A stretch of 64,000 bases of DNA from positions 26,461,993 to 26,525,992 of the forward strand of contig OY855908.1 in assembly GCA_963693305.1 (NCBI GenBank), in the 5' to 3' direction. Of the stretch, positions 1 through 64,000 are shown one piece after another. Source of the DNA: Meandrina meandrites (lineage: Eukaryota; Cnidaria; Anthozoa; Scleractinia; Meandrinidae). Numbering within the stretch: the stretch's first letter is position 1; each line of letters opens with the position of its first letter. The translations under genes and the position numbers were made by a program. The notes below the pieces were generated by a model. It searched no databases. It was not told the origin of the DNA and saw only the letters and a list, made by a program, of their open reading frames with translations.

Positions 1-2635
1 CTTGTGTTTGCCGCAGTCCAGATGTTTTCCCAGGGACGAGAATTGTTGGAATGACTTGATACATCCCTCCTCTGGACAAAAGAACAGCTCTCTTCCTTTT
101 TCACAGCTTTCGTCGTCACTTTCATTCTCTGTTGACGAAGTCTTTTCGAAATCCTGTTTTTGCTTTGCTTGCCGCCTCGCTTTGACGACCTGAAAAGAAA
201 CTTCGGAGCTCTCATTGTCTGCGAGTCTGTTTAACTGAGGAAGAAGACTGCCGCTTTGTTGATCATGAAATCTGCTCCAAGGCAAACATTTTCCAACACC
301 AACTTCGTACGCTCTCCATACCTTCATACCTTCGTCGCTATAGGCGATGTTATTAATGAAACTTATGCCATCCCACTTCACTGGTGTTGACGTTGCAGTA
401 GGTTGGGGACCACTCACTGTCACTCTGACTCCAGCTATTCCACCAGCTGACTCTATGGCCGCCATCATTTGCGAGGCTGTCTCAATGCCATGACCAGAAT
501 TGAGATGAATCCTCATGTGACTTTTGATTGTGGCGGCCTTACGATCGCAAGAGCCTTTCCCGCCCTGGGGGTCTGAAAAGTCAACGCGCTTGAGATTGAT
601 TCCATGCTTGGTCGCCACCTGATGGACCGACACTAATGTTGACGCAGAATGGTAACATCCGGCGTTATCATGCCTCATGTAAACTGATTTGACTGTTGGC
701 ATGATCTTCTTAAGTTGACTGAAAACGTCATCTACGATAGCAAGAACAGCTGAACTGTCCTGATTACAGCTTTCAAAAGAGTGAACAAAAGTTAATAGTT
801 CAGTTTCATCATCTGCATTCTTTCTCATAGCTACACTTATATGCCACGAAATTCCGCGCTTTCCATACCAGTCGCTTTGACTTTCACGGAATTTTCTCGG
901 CAAATACTTCATTGCCCAATCCATAGTAAGTAACACGGACTGCGCATCAAGATTTTCAAGAACTTCGTGCCTTGCAGCATCCTGATTTATAGCACAAAAT
1001 AGGTGAGCCTTCCAGGCCTGGATACTATCTCTTGATTGCGAGATTTCGTACTCTAAATCGTCTCGGTCTTCATCGCTGCACTGAACACTACTAAGGACGT
1101 CCTGGATTTCATTTAATACAGTCGGGATAACTTCGCATCTATCACACCTTGCGCTGTGCTCGTGATCACATACCATGATATGGTCATCGTCTTTGGGATG
1201 GCTCAGAGCAGACGCGCGACAGTGATCAGGAACATTTGACTCTTTTAAGACGTGCGCCTTTAAAATCAGAAAATAATCGAGAGTCAAGTTGGGGAGAAAC
1301 TAATATGACAAGATTAAAAGAGGTGCAGGGTATGAAGTCAACGAAATGTGTACTTTGTTCTTTATAAATCTTTCACCATTATAATAAGTACACTCTATGC
1401 TTGCTTCCTTCTTCGGCAGGGGCGTCATCCTAAGTAAATTGTTCAGTTAAGGTGGAAATTTTTTAATGCCTACAAGGTTGCTTGCGACGTTAAATAGCTT
1501 TTAGAAAACGTCTCCAAAATTGAGCGGCCTTTTAAAAAATATTTGAATGATAGAAAACATCATAGCCTCCATTTGGCGCGAGCATATGCTAGGATTTTTG
1601 ACCTTTAAAAAATCATTTTGCAGATTATACACGCGCAGAAAGTACTACCTTGTAGTCTCCTTTCAGGTAGCGTTTTGCTTCTTGAAGTTTCTTCTTCTGC
1701 TCTTTGGCCCAGGTGAAACCCTTTCCATAGTTATCGCCAAGTTTATCAACGATCTCTTCCAATTCGTCAAAAGCTTTGGCTCCAGCTGCCGATACATAAT
1801 CCAGCCCCTGTAAAGATTTCCTTGTAGATGCGGAACATACACTGAGAACTCTGCAAAGGGTACTACGACTCATTGGCGTGAAACCGACATCTTTGCAATA
1901 TCCTTGATACTGTAAAACGATGTGCTCAGGGATAAGACTTATTACAACATTGGGCACCTTTAATTCTCCATTTGAAGAAAGTCTTAGTTTTTTCTCGCCA
2001 AAAGGTAGATCTTGTACTATGTGAGTACTTGTGATAAATGACAAGAAATGATCAAGCTTCTCTGGCGCAATATACATCCTCGTGTTGTTAACGGGAGGGA
2101 CTTCGGAACCTCTGCCGTGGAGCAACAGATGGTGTCTTGCTATATTAAAACGATACCTGGACAAATTAGGAATCCACCTTTGCAAGTCCTTGAAGGTCAC
2201 CTTGTCTGCCATGATAGACAAAATTTGTCGTCTAGTGCTCCGATGAGTCGCATTGTTGTAACATTCGGCAAGGCATTCCATCAGGGAGGAGTCGATTGTC
2301 TTGTCTTCAAACTTTGGTTGAGCCAGTATGGAAAGTTGCATTTGGGATTCCTCAGGAGCAATTTCATTTAAACATGCGCTTACTGTTTGTCGAGACTTTC
2401 TAATATAATGCCGTTTTGTCCGCTCAGAAGCTTGCGCCCACGGTGTTTCCAGGGAATGGCGGATGGGGCTAATATCTCTTGAGGCGAGGAATTCATTTAG
2501 TTTTTCCCTTGGTGACCCATTTTTTTCCTCGACAAAAGATGGTTCGTACACACTTGCCTCTAATAAAGCGGGGCTTGACCTTGAAGTTAAAGAATCTTCA
2601 TCAGGCTCCTCTTCTTTCTCTATCATTTCGTCTTT
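1..2635 (-). CDS. RNase H-like/C2H2 protein, 3' exons, partial (runs off left edge)
   Basis: I do not know a named family. Two minus-strand exons are supported: 1649-2635 (acceptor TTCAG, donor AAG|GTAGTA) and 1-1257 (acceptor TTTTAAAG), joined in phase 0, giving 748 open codons with no stop before the window edge. The first exon is charged and helical. The second has a Cys/His-rich start (CDHEHSARCDRC), then MDWAMKYLPRKF, RHDNAGCYHS and VDFSDPQGGKGSCDRKAA, then a C2H2 finger (FFCPEEGCIKSF...HLDCGKH). The spaced Asp motifs followed by DN look like an RNase H-fold DDE core, as in transposases and integrases. I recall similar uncharacterised multi-copy proteins from cnidarian genomes. It could be a transposase of an undescribed superfamily or a domesticated derivative. 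The frame is clean, so the gene is probably recent or functional. Confidence 0.7.
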
Positions 2636-2715
2636 CTGAATCAAAGAAATTCCAAACTCTATGAGTTACCTTATTATCGGAAATTATCGATGATGCATGT
2701 TATTAACGCTTATTC

Positions 2716-2739
2716 GGGGGGGGGGGGGGGGGGGGGGGG
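2716..2739. repeat. Homopolymer G(24)
   Basis: An uninterrupted run of 24 G in the intron or spacer between the exons of the leftmost gene. The length is probably unreliable in the assembly. Confidence 0.9.
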
Positions 2740-3265
2740 AATAAGGGCTCCCCTAAAACTCTTTATACGGCAAGGCTCCGTCCCGAGGTCCAAACCTTTA
2801 CCATTCCATATACAATCTTAGACGGACAGATATTGTCAGATATTGTGTTTTAAGAAGGGGTGTTTCTACTCTATAATTTCAAGCCATGTGCTTGACATGC
2901 TGGTACCTACACTTTAAGTTTGGACCTTTTGCGAGGAAGGCGCAAAAGGGGACGGAATAAGGGAGGACTGGAACGAGAATAAGCTGATTGTGCCATCTAT
3001 GCTCCCTATTTTCCCATTTGTGTGCTGAATGTAAGTAAAGGAAGGTGGTTTCAGCTTACCAGAGTTAATTTTTCATTTCCTCAGCTGCAGTGTCTTCGAC
3101 ATTGCCAGCTTGTGAGGTTGCCGTTTCCTTTTCTTTCTCTGCAGCGAGTGCTTTACTTGTTTTTCGGCATGTTGTTCAAACACCTGGAGGAAACGAAGTG
3201 CTGTTGAAGCTGTATGTCACAATTTTCTAGAAAACCAAGAAATTCTAAGGGAAATAATAGTTTAC

Positions 3266-3464
3266 CTGAGCCTACGGGGAGGAAAATACCAGTTTTCTTC
3301 AGTATGAGGTTAGAATCGTCTTTATCTATCCCCCTGTCGCACTTGGGCCACTTTTTACGTCCTTTACCATGTTGAGATACTTCACTTGGAACTCTCCACT
3401 TTGTGTTTGATCCTTTTGTCCAACCCAAACCAAGCTTTGAGCGGTGCAGTGGACATATCGTCAT
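3266..3464 (-). CDS. Candidate N-terminal exon of the same RNase H-like gene
   Basis: Open reading on the minus strand ending in a good donor (GGCTCAG|GTAAAC, phase 1). It encodes CPLHRSKLGLGW, a Trp/His/Cys-rich segment, then LILKKTGIFLPVGS. The CxxHR...LGxxW pattern matches what I recall for the N terminus of the family seen at 1-2635. It lies 0.6 kb upstream on the same strand. The connecting exon between 2636 and 3265 could not be fixed: an open stretch near 3080-3230 (VFEQHAEKQVKH...) is plausible but no unambiguous splice pair in the right phase was found. The first codon is uncertain. Confidence 0.45.
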
Positions 3465-3479
3465 AGAATTGATGTTTTG

Positions 3480-5047
3480 AGGTCGAGTAAATATGGCTGC
3501 TCGGCTCAGTATGAGATCTACCTCATCTACTGTCCCGGAAATACCTAGACCGCGTCTGTGGTTGTCTGTTGGCTTTGAACAGGCTAGCAGGGGGACTATT
3601 TCTGTGTCTTGCTTTCTGTCACGTCTATCAAAGCCGCAATTTCCTCCAACTATTAGATTATAGTGACATTTCTCCAGTCAATTCGATCTGTTTTTGTTTC
3701 TTTAATAAAATATATTTAAAAATAGAGTGTGGGACACTTGGAAGAATTAAACCGTTTGAATACAGTGATTTAACTTACCGAACAGTTTCAATCCGTGCTA
3801 TCAAACTTTCTGGTAATTTGTAGTTCGTTTACAAAATCAGTATTTTTTTAAGTTGAAAATAAGAAAATGCTTTCCACAAAGCACAACGACTTTTGAAATG
3901 CAATAATATAATATTCGATTGGAATCAGGCTAATATTCCTTCTGTTTCTGGTGTTGTTGTTGATTATTTAATATTCGGCATTAAAATCCCAATTGTGGAA
4001 GCCGGTGTCACGGTCTAAAGTTATTTTAAGCGGAGTTGTCGATTTCAGTGGAACGCGCTTTGCATAAATTAGCAAGACAAGAAAAGGTCGGGATGTCGTT
4101 ATCAACTGTAAAATGTTGCTTATGTTTTTAAAGGCATTCGCTTGCATTTGGCTCCCAGTTCAACTCAAAACTGACCTTCAAGCAAGTATCTCTTCAATTT
4201 GGCCTGGTTTTAACGAAATGATACACGAGAAGTCTCACATCAAACATCACCAAAGTTTGCTTCGACAAACATGACGAGCGATGAATTATCCTATGTTAAA
4301 GACATACTTCTTTTTCGCGAACAGTGCTTCAAAATACAGGACTGAGGCCTTTAATTTTCGTCCTGCAACATCAAGGTAAGATCTCTTTGTTGTGTGTTGA
4401 ATGTAAAGCGAGAAACATGTCAAGTTGTGCGTGTTTATGTACATATTGACTTGATTAAGAGGATTGCTCGGCACCGCCGAAATGGTGCATTTTGGCCAAC
4501 TTCGAAATTTAATTTCTTCGCGCTGAATCATTTCCCCAAAAAACACTTTGGAGATTTAAAAAGAACAACATTTCGTCTTCCGAAAACCAGTTTTTCAGCC
4601 GATTATTTTATGTTGCACATACTTAAATAATGCTTTAATTTTGACCTATATTTAATCTTGTTAAAAATGGGTCGGATAAATTAAATTATTCTGGGTAAAT
4701 AACTAGACACGAAAGGCCCAACTTGCTGTTGCTATTTATTTTAGTGTTGTTCTTCGATATTTTGTAGTTTTTATTGGCGTAGAATGTTTTATTTCATTAC
4801 GCGAAGCTTCAAAATTCGCCCTAAATTTTGAGGTCCAAAAGCGTCATTTTGACAAATTTCGATTATTATCGATTTTCTCAGGAATAAATCGATATTGAGC
4901 CAAACGAACCATGCAGTGATTTGTTTCTCATAGAGGCCTACCTACCATGAGAATATGAACCGAATTGATTTTTCGACTGTTGCCGGCTAATGTTTGACCG
5001 ATGCTGGTATTTGCTCTTAATATGCTTTCTTGATATTGTTCCCTCAG
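3480..5047. other. No gene seen; AT-rich spacer or intron
   Basis: No open reading with protein-like composition, no terminal repeats and no RNA gene recognised. The stretch just before 5048 is the upstream intron of the TRADD-N-like exon, with a CCCTCAG acceptor at its end. Confidence 0.6.
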
Positions 5048-5431
5048 GCACTATTACCATGAAATTAACTGGAAAAGAAGAGAAAGTGGACCTTCAAATG
5101 AACAAGTTGGCAAAACAAAAAGTGGAATCATTTCCTCTCAACACACATTCAGCATTAGACAAGTTTTTTGAATATTTAAGTGGTACTCTTGATGGAGTTT
5201 TACTGGATCTGCATGCAGGGAGTTTGAACCTTACAATTCATTGTCGTACTCTGGAGATTCTTGACCGGATGTGGAATGATTATTGCTCTGGTCACCTGGA
5301 CACAGTAGCGGAGGGGTGTCTTGTTACAGATGAAATAAAGAGAGAAACTGGTGTGGATACGATAAGGTTGAAAACAACTATCTTGGAGAATGACTACTTG
5401 AAATGCCGAGAGTTCCTAAAGGAAATTTCTG
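5048..5431 (+). CDS. TRADD-N-like domain exon
   Basis: Exon bounded by acceptor CCCTCAG|GC and donor TTTCTG|GTAAGT, entering and leaving in phase 1 (384 nt, about 128 residues). It encodes a helix-rich segment followed by GSLNLTIHCRTLEILDRM, a WNDYCSGHLDTVAE stretch, LVTDEIKRETG and TTILENDYLKCREFL. This order (beta strand GSL.I..., LE.LE..W.DY.SGHLN, then a TTI.EE.Y..C segment) is what I recall for the TRADD-N-like domain found in cnidarian apoptosis and innate immunity proteins, often next to CARD, death, NACHT or TPR domains. Its role would be adaptor-type protein-protein contact in the cytoplasm. The partner exons are not adjacent; the CARD exon at 41618 on the same strand has compatible phase. 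The domain call is from memory of the pattern, without a profile search. Confidence 0.65.
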
Positions 5432-5539
5432 GTAAGTCTACTTTCCAGTGTAAACATAAGGGCAAACTGATCATTGACGAGTTAAACATGTAAAATTAAT
5501 GAAAACTTACCATGTCTCCGAAAAACTCGTTTTACAAAA

Positions 5540-5690
5540 AGAGTCTTCCAAACAAACGAATAAACAAACAAACAAGCAAGTAAACAAACAAACAAACAAT
5601 GAAACAAAGAAGAAAAGCCACAAAACGAGAAAAAGGAAGGAAACCAGCAAAAACGAACAAACAAAAAAAAACAGACAAACAGCGTTAGAA
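5540..5690. repeat. Low-complexity (CAAA)n-like tract
   Basis: Imperfect AAAC/AAAG tetranucleotide repeats just 3' of the TRADD-N-like exon. Open frames across it are composition artefacts. Confidence 0.75.
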
Positions 5691-6670
5691 AACCAATAGA
5701 TAATTTTCTATAAACCAAAAGGACCAACGCACAAACATATACATACCTGTAGACATAAAAGAAGAAATGAGAACGTGACCGTGGTCCGGTTTTTTAGCGG
5801 TTGTACGGGAATAAGCCCTCGCTAGGTTCAGTTTGAGAGGGCTGCAAAAATCGAACCCGTGGCATTGTAACTAACCCTTCATATCTCCTGCCCAGTTTTC
5901 TTATGTTATGGAGCTTGCGGTGAATAAAGTTAACATATTGCTACAACCGATGTGAAACGGATCTGCACGGTTGTACGCGAATTTTTGCTGTGGTCGCTGT
6001 TAACATTAATTTTTCCCTCATTAAATTTAGCATAAAACTTTGCGTTAATAAGGTAAGGCATCATACTTCATAGAAACTGACTCCAAATGTTTGAAGAACT
6101 TGTACACTTCAAAATTGGGGAACGTTTTAGTTCTTTGCGCGTAATTTTAAAGGAGATATAGGCTTGAAATTGCTGGGTAACAATAACACTTATGAACTCA
6201 TATTTTCCTAAAAAGCCCGGTCTTAGCGAAGGCTCACAAAAAAAACTAATTAATATTAATTATTCCAATTTCATATGAAGTTAATAGTGCACGTGCCGTG
6301 CCTTTTCAATATTCAGAGTTGAAATCCTTGAAGTTCGATCAGAAACAGAAGCGCTTAGTCTAATGAGACAATTATTATTGATTGACAAAGATTAGTCAAT
6401 GAGCAGAAGGTCCACAATGATAAACGTCTGGACCCGCTTGTTCAAAAGTCGATTAGCACTAATCCAGGATTTGGAGTTGATCAAATATTATTGTTTCTTG
6501 TAAAGGCGTGTTTTTACCTACTTATGCTTTGTGTAGTTTAAGCTCAGGCAAGTCGAAACTGACAGGCAAAAGGTTTAAACGAATTACCTCAATGAAAAGA
6601 AACCGGTCACTGGTGTCAGATAACGTAGCTGCGCACACAAAGTCACCACATAAAAATAGCAAAGAAGCAA

Positions 6671-6724
6671 GATTTGAACCTATAACTTCCTCGTGTAACG
6701 CCCTGCTGACTGAGCTATAAAGTC
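6671..6724 (-). repeat. tRNA-like (Val-type) fragment, possible SINE head
   Basis: On the minus strand there is an A-box-like TAGCTCAGTCAGCAGGG, an anticodon-like TTACACG loop as in tRNA-Val(UAC), and a B-box-like GGTTCAAATC. The acceptor and T stems do not pair well, so this is not a functional tRNA. A related copy lies at 13193-13246 with the same flank (GGAAGCGGGTCA), which favours a tRNA-derived SINE or dispersed tRNA relic. The rest of 5700-6837 shows nothing recognisable. Confidence 0.35.
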
Positions 6725-6842
6725 ACATTTAATGGAAGCGGGTCAGTTTGACCTGGTTAACATGGAATTGCTTGCAGTGTGTTTGGCCACGCGTGAACAA
6801 TTTGAAGTCTCCGTCTTATATTGCAACAGTCCGAGTAAGCGA

Positions 6843-7302
6843 TGTTTCATTGATCAAATAGGCGTTGCCTCTCTTATTGACAGATATTCATTTGATAACT
6901 TAAAATGATTGAAAATCTTGATTGACATCTATCTAAACATTAAATCAAAAGCGTTAGGTTATTGTATTACATTTGAGTTCAGTTCAGTCAAATCGGATGT
7001 CAAAGTAAGAATGAAGACATATTTTGCCGTCACTGTTAAATACGCTAACCAGGATTGAGAATTTTCTAAAGGAAGCTACTGTGAAGTGAAGTACGACTGC
7101 TGTTAACGACCGCCGCAATAGTAAGTTTTGATCGCGTTGTTTAAGTTTGCAGTGGAGGTTTCTGAATTTAGAGTACGAAATCAAGTATTATGTTTGTTCT
7201 AATCACGACATTTAAATGTATCTCTCTTAGATCGAATAAATATATAATAAAGCTTGAATTTGATATTATGTGACTCCGGCTAATCAGTTCCAAGAGGAAA
7301 CA
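6843..7302 (+). repeat. 5' LTR of BEL/Pao element
   Basis: TG start, CA end, AGCGA duplication outside. Similar along its length to 10354-10834, with a roughly 20-bp indel near the 3' end (the 3' LTR has TCGGTTTGTGGTGG). Confidence 0.9.
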
Positions 7303-7337
7303 TTTCATTCGATTTCTGGGTTGTAACCGAAGAGGAC

Positions 7338-8018
7338 ATGTTCATCGAGCACATGGCAGAGGAGACACTTAGATCCGCGAAAGTTGACCGGCGGAATGCC
7401 AAAGGAACGCTTACACGATGTGGAAAGTCCTTAGCAAAATTAATTGGAGCGAAAAGGCCAGAGCAAGAGGTAAGAGAAGGTTTGCATAACCTTCAGTTAG
7501 CCTTTGACAATCTTGTGGCGAAGCACGAAAATTATTCACGATTGATTGAAGACGACAGTGAGTTCGAAGTTCAAGAGGGATGGATGGGGGAGTGCCAAGA
7601 AGACTTTATGTCAATAGAACTAAGTGCAAAGATGTATATAGACACTCTCTCGCGTAATGAAACCAATAAGGGGAAAGGCCCGTTGAAAAAAAGTGATGTA
7701 TCAGACGCCTCTAGCTCTAAAGCGAAAGATAAGAGCGATTTCGAGCCGGGATGTGACGGAATTCCAGGTATGCAAATAGACGACACTAACCCCAGTGCAA
7801 GTGTTGAAAATGCAATTAATTATAACACACATCAAACCACAAGTTCTGATAACAATAATGAAGAGCCGAACTGCGAAAGCGGATCTTTTGTTGCCGGCAA
7901 TGAGATAACAAACTCGAAATCTACAATTGGCGCTTGCGGTTTTAAGATGGACAAGCCTAAAATGCACAAATTTACAGGAGACGTAAGAGAATATGCCATC
8001 TTTCGCGCCGACCAATAA
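7338..8018 (+). pseudogene. BEL/Pao gag, truncated (226 aa)
   Basis: Open frame starting 36 bp after the 5' LTR. It is charged and coiled-coil-like at first, then Ser/Asn-rich, and ends in KMHKFTGDVREYAIFRAD, the entry motif of the DUF1759 capsid-like region of BEL/Pao gag. It stops right after that motif, and the next frame (8022 on) resumes at a Cys/His region (PAGRDHRIDNC...CAHNHH) that normally lies at the gag C terminus. The DUF1759 core is therefore missing through an internal deletion. Confidence 0.75.
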
Positions 8019-8021
8019 CGC

Positions 8022-9850
8022 ATGAAACCAGCCGGAAGAGATCATCGAATTGATAATTGTAGCAGACGTCAAAAGTGCACGAAAACCGAGAATGGAAAAG
8101 AGTGCGCACACAATCACCACCCGCTGCTTCAAAAGAGTATTGCAGTGGAAATTGGTGTAGCTTCTCTTACCAACCCACACGAGACTCCTTTGCCCGTGAT
8201 GACATGCACAATTTATGGTCAAAATGGATTCCAAAAGGATGGTAACACTCTCCTGGACTCAGGAGCTCAGGTCAGCCTGATCCGCGAAGAAACAGCAACT
8301 ACACTGGGCCTCAAAGGAAGAGACACCTCAGTAACAATTACGAAAGTGGGAGGAGAAGAAGAGACCATCAGGACAAGGTTCCTGTATCATCACCAGACAG
8401 CACCAGGATGTTTTCGATAAAGGCGATCGGTATGCAAAAGTGAATGGCTGTGTCTATCACGTACGATTTGCCGCACCAGTAGAAATGTCAGATTTATAGA
8501 AGACGGAGACAATGGGAGTGGCAGTCAAACCGTGTGTTTGTGCAGCAGACAAGTTAACGCAAACTGAAAGAGAAGAAGCGGAGATTATTTCCAAGTCATG
8601 TGAAAGGATTGGCAATCAATGGATGGTACCGTACCCCTGGAAGAAAGACCCCATGTTGTTACCTGATAATAAACCATTGGCGATGAAACGGTTAGAAGCC
8701 ACTGAAAAACGCCTCGGCAAGACCCAGAACAATGAATGGCTTACAACAAACAAATGGAAGAAATGAAGGAGATGCAGTTCTCAAGAAAGCTGTCCAAACA
8801 AGAAATGGACAACTACAAAGGCCCCGTGCACTACATTCCACACCATGCAGTGATTTGACCCGAGAAGATGAGTACACCCATACGAATCGTCTTTAATTCG
8901 TCCTCAGTCTATCAAGGTCACGCGTTGAATGATTACTGGCTAAAGGGCCCCGATTTGTTGAACAATCTGTTTGGAGTCATTTTAAGGTTCAGAGAGAAAT
9001 AAGTAGCAGTGATGGGCGACATTCCTAAAATGTATCACCGCATGCTCATTCCGGAAAGAGATTAGCATGTGCATCGCTTCCTATGGAGAAATCTAGAAAC
9101 GGAAAGAGAACCTGATGTGTACGTCACGACAGTTCTGACATTTGGTGACAGGCCAGCGCCTGCCATGGCTCAAACTGCATTAAGGAAAACAGCTGAAGAG
9201 AATAAAAACGACTACCCGGAAGCAGCCTAAGCGCTAACAAAGAACTCGTACATGGATGATATTTGTGGTTCCGTAGACACCGTGACACAGGCACAGAAGC
9301 TAAGAGGAGATTTAGATAAGGTACTCGAGAGTGGAGGGTTTGGCGTAAAGGGGTGGACGTCAAACAAAGTCCTGACCAAGGCAGAAAATCAAGAAAAGGG
9401 ACTAAAGGTGTTCCAAAAAGAAGTTGAAGAAAAGGTACTTGAAGTGATTTGGAATTACGTCACAATGTCAAATTGGATTTGTTGCGCATAACAGTTCGTC
9501 CAACCCACCTTAGAGTAAAGATGACAAAGAGAGCGTTACTCAGTCAAGTAGCCCGCTTTTACGACCCCATCGGGTTCGCCGCCACGTTCCTTATAAGAGC
9601 CAAGATCGGATTGCAAGAGCTTTGGCAACTTGGAATTGACTGGGACGAAGAGCCCCTGCCTGCAGTCCGTTCCAAGTGGCTTGAACTCTTCGAAGAAATG
9701 CAAGAGCTTGACAAGATCGGATTCAAGAGATACGTGGTTCCATCCGAAATTCCTGAATTGCCAGTGCTATGTGCCTTTTATGACACCTCACAAGAAGCAT
9801 TTGGTGCCTGCGCGTACATACGTCAAAGGAGGAACCCTCAAGCCATTTGA
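8022..9850 (+). pseudogene. BEL/Pao pol: protease, RT and RNase H remnants
   Basis: In order on the plus strand: a zinc-knuckle-like end of gag, an aspartic protease with LLDSGAQVSLI near 8255, a linker and RT N terminus (8512-8766), an RT core broken by stops with NSYMDDICGS near 9245-9275, and an RNase H-side segment (9449-9850, LLSQVARFYDPIGF...ELPVLCAFYDTS). The YMDD and protease Asp motifs are intact but the frame is interrupted several times, so no polyprotein can be made. Confidence 0.75.
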
Positions 9851-10295
9851 GTTGTACACAGTTTTATTGGAAGTAGCCAATCTGGTAAACCAGCGACCAA
9901 TCGGTAGAATCCCAAACGACCCAGACGATGGCAGTTACATATGCCCGAATGACATACTGCTAGGACGTCAAGGAAACGAGAAACCCATGGCACAGGGTAG
10001 AGTTCGTTCAACGGATTGCGGAGTCGTTCTGGAAGCGCTGGGCCAGAGATGTGTTTCCAATACTCATTCCGAGGAAGAGATGGCATACAGAGCGACGCAG
10101 TGTACGAGTTGGAGATGTCGCAGTACTCTCGGTGACAACAAAATCAGAGGAAAGTGGACCATTTGCCGAGTGATGGAAGTCTACCCTGTTCCAGACGGAC
10201 GCGTCAGGAACGTAAAAGTGAAGAAAGCAGAATCAAAGTACCTCAGTGCTGTCACGAAGATTGCTGTGATCTATCCTGCTGAGGGATATGACTAA
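9841..10295 (+). pseudogene. BEL/Pao integrase C-terminal/DUF5641 remnant
   Basis: Frames around 9630-10295 give GGTLKPFELYTVLLEVANLV, NQRPIG and PNDILLGR, then NKIRGKWTICRVMEVYPVPD, characteristic of the integrase tail and DUF5641 end of BEL/Pao. The catalytic integrase core is absent: the sequence jumps from the RNase H region directly to its last part. Ends about 60 bp before the 3' LTR. Confidence 0.65.
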
Positions 10296-10353
10296 AGAAC
10301 GTTAGACTGAGTTCAACTAGGATAAGGATCACGCCCTTATGAGGGCCCAGAAA

Positions 10354-10834
10354 TGTTTCATTGATAAAAAAGGCGTTGCCTCTTATTGACAGATATTTAT
10401 TTCATTACTTAAAATGATTGAAAATCTTGATTGACATCTATCTAGACATTAAATCAAAAGCGTTAGGTTATTGTATTAAATTTCAGTTCAGTTCAGTCAA
10501 ATCGGATGTGAAAGTAAGAATGAAGTTATATTTTGCGTCACTGTTAAATACGCTAACCAGGATTGAGAATTTTCTAAAGGAAGCTAACGTGTGAAGTGAA
10601 GTACGACTGCTGTTAACGACCCGCCACAGAAGTAAGTTTTGATCGCGTTGTTTAAGTTTGCAGTAGAGGTTTCTGAATTTAGAGTACGAAATCATGTATT
10701 ATGTTTGTTCTAATCACGACATTTAAATGTATCTCTCTTAGTTCGAATAACTATATAATAACGCTTGGATTTGATATTATTCGGTTTGTGGTGGTCGTCT
10801 TCTGAGTCCGGCTAACAAGTTCCAAGAGGAAACA
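10354..10834 (+). repeat. 3' LTR of BEL/Pao element
   Basis: Pairs with 6843-7302. Substitutions and small indels between the two LTRs could date the insertion, since the copies were identical when inserted. Confidence 0.9.
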
Positions 10835-11256
10835 AGCGAATATCTTTAGTACGAAACGTGCACCAATATTATACTATATGACAAAACAAGCCTCTTTAGT
10901 ATCGAGGTAGGTCGAGGTGCCTAATAATGCCATTTTGAAAATCTCGACATTATTCATAAAAATTGCCCTCTCTTAGTCAACTTTGATAGGTTTGTTCAAG
11001 AATCTATTTTGTTATGCGTGCTCTCTTCTCAGTCACGGTAACCCAGTGAGTTGGGTGCATTCGATGGGAAAACCAGGATTTTGATTTTGAAATTCGGATT
11101 TCAGATTTCCCAATAAAACACAAAATACAAAAACGTGCCAAAAACCTTCTCCGATGTGAATTTCAATTAAGAAATCTAACATTGGATTTGTAAAACTGTT
11201 CTCGTGACCAGCATTCTATAATAAACCAACTGTGAGCGCGAAATCCAGGATTGATC

Positions 11257-11421
11257 ATTTCCACATCTCCCATAATACACTTTGTTTGCCCCCAAAAATT
11301 TTGCATAAGTATTGTTTTCAATTTATCTTGGGACAAAAAGTCGTCCCAAGAGAAATTGAAAACAATACTTATGTTTATTTGGGGGGTGGGGGAGGGTAAG
11401 CAAGGTGTGTTATGGGAAATG
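11257..11421. mobile_element. Foldback MITE
   Basis: Inverted repeat: a core stem 11304-11373 (CATAAGTATTGTTTTCAATT against its complement, loop AAAAAGTC) and outer arms with CCCATAATACAC and GTGTGTTATGGG. No coding capacity. The rest of 10840-12026 shows no gene or clear repeat. Confidence 0.75.
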
Positions 11422-12030
11422 AGTAATGCGTTTGAGTGTGAAATCAAAATTAAGGTAACACAGTTCCAAAAAAAAAAATCGTTCCAGGCTCACCCTTCTT
11501 TAAAATAGGCAGCTTTTATCATTTGACGTTGTTGTTTTGCAGAAGAAGGCCAAGAAATGCACCAAGAGTTATAACGCATCTGCAAAGCAATTTATCTGGT
11601 CATTCAACTATTAGTTTAGCAGCGTCCTTGTTGCGGTAAAAAGGCTCCTTGTTGAATTGTGCGCGCACAATTGGCAAATCATAGACCGCGGCTTACACAC
11701 GTAAACAGCTTTGTAAATCCTTTTAAAATCCGTTTCTGGACTTTGTGCTTTATTGAAAAATCCATCCGAATTCCAATTTTCAATATTTCTTCATTTGGGA
11801 AATTTTGCCTGGGAAATTAGGACCTGTACTAAAAGTTATTCCGTTCCAACTAACAACAACTGGCCAAAGTGAATTTTTTTCCGAATTAGGGTTAGTGTTC
11901 CTTGACTCGATTACAACGTGAACACAACAAAAACCTAATACGTGAAGAGAGTAATTTTACATTAGATCACGAGACTCGAAATGTCAATGTTATCAGAGGG
12001 GGTCCCCTAAATCGCACACCCCCACCTTAA

Positions 12031-13038
12031 GGGCCCACAGACGTATTTATCGCGCGTTGCTAAGGAAGTGAAAAATCACTGCAGATGAATGACGCAAGCA
12101 TTTTGACAGACAATCAGAAAACGCCCTGGAGAATCCGCTAAAGCGGCAGCAAATTTGATAAAAAATGTCGTAAATTGTTCAATTAGGGTTGCAGAAAAAT
12201 GTATTCGCAAAATTGTTGCACAAAGGATCGTAAAAGATCGTCGGAGAGATCTCGGTTAATATTTGTTGACAATTATAGCGCCACTCGGTATGAAGTTCAA
12301 GGGCGCGCGCTGTATTGCGTGTATCGACCACTTGTACGCGTCAGATGTGAAAAACTTTTTCCTTTCAAGCACTTTTCAAACTCGCTAAATAAGATGAAAC
12401 AGTACGAAACTATCGAAAAATAACTATGTGACTTATTATTGACCTCTCATCTGAGAATTAGTGAGATTAAATTGACTTTAGGTGAGGCAGTTTTCCGACA
12501 TATGCAAAGAAACTAAAAAACTTACGCGTACAACTAGCGCACGCACATATCTCTTGTCAGATAGACTGCGCGTGCGTAAATAAAATGACTTCCGGTTTGC
12601 AGGAAAACTCTAAAAACCAGCCGCTCTATAATTTGATTTACTATATTTCGATTTTACATTTCTCCTTCCCGGGTTGCGAAAATAACTAAGCATTCATTTG
12701 TTAAAATAATTTTTAATAAAAATACTATGGACAAATCAATAGTTTAAATCTCTCTAAAAAATTTATCTTTCATTATAAAAAGAAATTCATGCTTAGTAAG
12801 ATGCATAAAATAATAAAGTTCATGTCACCATGAACGATTTTCAGATTACATGCAAAACGTCAAAAATTTTAGACTTTTTTACTATTAGTCACGTGATCGT
12901 GGGCGTGGCTCAATGACGTCATATTTGCGTTCGGGACTGAGTAAAAGAGTCGACAACCCCTAAAGAAGAAAACTTTTTGAAGTTACATAACCATTAATGT
13001 CCCTAGCAACGGATCCAAAAATATACGTCAGTGGGCCC
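12031..13038. mobile_element. TTAA-flanked DNA element (1.0 kb)
   Basis: TTAA at 12027-12030 and 13039-13042 flank inverted ends GGGCCCACAGACGTAT and ATACGTCAGTGGGCCC. The inner arms stay similar (CGTTGCTA.GGA). TTAA duplication with purine-start termini fits a Kolobok-type non-autonomous element better than piggyBac, whose ends start CCY. No transposase frame inside. Confidence 0.65.
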
Positions 13039-13192
13039 TTAACCAAAGGAGCGAAGAATTGGTCAATGTCCTTGTCCTTGTATTCTAAGGGGACAGACCA
13101 CGAACACAACAGTAGCTCCGTATGCATGTTTGACTCGCGGTTCGAGTCTACCGCAACTAAGTCACTGTTTGTCCTAAACACAACTTGTCTTT

Positions 13193-13246
13193 AACCAATG
13201 ACCTCCTCGTGTAATGCCCTGCTTACTGAGCTACAAAGCCACATTT
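13193..13246 (-). repeat. tRNA-like fragment, second copy
   Basis: Minus-strand TTTGTAGCTCAGTAAGCAGG, TTACACGAGGAGGT and a decayed B box. Shares the 6671-6724 pattern and its flank (GGAAGCGGGTCA). Confidence 0.35.
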
Positions 13247-13264
13247 ATTGGAAGCGGGTCATTT

Positions 13265-13640
13265 TCAACTAATGGGACTGTAAACATCAGACACTAATCT
13301 TCTCCTTTCTTCAACTGCTTGATCGGCCTTTCTCCGTGGACGCGAGAGCATTTCTTCAGGTTGCATTTGGACCGACTCCGGGTTCCCTGCCCTCGGTACA
13401 CTTACAGGCTCCTTAGCCGGGCTCTTTAATCCATCCACAACAAAATCTACTATTTCCAGGGGAAATAAGCGTTGTTGGTAACGTCGCAAAAATGAACCCC
13501 TTCCCTTATCAACAATGCGCACGACTGCTCCCCTTGTCTTCTTACCAACTCAATTAATGAGCTCGAGCACGACCCCAATCCTCAATTTAGTAAGTGGAAG
13601 AGATATTCATCATGAACAATGACGACGTCACCTATCTGCA
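13265..13640 (-). pseudogene. BEL/Pao C-terminal (DUF5641-like) fragment
   Basis: Minus-strand reading GVVLELIN (with a stop), RGAVVRIVDKGRGSFLRR and QRLFPLEIVDF. This is the small barrel-like tail of BEL/Pao polyproteins. No LTR is attached. It is a relic unrelated in detail to the element at 6843. Confidence 0.6.
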
Positions 13641-13845
13641 TAGTCTGGCCTACGGGGATTAACTTCAATTTGTGAGATTCCCTGAGGATTGGGATGTATT
13701 CGCGTCAAGTAATCCAGCCCCGCAAATCTGCAAATAGCTCTAGCTCATCTGCTGAGTACTCTTACAGCTGATTTTAATCAGCTGTAATCTTAAAAGACCT
13801 CAATTAATTACCTACTTGTAGTTTTATTAGATATATCTTAGATAT

Positions 13846-13848
<3 letters not shown>

Positions 13849-13900
<52 letters not shown>

Positions 13901-13912
13901 ATATATATATCG
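13849..13912. repeat. (TA)n microsatellite
   Basis: AT dinucleotide run interrupted by two ATCGAT units. Confidence 0.9.
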
Positions 13913-14003
13913 ATTCAGTTAAGTGGTCTCACGAACAATGCTTCCCGTTGTTTCAAATTGGAGGATCACTGTAGCGATCGTGGATACTTGCAGAGTTTTG
14001 ACA

Positions 14004-14286
<283 letters not shown>

Positions 14287-14794
14287 TCACACGCACCTTT
14301 TGGGTGTATTGATCTTGCTTCAAGTTCAAATAAAAATTAACACAAATGAAGTTATGACACACTTTTTACAATCACCTATATTTCGGCCGGTTTACCTGCC
14401 TTCCTCAGGGTGAATAACTGAAAAACGCGTAACACGCCATTATACAATACGTTACAGATTTAAACTATATACAAAGCATGCGCTAAATACACAGTAACGG
14501 CTACAAATTTGAATTAAGCAGTTTGCGCGAGCTAACACTAAGACCGCGCGAAAACATTGAGCTCGCGCGCATATAGAGAGTTAATTATAATGAAATTCAT
14601 TAAAGGGAGTTCTAATTTTCTAATTACGTATACGTTCTCCACGATTTTGGCTGTAGAAAAAGTTGCTCTCATTGAGACCGCTGGGTCTCAAGGAGCGAAG
14701 CCGATACGCCCACTGTCCTTCCTTGTCTATTAGATTTTCCTTTTTATTTACCCTATCTATCAGTTGTACATTAAGATCTTGTAGTCCCTGAAGC

Positions 14795-15762
14795 CAACAA
14801 GAAAACCATAAACTTTCTAGATGTGACCCTCGATCTAACAAGCGGATCTTACAAACCATTCATGAAACCAAACAACAAAATCCTCTACGTCCACCGGCAA
14901 AGCAATCACCCACCTGCACTACTGAAGAACATCCCAGAAAACATCAACAAGCGACTAACCAGCATCTCATCTAGCCAAAAAGTTTTCGACGACGCCATTC
15001 CACCGTACCAGAAAGCGCTTGACGAGAGCGGCTACAATCATAAGCTCACGTACAAACCACAGCCAAAGCGCAACAGAAATCGCCAAAGAAAGATCATTTG
15101 GTACAACCCCCCATGGAACGCTAACATCAAAACTAACCTGGGAAGGAAGTTCCTGAACATCATTGACAGATGCTTCCCAAACGGACACCCACTACACAAG
15201 ATCTTCAACAAGCACACACTAAAACTCAGCTACTCCTGCATGCCTAACATGAAAAGCATCATCTCGTCACACAACAAAACACTGCTATCAGATTACCACC
15301 AGTCACAAACACAATCAAGCGACAAACAGTGCAACTGTAGAAAAAAAGACCAATGCCCGCTGGACGGAAAATGCCTCACACAAAATGTAGTTTACCAAGC
15401 CACAGTCACAACACAAGCATCATCAGACACATACGTGGGCCTCGCCACAAATTTTAAAGAACGCTACCGCAATCACACAGCTTCCTTTCGACACCAAAGC
15501 AAGAGAAACGAAACTGAACTGTCAAAACACATTTGGACACTCAAAGACAACAACAAACCTTTTAACATCAAGTGGAGAATCATTAAGCAGTGCAGACCTT
15601 ATAACAACATTAGCAACAAATGTAATTTATGTATTTTTGAGAAATTTATAATCATCTGTAAGAAGGATTTGTGCAGTCTAAACAAGCGAAACGAACTAGC
15701 GAGTTCATGCCCCCATAGAAACAGATATCAAGTAACGCAATCTTTTAGTAACACGCGATTTC
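14795..15762 (+). pseudogene. Penelope-like RT end plus GIY-YIG endonuclease
   Basis: Open from about 14795 in the frame NKKTINFLDVTLDL, the block that closes Penelope RTs. It continues through KPNNKILYVHRQSNHPP, a Lys/Arg-rich linker, a Cys cluster (CNCRKKDQCPLDGKC, about residues 168-184 counted from 14823) and the GIY-YIG domain (VVYQATVTT...TYVGLATNFKERYRNHT...ELSKHIW, about 190-245). GIY-YIG is the nicking endonuclease that primes Penelope retrotransposition. The N-terminal two-thirds of the RT is absent. The reading frame then crosses the LINE boundary at 15763; the codons after about 15763 are LINE sequence. Confidence 0.8.
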
Positions 15763-15844
15763 GAGGAGACTGGGCAAGATGGCGGCTGGGTAAGACGTGC
15801 ACATGGAGCTCCTTCAAAAGTGATGTCGTTAGAATTGAAATTTC
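15763..15844 (+). promoter_or_regulatory. LINE 5' leader/internal promoter with YY1-like site
   Basis: The first 30 bp contain CAAGATGGCGGC, the consensus YY1 core on this strand, at the position where mammalian L1 5' UTRs also carry a YY1 site. The function here is inferred from that parallel. Confidence 0.45.
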
Positions 15845-16207
15845 ATGTCCACGAAAAGAAAAGGTAGACCAACTTCGTTGTCTGACAGTGCAGCCTCACC
15901 GGAGGAAAAAAGATCCTGTCGTGAAAGCAGCGCAAGCGAGGCAAGAAGCGAAATGAACGCCGACGGTCCTGAAACGCTCTCGGCAGTTGAATTACTCACA
16001 AAGAAAATGGACACCGTTCTTACAAAGCTTCAAAAGCTCGATAATATTGAAAGTAGACTCGATAACCTGTTTAAAGCTGTATCTAACATAGAAGATGTTG
16101 TTGCCAATCTTGACAAGGAGGTTCACAACCTGAAGGAGAAGATTAAAAACACCAACAAGACAGTGAAGGAACTCGAGGAAAGCGTCGACTTTAACGATGA
16201 AGAAATT
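15845..16207 (+). pseudogene. LINE ORF1, 5' part (coiled coil)
   Basis: ATG at 15845 opens 121 codons: a basic Ser-rich start, then heptad-like leucines (VELLTKKMDTVLTKLQKL, IESRLDNLF, EVHNLKEKI), the trimerising coiled coil of L1 ORF1p. The frame reaches the CACTA terminus at 16208 and reads 8 foreign codons before a stop. The remainder of ORF1 resumes at 30905 in matching phase. ORF1p binds LINE RNA as a chaperone in the cytoplasmic RNP; this split copy cannot make it. Confidence 0.8.
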
Positions 16208-16230
16208 CCCTTACCAGAAAGGATAAACTA

Positions 16231-16470
16231 AAAGTATACTTTAAGTATACTGCAAGTATACTGTATCAGTATGAAGTACAGTTTAAGTATACTTGAATAG
16301 TACTGCATGCAATGAAGTATAATTGCAGTACAATTTGGAAAGTATACTTTAAGTATACTGCATATGAGAAAATAGAATTTACCTTGGTAAAGTAGGTTTT
16401 AAGTATATTTCAAATGTACTGCACAAACAGAGTTATTCTAATGCCACGAACAAAGTAGGAATTAAGTATG
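16231..16470. repeat. Left subterminal repeat array (AGTATACTT units)
   Basis: Six exact GTATAC-centred units, mostly AAGTATACTT or AAGTATACTG, some paired back to back, plus several decayed ones (AAGTATATTT, CAGTATGAAG). This is the layout of CACTA subterminal motifs, which bind the element-encoded protein in plant Spm. Confidence 0.85.
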
Positions 16471-16566
16471 GTGAAGAAGGCTGAAGCACTGCCTAAAAAG
16501 ACAGTGAGTAATGCCATCAAAAAAAAAAATTCAATCAAAAAAAAAAAGATAAACTCAAATCTTATA

Positions 16567-16626
16567 ATACCAATAAATAAAATAAATAAATAAATAAATA
16601 AATAAATAACTAAATAAATAAATAAC

Positions 16627-16669
<43 letters not shown>

Positions 16670-16671
16670 AT
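16567..16671. repeat. (AAAT)n microsatellite
   Basis: AAAT tetranucleotide run with two AACT interruptions, inside the left arm of the CACTA-like element. Confidence 0.9.
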
Positions 16672-16894
16672 GTTGGGGCACCAACATGGCAGCCGGAAAT
16701 CAAAGAAAACATCTGACACTCACTTTTCCTATGGAAGTGACTGCTCTTTTATTTTTATTGCTAAAACATACCTGCATACACATGTTCCCCAATACCTTTA
16801 AAAAGACAAAAGGATTTAAAAGAAGACCTTTGTTAAAGCATGACAGCTTTGCCACTCCGTTTTTAAGATGTCATGTATGGCAGAAATCTTGAAT

Positions 16895-17103
16895 GTGTGG
16901 TTCCAGAAAATATCCATACTCCCCCCACAGAAGGGATTGGAAATTCTGGGGAGGAGGGGGGGGGGGGGGGGGGGGGGGGGTCTCGAAGAGCCAAAAATTT
17001 AAAGCAATGTATGAAGCTAAATTTGAATTTCTGGAGGGGTGGGGGGTGGGGTCATAGGGCAAATCCCTTCCGTGGGGGGTATGGATATTTTCTGGAACCA
17101 CAC
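16895..17103. mobile_element. Foldback MITE with poly-G core
   Basis: Ends GTGTGGTTCCAGAAAATATC and GATATTTTCTGGAACCACAC are perfect inverted repeats. The inner arms CCCCCCACAGAAGGGATT and AATCCCTTCCGTGGGGGG are near-complementary. A G-rich run lies near 16957-16980. A decayed copy is at 22083-22250. Confidence 0.85.
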
Positions 17104-17302
17104 AATATTTAACATACATTATTTCAAGGGCAAAATAATTATATCATCTAGCTGGAAACTTGTGAAAAGATACACCTTCAGAAGTTACTCCTTTCATATG
17201 GTGGCAATCAAAGTCTTACAGGCTCAGCAAATTTTACATGAAAACCAGCAAAATGAGAAAATATTGATGTAAAGAAGAAGAGGCTTCAGAAGATTTATTT
17301 AA

Positions 17303-17908
17303 GGTGATTCCACTGAAAAAGAAGGAGTATTTAGAATTTTCTAAAACTTGGTCCAGTTCATAACTATGTTATGAGCGTTACAAAAATGCAATAAAAAATG
17401 GGGGTCACCGTGCTCGTTTTTGTGCAACCTGGATGGCTATTATAGTAAACATACGACCCACGAGTTCATACTAGGAATGTTCATAATCCGAAAAGGGAAC
17501 TATCATTTCTAGAAAAAATCATTTCTTGCGTTAAAATATCGAAGCAGTTCAACGAAATAGACTTTAATCTTACATAATAAAAGAAATTAAAGATTTTGCT
17601 GCGTGTGTGCGTAAGCAGCACTACCTCAAAACGTGCTTTTTAAAGCATTGAAATGAAAATATCTCAAAGTAGAGTATTTAACTTTTCTTTAAATTGCGAT
17701 ATATTGTAGTCAACCAGATGTCTTTTAAATTTATGCATTAAAAAATGGGGGTCACCGTGCTCGTTTAGAAGAAAATGACCGTTTATTTCTCTTCTGAGCT
17801 TAACCTAAAAGAAAAGCCGTAATTTTGTGTGCGCGCGCTCGTGCACGCGTAAATGACGCGAAAACTCATGCGCAGCAAGGATGCGCAATGCAATTCAGTG
17901 GAATCACC
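17303..17908. mobile_element. TTAA-flanked MITE (606 bp)
   Basis: TTAA at 17299-17302 and 17909-17912. Ends GGTGATTCCACTGAA and TTCAGTGGAATCACC are perfect inverted repeats. An internal direct repeat GGGGGTCACCGTGCTCGTTT occurs near 17400 and 17745. TTAA duplication suggests mobilisation by a Kolobok-type transposase. 17913-18402 is the 3' flank of the transposase gene with nothing else recognised. Confidence 0.85.
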
Positions 17909-18402
17909 TTAAATTACATGTACATCTAAGGACATAAATGCAGCTTGGTTTTTGGATGCAAAAAGAGTTTTTAAAGCAATAAAACAAATGTACAAGTAAA
18001 TAAATCCCACATATAACATTGATAACTGGTTCTAAGAAAAAGGTGTAAAATAACCAGCACTGACACTTTGCCTTTCTACCCATGCAGGGGTAACAATGAG
18101 TTTTGTCAGGAATGCATCAAAATGTGACACCGAGGCATATGGGTGCATGTCTTCTTTATCAATTAAGTCATCTTGCAAGCCCAGGATTGAAAGAAGGCGG
18201 CCAAAGCTGTGTTCGCAGCTGGTCAATTTGTCCTATGTCTGCCCTTGCCCTCTCTTTTTTTTTTCGAACAATACCTAGTATATTATCAACAGTGGTAACA
18301 GGAATGGTGAATTTGGAATGGCCAAAAACTGCATTTTTACTGCTAAATTGCACAATTAATACCCATGTATTACATATTTTCATTCCGATATGGTGAAGAG
18401 TC

Positions 18403-21400
18403 TTAGTCCTTTTCAATTCTGTTTGGGAGTTTACATACAAAACTAACATTTGGACAATCCTTGATCCTGACTGAGACACACATTGACACAATATCCATAA
18501 CAGATACTACATCAAATGCCCCTTTCCTTTTTACAACAGGAACAACGTGATTCACCATGGCATTTGTGAATTCATCCTTTGAAAGGACAATGTTATGATT
18601 ACAATCTAAAAGTTGTAAGACTGCAATGTAATGGTAAGCATTGCAATTACAGGTAATCCCAGTGCAGGAATGTTTACAAGGTTGAGAACACTTCAGAAAG
18701 TACTGAATCTCTCCAAATTCTAAGTGACCATTCCTCAAAAATTCAACAGTGTAACTATTTCTCTTTGTAGTTGACTGGTAATCATTGGAGTGATACATTG
18801 TTCCATGTTTCCAGAGTCGCTTAAATTTGAGGGCACTGTTAATTGGTCCAAGAAGATCCTGAACAAGTGTTTTAGTTTCTCCATTCAAATCCAGCTTAAT
18901 GAGGGCTCCAATTGCATAGACTTTATTAGCAATTTCTTCTCTACAACTGGGTAGTGGACGCCCTTCCACAAGATGCTTGTAGAAACTCTTAGCAGCTGAT
19001 CCTTCAGGAAGGAGAGGGATTAGTTCCGGTATCTTTTGATGAATACAAACGGCATGGGTAATTTGAATGTCCACATTCTGTGTCCCATGAAAAAGCTTTG
19101 TCAAATCCCCATTATATCCCTCAAACCAGAAGCATGATGTCCCCCACAGTGGGCCAAGATTTCTCACACAGTCTGGGAGATGCAAAAGCATATGAACATT
19201 ATATGTTTCATATCTCTTGTCATACAGAGCCTCCATCCTTGTACAGAAGTGTAAAAGCATCAATGAGCTACTTTCAATATCGCTTGGTGAAATGGAATCT
19301 TGTAGAAGTAAATAGATTCCATTCACAAGAAGCAGGAGGTGCTGGAAGTAGTCTTCCTCTAGAAGACCCCAAAGACAGGGAAGGGAATAATACAGAAGGA
19401 AAGCACGAAGTTCCAATGCCTTAAAATGTGCCAGATTCTTTAACAGACTTCTTGGTGTACGGGTTATCACATTTGGGGGCTTGATTGCTAAATACCTTTC
19501 TTCCAGTTTCTTAATTTTGTCAGGCCCCAGGTACCATGGCTGAGCAGAATAGGAATTATCTGTCCATAGTGTCAATAACATCTTGGTAATGCCAAGCAAA
19601 ACACAGTGCATATAGTCAATAGTGACACCACTGATAATATCCAGGCCTGGGAGAAACATACTCCATGTCATTCCTTTCACGCCTTTAACGGCTGCATTAA
19701 GTGCTCCACTGCATTTCGAGTTTTCAGCTTCTCTGGCAAATTTTAAGGTTTGATCATGCGTGCGTCTCTCAATCCTCATTGCTGTCAAATGTGCCCCTTG
19801 CCCCTCACCCTCACTTTGCTGGCCTTTAAGATGAAATGGGTATGCCAAAGTGTGCCCCCTTTCACTAGTTTTAACTGTTTCACCAGGATGAAGACAATAT
19901 GGGCACCCATAAGCTCCATTATATTGCAGCATGTTCTGAAACATACACTTGGCAGGAGCATCAAAACTTCCACACAAAAGGATACAACGTACAACTCTTG
20001 CAGTTCCATCAGAAAAGGTTACCTCTTCACCTGGAAGAAAATTAAAACAAATCACTTCACTGCACTCTTGTACATGTACTCCTGCTACTAATTGCGATAG
20101 AATGTACTTCTGATTAATCTTGGGTATGATGCACGACATCATCCTTAACTAAATGGAGTGATGGCAGCTGACTCTTTGGTCACACCAACATGGTTAACTA
20201 CAAGTAAATTGCAGTTATGATTTAGCCTTTGAATTACTTTCTTGTTTTGCAAACTAAGGTTTAACCCATGCAGTCTGCTTGGGTATAACTACAGCTGTGT
20301 AGTAAGCTTGCTTTGTTTGGATCACTGACCACATACTATACCATTACCATATTAACGTGTATATTTTCATGGAGAACCTGCGAACTCGCTTCTCAGCTGA
20401 GTGTTCCTCCATGTTCGTTCGTTCGTCCGTTCATTCGTCCGTTCGTTTCCTTCCTTCCTTCCTACATTCATTCATTCATTCATTCATTCATTCATTCATT
20501 CATTCATTCATTCATTCATTCATTCATTCATTCATTCATTCATTCATTCATTCATTCATTCATTCATTCAGTCAGTCAGTCAGTCAGTCAGTCAGTCAGT
20601 CAGTCAGTCAGTCAGTCAGTCAGTCAGTCAGTCAGTCAGTCAGTCAGTCAGTCAGTCAGTCAGTCAGTCAGTCAGTCATTCATTCATTCATTCATTCATT
20701 CATTCATTCATTCATTCATTCATTCATACAGTTGGAACAAACAGATCAAGATCAGGATCACCATGATTTCCTTTATACACTGTACTATCATTTTTATTAT
20801 ATTATAAATTGTCAATGAGTTTGAATTAACTGCTGGGAATAAATAATTTAACTAGAATAGTACCTTTTGCAAAAAGTGTTTGAAGAGAGCATGCAAATGG
20901 CTGTAGAAACGTACGGAAGTCTGGCTTCTTGCGTCCAAACCACAGACCAGCAAAGAGACGGTACTTCTTGTTGAATCTATGGGTTTTAAATAAGATCAAA
21001 AAGCCATTTCAACTTTGATTACATAGTTTAAATATCATATAGACAAATTTTTATTGCTTAAAATGTCAGGAAGATTGGAGAATTACATGTATGTACATGT
21101 AACTCTCATATTCGTATCAGTGAAATGAAGATCTTTAACCAAACACTTTTTTAGCTACTGCATTTACTCTAATAAGAGCCACCCCCAATTAAGCACCACC
21201 CTTAAATAAGTGCCTCATTTGGCACAAAAAAGTGAATAAGCAATCTCAATGGGGCACTTATTCAAGGGACTCTGTATAACTAAAAATCCACTTAGAAAGC
21301 AATTCTAAAACGGTTTTGAAGGAAATGATGAGATTGAAGAACAAAGATCACACAAGTAGAAAAATACCCCTTAAACAAAAAGAAAAGATTTCTTAGTCAC

Positions 21401-23540
21401 ATTCAATTTTAAAATAAGTGTTGCCCTCGACTAAGAGCCGTGCTCGAATAACAGCCACATTTGAGGCACAAAAAAATTAATAAGTGTGGTGGGGCTCTAC
21501 GGTATGCAAGTCCTGTAACGTACATCCAAGTCTTGATTTCTAAGAGTTCATGTGTAGGGGCTGGCCCAGATATACATTGTAAATCCAAATCGACCTTCAT
21601 TACAGTACTTGCCCCCTTCCAAAGTAGCTGTACCCATACGCTAAACATTACATTACAACTACAAAACACACCTCTCCTCAATCCTCAACATTAATCACTG
21701 TAACAACAAAATGACCATGAATGATGATACCTCTTCTCTGGAGGCAGCTCATTTATAACGAAGTACACTGGCCATAAGCCAAAGTTTGATGAACGGAAAA
21801 TGGAAACACCGTCTGTGTTCACCATCAGGGATAGGTGGATTTCCTTTCCTCTGGCTGCAGCAGATGTTCCATGGAAATACCCTTCACAGTCAAAGTGTTT
21901 CTTATACAATTCACCATCAAAGATGTCTTCGATATTGCGTTTGCATTTCTTCTTCCTGGTTGTACGGTAACACAGCATTTCATCAGCTAAGTTCTCCATA
22001 CCTTCAAATGAAAGAAGCAATATTGTATAATATCTCAAAGTTAACATGTAAATTTCTTTACCCCACTTCATAATGCATAGGTCTATAAAATATCCATACC
22101 TCCCCCACAGAAGGTTTTTTTTATAAGAACCCACACCCCTCTGGAAATTTAACTCCATTTAAACTCCATACATTTCTTTAAAATTTTCCGTCCTTGAGGA
22201 TCCAATCCCTTCTGCGGGGGGAGTGTTGATGTTTTTTGAAACTACACAATGTAGCCACACACATTATTTCAATTCTTTGTCAAGTCATGGTCCTCAATTG
22301 GCCATAGCCAGGTGTTAGACCTCACTTCGTTTGTGTAAAGATCCAATAGTTCCAGAACACTAATTCCTTTGACACCCCGGGTTTGACAGCAACATCACGC
22401 AGTGTACAAATATTAAACACTTCTTTATCGCAACTTATTACTTGAAACATTGATTGGCCTTGAGATGTTGTGCAAGCCACATGAACATTTCTAGTTTTAA
22501 TTTTATTAAACATTCTGATGCACCAGACAAAGCAGCAATAATTCAAGCAAGGATGCCTACTTTTTGAACAACAGAAAAACAAAAGAGGAAAAGAAATAGA
22601 ACAGTAACCATTTTGGTATCTAGTCACTTCGTTACAACCTACCTCGAATTATTGCTTGTAGCTGGTTTACGAAAGGTATGACAATGAAGTACTGGAGCTG
22701 TGTTTGCTTCTTTGTAAAGTCGGTCAAACAGGCTGCATTTGCACAACTGGTAGGTTTCTCTGTTCCTAAGTACTCCTGGCAGTAAGAACAGTAATAGTGC
22801 AGTTGTATCGGACTTTTTAACTGATTGAAGAAGTCACGAAGTAACTTTGACGATTTGGCAAAGCAATTAGGTAGCAGGCAGTGTAACTCGATCAGAGTAA
22901 GCAAATCAGAAAGAGCAACACCCGATAGGCCGTGTCTAACTGCAAAGGTTACAATCAACAGCATGCTCATGGCAAGTGTCAAACGGGCGCCAGCATAAAG
23001 TAGTTTCTCTTCATCTTTGACCTGTGGATCTTCAGTTTTGTTCCTGGTAGTTCGACTTTCTTCCTCGGGTATCTCAATTTCCTCAAAAAAATCGTCAGCG
23101 AATGTTGTGGTTTGGTCCTCCTTTGACTGATCATTTGTAAACAGAGCTGGTTCATCAAGGGCAATCGATTCACTATCATTCATAAGCCAAGCACACCTGT
23201 CTAAGCAATCAGTGTCTAAAGAAACAAAAGCTTCACCTTCTTGTAACTGATCTTCATTCAAAGAAGAGCTGGCCGTGATAGAATGTTCAAGATGAACACA
23301 GCTTCTATCTTCCCAGTTGTCAACATCCTCAAATGAGCCGTCACCATTCAATGAATCAGATTCTTGCTTTTCGGGGACACCACTCTCGCAACTGGAAGCA
23401 TGAAAGGTCTTTTGTATTTTCTTGTTCCATCTATACTTTGTAGTCCTCGGTACATTTTGATTCGAACTATCAGACAAAAACTGCAAATACGGACCTCTAC
23501 GCTTTCTACCTTCCCTGTCACCTTCCCTTTCTTCAGCCAT
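18403..23540 (-). CDS. CACTA/EnSpm-like transposase (986 aa, 4 exons)
   Basis: Exons (minus): 22643-23540, 21731-22001, 20864-20976 and 18403-20081; all introns are GT-AG and the phases join (1, 2, 1) without a stop. Residues 1-240 are acidic and basic linker. A zinc ribbon lies at Cys251, 254, 266 and 271 (YCSYCQEYLG...SCANAAC). The RNase H-type core follows: MVNTDGVSIF (Asp363), LFAGLWFGRKKPD, LLCGSFDAPAKC (Asp468), a CPYC knuckle, DYMHCVLLG (about 583) and CFWFEGYNGDL (Glu748) before LFHGTQ. This order matches animal EnSpm/CACTA transposases, which cut and paste the element in the nucleus. Asp363, Asp468 and Glu748 are my catalytic assignment. No inactivating change was seen. Start chosen at the first Met of exon 1, facing the BEN gene 150 bp away. 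Confidence 0.88.
20465..20728. repeat. (CATT)n(CAGT)n(CATT)n compound microsatellite
   Basis: Three blocks: CATT to about 20568, CAGT to about 20676, CATT to 20728. Lies in intron 3 of the transposase gene. Ser/His/Ile/Gln open frames through it are artefacts. Confidence 0.95.
21160..21505. repeat. Interspersed repeat of the TAATAAGxGCC type
   Basis: Starts TACTCTAATAAGAGCCACC and closes near GGTGGGGCTCTACGGTA in inverted form, with repeated AAGTGCCTCATTTGGCAC-like blocks. Lies in intron 2 of the transposase gene. Related text occurs at 38780-38900 and 41205-41240. A mariner-type MITE is likely. Confidence 0.5.
22083..22250. mobile_element. Decayed copy of the 16895 foldback MITE
   Basis: AAAATATCCATACCTCCCCC on the left and CCCTTCTGCGGGGGGAGTG plus GAAACTACACAATG on the right match the 16895 element with many changes. 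Lies in intron 1 of the transposase gene. Confidence 0.65.
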
Positions 23541-23690
23541 GTTTTAATCTTGTCCCTTGAGCCCGCTTTCCTTTTGCTCAGCACAAAGATCACGTGTCAC
23601 ACGAAGAGAAAAAGAAAAAGGCGCGAAGATTCGCTTCGTTTGCCACCGCTTTTGTGCTTATCGCGAGCAGGATTTTGACCATTTTAAACC
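23541..23690. promoter_or_regulatory. Bidirectional promoter between transposase and BEN gene
   Basis: 150 bp between the two start codons, which point outward. It contains an E-box CACGTG at 23591-23596 and GC-richer segments (GGCGCGAAG, TCGCGAG); no TATA box was seen in either direction. A shared promoter would co-express the two proteins. Confidence 0.6.
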
Positions 23691-26600
23691 ATGAGTCAGC
23701 CAAAATCAACTTCACGAAGGACAAATAAAACTCCAACACGACTTGAGGATCAAGGTTTGTAGTACTTCATGTTTTATACTTCAATTATAAGAATAGCTGT
23801 TCGTTTCAGTTAAACAATTGGTTGTGCAGGGTTGTTTAGTTGTTCGTTTCAATGAGGCATAACACATTAATAGATGCTATTCTTATTCAATGACACGTAA
23901 ATTAGTAGCACGGTATTCAATATTTTAAGAAGACAATGATAAATAGCTAACCTGCCAAAGTGGCCATAATTATCACGTTTTATTTTTGCTCGATATTGTC
24001 CCTTTATAATGTGGTTCGCTCGATGTCACAACACTCGGTTAGATTTTGGCGGGCTCGCACATAATAGATCGTTTTACTTTCCATAGCAGCTTGTCGATTA
24101 CTCTAGCGGCACTTGTTTGCAAGTAAAAGTCAATTCTAAAGTATGATTAAAGAATGCATTGAAAGTTCAGGATATTATAACAATAATTATTTAGTTGTTC
24201 GTTTCAGTTAAGCAATGGTTTAGTTGTTCGTTTCGGTTAACGGGATCAAAAGACTTAGGTTATAAACAATGCCTTTGCTCTCTTTTGTGAGCGGTTAGTG
24301 AATCGAGACAAGTAGAAGCAGGTCAATATTGTAAGAAGCCATTATCCTGTCGAACTGGCCATTATCACGTTTTATATTTGCCCGATATTGTCCCTAAATG
24401 TGGCTTGCTCGATGTCACATACTCAGTTACATATATTTTGGCGGGCTCGCACATAAATTATAGATCGTTTTACTTTCAATAGCAACTCTTCGATTACTGT
24501 AGCGGCACTTGTTGGCAAGTAAAAGTCATTTTTTTTAAGTATGATTAAAGAATGCATTGAAGTTCTCTAAACGTCACATTTGCAGAGTATGTGTCTTTTT
24601 CTGTCTGACTGCACAGCAGGCTAGTTGTACTTCAAGTTGATAGAGAAACAGATAATTCGCTCCCACCAAAGCTTTTGTTTTTCAAGTTCTTGCACTTTTT
24701 ATCTCCATCTAATTTTTGAACAGAAACCTCAGAGAAAATAACTGCCAACTTTGAGGTAAAAGCTGACATCCCCCTGTGGACAGAGTCACAGTGGTAATGT
24801 AAGGGTATAAGCCCACAAGCTTTTAGCCACAACAATTGTTTGAGAAAATTATCCTTGAATTGATGAAGGATTACTAATTCTTAGTAGGTGATGTTTATTT
24901 GCTTTTATGAATTAACTTATCCAGTTAGTAAATATGCATATTATATATAATTTCTTCCCGACAGTTTATTCTCTAGTTCAATTTGTCGATGATGGCATCC
25001 TAGCCATTTGCACTATGAAAAACATCAAAACAAGAGATGATGGCCGAAAGGAAGCACAGTATGGTGATGGCTACTATCTGTGTACAGTTATGTTTGAAAG
25101 TGGTAAGCTATCTCATACTATACTTAAATTACAGTTATTATTCATGATAATTCATCAAATTGCTGTCAGACTAGAACACCATACAACAAAACAAAATTAT
25201 ATGGATGTTTAGTTGTGAAAAATATTTCTAAAACCTCAAAGGTAATTAGCACTTCCTTAGCAGCACTAATAATACCTTACCTAATTATTCCGCTTCGAGC
25301 AGTCTGCAACCTGCCTGCCATTAATGCGCTAAAGGTGCTTTCATACCTATGCAGGCTGTAAACCACTGACCAGTCCCTCCCAGTATTAGAGGAATCACTT
25401 GCTATGGGAGTATACTATGTCAGTTTTAGGTTCTATGTTACCTTAAACATTCCAAAAACCATGGATTTGTCCCTCTCCACTTATTAAGCATTATTATTTG
25501 GGCTTCTCGCAATTACCTGAATTGTGAACTAAACAAAATTAAACCAAAAACTTGTAATTTGTGTTAATTGTGGAGTGAATCTACGCAAAGAGTTTGCAAA
25601 GCACTTGATTGGCTTGGACTGCCAACTTAATGGGACATTAACAATCAACTTAAAATTTAGCCATAATGTGCTTGTTGGGAAATGTTGATGGATATGCAAT
25701 AAACCTTAACAGCAGCAAATAAGAACTGATGTATTTTTTATTGGAATTCAGATGACAAAGAAGATGTGATGAAACGCAAGAATGCTTTGGAGAAGTTGAC
25801 AAAGAAGCCATCAAACAATCAGGCTAAGAGTGGAAAAGAATCTCAGAAAAATGCTGAAAAAGAGAAGAAAGATGAGAAAGAGAAAAAGACAGCTGAGAAT
25901 GAAAAGAAAAAATTAGAGAAGGGAAAGAAAAAAGCTCAAAAAGAAATGGAAAAAGCTGAAAAAGAAAAGGAAAAAGCTGAAAAAGAAAAGAAAAAAGCTG
26001 AAAAAGAAAAGGAAAAAGCTGAAAAAGAGAAGAAAAAAGCTCAAAAAGAAAAGGAAAAGGCCGAAAAAGATAGGGAGAGGGCAGCGCTTAAAGAAAGAGA
26101 CAATAGAGTTTTGATGAAAATGAACTCTGCATTCAAACACGTTATTAGTAGCCAGGATGTCTCATCATCAGATTCTGAAAATGAAGACCCAAATTTTGAG
26201 AATAATGATCTCACTGTCACTGACAACTTTACTGATGAAGACCTTGTGTCACGCTGCACAGATATTCTCCAAGTGCCCCCTAGGAGTACTGTGGGGGAGA
26301 AAAGGCCAAGAAACTTGTCTGGACCTCAAAAGACACTTCTACAGATGTTTGGTTGTCACACCCAAGATGAAGGTGAACCAATGACGCAGCCAACCTCTAC
26401 CAACCACTCTCATCCACGGCGTAGCTTTGGTGGTAAAAGACCAAGGACTAGTTATCTACACAGTAACCAAAGTGGCCTACATGTACCAAGACCTGAACAG
26501 GTGCAACAGCCAATGATCACTGACCATCTTGATAACAACCCCTGCACTGTACGATATTCACAACCTACTGTTGGTGGCAAGAGACCAAGGATCGACCAAC

Positions 26601-29600
26601 AAGAGATGCCAGCCACTTGCCAGAAGTGTGATGAGTACCTTGCTACCATAAGGCAGCAGCAGGCAGAAATCACACAGTTGAAAGCTCAAGGTATATTTGC
26701 ATGAATAAATATGTAGGTGCTAATTTGCTTTTATTAAAGTTAGTTATGGGTCCTTCAAATCCCAAAAGGTGTGGAAATGTTCTAGCATTTCTGCTTGTGG
26801 GTCTTACCTAAATCTGTGTAAACCACAAGACTGAATTAATTGACTTTAATTGACGGATACTTAATCAGAAACTTCTAACAGTGACAGAAATAAACGCGGT
26901 GACCATGCTTAGTCACAACATCACAACGAGTACAATGGCAGTTCTCTCTCGTGTAGTTGAGCATGTTTCTTAACTCGTACTGTCTCTGTGCATGCGTGTT
27001 CTAGATTACTAGTCACCAGATTCCACAAATTGCACTCCACTTTTCCCGGGCTAATCAGGTATATGTATCTTTGCTCTGGTGTGAAAGTGCACCTTGTGAA
27101 TGAGTGAAGCTACCAATTAGCTTCATAACTTTGTCATTACTTAAGATGTACTATGAGTGCTATGTCTGCAGATGGAATAAAAACACTGTAATAATAGTCC
27201 CTTGTCTGTCACTTTAGTTGATTGTAAAAAAATGTGTATATTCAAGCTCAATTATTTTTATCCACTCATCTCTTTCAGTGAATGGTCACTATGGGGATTT
27301 ACCAAGACCTGGGAAGGTGCCCCAGCTTGTAGCAGAGCGTTTCAAGGTAAAACTCTAAAATTTAGACTAATAAAATATCACTTATAACTTGCAAGGGAGG
27401 TTAATTACAAAATTGGTACAATGATATTGCAAACTAAGTGACTAAGTTATTACAGACTTTTACTTCCTTTTACTTTTGGAGGATGATCGAGGGTGTTTCT
27501 AGTTATGGGTGGGATCTTAGTCAACAAATGCAAAGTCTGATAGGTTTACAAAGTCCTGTGTTCTTTATAGATGGTTGAGCTGTCAAAGGGACGTGGGGTC
27601 TATTTATATGAAGACCATATAAATACGGCCAAAAGTAAAAACAGCCCAACATCAGCGGCATGTTTTTTACTCAGCTGCTTTTACAAAAACAATGAACTCG
27701 TTGGCAAAAACTTGACTGGAGCCAACAACAAAGAATCCATTAACTCTGACATCGTTTCCTCCATATTGGGTAAGTCTTAGACATGTAATCATTAGGGTAC
27801 TATAGCTGTTGTTACTTTATAAGTCTGTATATTTGGATATAAACGGATAAATGTTAAATGGGGTGCAAAGTAGAAATTGTTATTGCCATAATTCTCATAG
27901 AACAATTTTCACACAAATGCATGTTGAAAGTGATTTGTATTAATTTTCTTTGGTGTTACACCACTTCAGTCAACCACTCGGAATAAAATCAAAACCAATC
28001 ATGATTTGTTCGCAATCATTTTTCTGAGCTTTGTGAAGTCTATGTTTTGGTTCATTGGATCATTTGTGTCCTTTGCAGTGAGTGAAAGTGATTAATTTGG
28101 TTTTGGTTTTATAGCAATAAACTGAAAGTCGCTCTACCCAAAAAAGGATAGAGAAATGTATACCATATTTTCTCAATTAAACGCCCCCGGCGTTTATTTC
28201 AAAATTGGCCTTCTGGACCCGGCGTTTATTTAAAACTGGCCTTTAATCGGGGCTCAGCGTTTATTAATGAAGTGAAATTTTTTGTCATTTTTTCAGATTG
28301 ATTTATTATCACCCATCCACCGAGACCTAGGGTAGTTTGTGAAAGTGGAACGAGTTATCCCTTGGTATATCCTGGGTGCCAGAGGGTTTTTTTTGTTTTT
28401 GTAACAAAACAAAAAACCCTCTGGCACCCAGGGTACCCTTGGTACCGCCCCGGCAAAACTGTCCCTGAATCTTTGATGATGATTATTACCAAAAATTACA
28501 GCATTATATACAGCAGGATGTGCAGCAAACAGAACAAAAAGAATATATACAAAATAGGAGCAAGTATGGGTGCAAAGTTTTAAGTTCTGCATAAACATTT
28601 CTAAGATTATCATAATACCATAGAGTACTAGCATGTCGCAGTAGTACTTAAGTACTGGTTCGAACGCAAATAATCGCAGAGGGCTTGATTAAACGCCCCT
28701 GGTGTTTATTTAAAAAAACAACCGTTTTGACCCGGCATTTATACGAGGCCGGCATTTAATTGGGGTCCGGCATTTAATTGAGAAAATATGGTACATGCAT
28801 CTATAGTATTCCCTATATTTGGGATTCAGAATTTTAATTTACTAATGATATAAATATAACTGCAGCATTGCTTATCCTATACTGCAACCCTCATTATTTT
28901 TTATTAGTTTAATTTACTAAACTTAAGCATAAAATAATGCTGCAATGTGCATGTTTATAGTTATGATAAGTCAAAAATACTGGGGGGAGCAAACTACAAT
29001 AATGTTTTAGAATTTTCATCATGCATTAAACACAACTATTTCTGCCCTGTGATATACACCATATCAAACCAAATCAAGATAGAACACGAAAAAAATGAAT
29101 ACTGGTCATGGGATGAAATTATGAAAGTATATCATATAATGCATGAAATGGTAAGGTGCCACAGTATTGTTTTGTAGCTGCCAGCTTTACTGTTAGTAAA
29201 TTTGCATACAGTCAAATCCCTATTAAGCCGCCACCCTCTACAGGAACCTCGATTTAGCGAAGTCGCTGGGGACTGGCCAAATTTGTTTGTTAAATTGAGG
29301 GTTCATTGTTTTGAGGTTCTTTTCAATATATAATAATATTACTATAGGTGAGGCTATTAAAGAATACCGTTCGTTATATTGAGGTTTTCATTAAAGAGAG
29401 GTTCGTTAAATCGAGGTTCCACTGTATTAGCAGCCCATATTTAAAGTCCCCAAAGTTTTGTCAGTCTAATACTGTAAATAAGACTTCTATTTAGCGACCA
29501 GGACCATTTTTTGTGTCATCCGATATTTTTACCCCTCAAAAGCAGCCAGTAACAATCCAAAGTTCAAAGGTTGCTTTAACTCTTGACAGATAACAATTTA

Positions 29601-29914
29601 AAATAGACAGTGACAACCAAAAAATCATTAAAACACAAGTTTACTGTCATTGTTATGAGATGCTGTGATTCCTTTCCAAACAGTTTTCACAGAAATAATG
29701 TAACATATGTAAATGGAGTTATGCAAATTTCTCATGGGGCTACTGTGTATTGATTAATGACGCTTTTTTCTTCTTTCCCTCAGATTTTGCTGTGAAAGAA
29801 GGAGCGAAGCTGTCTACAATAAAGCAAGCCCTCAGGAACAAAATTAGTTCCATCACCACAAGGGCAAATGGATGGCAGCCTTTGAGAAGGCTGCCATCTG
29901 ATGAGTTTGACTAA
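23691..29914 (+). CDS. BEN-domain protein of the CACTA-like element (512 aa, 6 exons)
   Basis: Exons 23691-23754, 24965-25102, 25752-26690, 27279-27346, 27571-27769 and 29784-29914; all introns GT-AG, phases 1-1-1-0-1, stop TAA. Residues about 21-67 are a compact hydrophobic module (VYSLVQFVDDGILAICTM...GDGYYLCTVMF) seen ahead of BEN domains. A long Lys/Glu coiled coil of KAEKEKEKAEKEKK-type repeats follows, then an acidic Ser-rich linker, three repeats of the motif GGKRPR/GEKRPR, a CQKCDEY motif, and the BEN domain at the C terminus (GRGVYLYEDH...AACFLLSCFYKNNELVGKNLTG...STIKQALRNKI). BEN domains bind DNA, often palindromic sites. Lying between the CACTA termini and head to head with the transposase, it could be an accessory DNA-binding factor or a captured host gene. 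Confidence 0.85.
23790..24566. repeat. Tandem direct duplication, about 390 bp per unit
   Basis: Units about 23790-24175 and 24188-24566 share TTAGTTGTTCGTTTC, TGGCGGGCTCGCACATAA, GATCGTTTTACTTTC and TATGATTAAAGAATGCATTG in the same order. Lies in intron 1 of the BEN gene, just downstream of the shared promoter. Confidence 0.85.
28162..28791. mobile_element. TA-flanked MITE (630 bp) with an internal hairpin
   Basis: TA duplication (28160-28161 and 28792-28793) and inverted ends CCATATTTTCTCAATTAAAC and AATTGAGAAAATATGG, as in Tc1/mariner-type MITEs. The interior has its own hairpin near 28368-28440 (TGGGTGCCAGAGGGTTTTTT). Lies in the last intron of the BEN gene. Confidence 0.8.
29205..29430. 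repeat. Interspersed repeat (GTCAAATCCCTATTAAG...GAGGTTCCACTGTAT)
   Basis: A degenerate inverted-repeat element with repeated GAGGTTC and TTAAATTGAGG blocks, of the type left by mariner MITEs. No coding capacity. Confidence 0.45.
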
Positions 29915-29929
29915 TCGGACAACTTTAAC

Positions 29930-30350
29930 TTTTTTCTTCATTATCAGAGGATGTTTTCTAAAGGGTTGACTTGTTTTTATCCTTTCCAATTCCGTGCACT
30001 GATGAGTCGCTGTCATGAGTTCTTTCATTTGCATTTCGGTTGCTTCTGCAGATCGTACCACATCTAATGCTTTCTCTAGTGTAAGGTCTGGCACCCTGAG
30101 TAAACGTTCCCTTGTTTTTGTGTTGTTTATACCAAGTACAATTCGGTCCTTTATGAGAGAGTTCTTCATTGTTCCAAATTCACGTTTCACAAAGCTTTCT
30201 TAATATCGTTACGTACTGATCGATACTTTCGCCGCTTTCTTGGCCTCTTGAGAAGAATTTGTATCTTTCGTAGCTTACATTTTTCTTCGGTTCACAATGT
30301 TCCTCAAATTTCAACAGTACCTTTTCAATTTTTATTGCTGCTCTTGCTTT
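29930..30350 (-). pseudogene. LTR retrotransposon gag fragment
   Basis: Minus-strand reading KVLLKFEEHCEPKKNV, YERYKFFSR, ESIDQYVTILRKL, then after a frameshift EFGTMKNSLIKDRIVLGI, RERLLRVPDLTLEKALD and SAEATEMQMKEL. This is the capsid-like pattern of Gypsy-type gag proteins. It has no LTR or pol and lies 16 bp past the BEN stop codon, inside the CACTA-like element. Confidence 0.65.
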
Positions 30351-30634
30351 TTGTCATTGATTGAAACATAACACTTTATGTCCTTTCGTTATTAATTGGA
30401 TAGATTGCAACTTTTAAAACATGTTAAGACAAAACTATGATTAAGTTAATATTTAGTGAAAAGGCAGTTAAGTCTTCTTACAAAATGTGATTAGTAAAAT
30501 GTTTGTGACTTTAATTATAAATAAACAATTATTGGCCTGAGCATATTGAAACCGTGCAACTTCTGTTATAGCTAATTAATTCAATCTGTATTGATTGGCA
30601 CATGATCTTATTAATTTCCAGTGATTACTACTAC

Positions 30635-30890
30635 AGTACAAGTATACTTTTAGTATACTTACTGTGCTGCTAGTACTGTGGCGTTTTAATGTCAAGTATA
30701 CTTTAAGTATACTGCAGAGTAGATTTTGAGTATACTTAAAGTATACTTTTGGGTGTTCCAATTTAAGGTGGGTACAAGTATACTACAAGCATACTTTAAG
30801 TAGCTATTTAAAGTATACTTAAAGTATACTTTAAGTGTACTTTTGCAGTATACTTTAAAGACAGTATTGATACACTTAAAGTATACTTAA
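30635..30890. repeat. Right subterminal repeat array (AGTATACTT units)
   Basis: Eleven exact GTATAC-centred units plus variants (AAGCATACTT, AAGTGTACTT), several in tandem pairs such as AAGTATACTTAAAGTATACT. Denser than the left array. Confidence 0.85.
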
Positions 30891-30904
30891 TTTTGGTAAG
30901 GGTT

Positions 30905-31441
30905 GCCAACTTGAAACGCGATGTTAAAGCCGCTCAGAAGACAGCGGACGATTTAGGCAAAGAACTTCTTTACCAAGAACATTACAGTAGAAGAGAAAAC
31001 CTAATGTTTATTGGCATCGAAGAACACAACACCATGGAACAAGAAGAACAAGGCACTCATCACGAGACGGAGAACACAAAGGAGATTATTTTCAAATTCA
31101 TGGAAGAAGAACTTCAGATCTCCAACCCACGCGACAAAATTGAATTTCAAAGAATTCATCGAGTAGGAAAGCCAAAACATGATGGTCCTCGTCCAATTAT
31201 TGCAAGATTCTTGCGTTATACTGATCGCGAAATGGTCCTCCATCAAGCTAGGAAAACTTTTAAGGATAAAGAATTTAGTGTGTTTGAAGACATTCCTAAA
31301 GAACTGTATAAGCTAAGGAAATCTCAAAAAGAAAAATTCAAGGATGCTAAGGATAGAGGCTACAATGTGTATTTCAGCAAGAGATTCCCAGATAAACTCT
31401 ATGTAAATGGAAAGTTTATTCCGCGTAATGCACCACTGTAA
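30905..31441 (+). pseudogene. LINE ORF1, 3' part (RRM-like and C-terminal domains)
   Basis: Continues ORF1 after the transposon: the end of the coiled coil (ANLKRDVKAAQKTADDLG), RRM-like core (ENLMFIGIEE...FMEEELQI...IEFQRIHRVG), and the basic C-terminal domain (RPIIARFLRYTDRE...VYFSKRFPDKLYVNGKFI). 178 codons and a stop at 31441. Joined to 15845-16207 across one copy of the TT duplication, ORF1 would be about 299 aa in one frame. This is the Transposase_22-type L1 ORF1 family. Confidence 0.82.
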
Positions 31442-31913
31442 TCATTTATTTGTCTTCTCTTTTTTTTCGGCTCTTTATTGTACAACTAGGCTTACTATAT
31501 GCTAATCACCTTTTCCTTTTCCTAAACGCATAAATTAATCTATATCACAAAGACTTAAATTAATTAACACGTAGCTAACATCACAACGAAGGAGCACAAA
31601 CAACATCAGGAATGCTATTCACAGTAGGTGTAGGAACGCCCTCACAATTCGCTTTGGGGCAGTCGGTAAGTAAGATATATTCAGTCTTCTTTGTTTGTTT
31701 GTGTTGTAATTATGTATGTTGCTACGTATACGTTCCCAGCTTAATTCTCAATTTCATTGATTTTGCTACGCCATCAAATAATCATTCGCTAATCATGGAA
31801 ATCAATAGCTGCTTTAAAGCTTTCCTTCGTTATCTTGTTTGTTTATCAAGGATAATTCGTCTATTTAGGATAAAACCCGTAGCCGCACAATAGGAGAAGT
31901 TAATTTTAAGATA

Positions 31914-34900
31914 ATGTCACTCAACGCTCGAGGGATTCGAGACCTCCAGAAACGTAAATCCATTTTTACGTGGATCGAAAAACAGAAAGCTGACATAACG
32001 TTTCTTCAAGAAACCTATAGTACACCAGAAATCCTTACCGACTGGAAATTCCAATGGCGTGGTGAAATGATCTATAGTCAAGGTTCAAATCATAGCAGAG
32101 GAGTCCTTGTCCTCATTAACGAACAGCTACAGTTCGAATTAAAAAATACCGTAAGAGACGATAACGGCCGTTATATTTTATTAGAGATGACAATCCAAGA
32201 CTCTCCATTCCTTCTGCTAAATTTATATGCTCCTACAAAACTCAATGAACAAGCAGCCTTTTTCGAAGAGATCTTATCTATTATTCAAACCACCAGCTTT
32301 GATGCAGAATGCAGAATTATCATGGGTGGAGATTTCAATGTTCATCTAGATGCTGCTCTAGATAACTCTGGAGGAAAAATTGAAACGAAATCTACTGTTA
32401 AAAAAATTCAAGATATAATGCTTGAGTATAACCTTATTGATATATGGCGAATTCACAATCCAGATAAAAGACAGTTTACTTGGAGACAAAAAACTCCTAT
32501 CATTCAGCGACGTATTGACTTTTGGCTCATAAGTGATGAACTACAAGATGACATTAAAAAAGCAGACATCATCCCAGCTATCAGAACTGACCACTCGGCA
32601 ATCAGCTTGTCCGTCAATAGCCTTAAAGACCAGCCATTTGGGCCATCTTATTGGAAATTTAATTCAAGCCTTCTTGATGACGATACTTACATACAGCTTA
32701 TTAATTCTGAATATCCAAAATGGATTTCTGAATTCTCTGAAGTTAATGACTTAAGGGTATTGTGGGACTTAATTAAATATAAGATCAGACAAACTACTCT
32801 CCAATACAGCAAAACGATCGCCAAAAATCGAAAAGCGCGGTTACAGAGATCCGAAGAAACCCTGAGACAATGCGAGGAAATTTGCAATAACAATCCATCA
32901 GAAGAAAATATTATAAAGTTGGACGAAGCTAGAAGTGAGTATGAAGCATTGTATGATTACATTATTCAAGGTAAAATAATCAGATCAAGAGCGAACTGGT
33001 ACGAACAAGGAGAAAAAAATTCGAAATATGTTTTAAATCTTGAAACCAACAAAACCAGAAAAACATCAATTCGTCGACTATTTAATTCTGATGGAAAATT
33101 AATTCTAAATTCAAAACTGATAATGAAAGAACTTGAAGATTTCTACACAGCACTCTACAGAAACCAGGATTCAAGTGACGGCGATCGAATTATTCCAGAT
33201 TTCATCAATAGCGTTCATATTCCTAAACTAAGTGACGATCAAAAAAATCTTTGTGAAGGAATTCTGTCAAACACCGAGTGTTTTAACGCCCTATCTAAAT
33301 TCCCAAATGGAAAAACACCTGGAAATGACGGCTTAACACCAGAATTTTACAAGAAGTTCTGGAATCTTCTTGGCCAACTGATGACCGATTCCCTGAATTT
33401 TTCTTATTTACACGGAGAGTTGTCTAACTCACAAAAACAAGCAATAATAAGACTCATTGAGAAGAAAAGAAAGGATAGACGTTATATAAAAAACTGGCGG
33501 CCTATCTCTTTATTAAATGTTGACACTAAAATTGCTTCGGAAGTATTAGCATTGCGATTAGAAAAAGTATTGCCTTTTATCATTAACGGGGACCAATATG
33601 CTTATGTCAAAGGTAGAACTATTTTTGACGCGGTCCGGTCAATCGAAGACATCATGGAATACACGAGAATTAATCAGATACCTGGGTTAATGGTGGCAAT
33701 TGACTTTGAAAAAGCATTCGATTCTATAAGCTGGAATTTTTTGCTTAAAGCATTAAAATCGTTTAATCTTGGCGAATCATTTGTTAAATGGATCTCTGTA
33801 TTTTATTCTAATATATCCAGTTGTGTCACAAACAATGGTTTTTCGACGCCATTGTTCAATGTTGAAAGAGGTGTTAGACAAGGAGACCCGTTGTCACCGT
33901 ATCTGTTCATCATTGTACTGGAACTACTTTTAATTAAAATTCGAAGCGACCCTCATATTAAAGGAATTAAATTTGGTAACGTAGAGGTAAAACTTGCAGC
34001 CTTTGCTGATGACTTAACAACATTTGTACATGACAAAGTCTCCATAGAACACTTGTTCAGTACACTAGGATTATTCGAAAAATGTTCAGGCTTGAAATTA
34101 AACAAAGACAAAACGGAGGCCTACTGGCTCGGGAGTAGCCACAATTGTAAACAAAACTTGGGTATAGAAACTGTTAATGAACCTATGAAGATTCTGGGAA
34201 TTTATTTTACTTATAATTCTCGCCTAAAACATGAACTTAATTTTGACGCTATACTTAAATCTTTAAAGAAAACCTTGAACGGCTGGCAATGGAGAAATTT
34301 AACTGTGTTTGGCAAGATTCAAATTATCAAAACGTTCGCAATGCCAAAACTCATGTTCCGCGCTTCCGTATTAAATCCAGACAGAGATTTTTTGAAAAAA
34401 ATTAACTCTGTGATGTTTAATTTTTTATGGAACGGAAAGGATAAAATCAAACGCTTAGCTCTGATCAGCGAGTATAAAGACGGTGGTCTCAAAATGCCCC
34501 ATGTGGAGTCTGCAATCAAAACCCAACGAATCATTTGCCTAAAAAAGTACACTGAGAACTATTATAGCCCTTGGAAACTTATTCTCTCACGGATTCTTAA
34601 AGATCATGGCGATAAACTCCTTCTTCATTGTAATTATAATGTTGCTGATCTTCCTAAACACCTTCCTAGATTTTATCGCGAGTGTTTTGAGACCTGGGCA
34701 ACAGTCAATACTAGACAAATCACCTCGCGAGACGTCATCATGGATCAAATGCTATGGAACAACCAACATCTGCGTATTGATGGCAAACCTCAATTTTGTA
34801 AAAAATCATATATGGCTGGAATTGTAAAGATAAAAGACATTCTTCTTCCGAACGGCAAACTAAAACCTTGGAATTTCTTTAGAGAAAAAGGGCTGAATTT

Positions 34901-35678
34901 GAACAATTATTTTTTAATCCTTGGTCTGTCAAAAGCACTTCCAGACTCATGGAGAGTCTTGATAAACTCTGACAATTCAGAACCCCCTGATGTACTAGAG
35001 CAGAATACCACCACAAATTCGGATTTAACTCAATTTGTGCTCAATTGTAATAATGAAGAAATTAAGCTAAATGAACTCACGAGCAAAAGATTATACTGGA
35101 TTCTTATAGGGGACATACGCGTCCATCCTACTGCAAGATTAAAATACAACTCGTTATTTGATGACCAAAATCTGGACTGGAAACAGATTTATCTAATACC
35201 ACATAAAGTGACCTTAGACGTTAAAACAAGAATGTTTCAATTTAAAATACTTAATCGTATAATATATACTAACAAATTGTTGAATAAAATGAGGCTAACA
35301 GATACCTCGTTATGTACGTTTTGTGGAGAGTACGAAGAATCTCTCGAGCATTTGTTTTTACACTGCAAATTTACCAAAGATTTCTGGACGCATACTATTA
35401 ACTGGTTAAATAAATCTAATATCACCATTTCTAGGTTAAATGATAACGAAATTCTGCTAGGTATCACAAAAGAAAGTCCTCATTGGACTCTTCTTAACCA
35501 CATTCTCATTGCTGGTAAGCAAGTAATCCATACTAATCGGCTTAGGAAAACAAAACCACTCTTACCTCAGTTAATAGCTAAGCTTAAATATATTGAACAC
35601 ATTGAATATTTTATCGCTAAGAAAAGAGACAGGCTTAAATTTCATCAACTGAAATGGGAAATTCTAAAGTTTTCTTAA
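31914..35678 (+). CDS. LINE ORF2: AP endonuclease-reverse transcriptase (1254 aa, intact)
   Basis: Single open frame. Residues about 1-235 are an APE-type endonuclease with SLNARG, LQET (Glu33), GGDFNVH and TDHSAI catalytic blocks. The RT follows: RPISLLNVDTKIAS, QYAYVKGRTI, VAIDFEKAFDS (first Asp), RQGDPLSPYLF and AFADDL at about 697-701. The C terminus has a zinc-knuckle-like LCTFCG...LEHLFLHC near residue 1133 and a basic tail. It makes the nick and copies LINE RNA at the target. No frameshift or missing catalytic residue was seen. L1/Tx1 clade by architecture (ORF1 of the L1 type, long ORF2). A decayed relative lies at 46298-51648. Confidence 0.93.
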   Translation: MSLNARGIRDLQKRKSIFTWIEKQKADITFLQETYSTPEILTDWKFQWRGEMIYSQGSNHSRGVLVLINEQLQFELKNTVRDDNGRYILLEMTIQDSPFLLLNLYAPTKLNEQAAFFEEILSIIQTTSFDAECRIIMGGDFNVHLDAALDNSGGKIETKSTVKKIQDIMLEYNLIDIWRIHNPDKRQFTWRQKTPIIQRRIDFWLISDELQDDIKKADIIPAIRTDHSAISLSVNSLKDQPFGPSYWKFNSSLLDDDTYIQLINSEYPKWISEFSEVNDLRVLWDLIKYKIRQTTLQYSKTIAKNRKARLQRSEETLRQCEEICNNNPSEENIIKLDEARSEYEALYDYIIQGKIIRSRANWYEQGEKNSKYVLNLETNKTRKTSIRRLFNSDGKLILNSKLIMKELEDFYTALYRNQDSSDGDRIIPDFINSVHIPKLSDDQKNLCEGILSNTECFNALSKFPNGKTPGNDGLTPEFYKKFWNLLGQLMTDSLNFSYLHGELSNSQKQAIIRLIEKKRKDRRYIKNWRPISLLNVDTKIASEVLALRLEKVLPFIINGDQYAYVKGRTIFDAVRSIEDIMEYTRINQIPGLMVAIDFEKAFDSISWNFLLKALKSFNLGESFVKWISVFYSNISSCVTNNGFSTPLFNVERGVRQGDPLSPYLFIIVLELLLIKIRSDPHIKGIKFGNVEVKLAAFADDLTTFVHDKVSIEHLFSTLGLFEKCSGLKLNKDKTEAYWLGSSHNCKQNLGIETVNEPMKILGIYFTYNSRLKHELNFDAILKSLKKTLNGWQWRNLTVFGKIQIIKTFAMPKLMFRASVLNPDRDFLKKINSVMFNFLWNGKDKIKRLALISEYKDGGLKMPHVESAIKTQRIICLKKYTENYYSPWKLILSRILKDHGDKLLLHCNYNVADLPKHLPRFYRECFETWATVNTRQITSRDVIMDQMLWNNQHLRIDGKPQFCKKSYMAGIVKIKDILLPNGKLKPWNFFREKGLNLNNYFLILGLSKALPDSWRVLINSDNSEPPDVLEQNTTTNSDLTQFVLNCNNEEIKLNELTSKRLYWILIGDIRVHPTARLKYNSLFDDQNLDWKQIYLIPHKVTLDVKTRMFQFKILNRIIYTNKLLNKMRLTDTSLCTFCGEYEESLEHLFLHCKFTKDFWTHTINWLNKSNITISRLNDNEILLGITKESPHWTLLNHILIAGKQVIHTNRLRKTKPLLPQLIAKLKYIEHIEYFIAKKRDRLKFHQLKWEILKFS

Positions 35679-36247
35679 GCAGCTATTGTATCTTTAAATA
35701 AGTCTTCATTGTTGTAAATGGTGCGTAGACATATCATGTTGTATAAAATGTAGTGGCGCTCAGCAAATAATCTGCATTAGTGTCAAATATAAGTAGCGTT
35801 TATGTAAGCAACAATATTATTGTTTTTGTAATGTAGTGTATGTAGTGTAAGGAATATAGTAAAATCGTCTTTGTAAGATAGCTTATCTAGTGTCAGTAAC
35901 TGTATTGTAATGTAGTGTGCAAGTGTGCTGGAATAGTAATAAAGAGCAAAAAAAAAAACAAAAAAAAAAACACGCGATTTCAGCCTTTGCATCTTATAGT
36001 TTTTGTATATCATAGCAACTGTTTTTATATCTCATAGCAACCCTAAGTTAGCTTTTAATTGCCAGTTCATGTACTTTAACGGTCATTCGTTAATATTGCC
36101 TGATGAGTGTGGTCATTCTTTGATCATACGAAACAGCGTTGTCGCAATAAAACGATGAATTGAAATCTTTTTACTATTCATCATTATAATCACTGCTCCT
36201 CTTAGAGTTGAGCGCTCTATAAATTTATTCTATTCAAGTTCAAGAAG

Positions 36248-36318
<71 letters not shown>
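36248..36318. repeat. (TA)n microsatellite
   Basis: Pure TA run ending where the inverted-repeat element at 36319 begins. Confidence 0.95.
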
Positions 36319-38007
<1,689 letters not shown>

Positions 38008-38062
38008 AAATTCACATTGAAGCACGGTATCTTTTGATCCTTCTACTGGAAGTCATCGTTTG

Positions 38063-38675
<613 letters not shown>

Positions 38676-38976
38676 ATTTGTAAACCAACCACTGGGTTTG
38701 ATGGGAATAATGTGGTAATTTGGTTGAAATCTAAAAGAGGTTATCATGGCCTATTCTTTCCAATCACAAGTAGTGATACACGGTTTTTAATAAAAGCCCA
38801 CTCTCAAAGAAACGGCTCGTATCCAATAAGCGCCCCCCTTAAAGCCCAAAATTTTTATTAGACACTCCCCTCTAATGAACGCCCCGTGTCTAATAGACGT
38901 CCCCCCCTCCCCCCCCCCCCCAAGAATCGTCTCAACCAGGATGACGATGAAGACATCGATATCGAACTATGAACGA

Positions 38977-41012
38977 TGTGTTTCACGACGTGTGTCACGC
39001 TATGAACGAACAGTGTCACGCTATGAACGAACAGTGTCACGCTGTAAAAAATATGTTGTCATCATCAAGATTGAATTATTACTCTAGATTGGTCACTGAA
39101 AACCAATGTGATTTGAGGAAACTGTTTTCGATTTTTTCGAAATTGCTTCACCAGCACCCAGAAACCAGGTTTCCTCAACATGAAAGTACTGCATCGTTAG
39201 CACAGGAGTTTATTGCGTTCTTTGACAATAAGATCAGAAGAATTCGTGAAGACCTTGATCGATCTACACCTGACAATGTTCTTGAGTTCAGAGACGTTGC
39301 TGCTGAATGTCAAGTTACTACGTTTGCAAGTGTCTCATCGACTGAACTTACGGCAATTGTTGGATCTATGTATTTAAAGTCTTGTTATCTAGATCCTATT
39401 CCTGGTCATAAAGGACTGCTTTACCACTGTTCGATCAGTGATAACCAAGATTGTCAACCTTTCAATGGAATCTGGTAAACTTCCTACTGATCTCAAAGTG
39501 GCCAGCTGATCCTACTGATCTCAAAGCGTCAAACCACTGCTCAAGAAGCAATCTTTAAGCCCGGATGAATTCAAGAATTTTAGGCCAATTTCGAACTTAA
39601 GTTTTCTGTCTAAAGTTATCGAGAAATGTGTTGCCAAGCAGGTTATTGCTTATTTAGATGCCAATAATCTTAATGTCATTTATCAGTCAGCGTACAGAAA
39701 ACTACACAGTACTGAGACGGCTTTAATCAGTGTTAATAATGATATTTCTATGGCGTTAGATCACAAAAGATCAGTGATTTTGTTACTCCTTGATCTTTCG
39801 GCGGCATTTGGCACTGTTGATCACTGTATTTTACTTTCGCGCCCTTCTTCCCGATTTGGAATTGGTGGTACGGCATTAGAATGGTTTCGGTCGTACTCGA
39901 GTGACCGCACTCAATTTGTGAATGTCAATGGTTCGACGTCCGAGCGTCATATTCTGCAGTTTGGTGTACCCCAGGGATCCGTCCTTGGTCCGCTGTTATA
40001 CTCCCTGTACACCTCTCCACTGAGTGACATCGCCAATAAACACGGGTTAAGCTTTCATTTTTATGCTGATGACACGCAGCTATATATTACTTTTGAGACG
40101 TCATTCCTCAATGAGATGGAATTGAGCAAGTGTATATTGGAAGCCTGTGTACAAGAAATACCTGGATGCTTCTGGATAAGTTAAAATTAAACAGAGAGAA
40201 AACTGAGCTATTTTTGATGTCATCTTTACACCGTGCTCGACCTCCTTTGTTACATCTTGATGTCTGTGATGAGAGAGTGCTGACTTCACCAAAAGCAGGA
40301 ACATTGGAGTTATTTTCGAAGAGAATATTTGAGTATGGTTCCTCAGGTGACAGCAATGTGCAAATCGGCATTCTATCATCTCCGTAAAATTAGCGTCATT
40401 CGTAAACATCTTACCTTCGATGCAGCCCAGCTTCTTGTTCACGCTCCCATTACATCAAAGCTTGACTACTGTAATTCGTTACTATATGGTTTACCCAAGC
40501 ACGTGACTAAACAGCTCCAACGTGTGCAGAACGCAGCTGCTCAAATTGTTTCTCTCTCACCCAAATTCTGTCATATTACACCTGTTCTTATGAGTCTCCA
40601 CTGGCTCCCAATTGATCTCCGAATTGAATTTAAGATACTTATCATTACCTACAAGACTCTCCATGGCCTAGCTCCTGCTTACATTGAGGATCTCCTTGAC
40701 AGCTACATTCCGAGACGTTATCTAAGATCTGAAAAGAAAAATTTACTCGCCGTGCCTGGTTTCAAACTAAATAGTTATGGCCGCCGTGCTTTCTCTGTTG
40801 CTGCGCCGTTGCTTTGGAACAGTCTTCCACAACATGTTAGGGATGCAGAATCGCTAGACATTTTTAAAAGACAGCTGAAAACATTTCTTTTTAAGCGTGC
40901 TTTTTAAATTTTAAGCTTTTTTAATGTTTTATTGTAAATTTGAATTTTTGACCCTGTAAATAGCACCTTTGGACCGTTGGGAAAGGGCGCCTTAGAAATG
41001 TTATTATTATTA
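38977..41012 (+). mobile_element. CR1/L2-like LINE, 5'-truncated, between long duplications
   Basis: Starts within the linker before the RT, carries RT and C-terminal text, and ends in ATGTTATTATTATTA, the (ATT)n-like tail typical of CR1/L2-group elements. Flanks 38894-38976 and 41013-41103 are the same sequence (TAGACG, a C run, then GATGAAGACATCGATATC...CTATGAACGA), an 83-91 bp duplication. At the 5' junction a 21-bp unit (CTATGAACGAACAGTGTCACG) is tandemly repeated. Confidence 0.8.
39050..40907 (+). pseudogene. CR1/L2-like reverse transcriptase, frameshifted
   Basis: In successive frames: the pre-RT linker YYSRLVTENQCDLRKLFS (39081 on), FRPISNLSFLSKVIEK (about 39580-39620), VILLLLDLSAAFGTVDH (39774 on), QFGVPQGSVLGPLLY and FYADDTQLYI near 40060, then the C-terminal block KLDYCNSLLYGLPK, RVQNAAAQIV, LHWLPIDLRIEFKIL and PLLWNSLPQHVR to 40907. 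The YADD box is intact. Frame changes near 39470 and 40180-40330 and the absent endonuclease make it a dead copy. The Phe-Asp of the first catalytic box reads AAFGTVD, so that Asp is replaced by Gly. Confidence 0.8.
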
Positions 41013-41617
41013 TAGACGCCTCCTCCCCCCCCCCCCCCCCCCCCCCCCTAGAATCGCCTCAACCCGGGTGACGATGAAGACATCGATATCAAACTATGAA
41101 CGACATCTGTGCAGATTGGATTAGTCTTCTACTCAAAAACTTTGTTTTCTATCTTACTCCGTGAGCTAACTACGTGTCTTGTTTGTTTTGTTGACATTAA
41201 AGTGAAATAATCGCCTCTCTCTAATAAACATCCGGGCGTCTATTTAATTTTATGGGTGCCAGGAGGAGTGTTAAATAGATATGATGCGTTTTAAGGCATA
41301 AGGATTTGTTTCTCTTAGATCATTTATGGTAAATCTACAAGAAATTTTGGCCGGAGATAATACGTTTTAAGGCATAAGGATTTGTTTCATCATTAATTAA
41401 CCTATGTTCATATTGTGAACAAGACTGCCTCGAATGCAACTATACCGTATATCTAATTGTTTTCAGATTACGAAAAAAATACACAGAGAGCGAGGTAACA
41501 CTATACCCGTAAATTAAAAGTTAATCTTCCTTCCCTACGACGTTAAGAGCTATTCCAATTGCCTTCCTTTTTACCAGATTAAGTAATGCAAGAAAAATGT
41601 ACCTTTGATTTTGACAG

Positions 41618-41926
41618 GTTTCAACAATTCAGCAGACAAAGAAATTGCTGAGATGGAAAACCTCAAGTGCAAGAACATCCTCTTAAAGTTCCACGAGTTG
41701 CTTCTGGAGAACATAGATCCAAAAAAGGTTTTACTTCAATTGATAAGGGTTGGAGTATTGAACTTTCGTGATCAAGAGAAAATACAAGAAAAACCCACGC
41801 GAAAAGATAAGTGTGAACAATTGTTGATTACAGTAGCCACGAAAGGGCACAGGGCGTATGAAGAGTTTGTAAAAACCTTGGAACTGAAAGATCACTGTTT
41901 TTTGGCTTGCCAACTCTTAAAGGAGG
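41618..41926 (+). CDS. CARD-domain exon
   Basis: Exon with acceptor TTGACAG|GT and donor AGGAGG|GTAGGT, phase 1 at both ends (309 nt, about 103 residues). It encodes a six-helix death-fold pattern: NILLKFHELLLENIDPKKVL, LIRVGVLNFRDQEKIQ, RKDKCEQLLITVATKGHRAY, EEFVKTLELKDHCFLACQLL. The order 'LL..G.L...d.e.I......r.dK...LL......g..ay..F...L' is the CARD signature. CARDs recruit caspases or signalling kinases by homotypic contact. Phase fits directly after the TRADD-N-like exon at 5048-5431, 36.2 kb upstream on the same strand; whether they are one gene is unproven. An alternative donor at 41930 would change the phase. Confidence 0.75.
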
Positions 41927-42432
41927 GTAGGTATTGTTCGGGCTAGTACAAATTATATTAAGAATAAAATTTAAGCTAATTAAAGCCCATTGTCTTATAT
42001 TCGCGGGCTTTGGGTGAGGAAGAGGGTTTGTTATCGAAGGGTTTTCCGTTAGATGTCGTTTGCTGTAGGTTCATACGAAAAAAATCAATTCGTTATTTCT
42101 CTTTTGCTACTAGCAAAATTTGAATTTTGGCCGACTTGAGTTTGGCGACGACGATCGGAAAGAAAAGAATCATTGATTTCGTAAAGGGTGCTAACGTCCA
42201 CAAAAATTGCAGGTCACGGAATTTTATTTAGACACAAAGTCTATGGTATATTCATTAAGTTCATTGAGGCCCTTATTCACGTGCTTAAATTAATTTAATA
42301 TAGCCAGATCTAACAAAGCTGGGGTTAAAAAGCACATCATAGTGAAATTCTGTTCCATTACGTTGGCCTCCCGAATAGCTGACAACAGCTTTCTTAAACT
42401 CTCATGTTGTGGATCTTCATCGATCAGGTCAG

Positions 42433-42564
42433 CGAATACAAAGAAAAAGAGACCTCTGCTAGCAGGGAAGCTGCAGAAGTTTCGTTAAGGAAGAAAAAAG
42501 CGGAGAAATCTCGTACTACAATACAAGAAAGGCATCCGTTGCCTGTTTCTTTTTTGTTTGGTTA
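42433..42564 (+). CDS. Possible small coiled exon downstream of the CARD exon
   Basis: After an ATCGATCAG acceptor-like site the frame VSEYKEKETSASREAA...VSLRKKKAEKSR stays open to a stop at about 42564. It is helical and charged, like a linker or terminal exon. Its phase (0) does not match the preferred CARD donor (phase 1), so an exon between them or a chance ORF is possible. The rest of 41927-43230 shows no gene. Confidence 0.2.
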
Positions 42565-43237
42565 ACTAGTATTCCTTACTGGTGCTGTCATTTAATCAGC
42601 AGCCAGAGTATCGTAAGCACTTTATGACGGAAACAGTCGTTTCTTGCAACAGTCTTTATAGTGTGGTTCGAAATATCCCAAAGCAAAATGAAATATGGCA
42701 ACCCGTTGTTTTTCAGTTTAATTCTCATCTAAACACACCTATAGGCCAATGAGAGCGCGTGTACTGTCATTGACGCGAGTCTAATACAAACAGATTTTGC
42801 AACAAAATCTTAGTAGGTGTTTTTACCCAAACAAATAGGAAAAGTAGGAATAAATTAGAAACGTTATTTACCGGCTTAGGGTCGGTCCGTATTTGTGATA
42901 TATTTTGGAATTATTTGGGAAACTTTTACTAATGCAAATGAATAATTAATGCATGATCTACCCTGAACCCTTGACTTTATGCGAATTAATGTTTTAATGA
43001 TATACATCAAAAAATTTCTCGAATCTGATTGGCTTAGAGAAATGCACTTTTTAGTAAATTCGATACAGAAATGAGGTAATTCAGTGCATAAATGAGGAAA
43101 TTCAGTGCGAAAAAAGGTAACAAAACGAAGTATCCTGATTGGTTCATAAACAAAGGATCCCACGGCGAGCCAATCAAACGCTTCGACGCGATCTGAATGG
43201 CGCGAAGTTTGGATCTGCTTTGAGTGGCGACTAAAAA

Positions 43238-43606
43238 TATGGCTGGCGTTTTGAGTACAGTAGAGGACCTGAAGACAGCTCTAAATACCGAAACACTGAA
43301 AAGCACTGGTTTGGGGTTCTGCTTTTGGAATAAGTGGTTTCTCAAGAAGGAAATTGCTGAAGAAATCGAAATTACGAGCAGACTAAGCTTCACGCTTTGC
43401 TTGAGCGGATTTATTTACGCGAAGATTATGGTCCAGATAGCCTCAAAGAAATGACTACAACGCTTGATATAGACAATGTACTTAGAGCACAGAACCTGCA
43501 GGCTTTCTATTATACGGGGCAGAGACAGGATGTGTTGACGGGAAAACGAAACAGCTTCACTTGCCTAGCCGTCGAAAGCGTCCAAGCAAAGCTCGACAAG
43601 TATTAG
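43238..43606 (+). pseudogene. Relic resembling the N-terminal region of Crypton/DUF3504-type recombinases
   Basis: Frames read MAGVLSTVEDLKTALNTETL, FWNKWFLKKEIAEEIEI, then after a frame change LLERIYLREDYGPDSLKEMT. The order 'T......W..W...........E....L...Y...+..DG..YEPDSL..M' is that of the SAM-like N domain of Crypton-derived tyrosine recombinases and DUF3504 proteins. Broken and lacking the catalytic half. The identification is tentative. Confidence 0.35.
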
Positions 43607-43845
43607 AAGCAGAAGAAAATCTCTTTTAGAGGTAAATCCCAGAATCTATTATTCAGACAATTCGTTGAACTGTTTAGCCAGATTTTTCGGCTTAAAAACT
43701 TTTAAAACACGACAAACCTGTACGTTGCTTGGGCTTTGACCTTGTTTTGACTGAAGGCGTGATGATGTTTGCCGAGCTTGAATAAATTATTTTTCTACCA
43801 GAGTTGCGCATGTTGCTTTCTCGCAATTTTTTCATGAATATTATT

Positions 43846-43970
43846 GATAAGTAATCACATGATTTTTCTCGTGCAATTTAGGATAAGTAAGCACTTGCAA
43901 ATTGTTAGCCTTTCACTCGTGCTTATTTATCCCAGATTACACTCGAAATCATGTGATTACCATATTAAGT
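43846..43970. mobile_element. Foldback MITE
   Basis: Inverted arms AATCACATGATTTTTCTCG and CGAAATCATGTGATTACC, with inner GGATAAGTAAGCAC against GTGCTTATTTATCC. No coding capacity. Confidence 0.7.
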
Positions 43971-45097
43971 CACAACTCGCGAAGCGGCGGGTCGTTGTTT
44001 ATTTATATCGCACGCGACTGGCTTCTCAAGTTTTGTTTGGGAAATTTCCGATAGCCTTAAACCATAAGTTGAAGCCGGTATCAGAAAATTCTCTCTTAAA
44101 ATATGAGACGTCCTTTTTTTTTCATTATTACCTCTTTGTATTTGAATACTTTTATTTTGAATAACCTTTCGTCAATTGAAGGCTCTAAGAATCACTGCAT
44201 TAATCGAAAAACGAAATCGATGAATGCAATTTTTACCAAGGCAGTGGCAGTGCCTCAATAGTGACGCAGCTCTCGTAAGCTTGTAATTCTACTGGTCCTC
44301 TAGTTAGCAGCTGCTATTGTTTTGGGGGCTAGGGGCATTGTTCTTGTTGTTTGTTCTATTGTTCTCTGAGCCACTCATGTGAGACCTTACGAGAGCTGCA
44401 TGGCGACCCCAGTGCCTGGATTGAAATTTTGGGACCGTTTTTCTCGTACATTCGCAAATCGCCGTCGGGGCTTTAAAGCGCATGCCTCAAGCCCCATCTC
44501 GTTCCCAGAGTCCACGTCCACAATCTCGTCCCCAGAGCCCGCTCTGGAAACTAGATCGCCTCATGACAACACAAGGCGTTGTTTAGAATGATAACACGCG
44601 AGTGGTAACTAAGATTATTCTTGTTAAACGTAATTGTTATTCTAGTTCAAGAGACAAAGTAATGTTTATCCCACGCTCAACAGGAGCGATGTCTGCTCAT
44701 GTTAATGTCTTTCGTGACTTAACCACGAGTCTTGACAGCTGTTAGACATAGTAGAACATTAAGTTGCAGTATAGTGTTACTAAAGGAATGATACACGTGT
44801 GATATCCATGCTGCCAAATGGTTGTCAACTTTATTGTGTACTTATGTTAAGCGTCCGAAGTTGTTAATGGTTATTTTACTTGTAAAATAGTTACAGTTGC
44901 TTTCTGTGTGTAGTAGTGCAATTTTAATCACTGTTTGATGTCAAGTTTGACACAATCATGGTTGTGCAAACAAAGTCGATTTATTTCTTTACTTAGTCTT
45001 CACAGTTGAACAACTGCTTGGGTACACGCAGTTAAGCGTCTAGTTTATATGACTGTTTGAGCTTTTGTGTTCATGTGTTAAGCGCGTTGACTGTAAT

Positions 45098-45314
45098 ACG
45101 TATTCTGATAAAGGAATAATTTCCATCCCGGCAAAATTTTCAAAACCTTTCCTATCCAGCTTCAAAAATTGATGCCCCGGGGTAGATAATCCCGTTAGAC
45201 GGCAATTGTATTTATTTATCCCAGGCATCATTTTCTGAAGCTGGAAAGGAAAGCTTTTGAAATTTTTGCTGGGAAGGAAATTGTTCCTTTATCAGATTAT
45301 TTAAAAACGTATTG
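45098..45314. mobile_element. Foldback MITE (AATACGTAT ends)
   Basis: Left arm AATACGTATTCTGATAAAGG... and right arm ...CCTTTATCAGATTATTTAAAAACGTATT are inverted. Inner arms TTCAAAACCTTTCC...CCAGCTTCA and TGAAGCTGG also pair. 43971-45097 and 45315-46297 hold no recognised gene. Confidence 0.75.
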
Positions 45315-46297
45315 AGAGCGCGTGACTCTATTTTCGAGAATCCCGAGACGGGATAGAAAATTCGAATTTTCTTTTATTTCGTTAAAAAGACCCTTTCGGT
45401 GAACTATTATCCAAAATGTTGTTTAAAAGTTCCAGCGAGAAGTTAGAAATACTGTCTGATCGTGCACGAACACCGAATAATAATGTCGGATGGAATTCTG
45501 CAAAATAGAGCAGCTTCAACACGCTAGTAGAGAAAGCCGAAAACGTCCCTAGATCTCATTTTTACATAATTTCTAATCTATCCTTTGTTCATTTTCTAGC
45601 TATATTTCATCTTAAAGAAAATACATTTTCTCCAATTTTCAACCATTTGAAAAATACAACTCTCGCGATTCAATTTACATACGAAAATTTAACTGAGCTG
45701 AGAGGGTAACTCGCAGGGTATACCAATATGTCGGAAATAAGGAGTTTACAAGAGAGTGGTATGTTATGTGTTTGTCATATGTAAATATTAAGTTTGGCCC
45801 ATGGAAATTAAGCGCGATAGAAGAAAAACTATGGAGAGCATTTTGACAAATTGTGCCATTTTTGGATGGATGAGGAAAAGCCTTAATTTTGTGGGCACGG
45901 AGGACTGACCATTCGTAAGTAAGGCCAATTATATATTTGTATGTGCCAAGAATATTTTTTGTCAATGCACAGTTTGAATTATGTTTTAAAACGTTTTCAC
46001 ATTTTATTGCAAAAGCACAACAGTGAAAGTCGGTTTTTTGGATGCTTAAATATTTACCCTAGCGATAAGTTAGAAAAAAATTAATATTTATATGAGGCAT
46101 GCTGTGGCCTCACAAACATAGGATGGTAAGCCTGTGTTTGCACTAATGGCGCTCTTGCGTCGACGTAAAGCGCAATCTATCAAATCAAAGACGTCATTCA
46201 TAAACGTTCATTATTCTTTTATGCCTCTGCAAAGTTTGAGCTCAATCTCACCCAAAACTGCGAAGATATAAGCTTTTTAAGATGTAGTGATTTATGT

Positions 46298-48058
46298 TCA
46301 AATTTCGATTTAGTGGACATATGGAGAATAAGAAACCCTGAAACTAAGCGATTTACTTGGAGGCAAAAAAAAATCCGCTCATTCAAAGAAGACTAGATTA
46401 TTGGTTAATAAGCGACCCTTGTCAAGAGGACATTGAAAAGACTGACATTATTTCCTCAATAAACTCTGATCATTCGGCAATTGTGCTCCATTTTAATAAC
46501 ATAGGTAGGCAGAAACACGACCCTTCTTTTTGGAAATTCAACGCCAGCTTTGCAGAAGATACTGGATTTGTCACGTTAATAAATGAAAGTATGCCAATTT
46601 GGCTGGATGAGTTCAATACAATAGCGGATAAAAGACTATTGTGGGATTTAATTAAATATAGAATACGTCAGGTCTCGATGGAATACGGCAAAGAAAAGGC
46701 GCGAAAAAAAAAAGAAAAAATATAACTGACATTGAGGCTTCTTTGAAGGCTTGCGAAGAAAACTGTGTGGAATGCCCCTCCCGTGAAAACCTTCAACAAT
46801 TAGAAAACTTAAAGGTAGAATATGACAATTTATATGAAAATATTGCTCAAGGCGCAATTATTCGATCAAGGGCAACCTGGTATGAAAAAGGTGAGAAGAG
46901 TAATAAGTATTTCTTCAATCTCGAAGCACACAAAAAGACAAAAAGCTCCGTCCGGAAAGTATTCAATACGGAAGGTACCTTAGTTACTGATCCAAAGAAT
47001 GTTATGCATGAGATCGAAAAGTTCTACTCGGCACTTTATAAAAATGATTGTTTAACTCCTTCAACAAACTCGCTGGACTCTTTTCTTGAGAATCCTGAAA
47101 TACCCAGACTTACTGCTGAAGATGCTCATACTTGCGAAGGGAAATTCACTGTTGACGAATGTTTTAAAAGTCTCCAGCTATTTGAAAACAGCAAATCGCC
47201 AGGCGAAGATGGCCTAACAGTTGAATTCTACAAGACCTTTTGGAACACTGTAGGTAGTCTGATGGTGGAGAGCTTAAATTACTCTTACGATCACGGAGAG
47301 TTGTCCAGTTCACAAAAGTGAGCTATCATTACACTTATTGAAAAGAGAGACAAAGAGAGAAGAAATATATGTAATTGGAAACCAATATCGCTCATTAATG
47401 TTGACGTAAAAATTGGCTCGAAAGCGATCGCCAAAAGACTACAAGCTGTTCTTCCTAAGATCATACATCATAATCAATTTGCTTATGTGAAAGACAGAAC
47501 TATTTGTGATGCTGTAAGATCCATCGACGACATTTTGGATTACACAAAAAAATATCAAATTCAAGGAAGATTGATTGCAGTTGATTTTAAGAAAGCGTTT
47601 GACTCTGTAAGTAGGGATTTCTTGTTTCGCACACTCCATGCTTTTCGTTTTGGACCTTCGTTCATTCAGTGGATCAAGACTTTTTATAACAATATATCAA
47701 GTTGCGTGATGAATAATGGTTTTGCCACTGCCCCTTTCGAAGTTCAGCGAGGTGTAAGGCAAGGATACCCGCTTTCTTCCTGTTTGTTTATCACTGTATT
47801 GGATATTTTAAGTATAAGTATACGAAGCAACAAAAACATCCAGGGAATCATGGTAGACGGGGAAGAAATTAAGCTGGAAATTTTTGCAGATGATTTAACG
47901 GTTGGTGGCAAGTTTATTCTATGCTGTGACTTTGATGTTAAAATCCTGCCTGTCAAACTTCCAGCTTTTTTATGAAGAGTGTCTAGACTATTTCGCAGAA
48001 TGCTCGGCGGCAAGGCAAGATAGTAATGATCTTTCAAAAATTATCATATGGAACAATA
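46298..48058 (+). pseudogene. LINE ORF2 remnant: endonuclease end and RT
   Basis: Reads LVDIWRIRNPETKRFTWRQK, a frameshift in an A run at 46369, RRLDYWLISD, SDHSAI, a frameshift at another A run (46707), ATWYEKGEKSNKYFFNLEAH, a stop at 47319, then WKPISLINVDVKI, QFAYVKDRTICDAV, AVDFKKAFDSVS, VRQGYPLSS and FADDLTV. After FADD the text jumps to KFILCCDFDVKILPVKLPAF, which matches a position about 200 residues further on in the intact ORF2. VRQGYPLS carries Tyr for the usual Asp. Confidence 0.85.
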
Positions 48059-49804
48059 ATATATAGATTTAGGCAGGCCTAAAAGCGGAGCTCCCATTTA
48101 TCTTTTTTTTTTTTTGCTCGAGTAAATTACAGTGTTACCAAATAAGAAACCACACTATATTTCTAGGCTTATACGGTGGCCCATGTAGGTACAAAAAACC
48201 TCTCATGATTTTGTTGATGAAAGCGACGTCAATATATTTCGTGATTAACCCGTCTGAATTTTCCTGCCCTTAGTGACAGGTTCTAAAATTGAAATTGACG
48301 AGTGCACTTTATTGGGTTTCTCACGTACGCACGTAGGCGCAAAATAAATCTTAGTAAAACTTTTTACAACGTTTACTGTACACTAATTCGTAATACACCT
48401 CTAAGATCTCTATGAGTTATTCAAGGTAAAAAGAACCTTGACCTTGTTTTGATTACTACAAAACTGTTAGGGCAAGAAAATCAACTCAAGGCAAAAACAA
48501 AGTACGTACAGAAAAATAAAGTGAACTCGCTGCTAAACACAGTAAACTAAATGAACTCACGCCACGGCAAACTGACAAAATCACGGTGGCAAAACAAACA
48601 CTGCAAATTGATGGTGCCGGTCATGTAGGTCATTTTAAAGCAGTGTTTGTGTAAGAATTGTGGCAGTTTGTGATTTGGAAAGTGGTGCACGCTAACTTAG
48701 AATAAGCTTACAATGATGTTTTGACTGTTTTGAACCGTCTTCTTTTCGTTGCGGTTTGGTTGCATGATTTACTAATTCTGTTTTATCGTACGCGTTGCTA
48801 AATACCTAAGAGAATTTTATGTAGAGAACTGAATGAATTTTCTTCATTTCTGGTAAGTAAATATAACCCACTCAGCCTAGCGCAGGTAACTCGCAACGAA
48901 ACCGGCAAATTCAACACACTCACTAACAAGCAGTGATATTATAAAGAGAAACAAAACAAATGCAAGCGAGCCGAAATCGCGATTTTGATCCGTGAAGCTA
49001 AATAATTTGTTTTCAAAATCCAATAATGAACATCACAGTTAACTCCAATAACTAAAACTGAAAATAATTAGTCTAAACAAAATATTTACTAAACAAATGT
49101 GTAAAATGTACAAACATGAACAGGCTTGATAAATATTTACGTGAAGATCCTGAAGATCTGAAAACCGACACAACTTCAAATTCATTCATAAATGAAGTAT
49201 AATTCTCTCAATATAAAATTAGGCTTATGCTTAGTGCATACATTTACGTTTGTTACCTCATTATTGAAGACGGCTTATAAATTCTGCAGGGATAAGCTTT
49301 CAAACCAGCCCAATAATATCGGAGACGAACACGGCAAATTCGTTGCAAGCTTAGTCCAACACAACCGACATATACATTATATGAATTATCACCGAACATC
49401 AATTTCTCTCTTTCCATCGGTGTAGCCTTTAACAGTCTTTTATCCTTTACTTCAATGAACTTGATCGGCTCTGAATTCACTTTTGTTTGAGCTCAGTTCA
49501 GTGATATTCAGCCTTGCTCAGCCGTAGGTCGAACCCTGCACATCGCGCTCTTTTTGACTTGTTATCCAGTATATCACGTTCAAATCGGCAATTATTTCAG
49601 ATTTTCCCGTTAAGAGGTTGTCCTAAATCATTTGGCATAAGTTTCCATGATGTAGATGAGTAAATAAAGCGAGAAATATTCACGAAAATCGATGTTTGCC
49701 AGCAGCTTTCTTCGTGTCTTTCATTCAGCTGTAAAGGTGAACAGCGTACCAAAGATTTGCCGCCTTTTCGTACAATTGCTTCGTTTAAGTTGAAATGAAA
49801 TGTC

Positions 49805-49824
49805 CAGGCCCCAGTTGTTCAAAG

Positions 49825-49861
<37 letters not shown>

Positions 49862-49955
49862 GTGGATAGCATAGTTTGCTTTGCCAACACTTATCCACTG
49901 GATAGCGATTTATCCGGTGGATAGGGTTATCCACCTTTCGAACAACCGGGGCCTG
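49805..49955. mobile_element. Foldback MITE (CAGGCCCC ends)
   Basis: CAGGCCCCAGTTGTTC on the left and GAACAACCGGGGCCTG on the right, with long inner arms (GTGGATAACGCTATCCACCG, TATCCAGTGGATAG). The paralogous repeat at 54283-54292 reads AAATGTCCAGATCA with no insertion, an empty site. Confidence 0.88.
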
Positions 49956-50349
49956 ATCATTTATTTAACATACGAAAAAACTAAACTAATTATTTCTAAA
50001 ATAGATTTAGCCAAGCCTAAAAGCAGAGCTTGTCGGTTATTTACCTTGCCCTTTATTTAAATCTGAATTTACGCGATGATAAAATTTATCAGGCTAAGTA
50101 AAAAACTGAGTACTTGAGCCCGCGATCAACTCGAAAACCATTACCTGGTCAGTGGTCAACTTCCAAAAAAGACGTCACCTCGATTAGCTCTACGCCTGAG
50201 CCCGCGATATGGTCATGTGATACTGGTCAGCGGATACCTTGTTTTGACAGCTGTCAATTGACCATGACATGGAAGTCCAATATCAAAGATTTAACAGTAA
50301 CCAAGGCGGTAATTGTCCTGTGACTCCCCTCCCCCTCCCCCAGAGTCTG

Positions 50350-50383
50350 TACGGACGGACGGACGGACGGACGGACGGACGCT
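50350..50383. repeat. (GGAC)n short tandem repeat
   Basis: About eight GGAC units near the end of the 2.4-kb repeat. Copy 2 has a shorter, diverged version near 54460-54488. Confidence 0.85.
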
Positions 50384-50488
50384 CGTACGGTCACGTGATT
50401 ACCAAATTTTCTGGGCTTGATGGTTTACCAAATTTTCTTACCCATGGTGCTCCGCTGGCGCGCTTCGCGCGCTGGAGCTCCGCTAAAA

Positions 50489-51208
50489 CTATTTGTATTA
50501 ATGGCAAATCAGCCTATAACCACAGTCTTGCAGATAAAGGTATACGTAGATTAGAAGACCTTATCTCTGAAAATAACGAGCTTATTACAAAACATAAGTT
50601 GCGGGAACTAGATATCTCTCCGTTAGATGCATTTAAGCTCTTCTGTGTCATTGATGCCCTTCCAACAGAATATCGTAGATTTCTAAAAACTTATAATTAT
50701 ACTGGCACTGAGCCCTTTAACCTACAAAATCAAGTCCAGTTACAGTTAAAAGGGCAAAATGTCTTAATCAGTAAGGCCGTTTCGAAGACTATTTACAAAG
50801 AACTCCGAAACAGAATCATTACTCCACCTACAGCTCAGCTTAAGTACAATGTTTTGTTCGAAAATGATGGTGAATTGGATTGGAAGAAAATATATTGCTT
50901 ACCACATCGTGTTGCTTTGGACACAAAATCGCGTGAATTTCAATACAAACTTCTTAACAGATGTCTTGCAACAAATGTCCTCCTTAGTAAAGTTGGAATA
51001 ATTTCATCTCCACTCTGTTCTTTTTGCGGGGAAGTAGACGAATCTCTCGAACATATCTTTATAACTTGCCACTATACCAAGAAGTTTTGGGCAGAAGTTA
51101 TAAAATGGATGGGCCACCAGAATATCCAAATTAAATCCCTCTGTCAGACATAATGTTTGGTATTACTAACGAGGAGGATTGGTTTGTTAACCATATTTTG
51201 TTAATTGC

Positions 51209-51294
<86 letters not shown>

Positions 51295-51420
51295 GTGTAG
51301 ATGTAATAAGGCTAAACCATCCATTATTGCATTTAAGGCACAAGTGAAGAAAATTTATCAACGTGAGGAAAAGATTGCTCAATTTAATGGCCCATCCATA
51401 AAAAAAAAAAAAATGGGGCA
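50489..51420 (+). pseudogene. LINE ORF2 remnant: C-terminal region
   Basis: Continues from the WNNN codons at 48058: TICINGKSAYNHSLADKGI, RRLEDLISENN, ELRNRIITPPTAQLKYN, WKKIYCLPHRVALDTKSREF and the knuckle SPLCSFCGEVDESLEHIF. A frameshift follows near 51125, then LFGITNEEDWFVNHILLIAK runs into an A run plus (TA)n at 51209-51292 that has expanded inside the coding text; the basic tail resumes at 51296. Confirms that the 2.4-kb repeat inserted into this LINE. Confidence 0.85.
51209..51292. repeat. A(26)-(TA)n tract within a LINE remnant
   Basis: A run of about 26 A followed by about 29 TA units, interrupting the C-terminal LINE coding text. Confidence 0.9.
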
Positions 51421-51648
51421 AGTATATTAAGGTAGAAACATAACCTGTCATAACATGTTAAAATCTTTGTACTGTGTATGTAAGTTATAGTTTATGGTAT
51501 TGTGTTTTGAAATAGAAAAGGTGGAAGTGTAACGAGTTTCCTGTAAGTGTAATGTGTGTGTGTGTGTCTGTTCGTAACAACAATATGTACATGTATTGTA
51601 AGAAACCATAAAATCAAATAAAGTATTAAAATACAAAAAAAAAAAAAA

Positions 51649-52346
51649 AGATGTAGGACAAGCAGCATTTTGCCTAATGAATTTATTCATGGCTAGGTGT
51701 CCCCCGCGACCTAAAATGACGTTCGCGCGAAAATCTGCTAACATTGACTTTTTTCTAAAACTTTCACCACTGTGAGTTTATGGGTTATTCATGTCAGAAA
51801 TGTCTAAATATTGTTTATGTGACTCTTTTAAGCAAATTGATGCAACTGGTGATCTTCCTTAAAGAAAATATAATCATTTAATGGTCACCTTTGCACTTGC
51901 CTGGCAGTTGAAAGCTGGGCAAGATTCGATGCCGCGTGGGAAGAAAAAAAAGAGCTTTTTAAACTTCCAACATTGACTTTTTGTTCATTTTTTTACAACC
52001 TGTCAAGAATCGCAAATCAGAACTGCCCATTCAAAAAAATTTGGGGGTCACCGACCATTTGAGAGAGTAAGCTACGAGCGAAGTTCAAGCAACAGCTGCC
52101 AGCCCTGTATCTATTTGAAAAGTTTTCTGAGCGCGCGCTAGATGTATGACGTGGCGTGACGTTGCAACAAGAATTGCATGCGTAATAAAGATGCGCACAA
52201 ACAGTTAGCGCGAACGTCCTTAAAGGGTACAATCCACTCACTGGATATGGTGCGTGACAAAAAGCGAGCGAAAAGAATTATACTGTCACACCATAAAATA
52301 TAAATTAGAAACCGTTTAGCCAAAGAAGCCAAGGAAATGAAATGCT
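51649..52346. other. No gene seen between LINE 3' end and repeat copy 2
   Basis: Contains two similar AACATTGACTTTTT blocks (51740 and 51970 areas) and no protein-like frame. Confidence 0.5.
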
Positions 52347-54575
52347 AATATATAGATTTAGGCAGGCCTAAAAGCGGAGCTCCCATTTATTGTTTTTTGT
52401 TTTGTTTTTGTTTTTGTTTTTTTTTTGCTCGAGTTAATTGCAGTGTTTAACAAATAAGTAGCAACACTATTTCTAAGCTTATACAGTGGTACAAAATAAA
52501 TTAGTTTTTAATCGCTCATGGTTAAACTTTTAAGTATAAAATATTTTACATGTAAAAACCTCTCATCGTTTTGCTGACGAAAGCGATGTCAACATTGGTA
52601 GCCTGTGTACAGCCGTTGAGGGGAGCGGGACGGCTGTACACAGGCTACAACATTGGTAGCGTTCCTATTTCGAGGTTAAACCGAAATTGACGAGTGCACT
52701 TTATTGGGTTCCTCACGTACGCACGTAGGAGCACACAACAGATTTTTGTAAAACTTTTTACATGTTTTACAACGTTTACTGTACACTAATTAATGCACCT
52801 TTATGAGTTATTCAATGTAAAAAGGACCTTGATCCTGTTTTGATTTAATACAAAAACAGTAAGGACAAAAAATTAACTCAAGGAAAAAACAAAGTACAGA
52901 AAAACAAAGTAAATCGCTGCTAAACACAGTAAACCAAATGAACTCACATCACGGCAAGATGAGAAAATCACGGCGGCAAAACAAACTCTGCAAATTGATG
53001 GTGCCGGTTTTGTAAGTCAGATTTTGTGTAAGAATTGTGACAGTTTGTGATTTGGGAAGTGGTACACGCTAACTTAGAATAAATTGTTTTGAACCGTCTT
53101 CTTTTCGCTGCGGTACTGTTTCAATTTTCTTCATTTCTGGTAAGCAAATATGCGGTAGGTAAAGCCCGGGAGGTAAAGTCTGAACTCACTCAGCCAAACA
53201 CAGGTAACTCGCAACGAAATCGGCGAAATATTGGTTTACCCGTAAAAGATTTCAAGATCATTTCAACGCACTCGCTGATAAGAGAAACAAAACAAATGCA
53301 ATCGAGTATCAAAAAGAGCGATTGGATAAAAGACCACTTAAAAATATTTTAGTGTGCAGTATCGCTGAGTAGTTTTTGTTTGCAGGATTTTCCGTACTAC
53401 GTGTAGTTTGTAATTTACAAATCGAAATCGTGATTTTGATCCGTGAAGCTTAATAATTTAATATTGTTTTCAAAATTCAATAATGAACATCACAGTTAAC
53501 TCCACTAACTAAAACACAAAACAATTAGTCCAAATGAAATATTTAATAAACAATGTCTGTATAAAATGTACAAACATGAACAAAGTTTGAAAGCAGCATT
53601 AATTGAATTGTAAATATTTACGAAAAGATGCGAAACCGACACAACTTCAAATTCGCTCATAAAGAAGTATAAACAGATTCTAATGCACAACAAAAAAATA
53701 CTTATGCGTAGTGCATACATTTACTTTTGTTACCTCATGTTTGGAGAAGGCTTGCAGTGCTAAAATTTCAAACCAGCACAATAATATCGGAAGCGAACAC
53801 GCCACTCGTTGTAAGCCTACTCCAGCACCACCGACATATAAGTTCTTACATGTTTTAAATTATCGGCGAAGATCGATCTCTCCTTTCTTTTCGGTGTAGC
53901 TGTTAGGTCTGTTAGCAGTCTTTTGTCCATCACTTAGTGAACTTCACCGACTGTGAGCTCACTTTTATTTCAGCTCAATGTCAGCTCAATTAACGTTTTA
54001 GCCATGGTCAGCCGCAGTGCTTCAACTCTCGGTGTTTTCCGATGTATATCATATTCAAGTCGGCAATTATTTCGAATCATCCCGTTAAGCGGTTGTCCTA
54101 AATCATTTTGCATGAGGTTTCCATAAAGTTGATGAGTAAATAGAGTGAGAAATATTCACGAAGAACTATGTTTTCCAGCATGCCCTCTTCGCGTCTTTCA
54201 TTCAGGTTAAAAGGTAAACAACGTACTAACTATTTTAGCGCCTTTTCATACAATCGCTTCGTTTAAGTTGCAATGAAATGTCCAGATCACAAGAAACACG
54301 AGAAAAAACAACCTGAAGTGACACAGTGTTTTAACAAATTTCTACGACAAATAAGTTAACTCTCGACAAACCAAAAAAATGTTTTTGTATTACTTTTTGC
54401 CAGAAAAGGGCTCTAAACCAAGGACAAAGACAAACTCGTCCCCAGCCCTAATTCGTGCGTACGGACGTACGTGCGGACGGACGGACGTGACATCCAGATT
54501 TTCTCGGCTTGATGGGTTTGCTAATTTCTGTAGCAATGGATGCTCCGCCCGCGGGCGGAGACGCCATATTGGTGT
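52347..54575. mobile_element. 2.4-kb non-coding interspersed repeat, copy 2
   Basis: Starts AATATATAGATTTAGGCAGG and follows copy 1 block by block (CTCGAGTTAATTGCAGTGTT, GACGAGTGCACTTTATTGGG, GTTTACTGTACACTAATT, ATGAACATCACAGTTAACTC). Ends less clearly, near TGCTCCGCCCGCGGGCGGAG. Lacks the 49805 MITE but has a different small hairpin at 52598. Confidence 0.72.
52598..52648. mobile_element. Miniature hairpin element (51 bp) with 7-bp duplication
   Basis: GTAGCCTGTGTACAGCCGT against its complement, loop GAGGGGAGCGG-like. AACATTG flanks it on both sides (52591-52597 and 52649-52655). Absent from the matching place in copy 1. Confidence 0.8.
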
Positions 54576-55108
54576 ACAACTTTGGTACACCGACATGGCC
54601 GCTGCAAATCAGTCAAACCACCTGAAATAAAAAATGTATTTGAACTGAACAATGAAGAATATCAGAAAAATAATGGTAAGGCGTTGCGGAAAAAGTGATA
54701 TTATCTTAATGTGAAAAAAGAAAAGGGAATTGACTAGTAGCTTTGGAGAAAACTCTGTTTCAGTTTAATTTTGAATGATGAAATTGGCAAGTGCTTTATA
54801 TTCCATATCTTAGGGCCTTGAAATCGAATATTAAACTTTCCATAATTTCTTCTTGCTTTGGGAAGATATTACCAATGTTTTGCAGAATGCCTGGTATGGT
54901 AACTGTGGACGGTATCTAACTTGGTGAGGAAGAACTGGAATACAGAGGGTAACAATTGATTATGAAAGTTATGCATGAAAGTGGCAATGACGAAGGTAAC
55001 GAGATCAGAAAAGTTAATAATCTCCAGAGACTTGAATAGTTGACTAGAGTGATGATCAAAGCTAGAGAATGTCATCACCCGTACTGCTTTTTGGATCTAC
55101 AGTAGACT
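54576..55108. other. No gene seen
   Basis: Unassigned sequence between repeat copy 2 and the terminus at 55109. No protein-like frame. Confidence 0.5.
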
Positions 55109-55750
55109 CCCTTACCAAACCAACTCTGTTTTTAAAATAATTTAAAACTGTTTTAACAGTATTTTGACGATTTAAACACTATTTTGAAGCCACCATAGGG
55201 TGTTTTTGTGCTATTTTGTAAAAAAAGTTTAAATTTTACTCACTGTTTGAACTGTATTTTAGACATAGTTAAAACGTATTCTGTGACACCGGAAAGATTT
55301 TCCATCTGTTTTTAATGTATTTTTTTCTCAAAACAGTGTTAAAATAGTGGATTTAAAATCTGTTTTGAGACTGTGCCCAAAAACAGTTAGTATAAATACT
55401 TTAAAAATGCTACTTAAACACTATTTTGAAAGCAATATCGGCAGTGGTTGTAGATTTAAAATGTAGTTTAACAACTACCAGTTTAAAAACAGGTTTCAAA
55501 TAGATATTTGAAATGTAGTTGACAAGTTAACAGTATAAAATAGGTTGTAAATATAATATTTGAAACCTATTTTGAACATCAACTCACGATTAGCATTTCA
55601 CAATACAGATAAAAGAGTCTGTTTTTAACATATTTAAATTTTTGTTCAGGTGAGTAGACTATTGACAATGTGGTTTTAAAATACTAACGGCAGGGTCTAT
55701 GTACAAAGAGATTTTAAATACACTATTTTAGCGCTATTTTGAGAGGTTGA
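55109..55750. mobile_element. Second CCCTTACCA terminus with its own subterminal array
   Basis: CCCTTACCA at 55109-55117, the same nonamer that begins and ends the CACTA-like element, followed by about 630 bp of short degenerate repeats around TTTTAAAACAGT and AACACTATTTTGA, many of them inverted to each other. The matching TGGTAAGGG end was not found in the window, so either the element extends beyond 64000 or this is a solo or decayed end. Confidence 0.55.
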
Positions 55751-56489
55751 CCGTCAACTTTGCTCCCACTCCCCAGTCCCTTTTCTGTTTTATCCTTGAT
55801 TTGCAATATATCACTTCCTTTCGTGCGCGCCAAGAATCTGAGAAAAAAATGACCGACTTATAGAGGTTAAGAGCTGCTTAAGCATCAAGATATTAATTTT
55901 TATAGGGAAGTCGGGAAATAACGAGCTTAATTGCCGCCCTGAAATATGTACAATGTATGATAAACAAATTGGCCAAGGCTTTCATATTATTGGCGCCAAG
56001 GGCAGGAAGGCCTTATAAATAAACTTCAAAGCTTCTGCTCATTTAGTTGTATCGGTGAAACGCGAATGTCGTAGGTATATATAATCCTCGCAATCGTAGA
56101 GTCCTGGACAAGTCTTAGATCAGACCGAATGACCGATCAATAGCACTCGAGTCAAGCGCTCTGGCGCGCCGGCCGCTTATAATGGAATCTGTGCATTAAT
56201 TAAATTTTCATTAAACTCATACCTTAATACACGGAGTCTTTTGCTTGGTATCCCAATTTTTTTTACAAAAGGAATCTTCTGCTTGCATCTTCCAAGATTG
56301 AATTCTTTGTTCATGTGCTTACGCGAACGAACGCGCAAGTTTTTTTTTCTATCACCTCGGCGTTTGATCATTAATTTCACATACCACGTGATTCGCTCCA
56401 GGCCTTCTCGGACAAAGGATTTGAATTCTGCCCGCCATGTAGCCTGCTTTTGAATATGGCGGGTGGATGGTGTCAAAATTAGTACTACC

Positions 56490-56825
56490 AAATTGAATGG
56501 CGATTTACTAAAATGAATGGATCACGTTTCAATTGAATGGCTCACCAAACTGAATGGCTCGTCATAAATTGAATGGCATACTATCAAACTGAATGGCGAT
56601 TTACCGAAATAAATGGATCACTTTTTAGGTTGAATGGTGCGTTACCAAAACGAATGGATCACATTAAATTGGATGGCTCACAAATTGAATGGTTCATCGT
56701 AAATTGAATGGCATACTTCCAAACTGAATGGCAAGTTACCAAATTGAATGGATCGCATTCAAATTGAATGGCGATTTACCAAAGTGAATGGATCACAGTT
56801 GGATGGCCCACCGCGAATTGAATTC
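56490..56825. repeat. Minisatellite built on TTGAATGG
   Basis: About 18 units of AATTGAATGG or variants separated by short spacers (CGATTTACCAAA, GATCACA, CTCACC), with a longer-period pattern of about 110-130 bp. Lies just upstream of the gene start at 56890. Confidence 0.85.
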
Positions 56826-56889
56826 TGGACTACGCTCAAGGAGCCTGGGATTGACTGAAGTCCTGGGGTTTTCACGCGCTTCAAGAAAC

Positions 56890-57871
56890 ATGGCGGCCAG
56901 AACTCCTTGTAATGCGAGCGGAGAAGACGATCATGGAGGCGGAGATCCGCAACAAATCCTAAGAAGCTGTGCTGAAAGTTTGCTTACGGCTGTATCTCGA
57001 CTTGAAGGAGGCGAGAGATCGCTAACAGATCCTGCCCAGACACCAGCTGCTCGTTCGTCTTCGCCCAGTACTTCGTCCATGGCCATTGAGGAGCACCGCA
57101 GATTATTTGGCTATCAGACGCCGTCGTCATCAAGATGTGGCAGGCGATCTGGCACTCAGCGTGGTCAGGGTCCCAGCAAAAAAATGATTGTAACAACAAG
57201 GAGTGGCGAGTGCAAAGTCTTCCCAGTAGAGAACACTTGGACAAAATTGTTTGTCTGTCTCTCCCGAACAAACGACCAAGAGGTACCAACTACGAGTGGT
57301 AAAATTATTTTAAGTTTTGCAGGGCTTGGCGAAAAAAAGGTCGTATTTCAAAAGGATGGAAAAGCCAGGAATGTTTTCGAAAAGCTCGTGGAAGAATTTC
57401 CTCCCTTGGCTGAAGGTGGGGGATTTGAAATTCTTAGAACAACGGAAAACAGCGCACGAAAGCTGACTGCCCTTCCTGTTCCTCCTGGAGGATACACCGT
57501 GCCTTATCTGAAAAGTATTCTTGGACAAGCGAGAGGATTTATCCGTCCTCTTCAAAAAGACCTGTGCCTGCAGGAACATGCAGCATTTCAGGTAAGTTTA
57601 AAAAGTACGAATAACTACTATAGAAAATTATATACAGGTGTGTTAATACAGTATGAAGGCATAAAATAATCAAGGAAGGCTTTATATATTGCAATTTCCT
57701 ATCTCACCATAGTAAAGCAATATGTTTCTGGGCAGCCTTGGAATTGATCAAGCCACAATTTTCTCTTTAGGTTGATGCCTCAGAGCCCTCTTTTGAATGT
57801 GTTAAGTGTTTGAAGATATTCAAGATGTCTGAGTTCAATGAGCACAAGTCAGTGTGCCAGGAAGGATCTGG
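56890..57871 (+). CDS. Transposon-associated gene, first two exons (possible HECT-type protein)
   Basis: Exon 1 56890-57591 (donor TTTCAG|GTAAGT, phase 0) and exon 2 57771-57871 (acceptor TCTTTAG, donor GG|GTATGT, phase 2). The start is ATGGCGGCC. Residues about 1-100 are low-complexity Ser/Pro. Then WTKLFVCLSRTNDQEVP, AGLGEKKVVFQKD, VFEKLVEEFPPL, GGGFEILRTTENSARKL and ARGFIRPLQKDLCL, and a zinc finger FECVKCLKIF...EHKSVC. I recall this N-terminal arrangement from multi-copy fish and cnidarian proteins annotated as HECT-type or uncharacterised, often near integrase-type transposases. No HECT exon was found downstream to 62 kb, so it is partial or broken. Confidence 0.6.
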
Positions 57872-58744
57872 GTATGTTAAGTGTCATTGTCAGAGAAAAC
57901 CAGGCAATGGCGAAAGATGGGGGTCGGCCGATTTCCCTAATTTTTTCAGCATTTGAAACCTATCAGATGAGATAAAGATTGGTGGTATTTAAATGATTTC
58001 TTGGCTTTTCAATTCTGAGATTGACCACCCCCTACATTTTGGCTCAGAAAGTGCCAAAAATCCATATAAAAAAGGCCAACTTCTCGGTACTACAAACCGA
58101 TCTCCCTTTTGCATTTAGTGCACATATATTTTTCTCAAGGTTAATTAACTAGTTGTTAATGTTTTGGCTTTCTCGAAACAAATTTTCAGTCAAACTAAAA
58201 TTTTTGCCAAATTTTCTAATGTGGGTAGGTAGCTTGTACCTTACAACAGAGTGAATTTCGGGGTTTTTCAAATTTTATTTTTCCAAAAGTGCGGAAGTTT
58301 ATTTTTTATTTTATTCCATTTTTAAACAGTCTATACCCTTCTTAATCAAAAACAAGAATTTATTGATCGGCACAAGAAACTCTCTTTCCACGAATTTTGT
58401 TCAAAAATGCCTTAAATCGCTCTTATGGCTACTTTCCCGCCAAAAGTAATTCACACTAAAATATTATATAAAATCGGCAAAATTGCATTTAGAATGAAAT
58501 TGATGTATTATAATTCAGTTTAGGAACAGCAGAATCTTTACATGTTTAATAAAAATAATTTCGAAATTATAATGTAATTAAAATAAATAAATAAATATTG
58601 CAGAATTGACATGAATTTCGGTGAAAATTTCCCGCGAAAATTCAGTCGTATTATGAAAGTACTGTTTGGATTTTCATGGTATATTCAAATTAGCTTGGTT
58701 TGTCGTGAAAATAAACCTTATATATAAGGCAGTCTTAGAAGCAA
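57872..58744. other. No gene seen; downstream flank of the partial gene
   Basis: AT-rich non-coding sequence after the exon 2 donor. No further exon with matching phase and protein-like text was recognised. Confidence 0.5.
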
Positions 58745-58749
58745 TGGCC

Positions 58750-59068
58750 GACAATTGAAATCATTGTAAAAAACAAGTTTTGGTTTACAATATTTCGGCT
58801 CTATCTCAGAGTCATAGTCTTGTGCATGACGTTAATTTTACAAGAGGAACTTAAATATCTGAGGCGTGTTTAAGTTACGTAATAAAGTATAGAAATATTG
58901 GGAATCAGAGAAAATAGTTTTAACTCTCTGGAGGCTTTGAGTCCTTCATTAATGCTAGGCTTGAGATTCTTAATATGACTCTGAAATAGAGCCGAAATAT
59001 TGTATTTTAATATCAATTTCTTGTAACGAACCAATACTTGGTTTTTACAATGATTTCATTTCTCGGCC
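58750..59068. repeat. Inverted-repeat element with CGGCTCTATCTCAGAGTCA arms
   Basis: CAATATTTCGGCTCTATCTC on the left and GAGCCGAAATATTG on the right are inverted, within outer arms GAAATCATTGTAAAAA and TTTTTACAATGATTTCA. Resembles Penelope-associated ends such as those at 14004 and 37745. Confidence 0.65.
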
Positions 59069-60403
59069 TTCCCTTCTTTCTCTTGCATTCCAAATTGTCA
59101 GATGGCTCTGGATTTCTTATGATATGGATTGTTCGTTTACTTCACGAGAATCAGCTTGTAGTTTTCTTGGATCTAATACAACTATTCTGCCACTAGATTC
59201 TTGTAAGCTCACTTATAAGGTCTTTGTGTGACTGGCAAGCTGGGATGGCGATCTCGAAGTTCAGCAATCAATGAGATGCGGCTAATTTATGCAGACCAGA
59301 CTATTTTGATTTAACTGAAGATAGAGTAACAGGTATGGCCATCTGTCAAATAGCACTAGAAGAAAACTAACAGCCGACTGCGACTGGCGACCTTGCAAAC
59401 GTTCAGGTTGTTATCCATTTCACGAGTTTCAATGCAAACAGGTCTGTGACCCACCCCGTGTTTGTGGGACCGTTTTATGTGTAATGTAAGCATTATTGTC
59501 GGGCTGGTTATAATTTGAGCCCCTCTCTGTTTGGATTCGTCTCAATTTGTACTTCCCCAAACAAAACCAAACATAAGACACAAGTGCACTTAGGTAGAAG
59601 TTCAGGTGAGCACATTTTATTTAAAAGTCATTAGTATAAAAGGAGGCGTTTTTTTCCTATTCAATTGTGCTATGCATTTGATGCAGATGTCATCGGGACG
59701 CTCCTGGTGTAAGCAATTTCGTACTATTTATGTTTAAAATGTACTCCAATTCTGACCAATAAAAGCACGAAAAACTCGGTGTTTTGATCTTTGTTTAGGA
59801 CTGTATTGAAATATTCGTCAACTCGAACGTCTGATTTGAAAAAAGCACCATTTTCACCAAATGCGGCATAGTTCATACTGATAGATAAACAAAATATTTG
59901 TTTCAAAGTCACGAGAATCACTGTCTGTGTTATGTTTTATAACCAATCCTTTTGGTCAGACTTCGTACCCAAGCAACGGTCGAGTTAATATAAGAATGTA
60001 CTACAGGATAGTTTAGAAGCACTCGCTTTTGCTTATGATTCGCCACTTCAAGAAACATTTACTAACACAATGACACCTGGAGCTTTTCGAACAAAGGGAA
60101 TACAAAGGACCTTTTCTGTGCAATAAGGAGACAGCACTCCGAGAACAGTTTGGAACTGGCCTGGTAAAACTCTTTCTTCAGGGGCTCCTCTTTTCCTTCT
60201 TGACTTTTCTTCGGCGATTTTTTCCCGCAGTTTCGACTTCCCCTCCTCCCCACTAACTGCCCCTGGGTCTCCAAGGATGACATTGGAGTCACAAAGAGTA
60301 GAAGAGGGTAATCTTTCTTAGAGTTTTTCACTCAAATTTCGAAGCGTTCTCGATCATATTTCAAGCGCAGTTCAACCAATCACGCTGCTTTGGGTATCAT
60401 TGG
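59069..60403. other. No gene seen
   Basis: No supported coding exon. A small minus-strand frame at 60062-60331 is basic and Ser-rich but has no splice or domain support. Confidence 0.45.
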
Positions 60404-60568
60404 CAGTGGCGGATCCCGACCTTCAGCTAAGGAGGTGGGCCGCTTTTAAAGGCTTGACTATGAATGTTGAATTCTGCGAAGATAATTCCGGCACTTCAAA
60501 GAAAATGCGCTATTTCCGAAAAATTAAGGCGGGGGCCCCGGCGGGCCCCTCCCCTGGATCCGCCACTG
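60404..60568. mobile_element. MITE with CAGTGGCGGATCC ends (165 bp)
   Basis: CAGTGGCGGATCC and GGATCCGCCACTG are perfect inverted ends; ATTGG flanks both sides (60399-60403, 60569-60573). The CAGTGGCGGATCC start is of the hAT/CACTG-type group; the 5-bp duplication is shorter than the usual 8 bp for hAT. Confidence 0.85.
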
Positions 60569-61124
60569 ATTGGAAAGAAATCTTCTACACTCGTCCCGGG
60601 CGGTTTGGGGCCTTTCATATGTCAATGTGTTGACTAGCTTTGGTCTCCTTTATAGTTATGCCTCCTTGTGACTTATACATAAATTAAGAAAAATAAAACG
60701 CTTATATAAATTTGTGTAACACAAACGCCTAATCAAACCTATGAAAGACTATGATAGTGGCATAACAACCGTGTTTTGTATTACGGTAAAAATGTTTACC
60801 TTCCAGAAAAGTCAATTTTTGTGTAGCCGTGGCTGGCCTATAACCTTGAAGCAGATTTGTGCCATAGAAACCCCAAGGAAAGTTATTGCGACTGAAGTTA
60901 TTAGTCCACTTATTGCTCGGTTTTTGAGCTACGAAAATAAATAATCGCGGCGGTAGGGGGGGGGGGGGGATAATTAGCCGATGTGCAACGCTTGCGGTTA
61001 CCAGCTATTGTTGTTCAGTTTACAAATATCAGAAAAATTCTTAGATGAGTAGACATCTCATTTGTGACACATGTTCCTCCCAATAATGAAGTATCAGAAT
61101 TATCAACACACAGTTTAAATTTTA

Positions 61125-61289
61125 CAGTGCGACTTCTCAAACCGGGTCACCCTGAACAAAATTTACCAATCACAGTGTTAAGTGAAAACAAAGAATAGGG
61201 ACAATTTTTAGCAACGGACCAATGAAAAATGGTTAATCGTTATTGGTCAGTTGCTAAAAAAGGGTGCCCCGGTTCAAGTAGTCACACTG
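61125..61289. mobile_element. TA-flanked MITE (165 bp)
   Basis: CAGTGCGACTTCTC...CGGGTCACCC and GGGTGCCCCGG...AGTCACACTG inverted ends, TA on both sides (61123-61124, 61290-61291), as in Tc1/mariner-type MITEs. Confidence 0.8.
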
Positions 61290-61541
61290 TAAATCCAATA
61301 TGGGATGTCTTGCAATTCCCATATCTATCATGAAACAAGTACACTGCATGCCTCCAAGCTGGAGATCATTAATCCAACCAAAATTTCAGTTTTGGATGGA
61401 GTCTTACTTTGAAAATTGAAAAAAATGTGAAATATAACTGCCATAAATGAAGTCAGTACTTTTTAATGGAAGGAATGCTTCAGATGTTTTGACTGTACTG
61501 TCAAGTGAACCTCTTAACAATGTGATGTAAATCATTTGATC

Positions 61542-61675
61542 TTTATGTTGTGGTTCAATTTTATCCTTGGTTCAAATTGTATTTTCTTCTGTTTTTGCCA
61601 TTATCATACACTACCATACACAAAAACAGAGCAAAATAAAATTTGAACCAAGGTATAATCGAACCACAACATAAA
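61542..61675. mobile_element. Foldback MITE (TTTATGTTGTGGTTC ends)
   Basis: TTTATGTTGTGGTTCAATTT against its near-complement, with inner arms CCTTGGTTCAAATTGTATTTT and AAAATAAAATTTGAACCAAGG. No coding capacity. Confidence 0.85.
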
Positions 61676-62055
61676 CATCAGGTTTTCAGATTACATTATT
61701 TCATGTTATTTTCATGCTAAACCTCAGTGAACAATCAAAGAAAACAAATTATGATGTACATGTGATGAACATTCTAGTTTCTTGTCCACTTTATATTAAT
61801 TCTTGATTGAAGCTTAAAGAGAGTCTAACACAATATCAGAAATAAAGTTGAGTTATCTTGCTATAATTGTTATCACCTTACTGTTTTCCAGTATGCTTGT
61901 TACTTGTACATGCACTGGAATTTGTCATGCTGTTCTTGAAATAGTTGACCTTTCCTGTTACAAACAAATTCAAATACCCAATTCCCTCTTTGAGATGCAC
62001 CAGCAGGGAATTATGGCAGTTGTATTCAATGAAACATGTCGAAGACTTGGCAACA

Positions 62056-64000
62056 TTAAGATTGACAGGAAGTGATAAAATCTCTAGTCTGTATGTACAG
62101 ATCAATCCCTTGACAATCACTGAGAGAGAGGGGATCAACCAAACTAAGAAGCCTGGACATCTCTTGATCACTGAGAATTGAGTGTGTCTCAGGGACATCA
62201 ACTGTGTTCTCAAAAGGTTCCAGCTGTGGCAATGGCTCATCCCAGTCAATCCCATATGCTTCCACTTCATCCTAAAGTACACATTAAGAAGAACCATACG
62301 AACAACATAACATTAGACACCAATGATTTTTATAATCAGATGGTTTTTTAGTCCAATTGAATGCTCCCTTATACAAAAAAAAAATTGCAATGATATTTCA
62401 TCTTTTCAAATTAATAAAATTTCCATGTTTTTTCTTTGTTGCCTATAATTATCAAGCACAAAAAACTAATGAATTGAAATTATTTATAAAATGGTGACTT
62501 GCTCACACTGTCTCTACACAAATGTTGAGAGGTTATATGAATGTCGTTGTTTGACAGGGACTGAGCACCTAAAGACATTCAACACACTGGTAAAAAGTGG
62601 AATAATATTGACATTGAATAATTTAATGCCCTTTCTTTGTGCTTCTCACAGTATGACAATCGTACCTCAGAGAGTTGCTCATAAACGTCCTGTGCAGGTA
62701 GCTGGCCAGATCCTCTCATTTGAAGTAGGCCTATTATGTAAAGTTGCATTAGTGTTCTTTGGCCTACAGTTCTAATGCGATGCCGGAGATATCCTTCCTT
62801 CCACACTGACAGATGGCGATTAATTCGTGGTTTATACACATAATGCAGTGCAAACAAATCTGACTCGCTTGTAGGGTCAAGAACACCACATCCTTCAAGA
62901 TGATAAAACAGACTGTAATAGATGTACAACACCCCATCATAGACATCTCGCCAGAGCCTCTCTATGCGCTGATTATATATATGCACACTGCGCCCAGCAA
63001 TCATGCTTCCTCTGCCTGGACCACGACTTGGGTGCTGCAGCATGAAGAGGGACACTCCAACATTCTCTCCCCCTTTGTCCGATCTAACCCTTGAAGGTAG
63101 CCCATACTTACTGACAGCTTCCATAAACAAGTTGAGCACCGTTTGAGCACGGTTATTTGTATTGCATGTTAGATATACAGGGATGCGTGTGTATCCATCC
63201 ACATCTCCATGAACAACTAGTCTCCACCTGAATAATAGAATATATTAGATTTGTATTTCAAACTGACATATTACGTTTTGGAGATAATGTCACCATAAAA
63301 TTAATTACTTAAGACTTCAATAATATTCATCACTGCATTATGTTTATAACATGATGACTTATGGTGAAGCGTCAACCTTTGAAATTGAATTAGGGGGAAC
63401 GGGTGTGCACGTATAACACATGTAAGCTTATATTATACTTGACATGTCGAACCTTATGAGTTTGTGGTTGCCGTCAATATGCCACAAGCACAGAGGTCCT
63501 GGAACATTGTAAGTGTACCGTGGAGTTAAAGCTAACCATCTCTGCGCTACACCTTCTGGGTCAACACGTTGCAATGCTTCCCTAACTCGAGACTGGGGGA
63601 CCTTGATTCCTTGATAGCGAAGCTGTGAATCAACGCGACGATAACCTGCATTTGGAAAATCGTTTTTTATCTGCCTCACTAGGTCATCCAGTTGGTCGTC
63701 TGTTTGCTGCGACATAGCTGAACTCACAGAAATCCCATACTCGCGAAAACGTCGCTGTACTGTACTCTTTGACACACTGAGGGCATCTGCGATATCTTGA
63801 ACACCAAGATCATAAAAGAGGAAGTACTCCAGCTGCTCTCGACTTATGTCAAATTTTGGTCTTCCTGGGCACCCGCTTAAGTGTACTGGTGCATTATAGC
63901 CAGATGAATGAAGAAGATTTTCGCAAGTTGCAAGGCAAGACAATATTGAAGCAGTGATTGAAGTGATACTGACAAACAGATCGTTCAAGTAGGGATTGGT
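62056..64000 (-). CDS. Integrase-type DDE transposase (IS3EU/Ginger-like), 3' exons, partial
   Basis: Exons (minus): 63453-64000 (open at the window edge), 62666-63227 and 62056-62271 with stop TAA. GT-AG introns, phases 2 and 0. Exon 1 has a helix-turn-helix (VQDIADALSVSKSTVQRRFR), a second helical block (YRRVDSQLRYQGIKVPQSRV) and the first catalytic motif LWHIDGNHKLI. Exon 2 carries VDGYTRIPVYLTC, VRSDKGGENV (second Asp) and NQRIERLWRDV (Glu), the DDE triad, then LHYVYKPRINRHL. Exon 3 is acidic and ends PLSLSDCQGIDLYIQT. Similar proteins are abundant in fish and cnidarians; superfamily IS3EU is my best guess. SVHIYNQR is one residue longer than the usual SVHNQR. The start codon lies beyond the window. 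Confidence 0.8.

Follow-up and report, generated by a model that had tools for sequence, protein, structure and literature searches.

A stretch of 14,695 bp (about 14.7 kb; hereafter E1) within the window, the whole 64,000-nucleotide piece of Meandrina meandrites DNA that was analysed, raises the question of whether an animal transposon can encode, beside its transposase, a second protein dedicated to its own ends. In the plant element Spm, the subterminal repeats are read by TnpA, a protein needed along with TnpD, as described in PMC2613891. We consider it likely that E1 is a two-gene, probably cut-and-paste Transposase_21 (CACTA-like, CMC) transposon, whose BEN-type partner protein would bind the palindromes at the element ends and help the transposase. 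The element and its borders are as follows.

16208 to 30902, no strand: whole element E1, from its inverted ends, TT/TT flanks and nine uninterrupted target sites
16208 to 16216, plus strand: left terminal inverted repeat, CCCTTACCA
30894 to 30902, minus strand: right terminal inverted repeat, CCCTTACCA
16206 to 16207, no strand: left target-site duplication TT, from the flank letters and empty sites
30903 to 30904, no strand: right target-site duplication TT, from the flank letters and empty sites

The inverted repeats of E1 are 9 bp long and match exactly between the ends. For the insertion site, both flanks were joined via a single TT, and this 199-nt query was searched genome-wide. The joined flanks were found uninterrupted at nine other places (eight at 98–100% identity and one at 89%; two of the nine were at 100%, and one of the 98–100% group matched from base 4 on), which establishes the boundaries of E1 and its 2-bp duplication. 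Since the target repeat has near-identical copies, the insertion is probably young. It splits an open frame that resumes beyond the other end of E1, and the right part of this frame has a weak likeness to the L1 ORF1 RNA-binding protein (Transposase_22, 13.5 bits, below the cut-off). Note that CCCTTACCA alone is not enriched in the genome: it has 1735 and 1543 matches on the two strands, and the reversed control has 1548 and 1514. The inserted two-gene element proposed by the initial annotation is thus borne out by the inverted ends, the 2-bp duplication, the nine empty sites and the two open gene models described below. Just left of E1, a 393-aa frame (window 14775–15956, plus strand) appears Penelope-like by eye and has a weak GIY-YIG match of 19 bits, below the cut-off.

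Inside E1, two genes are arranged head to head, the transposase on the minus strand and the partner on the plus strand.

18403 to 23540, minus strand: transposase gene, 986 aa, predicted spliced open model with a Transposase_21 domain
23541 to 23690, no strand: 150 bp separating the two start codons, read from the sequence
23691 to 29914, plus strand: partner gene, 512 aa, six exons, predicted spliced model without a stop
25752 to 26690, plus strand: partner exon 3, Lys/Glu-rich, with GGKRPR-type repeats
27571 to 29914, plus strand: partner exons 5 and 6, BEN-type domain, from profile comparison and relatives

Both gene models rest on predicted splicing with GT-AG introns. The transposase exons lie at 23540–22643, 22001–21731, 20976–20864 and 20081–18403, where the acceptor at 20081 was preferred to that at 20030 because the alignment favours it (KGVHVQ versus EGATVQ in element E4, described below). 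The product matches Transposase_21 (PF02992) with 34.4 bits against a cut-off of 28.6 in Pfam, and the 986-aa multi-exon transposase of the initial annotation stands as an open four-exon model. Across five aligned transposases, D363, D468, C487-x2-C490, H724-x3-H728 and E748 are invariant, the catalytic D and E of E1 being assigned by pattern. The last intron holds a composite microsatellite (window 20460–20730) of ATTC-type and then AGTC-type tetranucleotides. The partner exons lie at 23691–23754, 24965–25102, 25752–26690, 27279–27346, 27571–27769 and 29784–29914, and exon 3 closes with C-x2-C and a short coiled coil, as judged by eye. The two genes are indeed read outward from 150 bp, measured ATG to ATG, as had been claimed together with the 512-aa partner, and this gap is presumed to be a two-way promoter.

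The BEN relationship of the partner was less direct. Pfam did not call BEN (PF10523) on the E1 partner, and the question was taken up by profile comparison and by folding of a relative. In the profile-profile comparison, the E1 partner matched BEN with a probability of 94.8. A relative of it (P0002) reached 14.4 bits to PF10523, under the cut-off, and the partner of a second element, E2, passed it (32.4 bits versus 23.2). PF10523 matches were absent from the partners of elements E4 and E5 in Pfam; the E4/E5 profile alone matched BEN with a probability of 83.4 across 20 columns, where none of 20 shuffles exceeded 0.4, and compared directly with the E1 partner profile it gave 12.0. A sequence search of the PDB with the C-terminal 160 residues of the E1 partner returned nothing at E values up to 10. 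The nearest named relative is from Porites lobata, on which basis the system is called animal. Accordingly, the BEN-domain partner named by the initial annotation holds by profile comparison and relatives, although Pfam calls none on the protein itself, and its assignment as a putative BEN-type protein is supported by these comparisons. Antisense to the last BEN exon, a 139-aa open frame (window 29780–30199, minus strand) appears gag-like by eye; a Pfam search with the first 89 aa found nothing at E values up to 0.1.

We then consider whether the gene pair is peculiar to E1. A genome search with the E1 transposase gave 81 match rows, and eight places, the window included, were read upstream. 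The closest transposase relatives in the same genome are 48%, 41% and 41% identical to that of E1. The head-to-head pair was present at five of the eight places, representing four families; note that E2 and E3 were chosen for a nearby BEN match, and that without these two and the window the pair was present at two of five. The E1 transposase is 32–44% identical to those of the three further pair-bearing families, and the transposases of E1, E2, E4 and E5 are pairwise 28.7–51.6% identical. Thus, the genome search suggested by the initial annotation yielded three further families with the pair, but with end motifs that differ from those of E1. These results support the conclusion that the pair is found repeatedly within a group of elements and is not an accident of one copy.

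E2 (on C7) and E3 (on C3) are two copies of one element of 10.6 and 11.3 kb, respectively, with 98.7%, 99.5% and 97.7% identity in three main aligned blocks and identical ends (CCCTTGCAAAA); about 0.9 kb is present in E3 and absent from E2, and the flanks are AA/AA for E3 and TT/TC for E2. Both copies carry the head-to-head genes with a BEN exon over the Pfam cut-off (30.4 bits each in the genome-wide PF10523 search), showing that in this family the BEN partner is mobile together with the element. The middle exon of the E2/E3 partner contains in-frame coding repeats of about 123 bp that align between the copies in several registers, and the copy number may differ. E4 (on C5; 11,427 bp, ends CCCGTAGGAAACC and CCCGTACGAAACC, flanks TT/TA) and E5 (on C1; 11,445 bp, ends CCCGCACAAAACG and CCCGTACGAAACG, flanks CA/CA) each have a head-to-head gene in which a long middle exon, closing by eye with C-x2-C and a coiled coil, precedes a BEN-type exon; the transposase frame of E5 is interrupted. 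At E6 (C1:43.6 Mb), only a first exon near that of E5 was seen within the 5 kb read. E7 (C5:31.2 Mb) was kept outside the pair count because its first-exon score was no better than shuffles. A shared N-terminal exon domain across the partners was also tested and found no support, since E1, E2 and E7 against E4, E5 and E6 scored no better than shuffles. At the 48% transposase relative (C7:18.69 Mb), the partner was absent in the 8 kb read, and the upstream side is seemingly interrupted by another element. In that upstream sequence, long open frames (L077:815–4677, minus strand) resemble protein-primed DNA polymerase B by eye.

The BEN gene might instead be a host gene captured by chance, or one beside which a transposon landed, and BEN domains are plentiful in this genome, with 30 PF10523 matches. 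However, the gene lies inside the inverted ends of E1, whose target is uninterrupted at the nine other places, and the pair was found again in the three other families. Moreover, a genome search with the E1 partner gave, at E < 0.01 and outside the window, only two exons at C1:29.52 Mb with 77% and 68% protein identity, followed by four weaker rows at E 0.06–0.84. The DNA around C1:29.52 Mb is 86.6%, 88.8% and 90.1% identical to E1 in three main blocks, and because intron and 3' DNA match as well, this place is a decayed sister of E1. We regard chance capture or chance proximity as very improbable. The initial annotation had named sister copies lacking BEN, together with a single-copy host gene elsewhere, as evidence that would speak against it, and the two exons of the decayed sister were all that was found at the same threshold. 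The right end of E1 matched itself (one full and two internal minus-strand matches) and otherwise only short remnants on C3 and C12, plus a partial match on C8. Ahead of the first palindrome, the C3 and C12 remnants carry CCCTTACCA and a close variant of it. When listed PF10523 matches were paired with listed PF02992 matches, a distance within 10 kb was seen at the E2 and E3 places only, and such co-localisation is a weak measure because BEN domains split by introns, that of E1 included, escape it.

The ends of E1 contain two arrays.

16232 to 16410, no strand: left array of AAGTATACTT-type palindromes, top period 11 bp
30640 to 30888, no strand: right array of AAGTATACTT-type palindromes, top period 11 bp

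A recount of the outer 400 bp gave 6 GTATAC on the left and 11 on the right, the same numbers as in the initial annotation, and 2 in the other 13.9 kb of E1. No palindromic 6-mer reached 17 copies in any of 300 dinucleotide-shuffled versions of the E1 ends, or in any of 300 pairs of interior windows. Allowing one mismatch at most, AAGTATACTT occurs 24 times in the window, 21 of these in the E1 ends, versus 3.7 expected. The other families have their own end motifs, such as TTTCTAGAAA in E2 and GCAGATCTGC in E4: E2 and E3 ends have TCTAGA 1 and 7 times (2 inside), E4 ends AGATCT 4 and 4 times (0 inside) and CTGCAG 6 and 3 times (4 inside), and E5 ends AGATCT 2 and 3 times and TCTAGA 3 and 2 times (0 inside). 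The top palindrome counts of the E1, E3 and E4 ends beat 300 of 300 shuffles, and among 300 shuffles the top count was reached once for E2 and three times for E5.

Phasing was tested independently of motif: in the outermost 300 bp at each end of E1 to E5, repeat lags from 5 to 39 were compared and the strongest was taken. The strongest lag was 10 or 11 bp in all ten ends, which amount to eight independent ones, E3 being a copy of E2, versus 37 of 607 control windows. Of 500 shuffles, none exceeded the height of the lag peak in six ends; 1 did so in each of two further ends, 5 did for the left end of E3 and 12 for the right end of E5. In E1, adjacent palindromes (up to one mismatch) are spaced by exactly 11 bp in 9 of 19 cases. 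The 10–11 bp period, as read from the letters, is one turn of DNA. This phasing, absent from the initial annotation, and the recurrence of the pair are the strongest new evidence.

These arrays also bear on two other readings. BEN proteins are known mostly as chromatin and transcription factors, as described in PMC11472053, and even TnpA acts as a suppressor at the ends it binds according to PMC2613891, so that the E1 partner might be a carried factor for anti-silencing or control of its own promoter that binds the palindromes for that purpose only. The arrays, however, lie at the tips, about 7 kb off the central gap, with GTATAC 17 times in 800 bp of ends against 2 in 13.9 kb, and we judge this reading unlikely. 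Somewhat less probable still is that binding of the palindromic arrays falls to the transposase, leaving the BEN protein some other role. Possible DNA-binding surfaces are present, namely a C251/C254/C266/C271 cluster common to the five compared transposases and C2H2-like motifs seen by eye on the E2 transposase strand, but palindromic arrays at one-turn spacing suit a binder that is symmetric and oligomeric, palindrome binding is known for several BEN domains (PMC7764960), and the short non-palindromic terminal repeats would be a more natural transposase site.

We therefore return to the preferred reading, in which the BEN protein would bind the E1 end arrays cooperatively and assist the transposase in the manner of TnpA in Spm. 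Through the coiled coil beside its BEN domain, the partner would form oligomers, as PMC11472053 reports for full-length BANP. Its BEN domains would fill successive palindromes, and the one-turn spacing would place the oligomers on one face of the helix. Reported precedents for BEN domains on palindromes are NAC1, which reads ACATGT, and Insv and Bsg25A, which read CCAATTGG (cited in PMC7764960); a non-palindromic site is reported there for NAC2. Partner oligomers could then cover both ends and mark or pair them, and the transposase may read the short CCC... terminal repeats and cut at the tips of the element. The fit between the BEN domain of each family and its own end motif would provide specificity.

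As for classification, canonical CACTA elements have CACTA termini and a 3-bp duplication, as described in PMC4158355. The elements studied here lack CACTA...TAGTG termini, the ends being CCCTTACCA in E1, CCCTTGCAAAA in E2 and E3, CCCGTAGGAAACC in E4 and CCCGCACAAAACG in E5, and lack a 3-bp duplication, there being an exact 2 bp in E1 (TT, confirmed by the empty sites), E3 (AA) and E5 (CA) and inexact 2-bp flanks in E2 (TT/TC) and E4 (TT/TA). Because its termini begin with CCC and its duplication is 2 bp, E1 is CACTA-like and not a CACTA element in the strict sense. E1 does have the Transposase_21 (tnp2) domain and two ORFs with subterminal repeats at both ends, as CACTA elements do, and may work like one. 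Between the second D and the last E, it also has the C(2)C and H(3-4)H residues of the CMC/CMCT clade (EnSpm, Mirage, Chapaev, Transib and Plavaka) as defined in PMC12730594, and its duplication falls within the 2–5 bp given there. In contrast, its termini are not the 5'-CA..TG-3' described there as usual, and the relevant part of PMC12730594 makes no mention of an accessory BEN gene.

With En/Spm and plant CACTA elements, E1 shares a tnp2/Transposase_21 transposase accompanied by a second, non-catalytic product, predicted in E1 to bind DNA, as well as many short subterminal repeats, which according to PMC2613891 are family-specific, with the binder varying too. It differs in its CCC ends (versus CACTA), its 2-bp duplication (versus 3 bp) and its two head-to-head genes, versus alternatively spliced transcripts of one unit, and in its partner being BEN-type. 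Among BEN factors (NAC1, BANP, Insv, Bsg25A and BEND3), the E1 partner is similar in its C-terminal BEN-type domain, in a coiled coil ahead of BEN (at the N-terminus in BANP, PMC11472053) and in that such factors read short motifs, several palindromic (PMC7764960). Unlike them, it is the product of a transposon with palindrome arrays at the ends, and it has diverged so far that the Pfam model misses it. A further parallel may be DBD1 of the bacterial Tn3-family TnpA, a BEN-like fold reported to read transposon ends (PMC9579193), although there it is part of the transposase and in E1 the protein is separate. Among the papers listed by searches of open-licence PMC full text, no account of a BEN partner in such transposons was seen.

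If the preferred reading is true, E1 and its relatives would, apparently outside plants, have arrived independently at what TnpA achieves in Spm, with a DNA-binding domain so far known mainly from chromatin regulators. Since several families with different end motifs occur in one genome, the pairing of BEN domain and palindrome is a natural experiment on BEN specificity. We give roughly even chances to a broader proposal: that two-component transposons with BEN as the dedicated end-binder form a standing class in animals, each family's BEN having coevolved with its own one-turn-phased array, that cnidarian BEN genes are largely transposon-borne, and that host BEN factors may descend from end-binders. 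This proposal gives a concrete hypothesis on the origin of animal BEN proteins, and agrees with the BEN-like fold at Tn3 ends described in PMC9579193.

Besides E2 and E3, 12 of the 30 BEN places fall in five sets of dispersed near-identical repeats (L013/L014/L015, L011/L012/L022, L010/L017, L031/L036 and L034/L035), with 95.1–99.4% identity within each set and no listed transposase match within 10 kb of these 12 places. These sets appear to be mobile elements of a second BEN-carrying class. A 21-bp lag was not the strongest in L013–L015 or L034/L035, and was the strongest in L010/L017 and L031/L036 as well as in L011/L012/L022, where TTCGAA palindrome arrays lie about 1 kb 3' of BEN with a 21-bp period (two turns). 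Within E4, a nested repeat-rich stretch (approximately L075:1900–3120, on C5) contains CCGTTCGAACGG-type repeats that are like the arrays of this second class.
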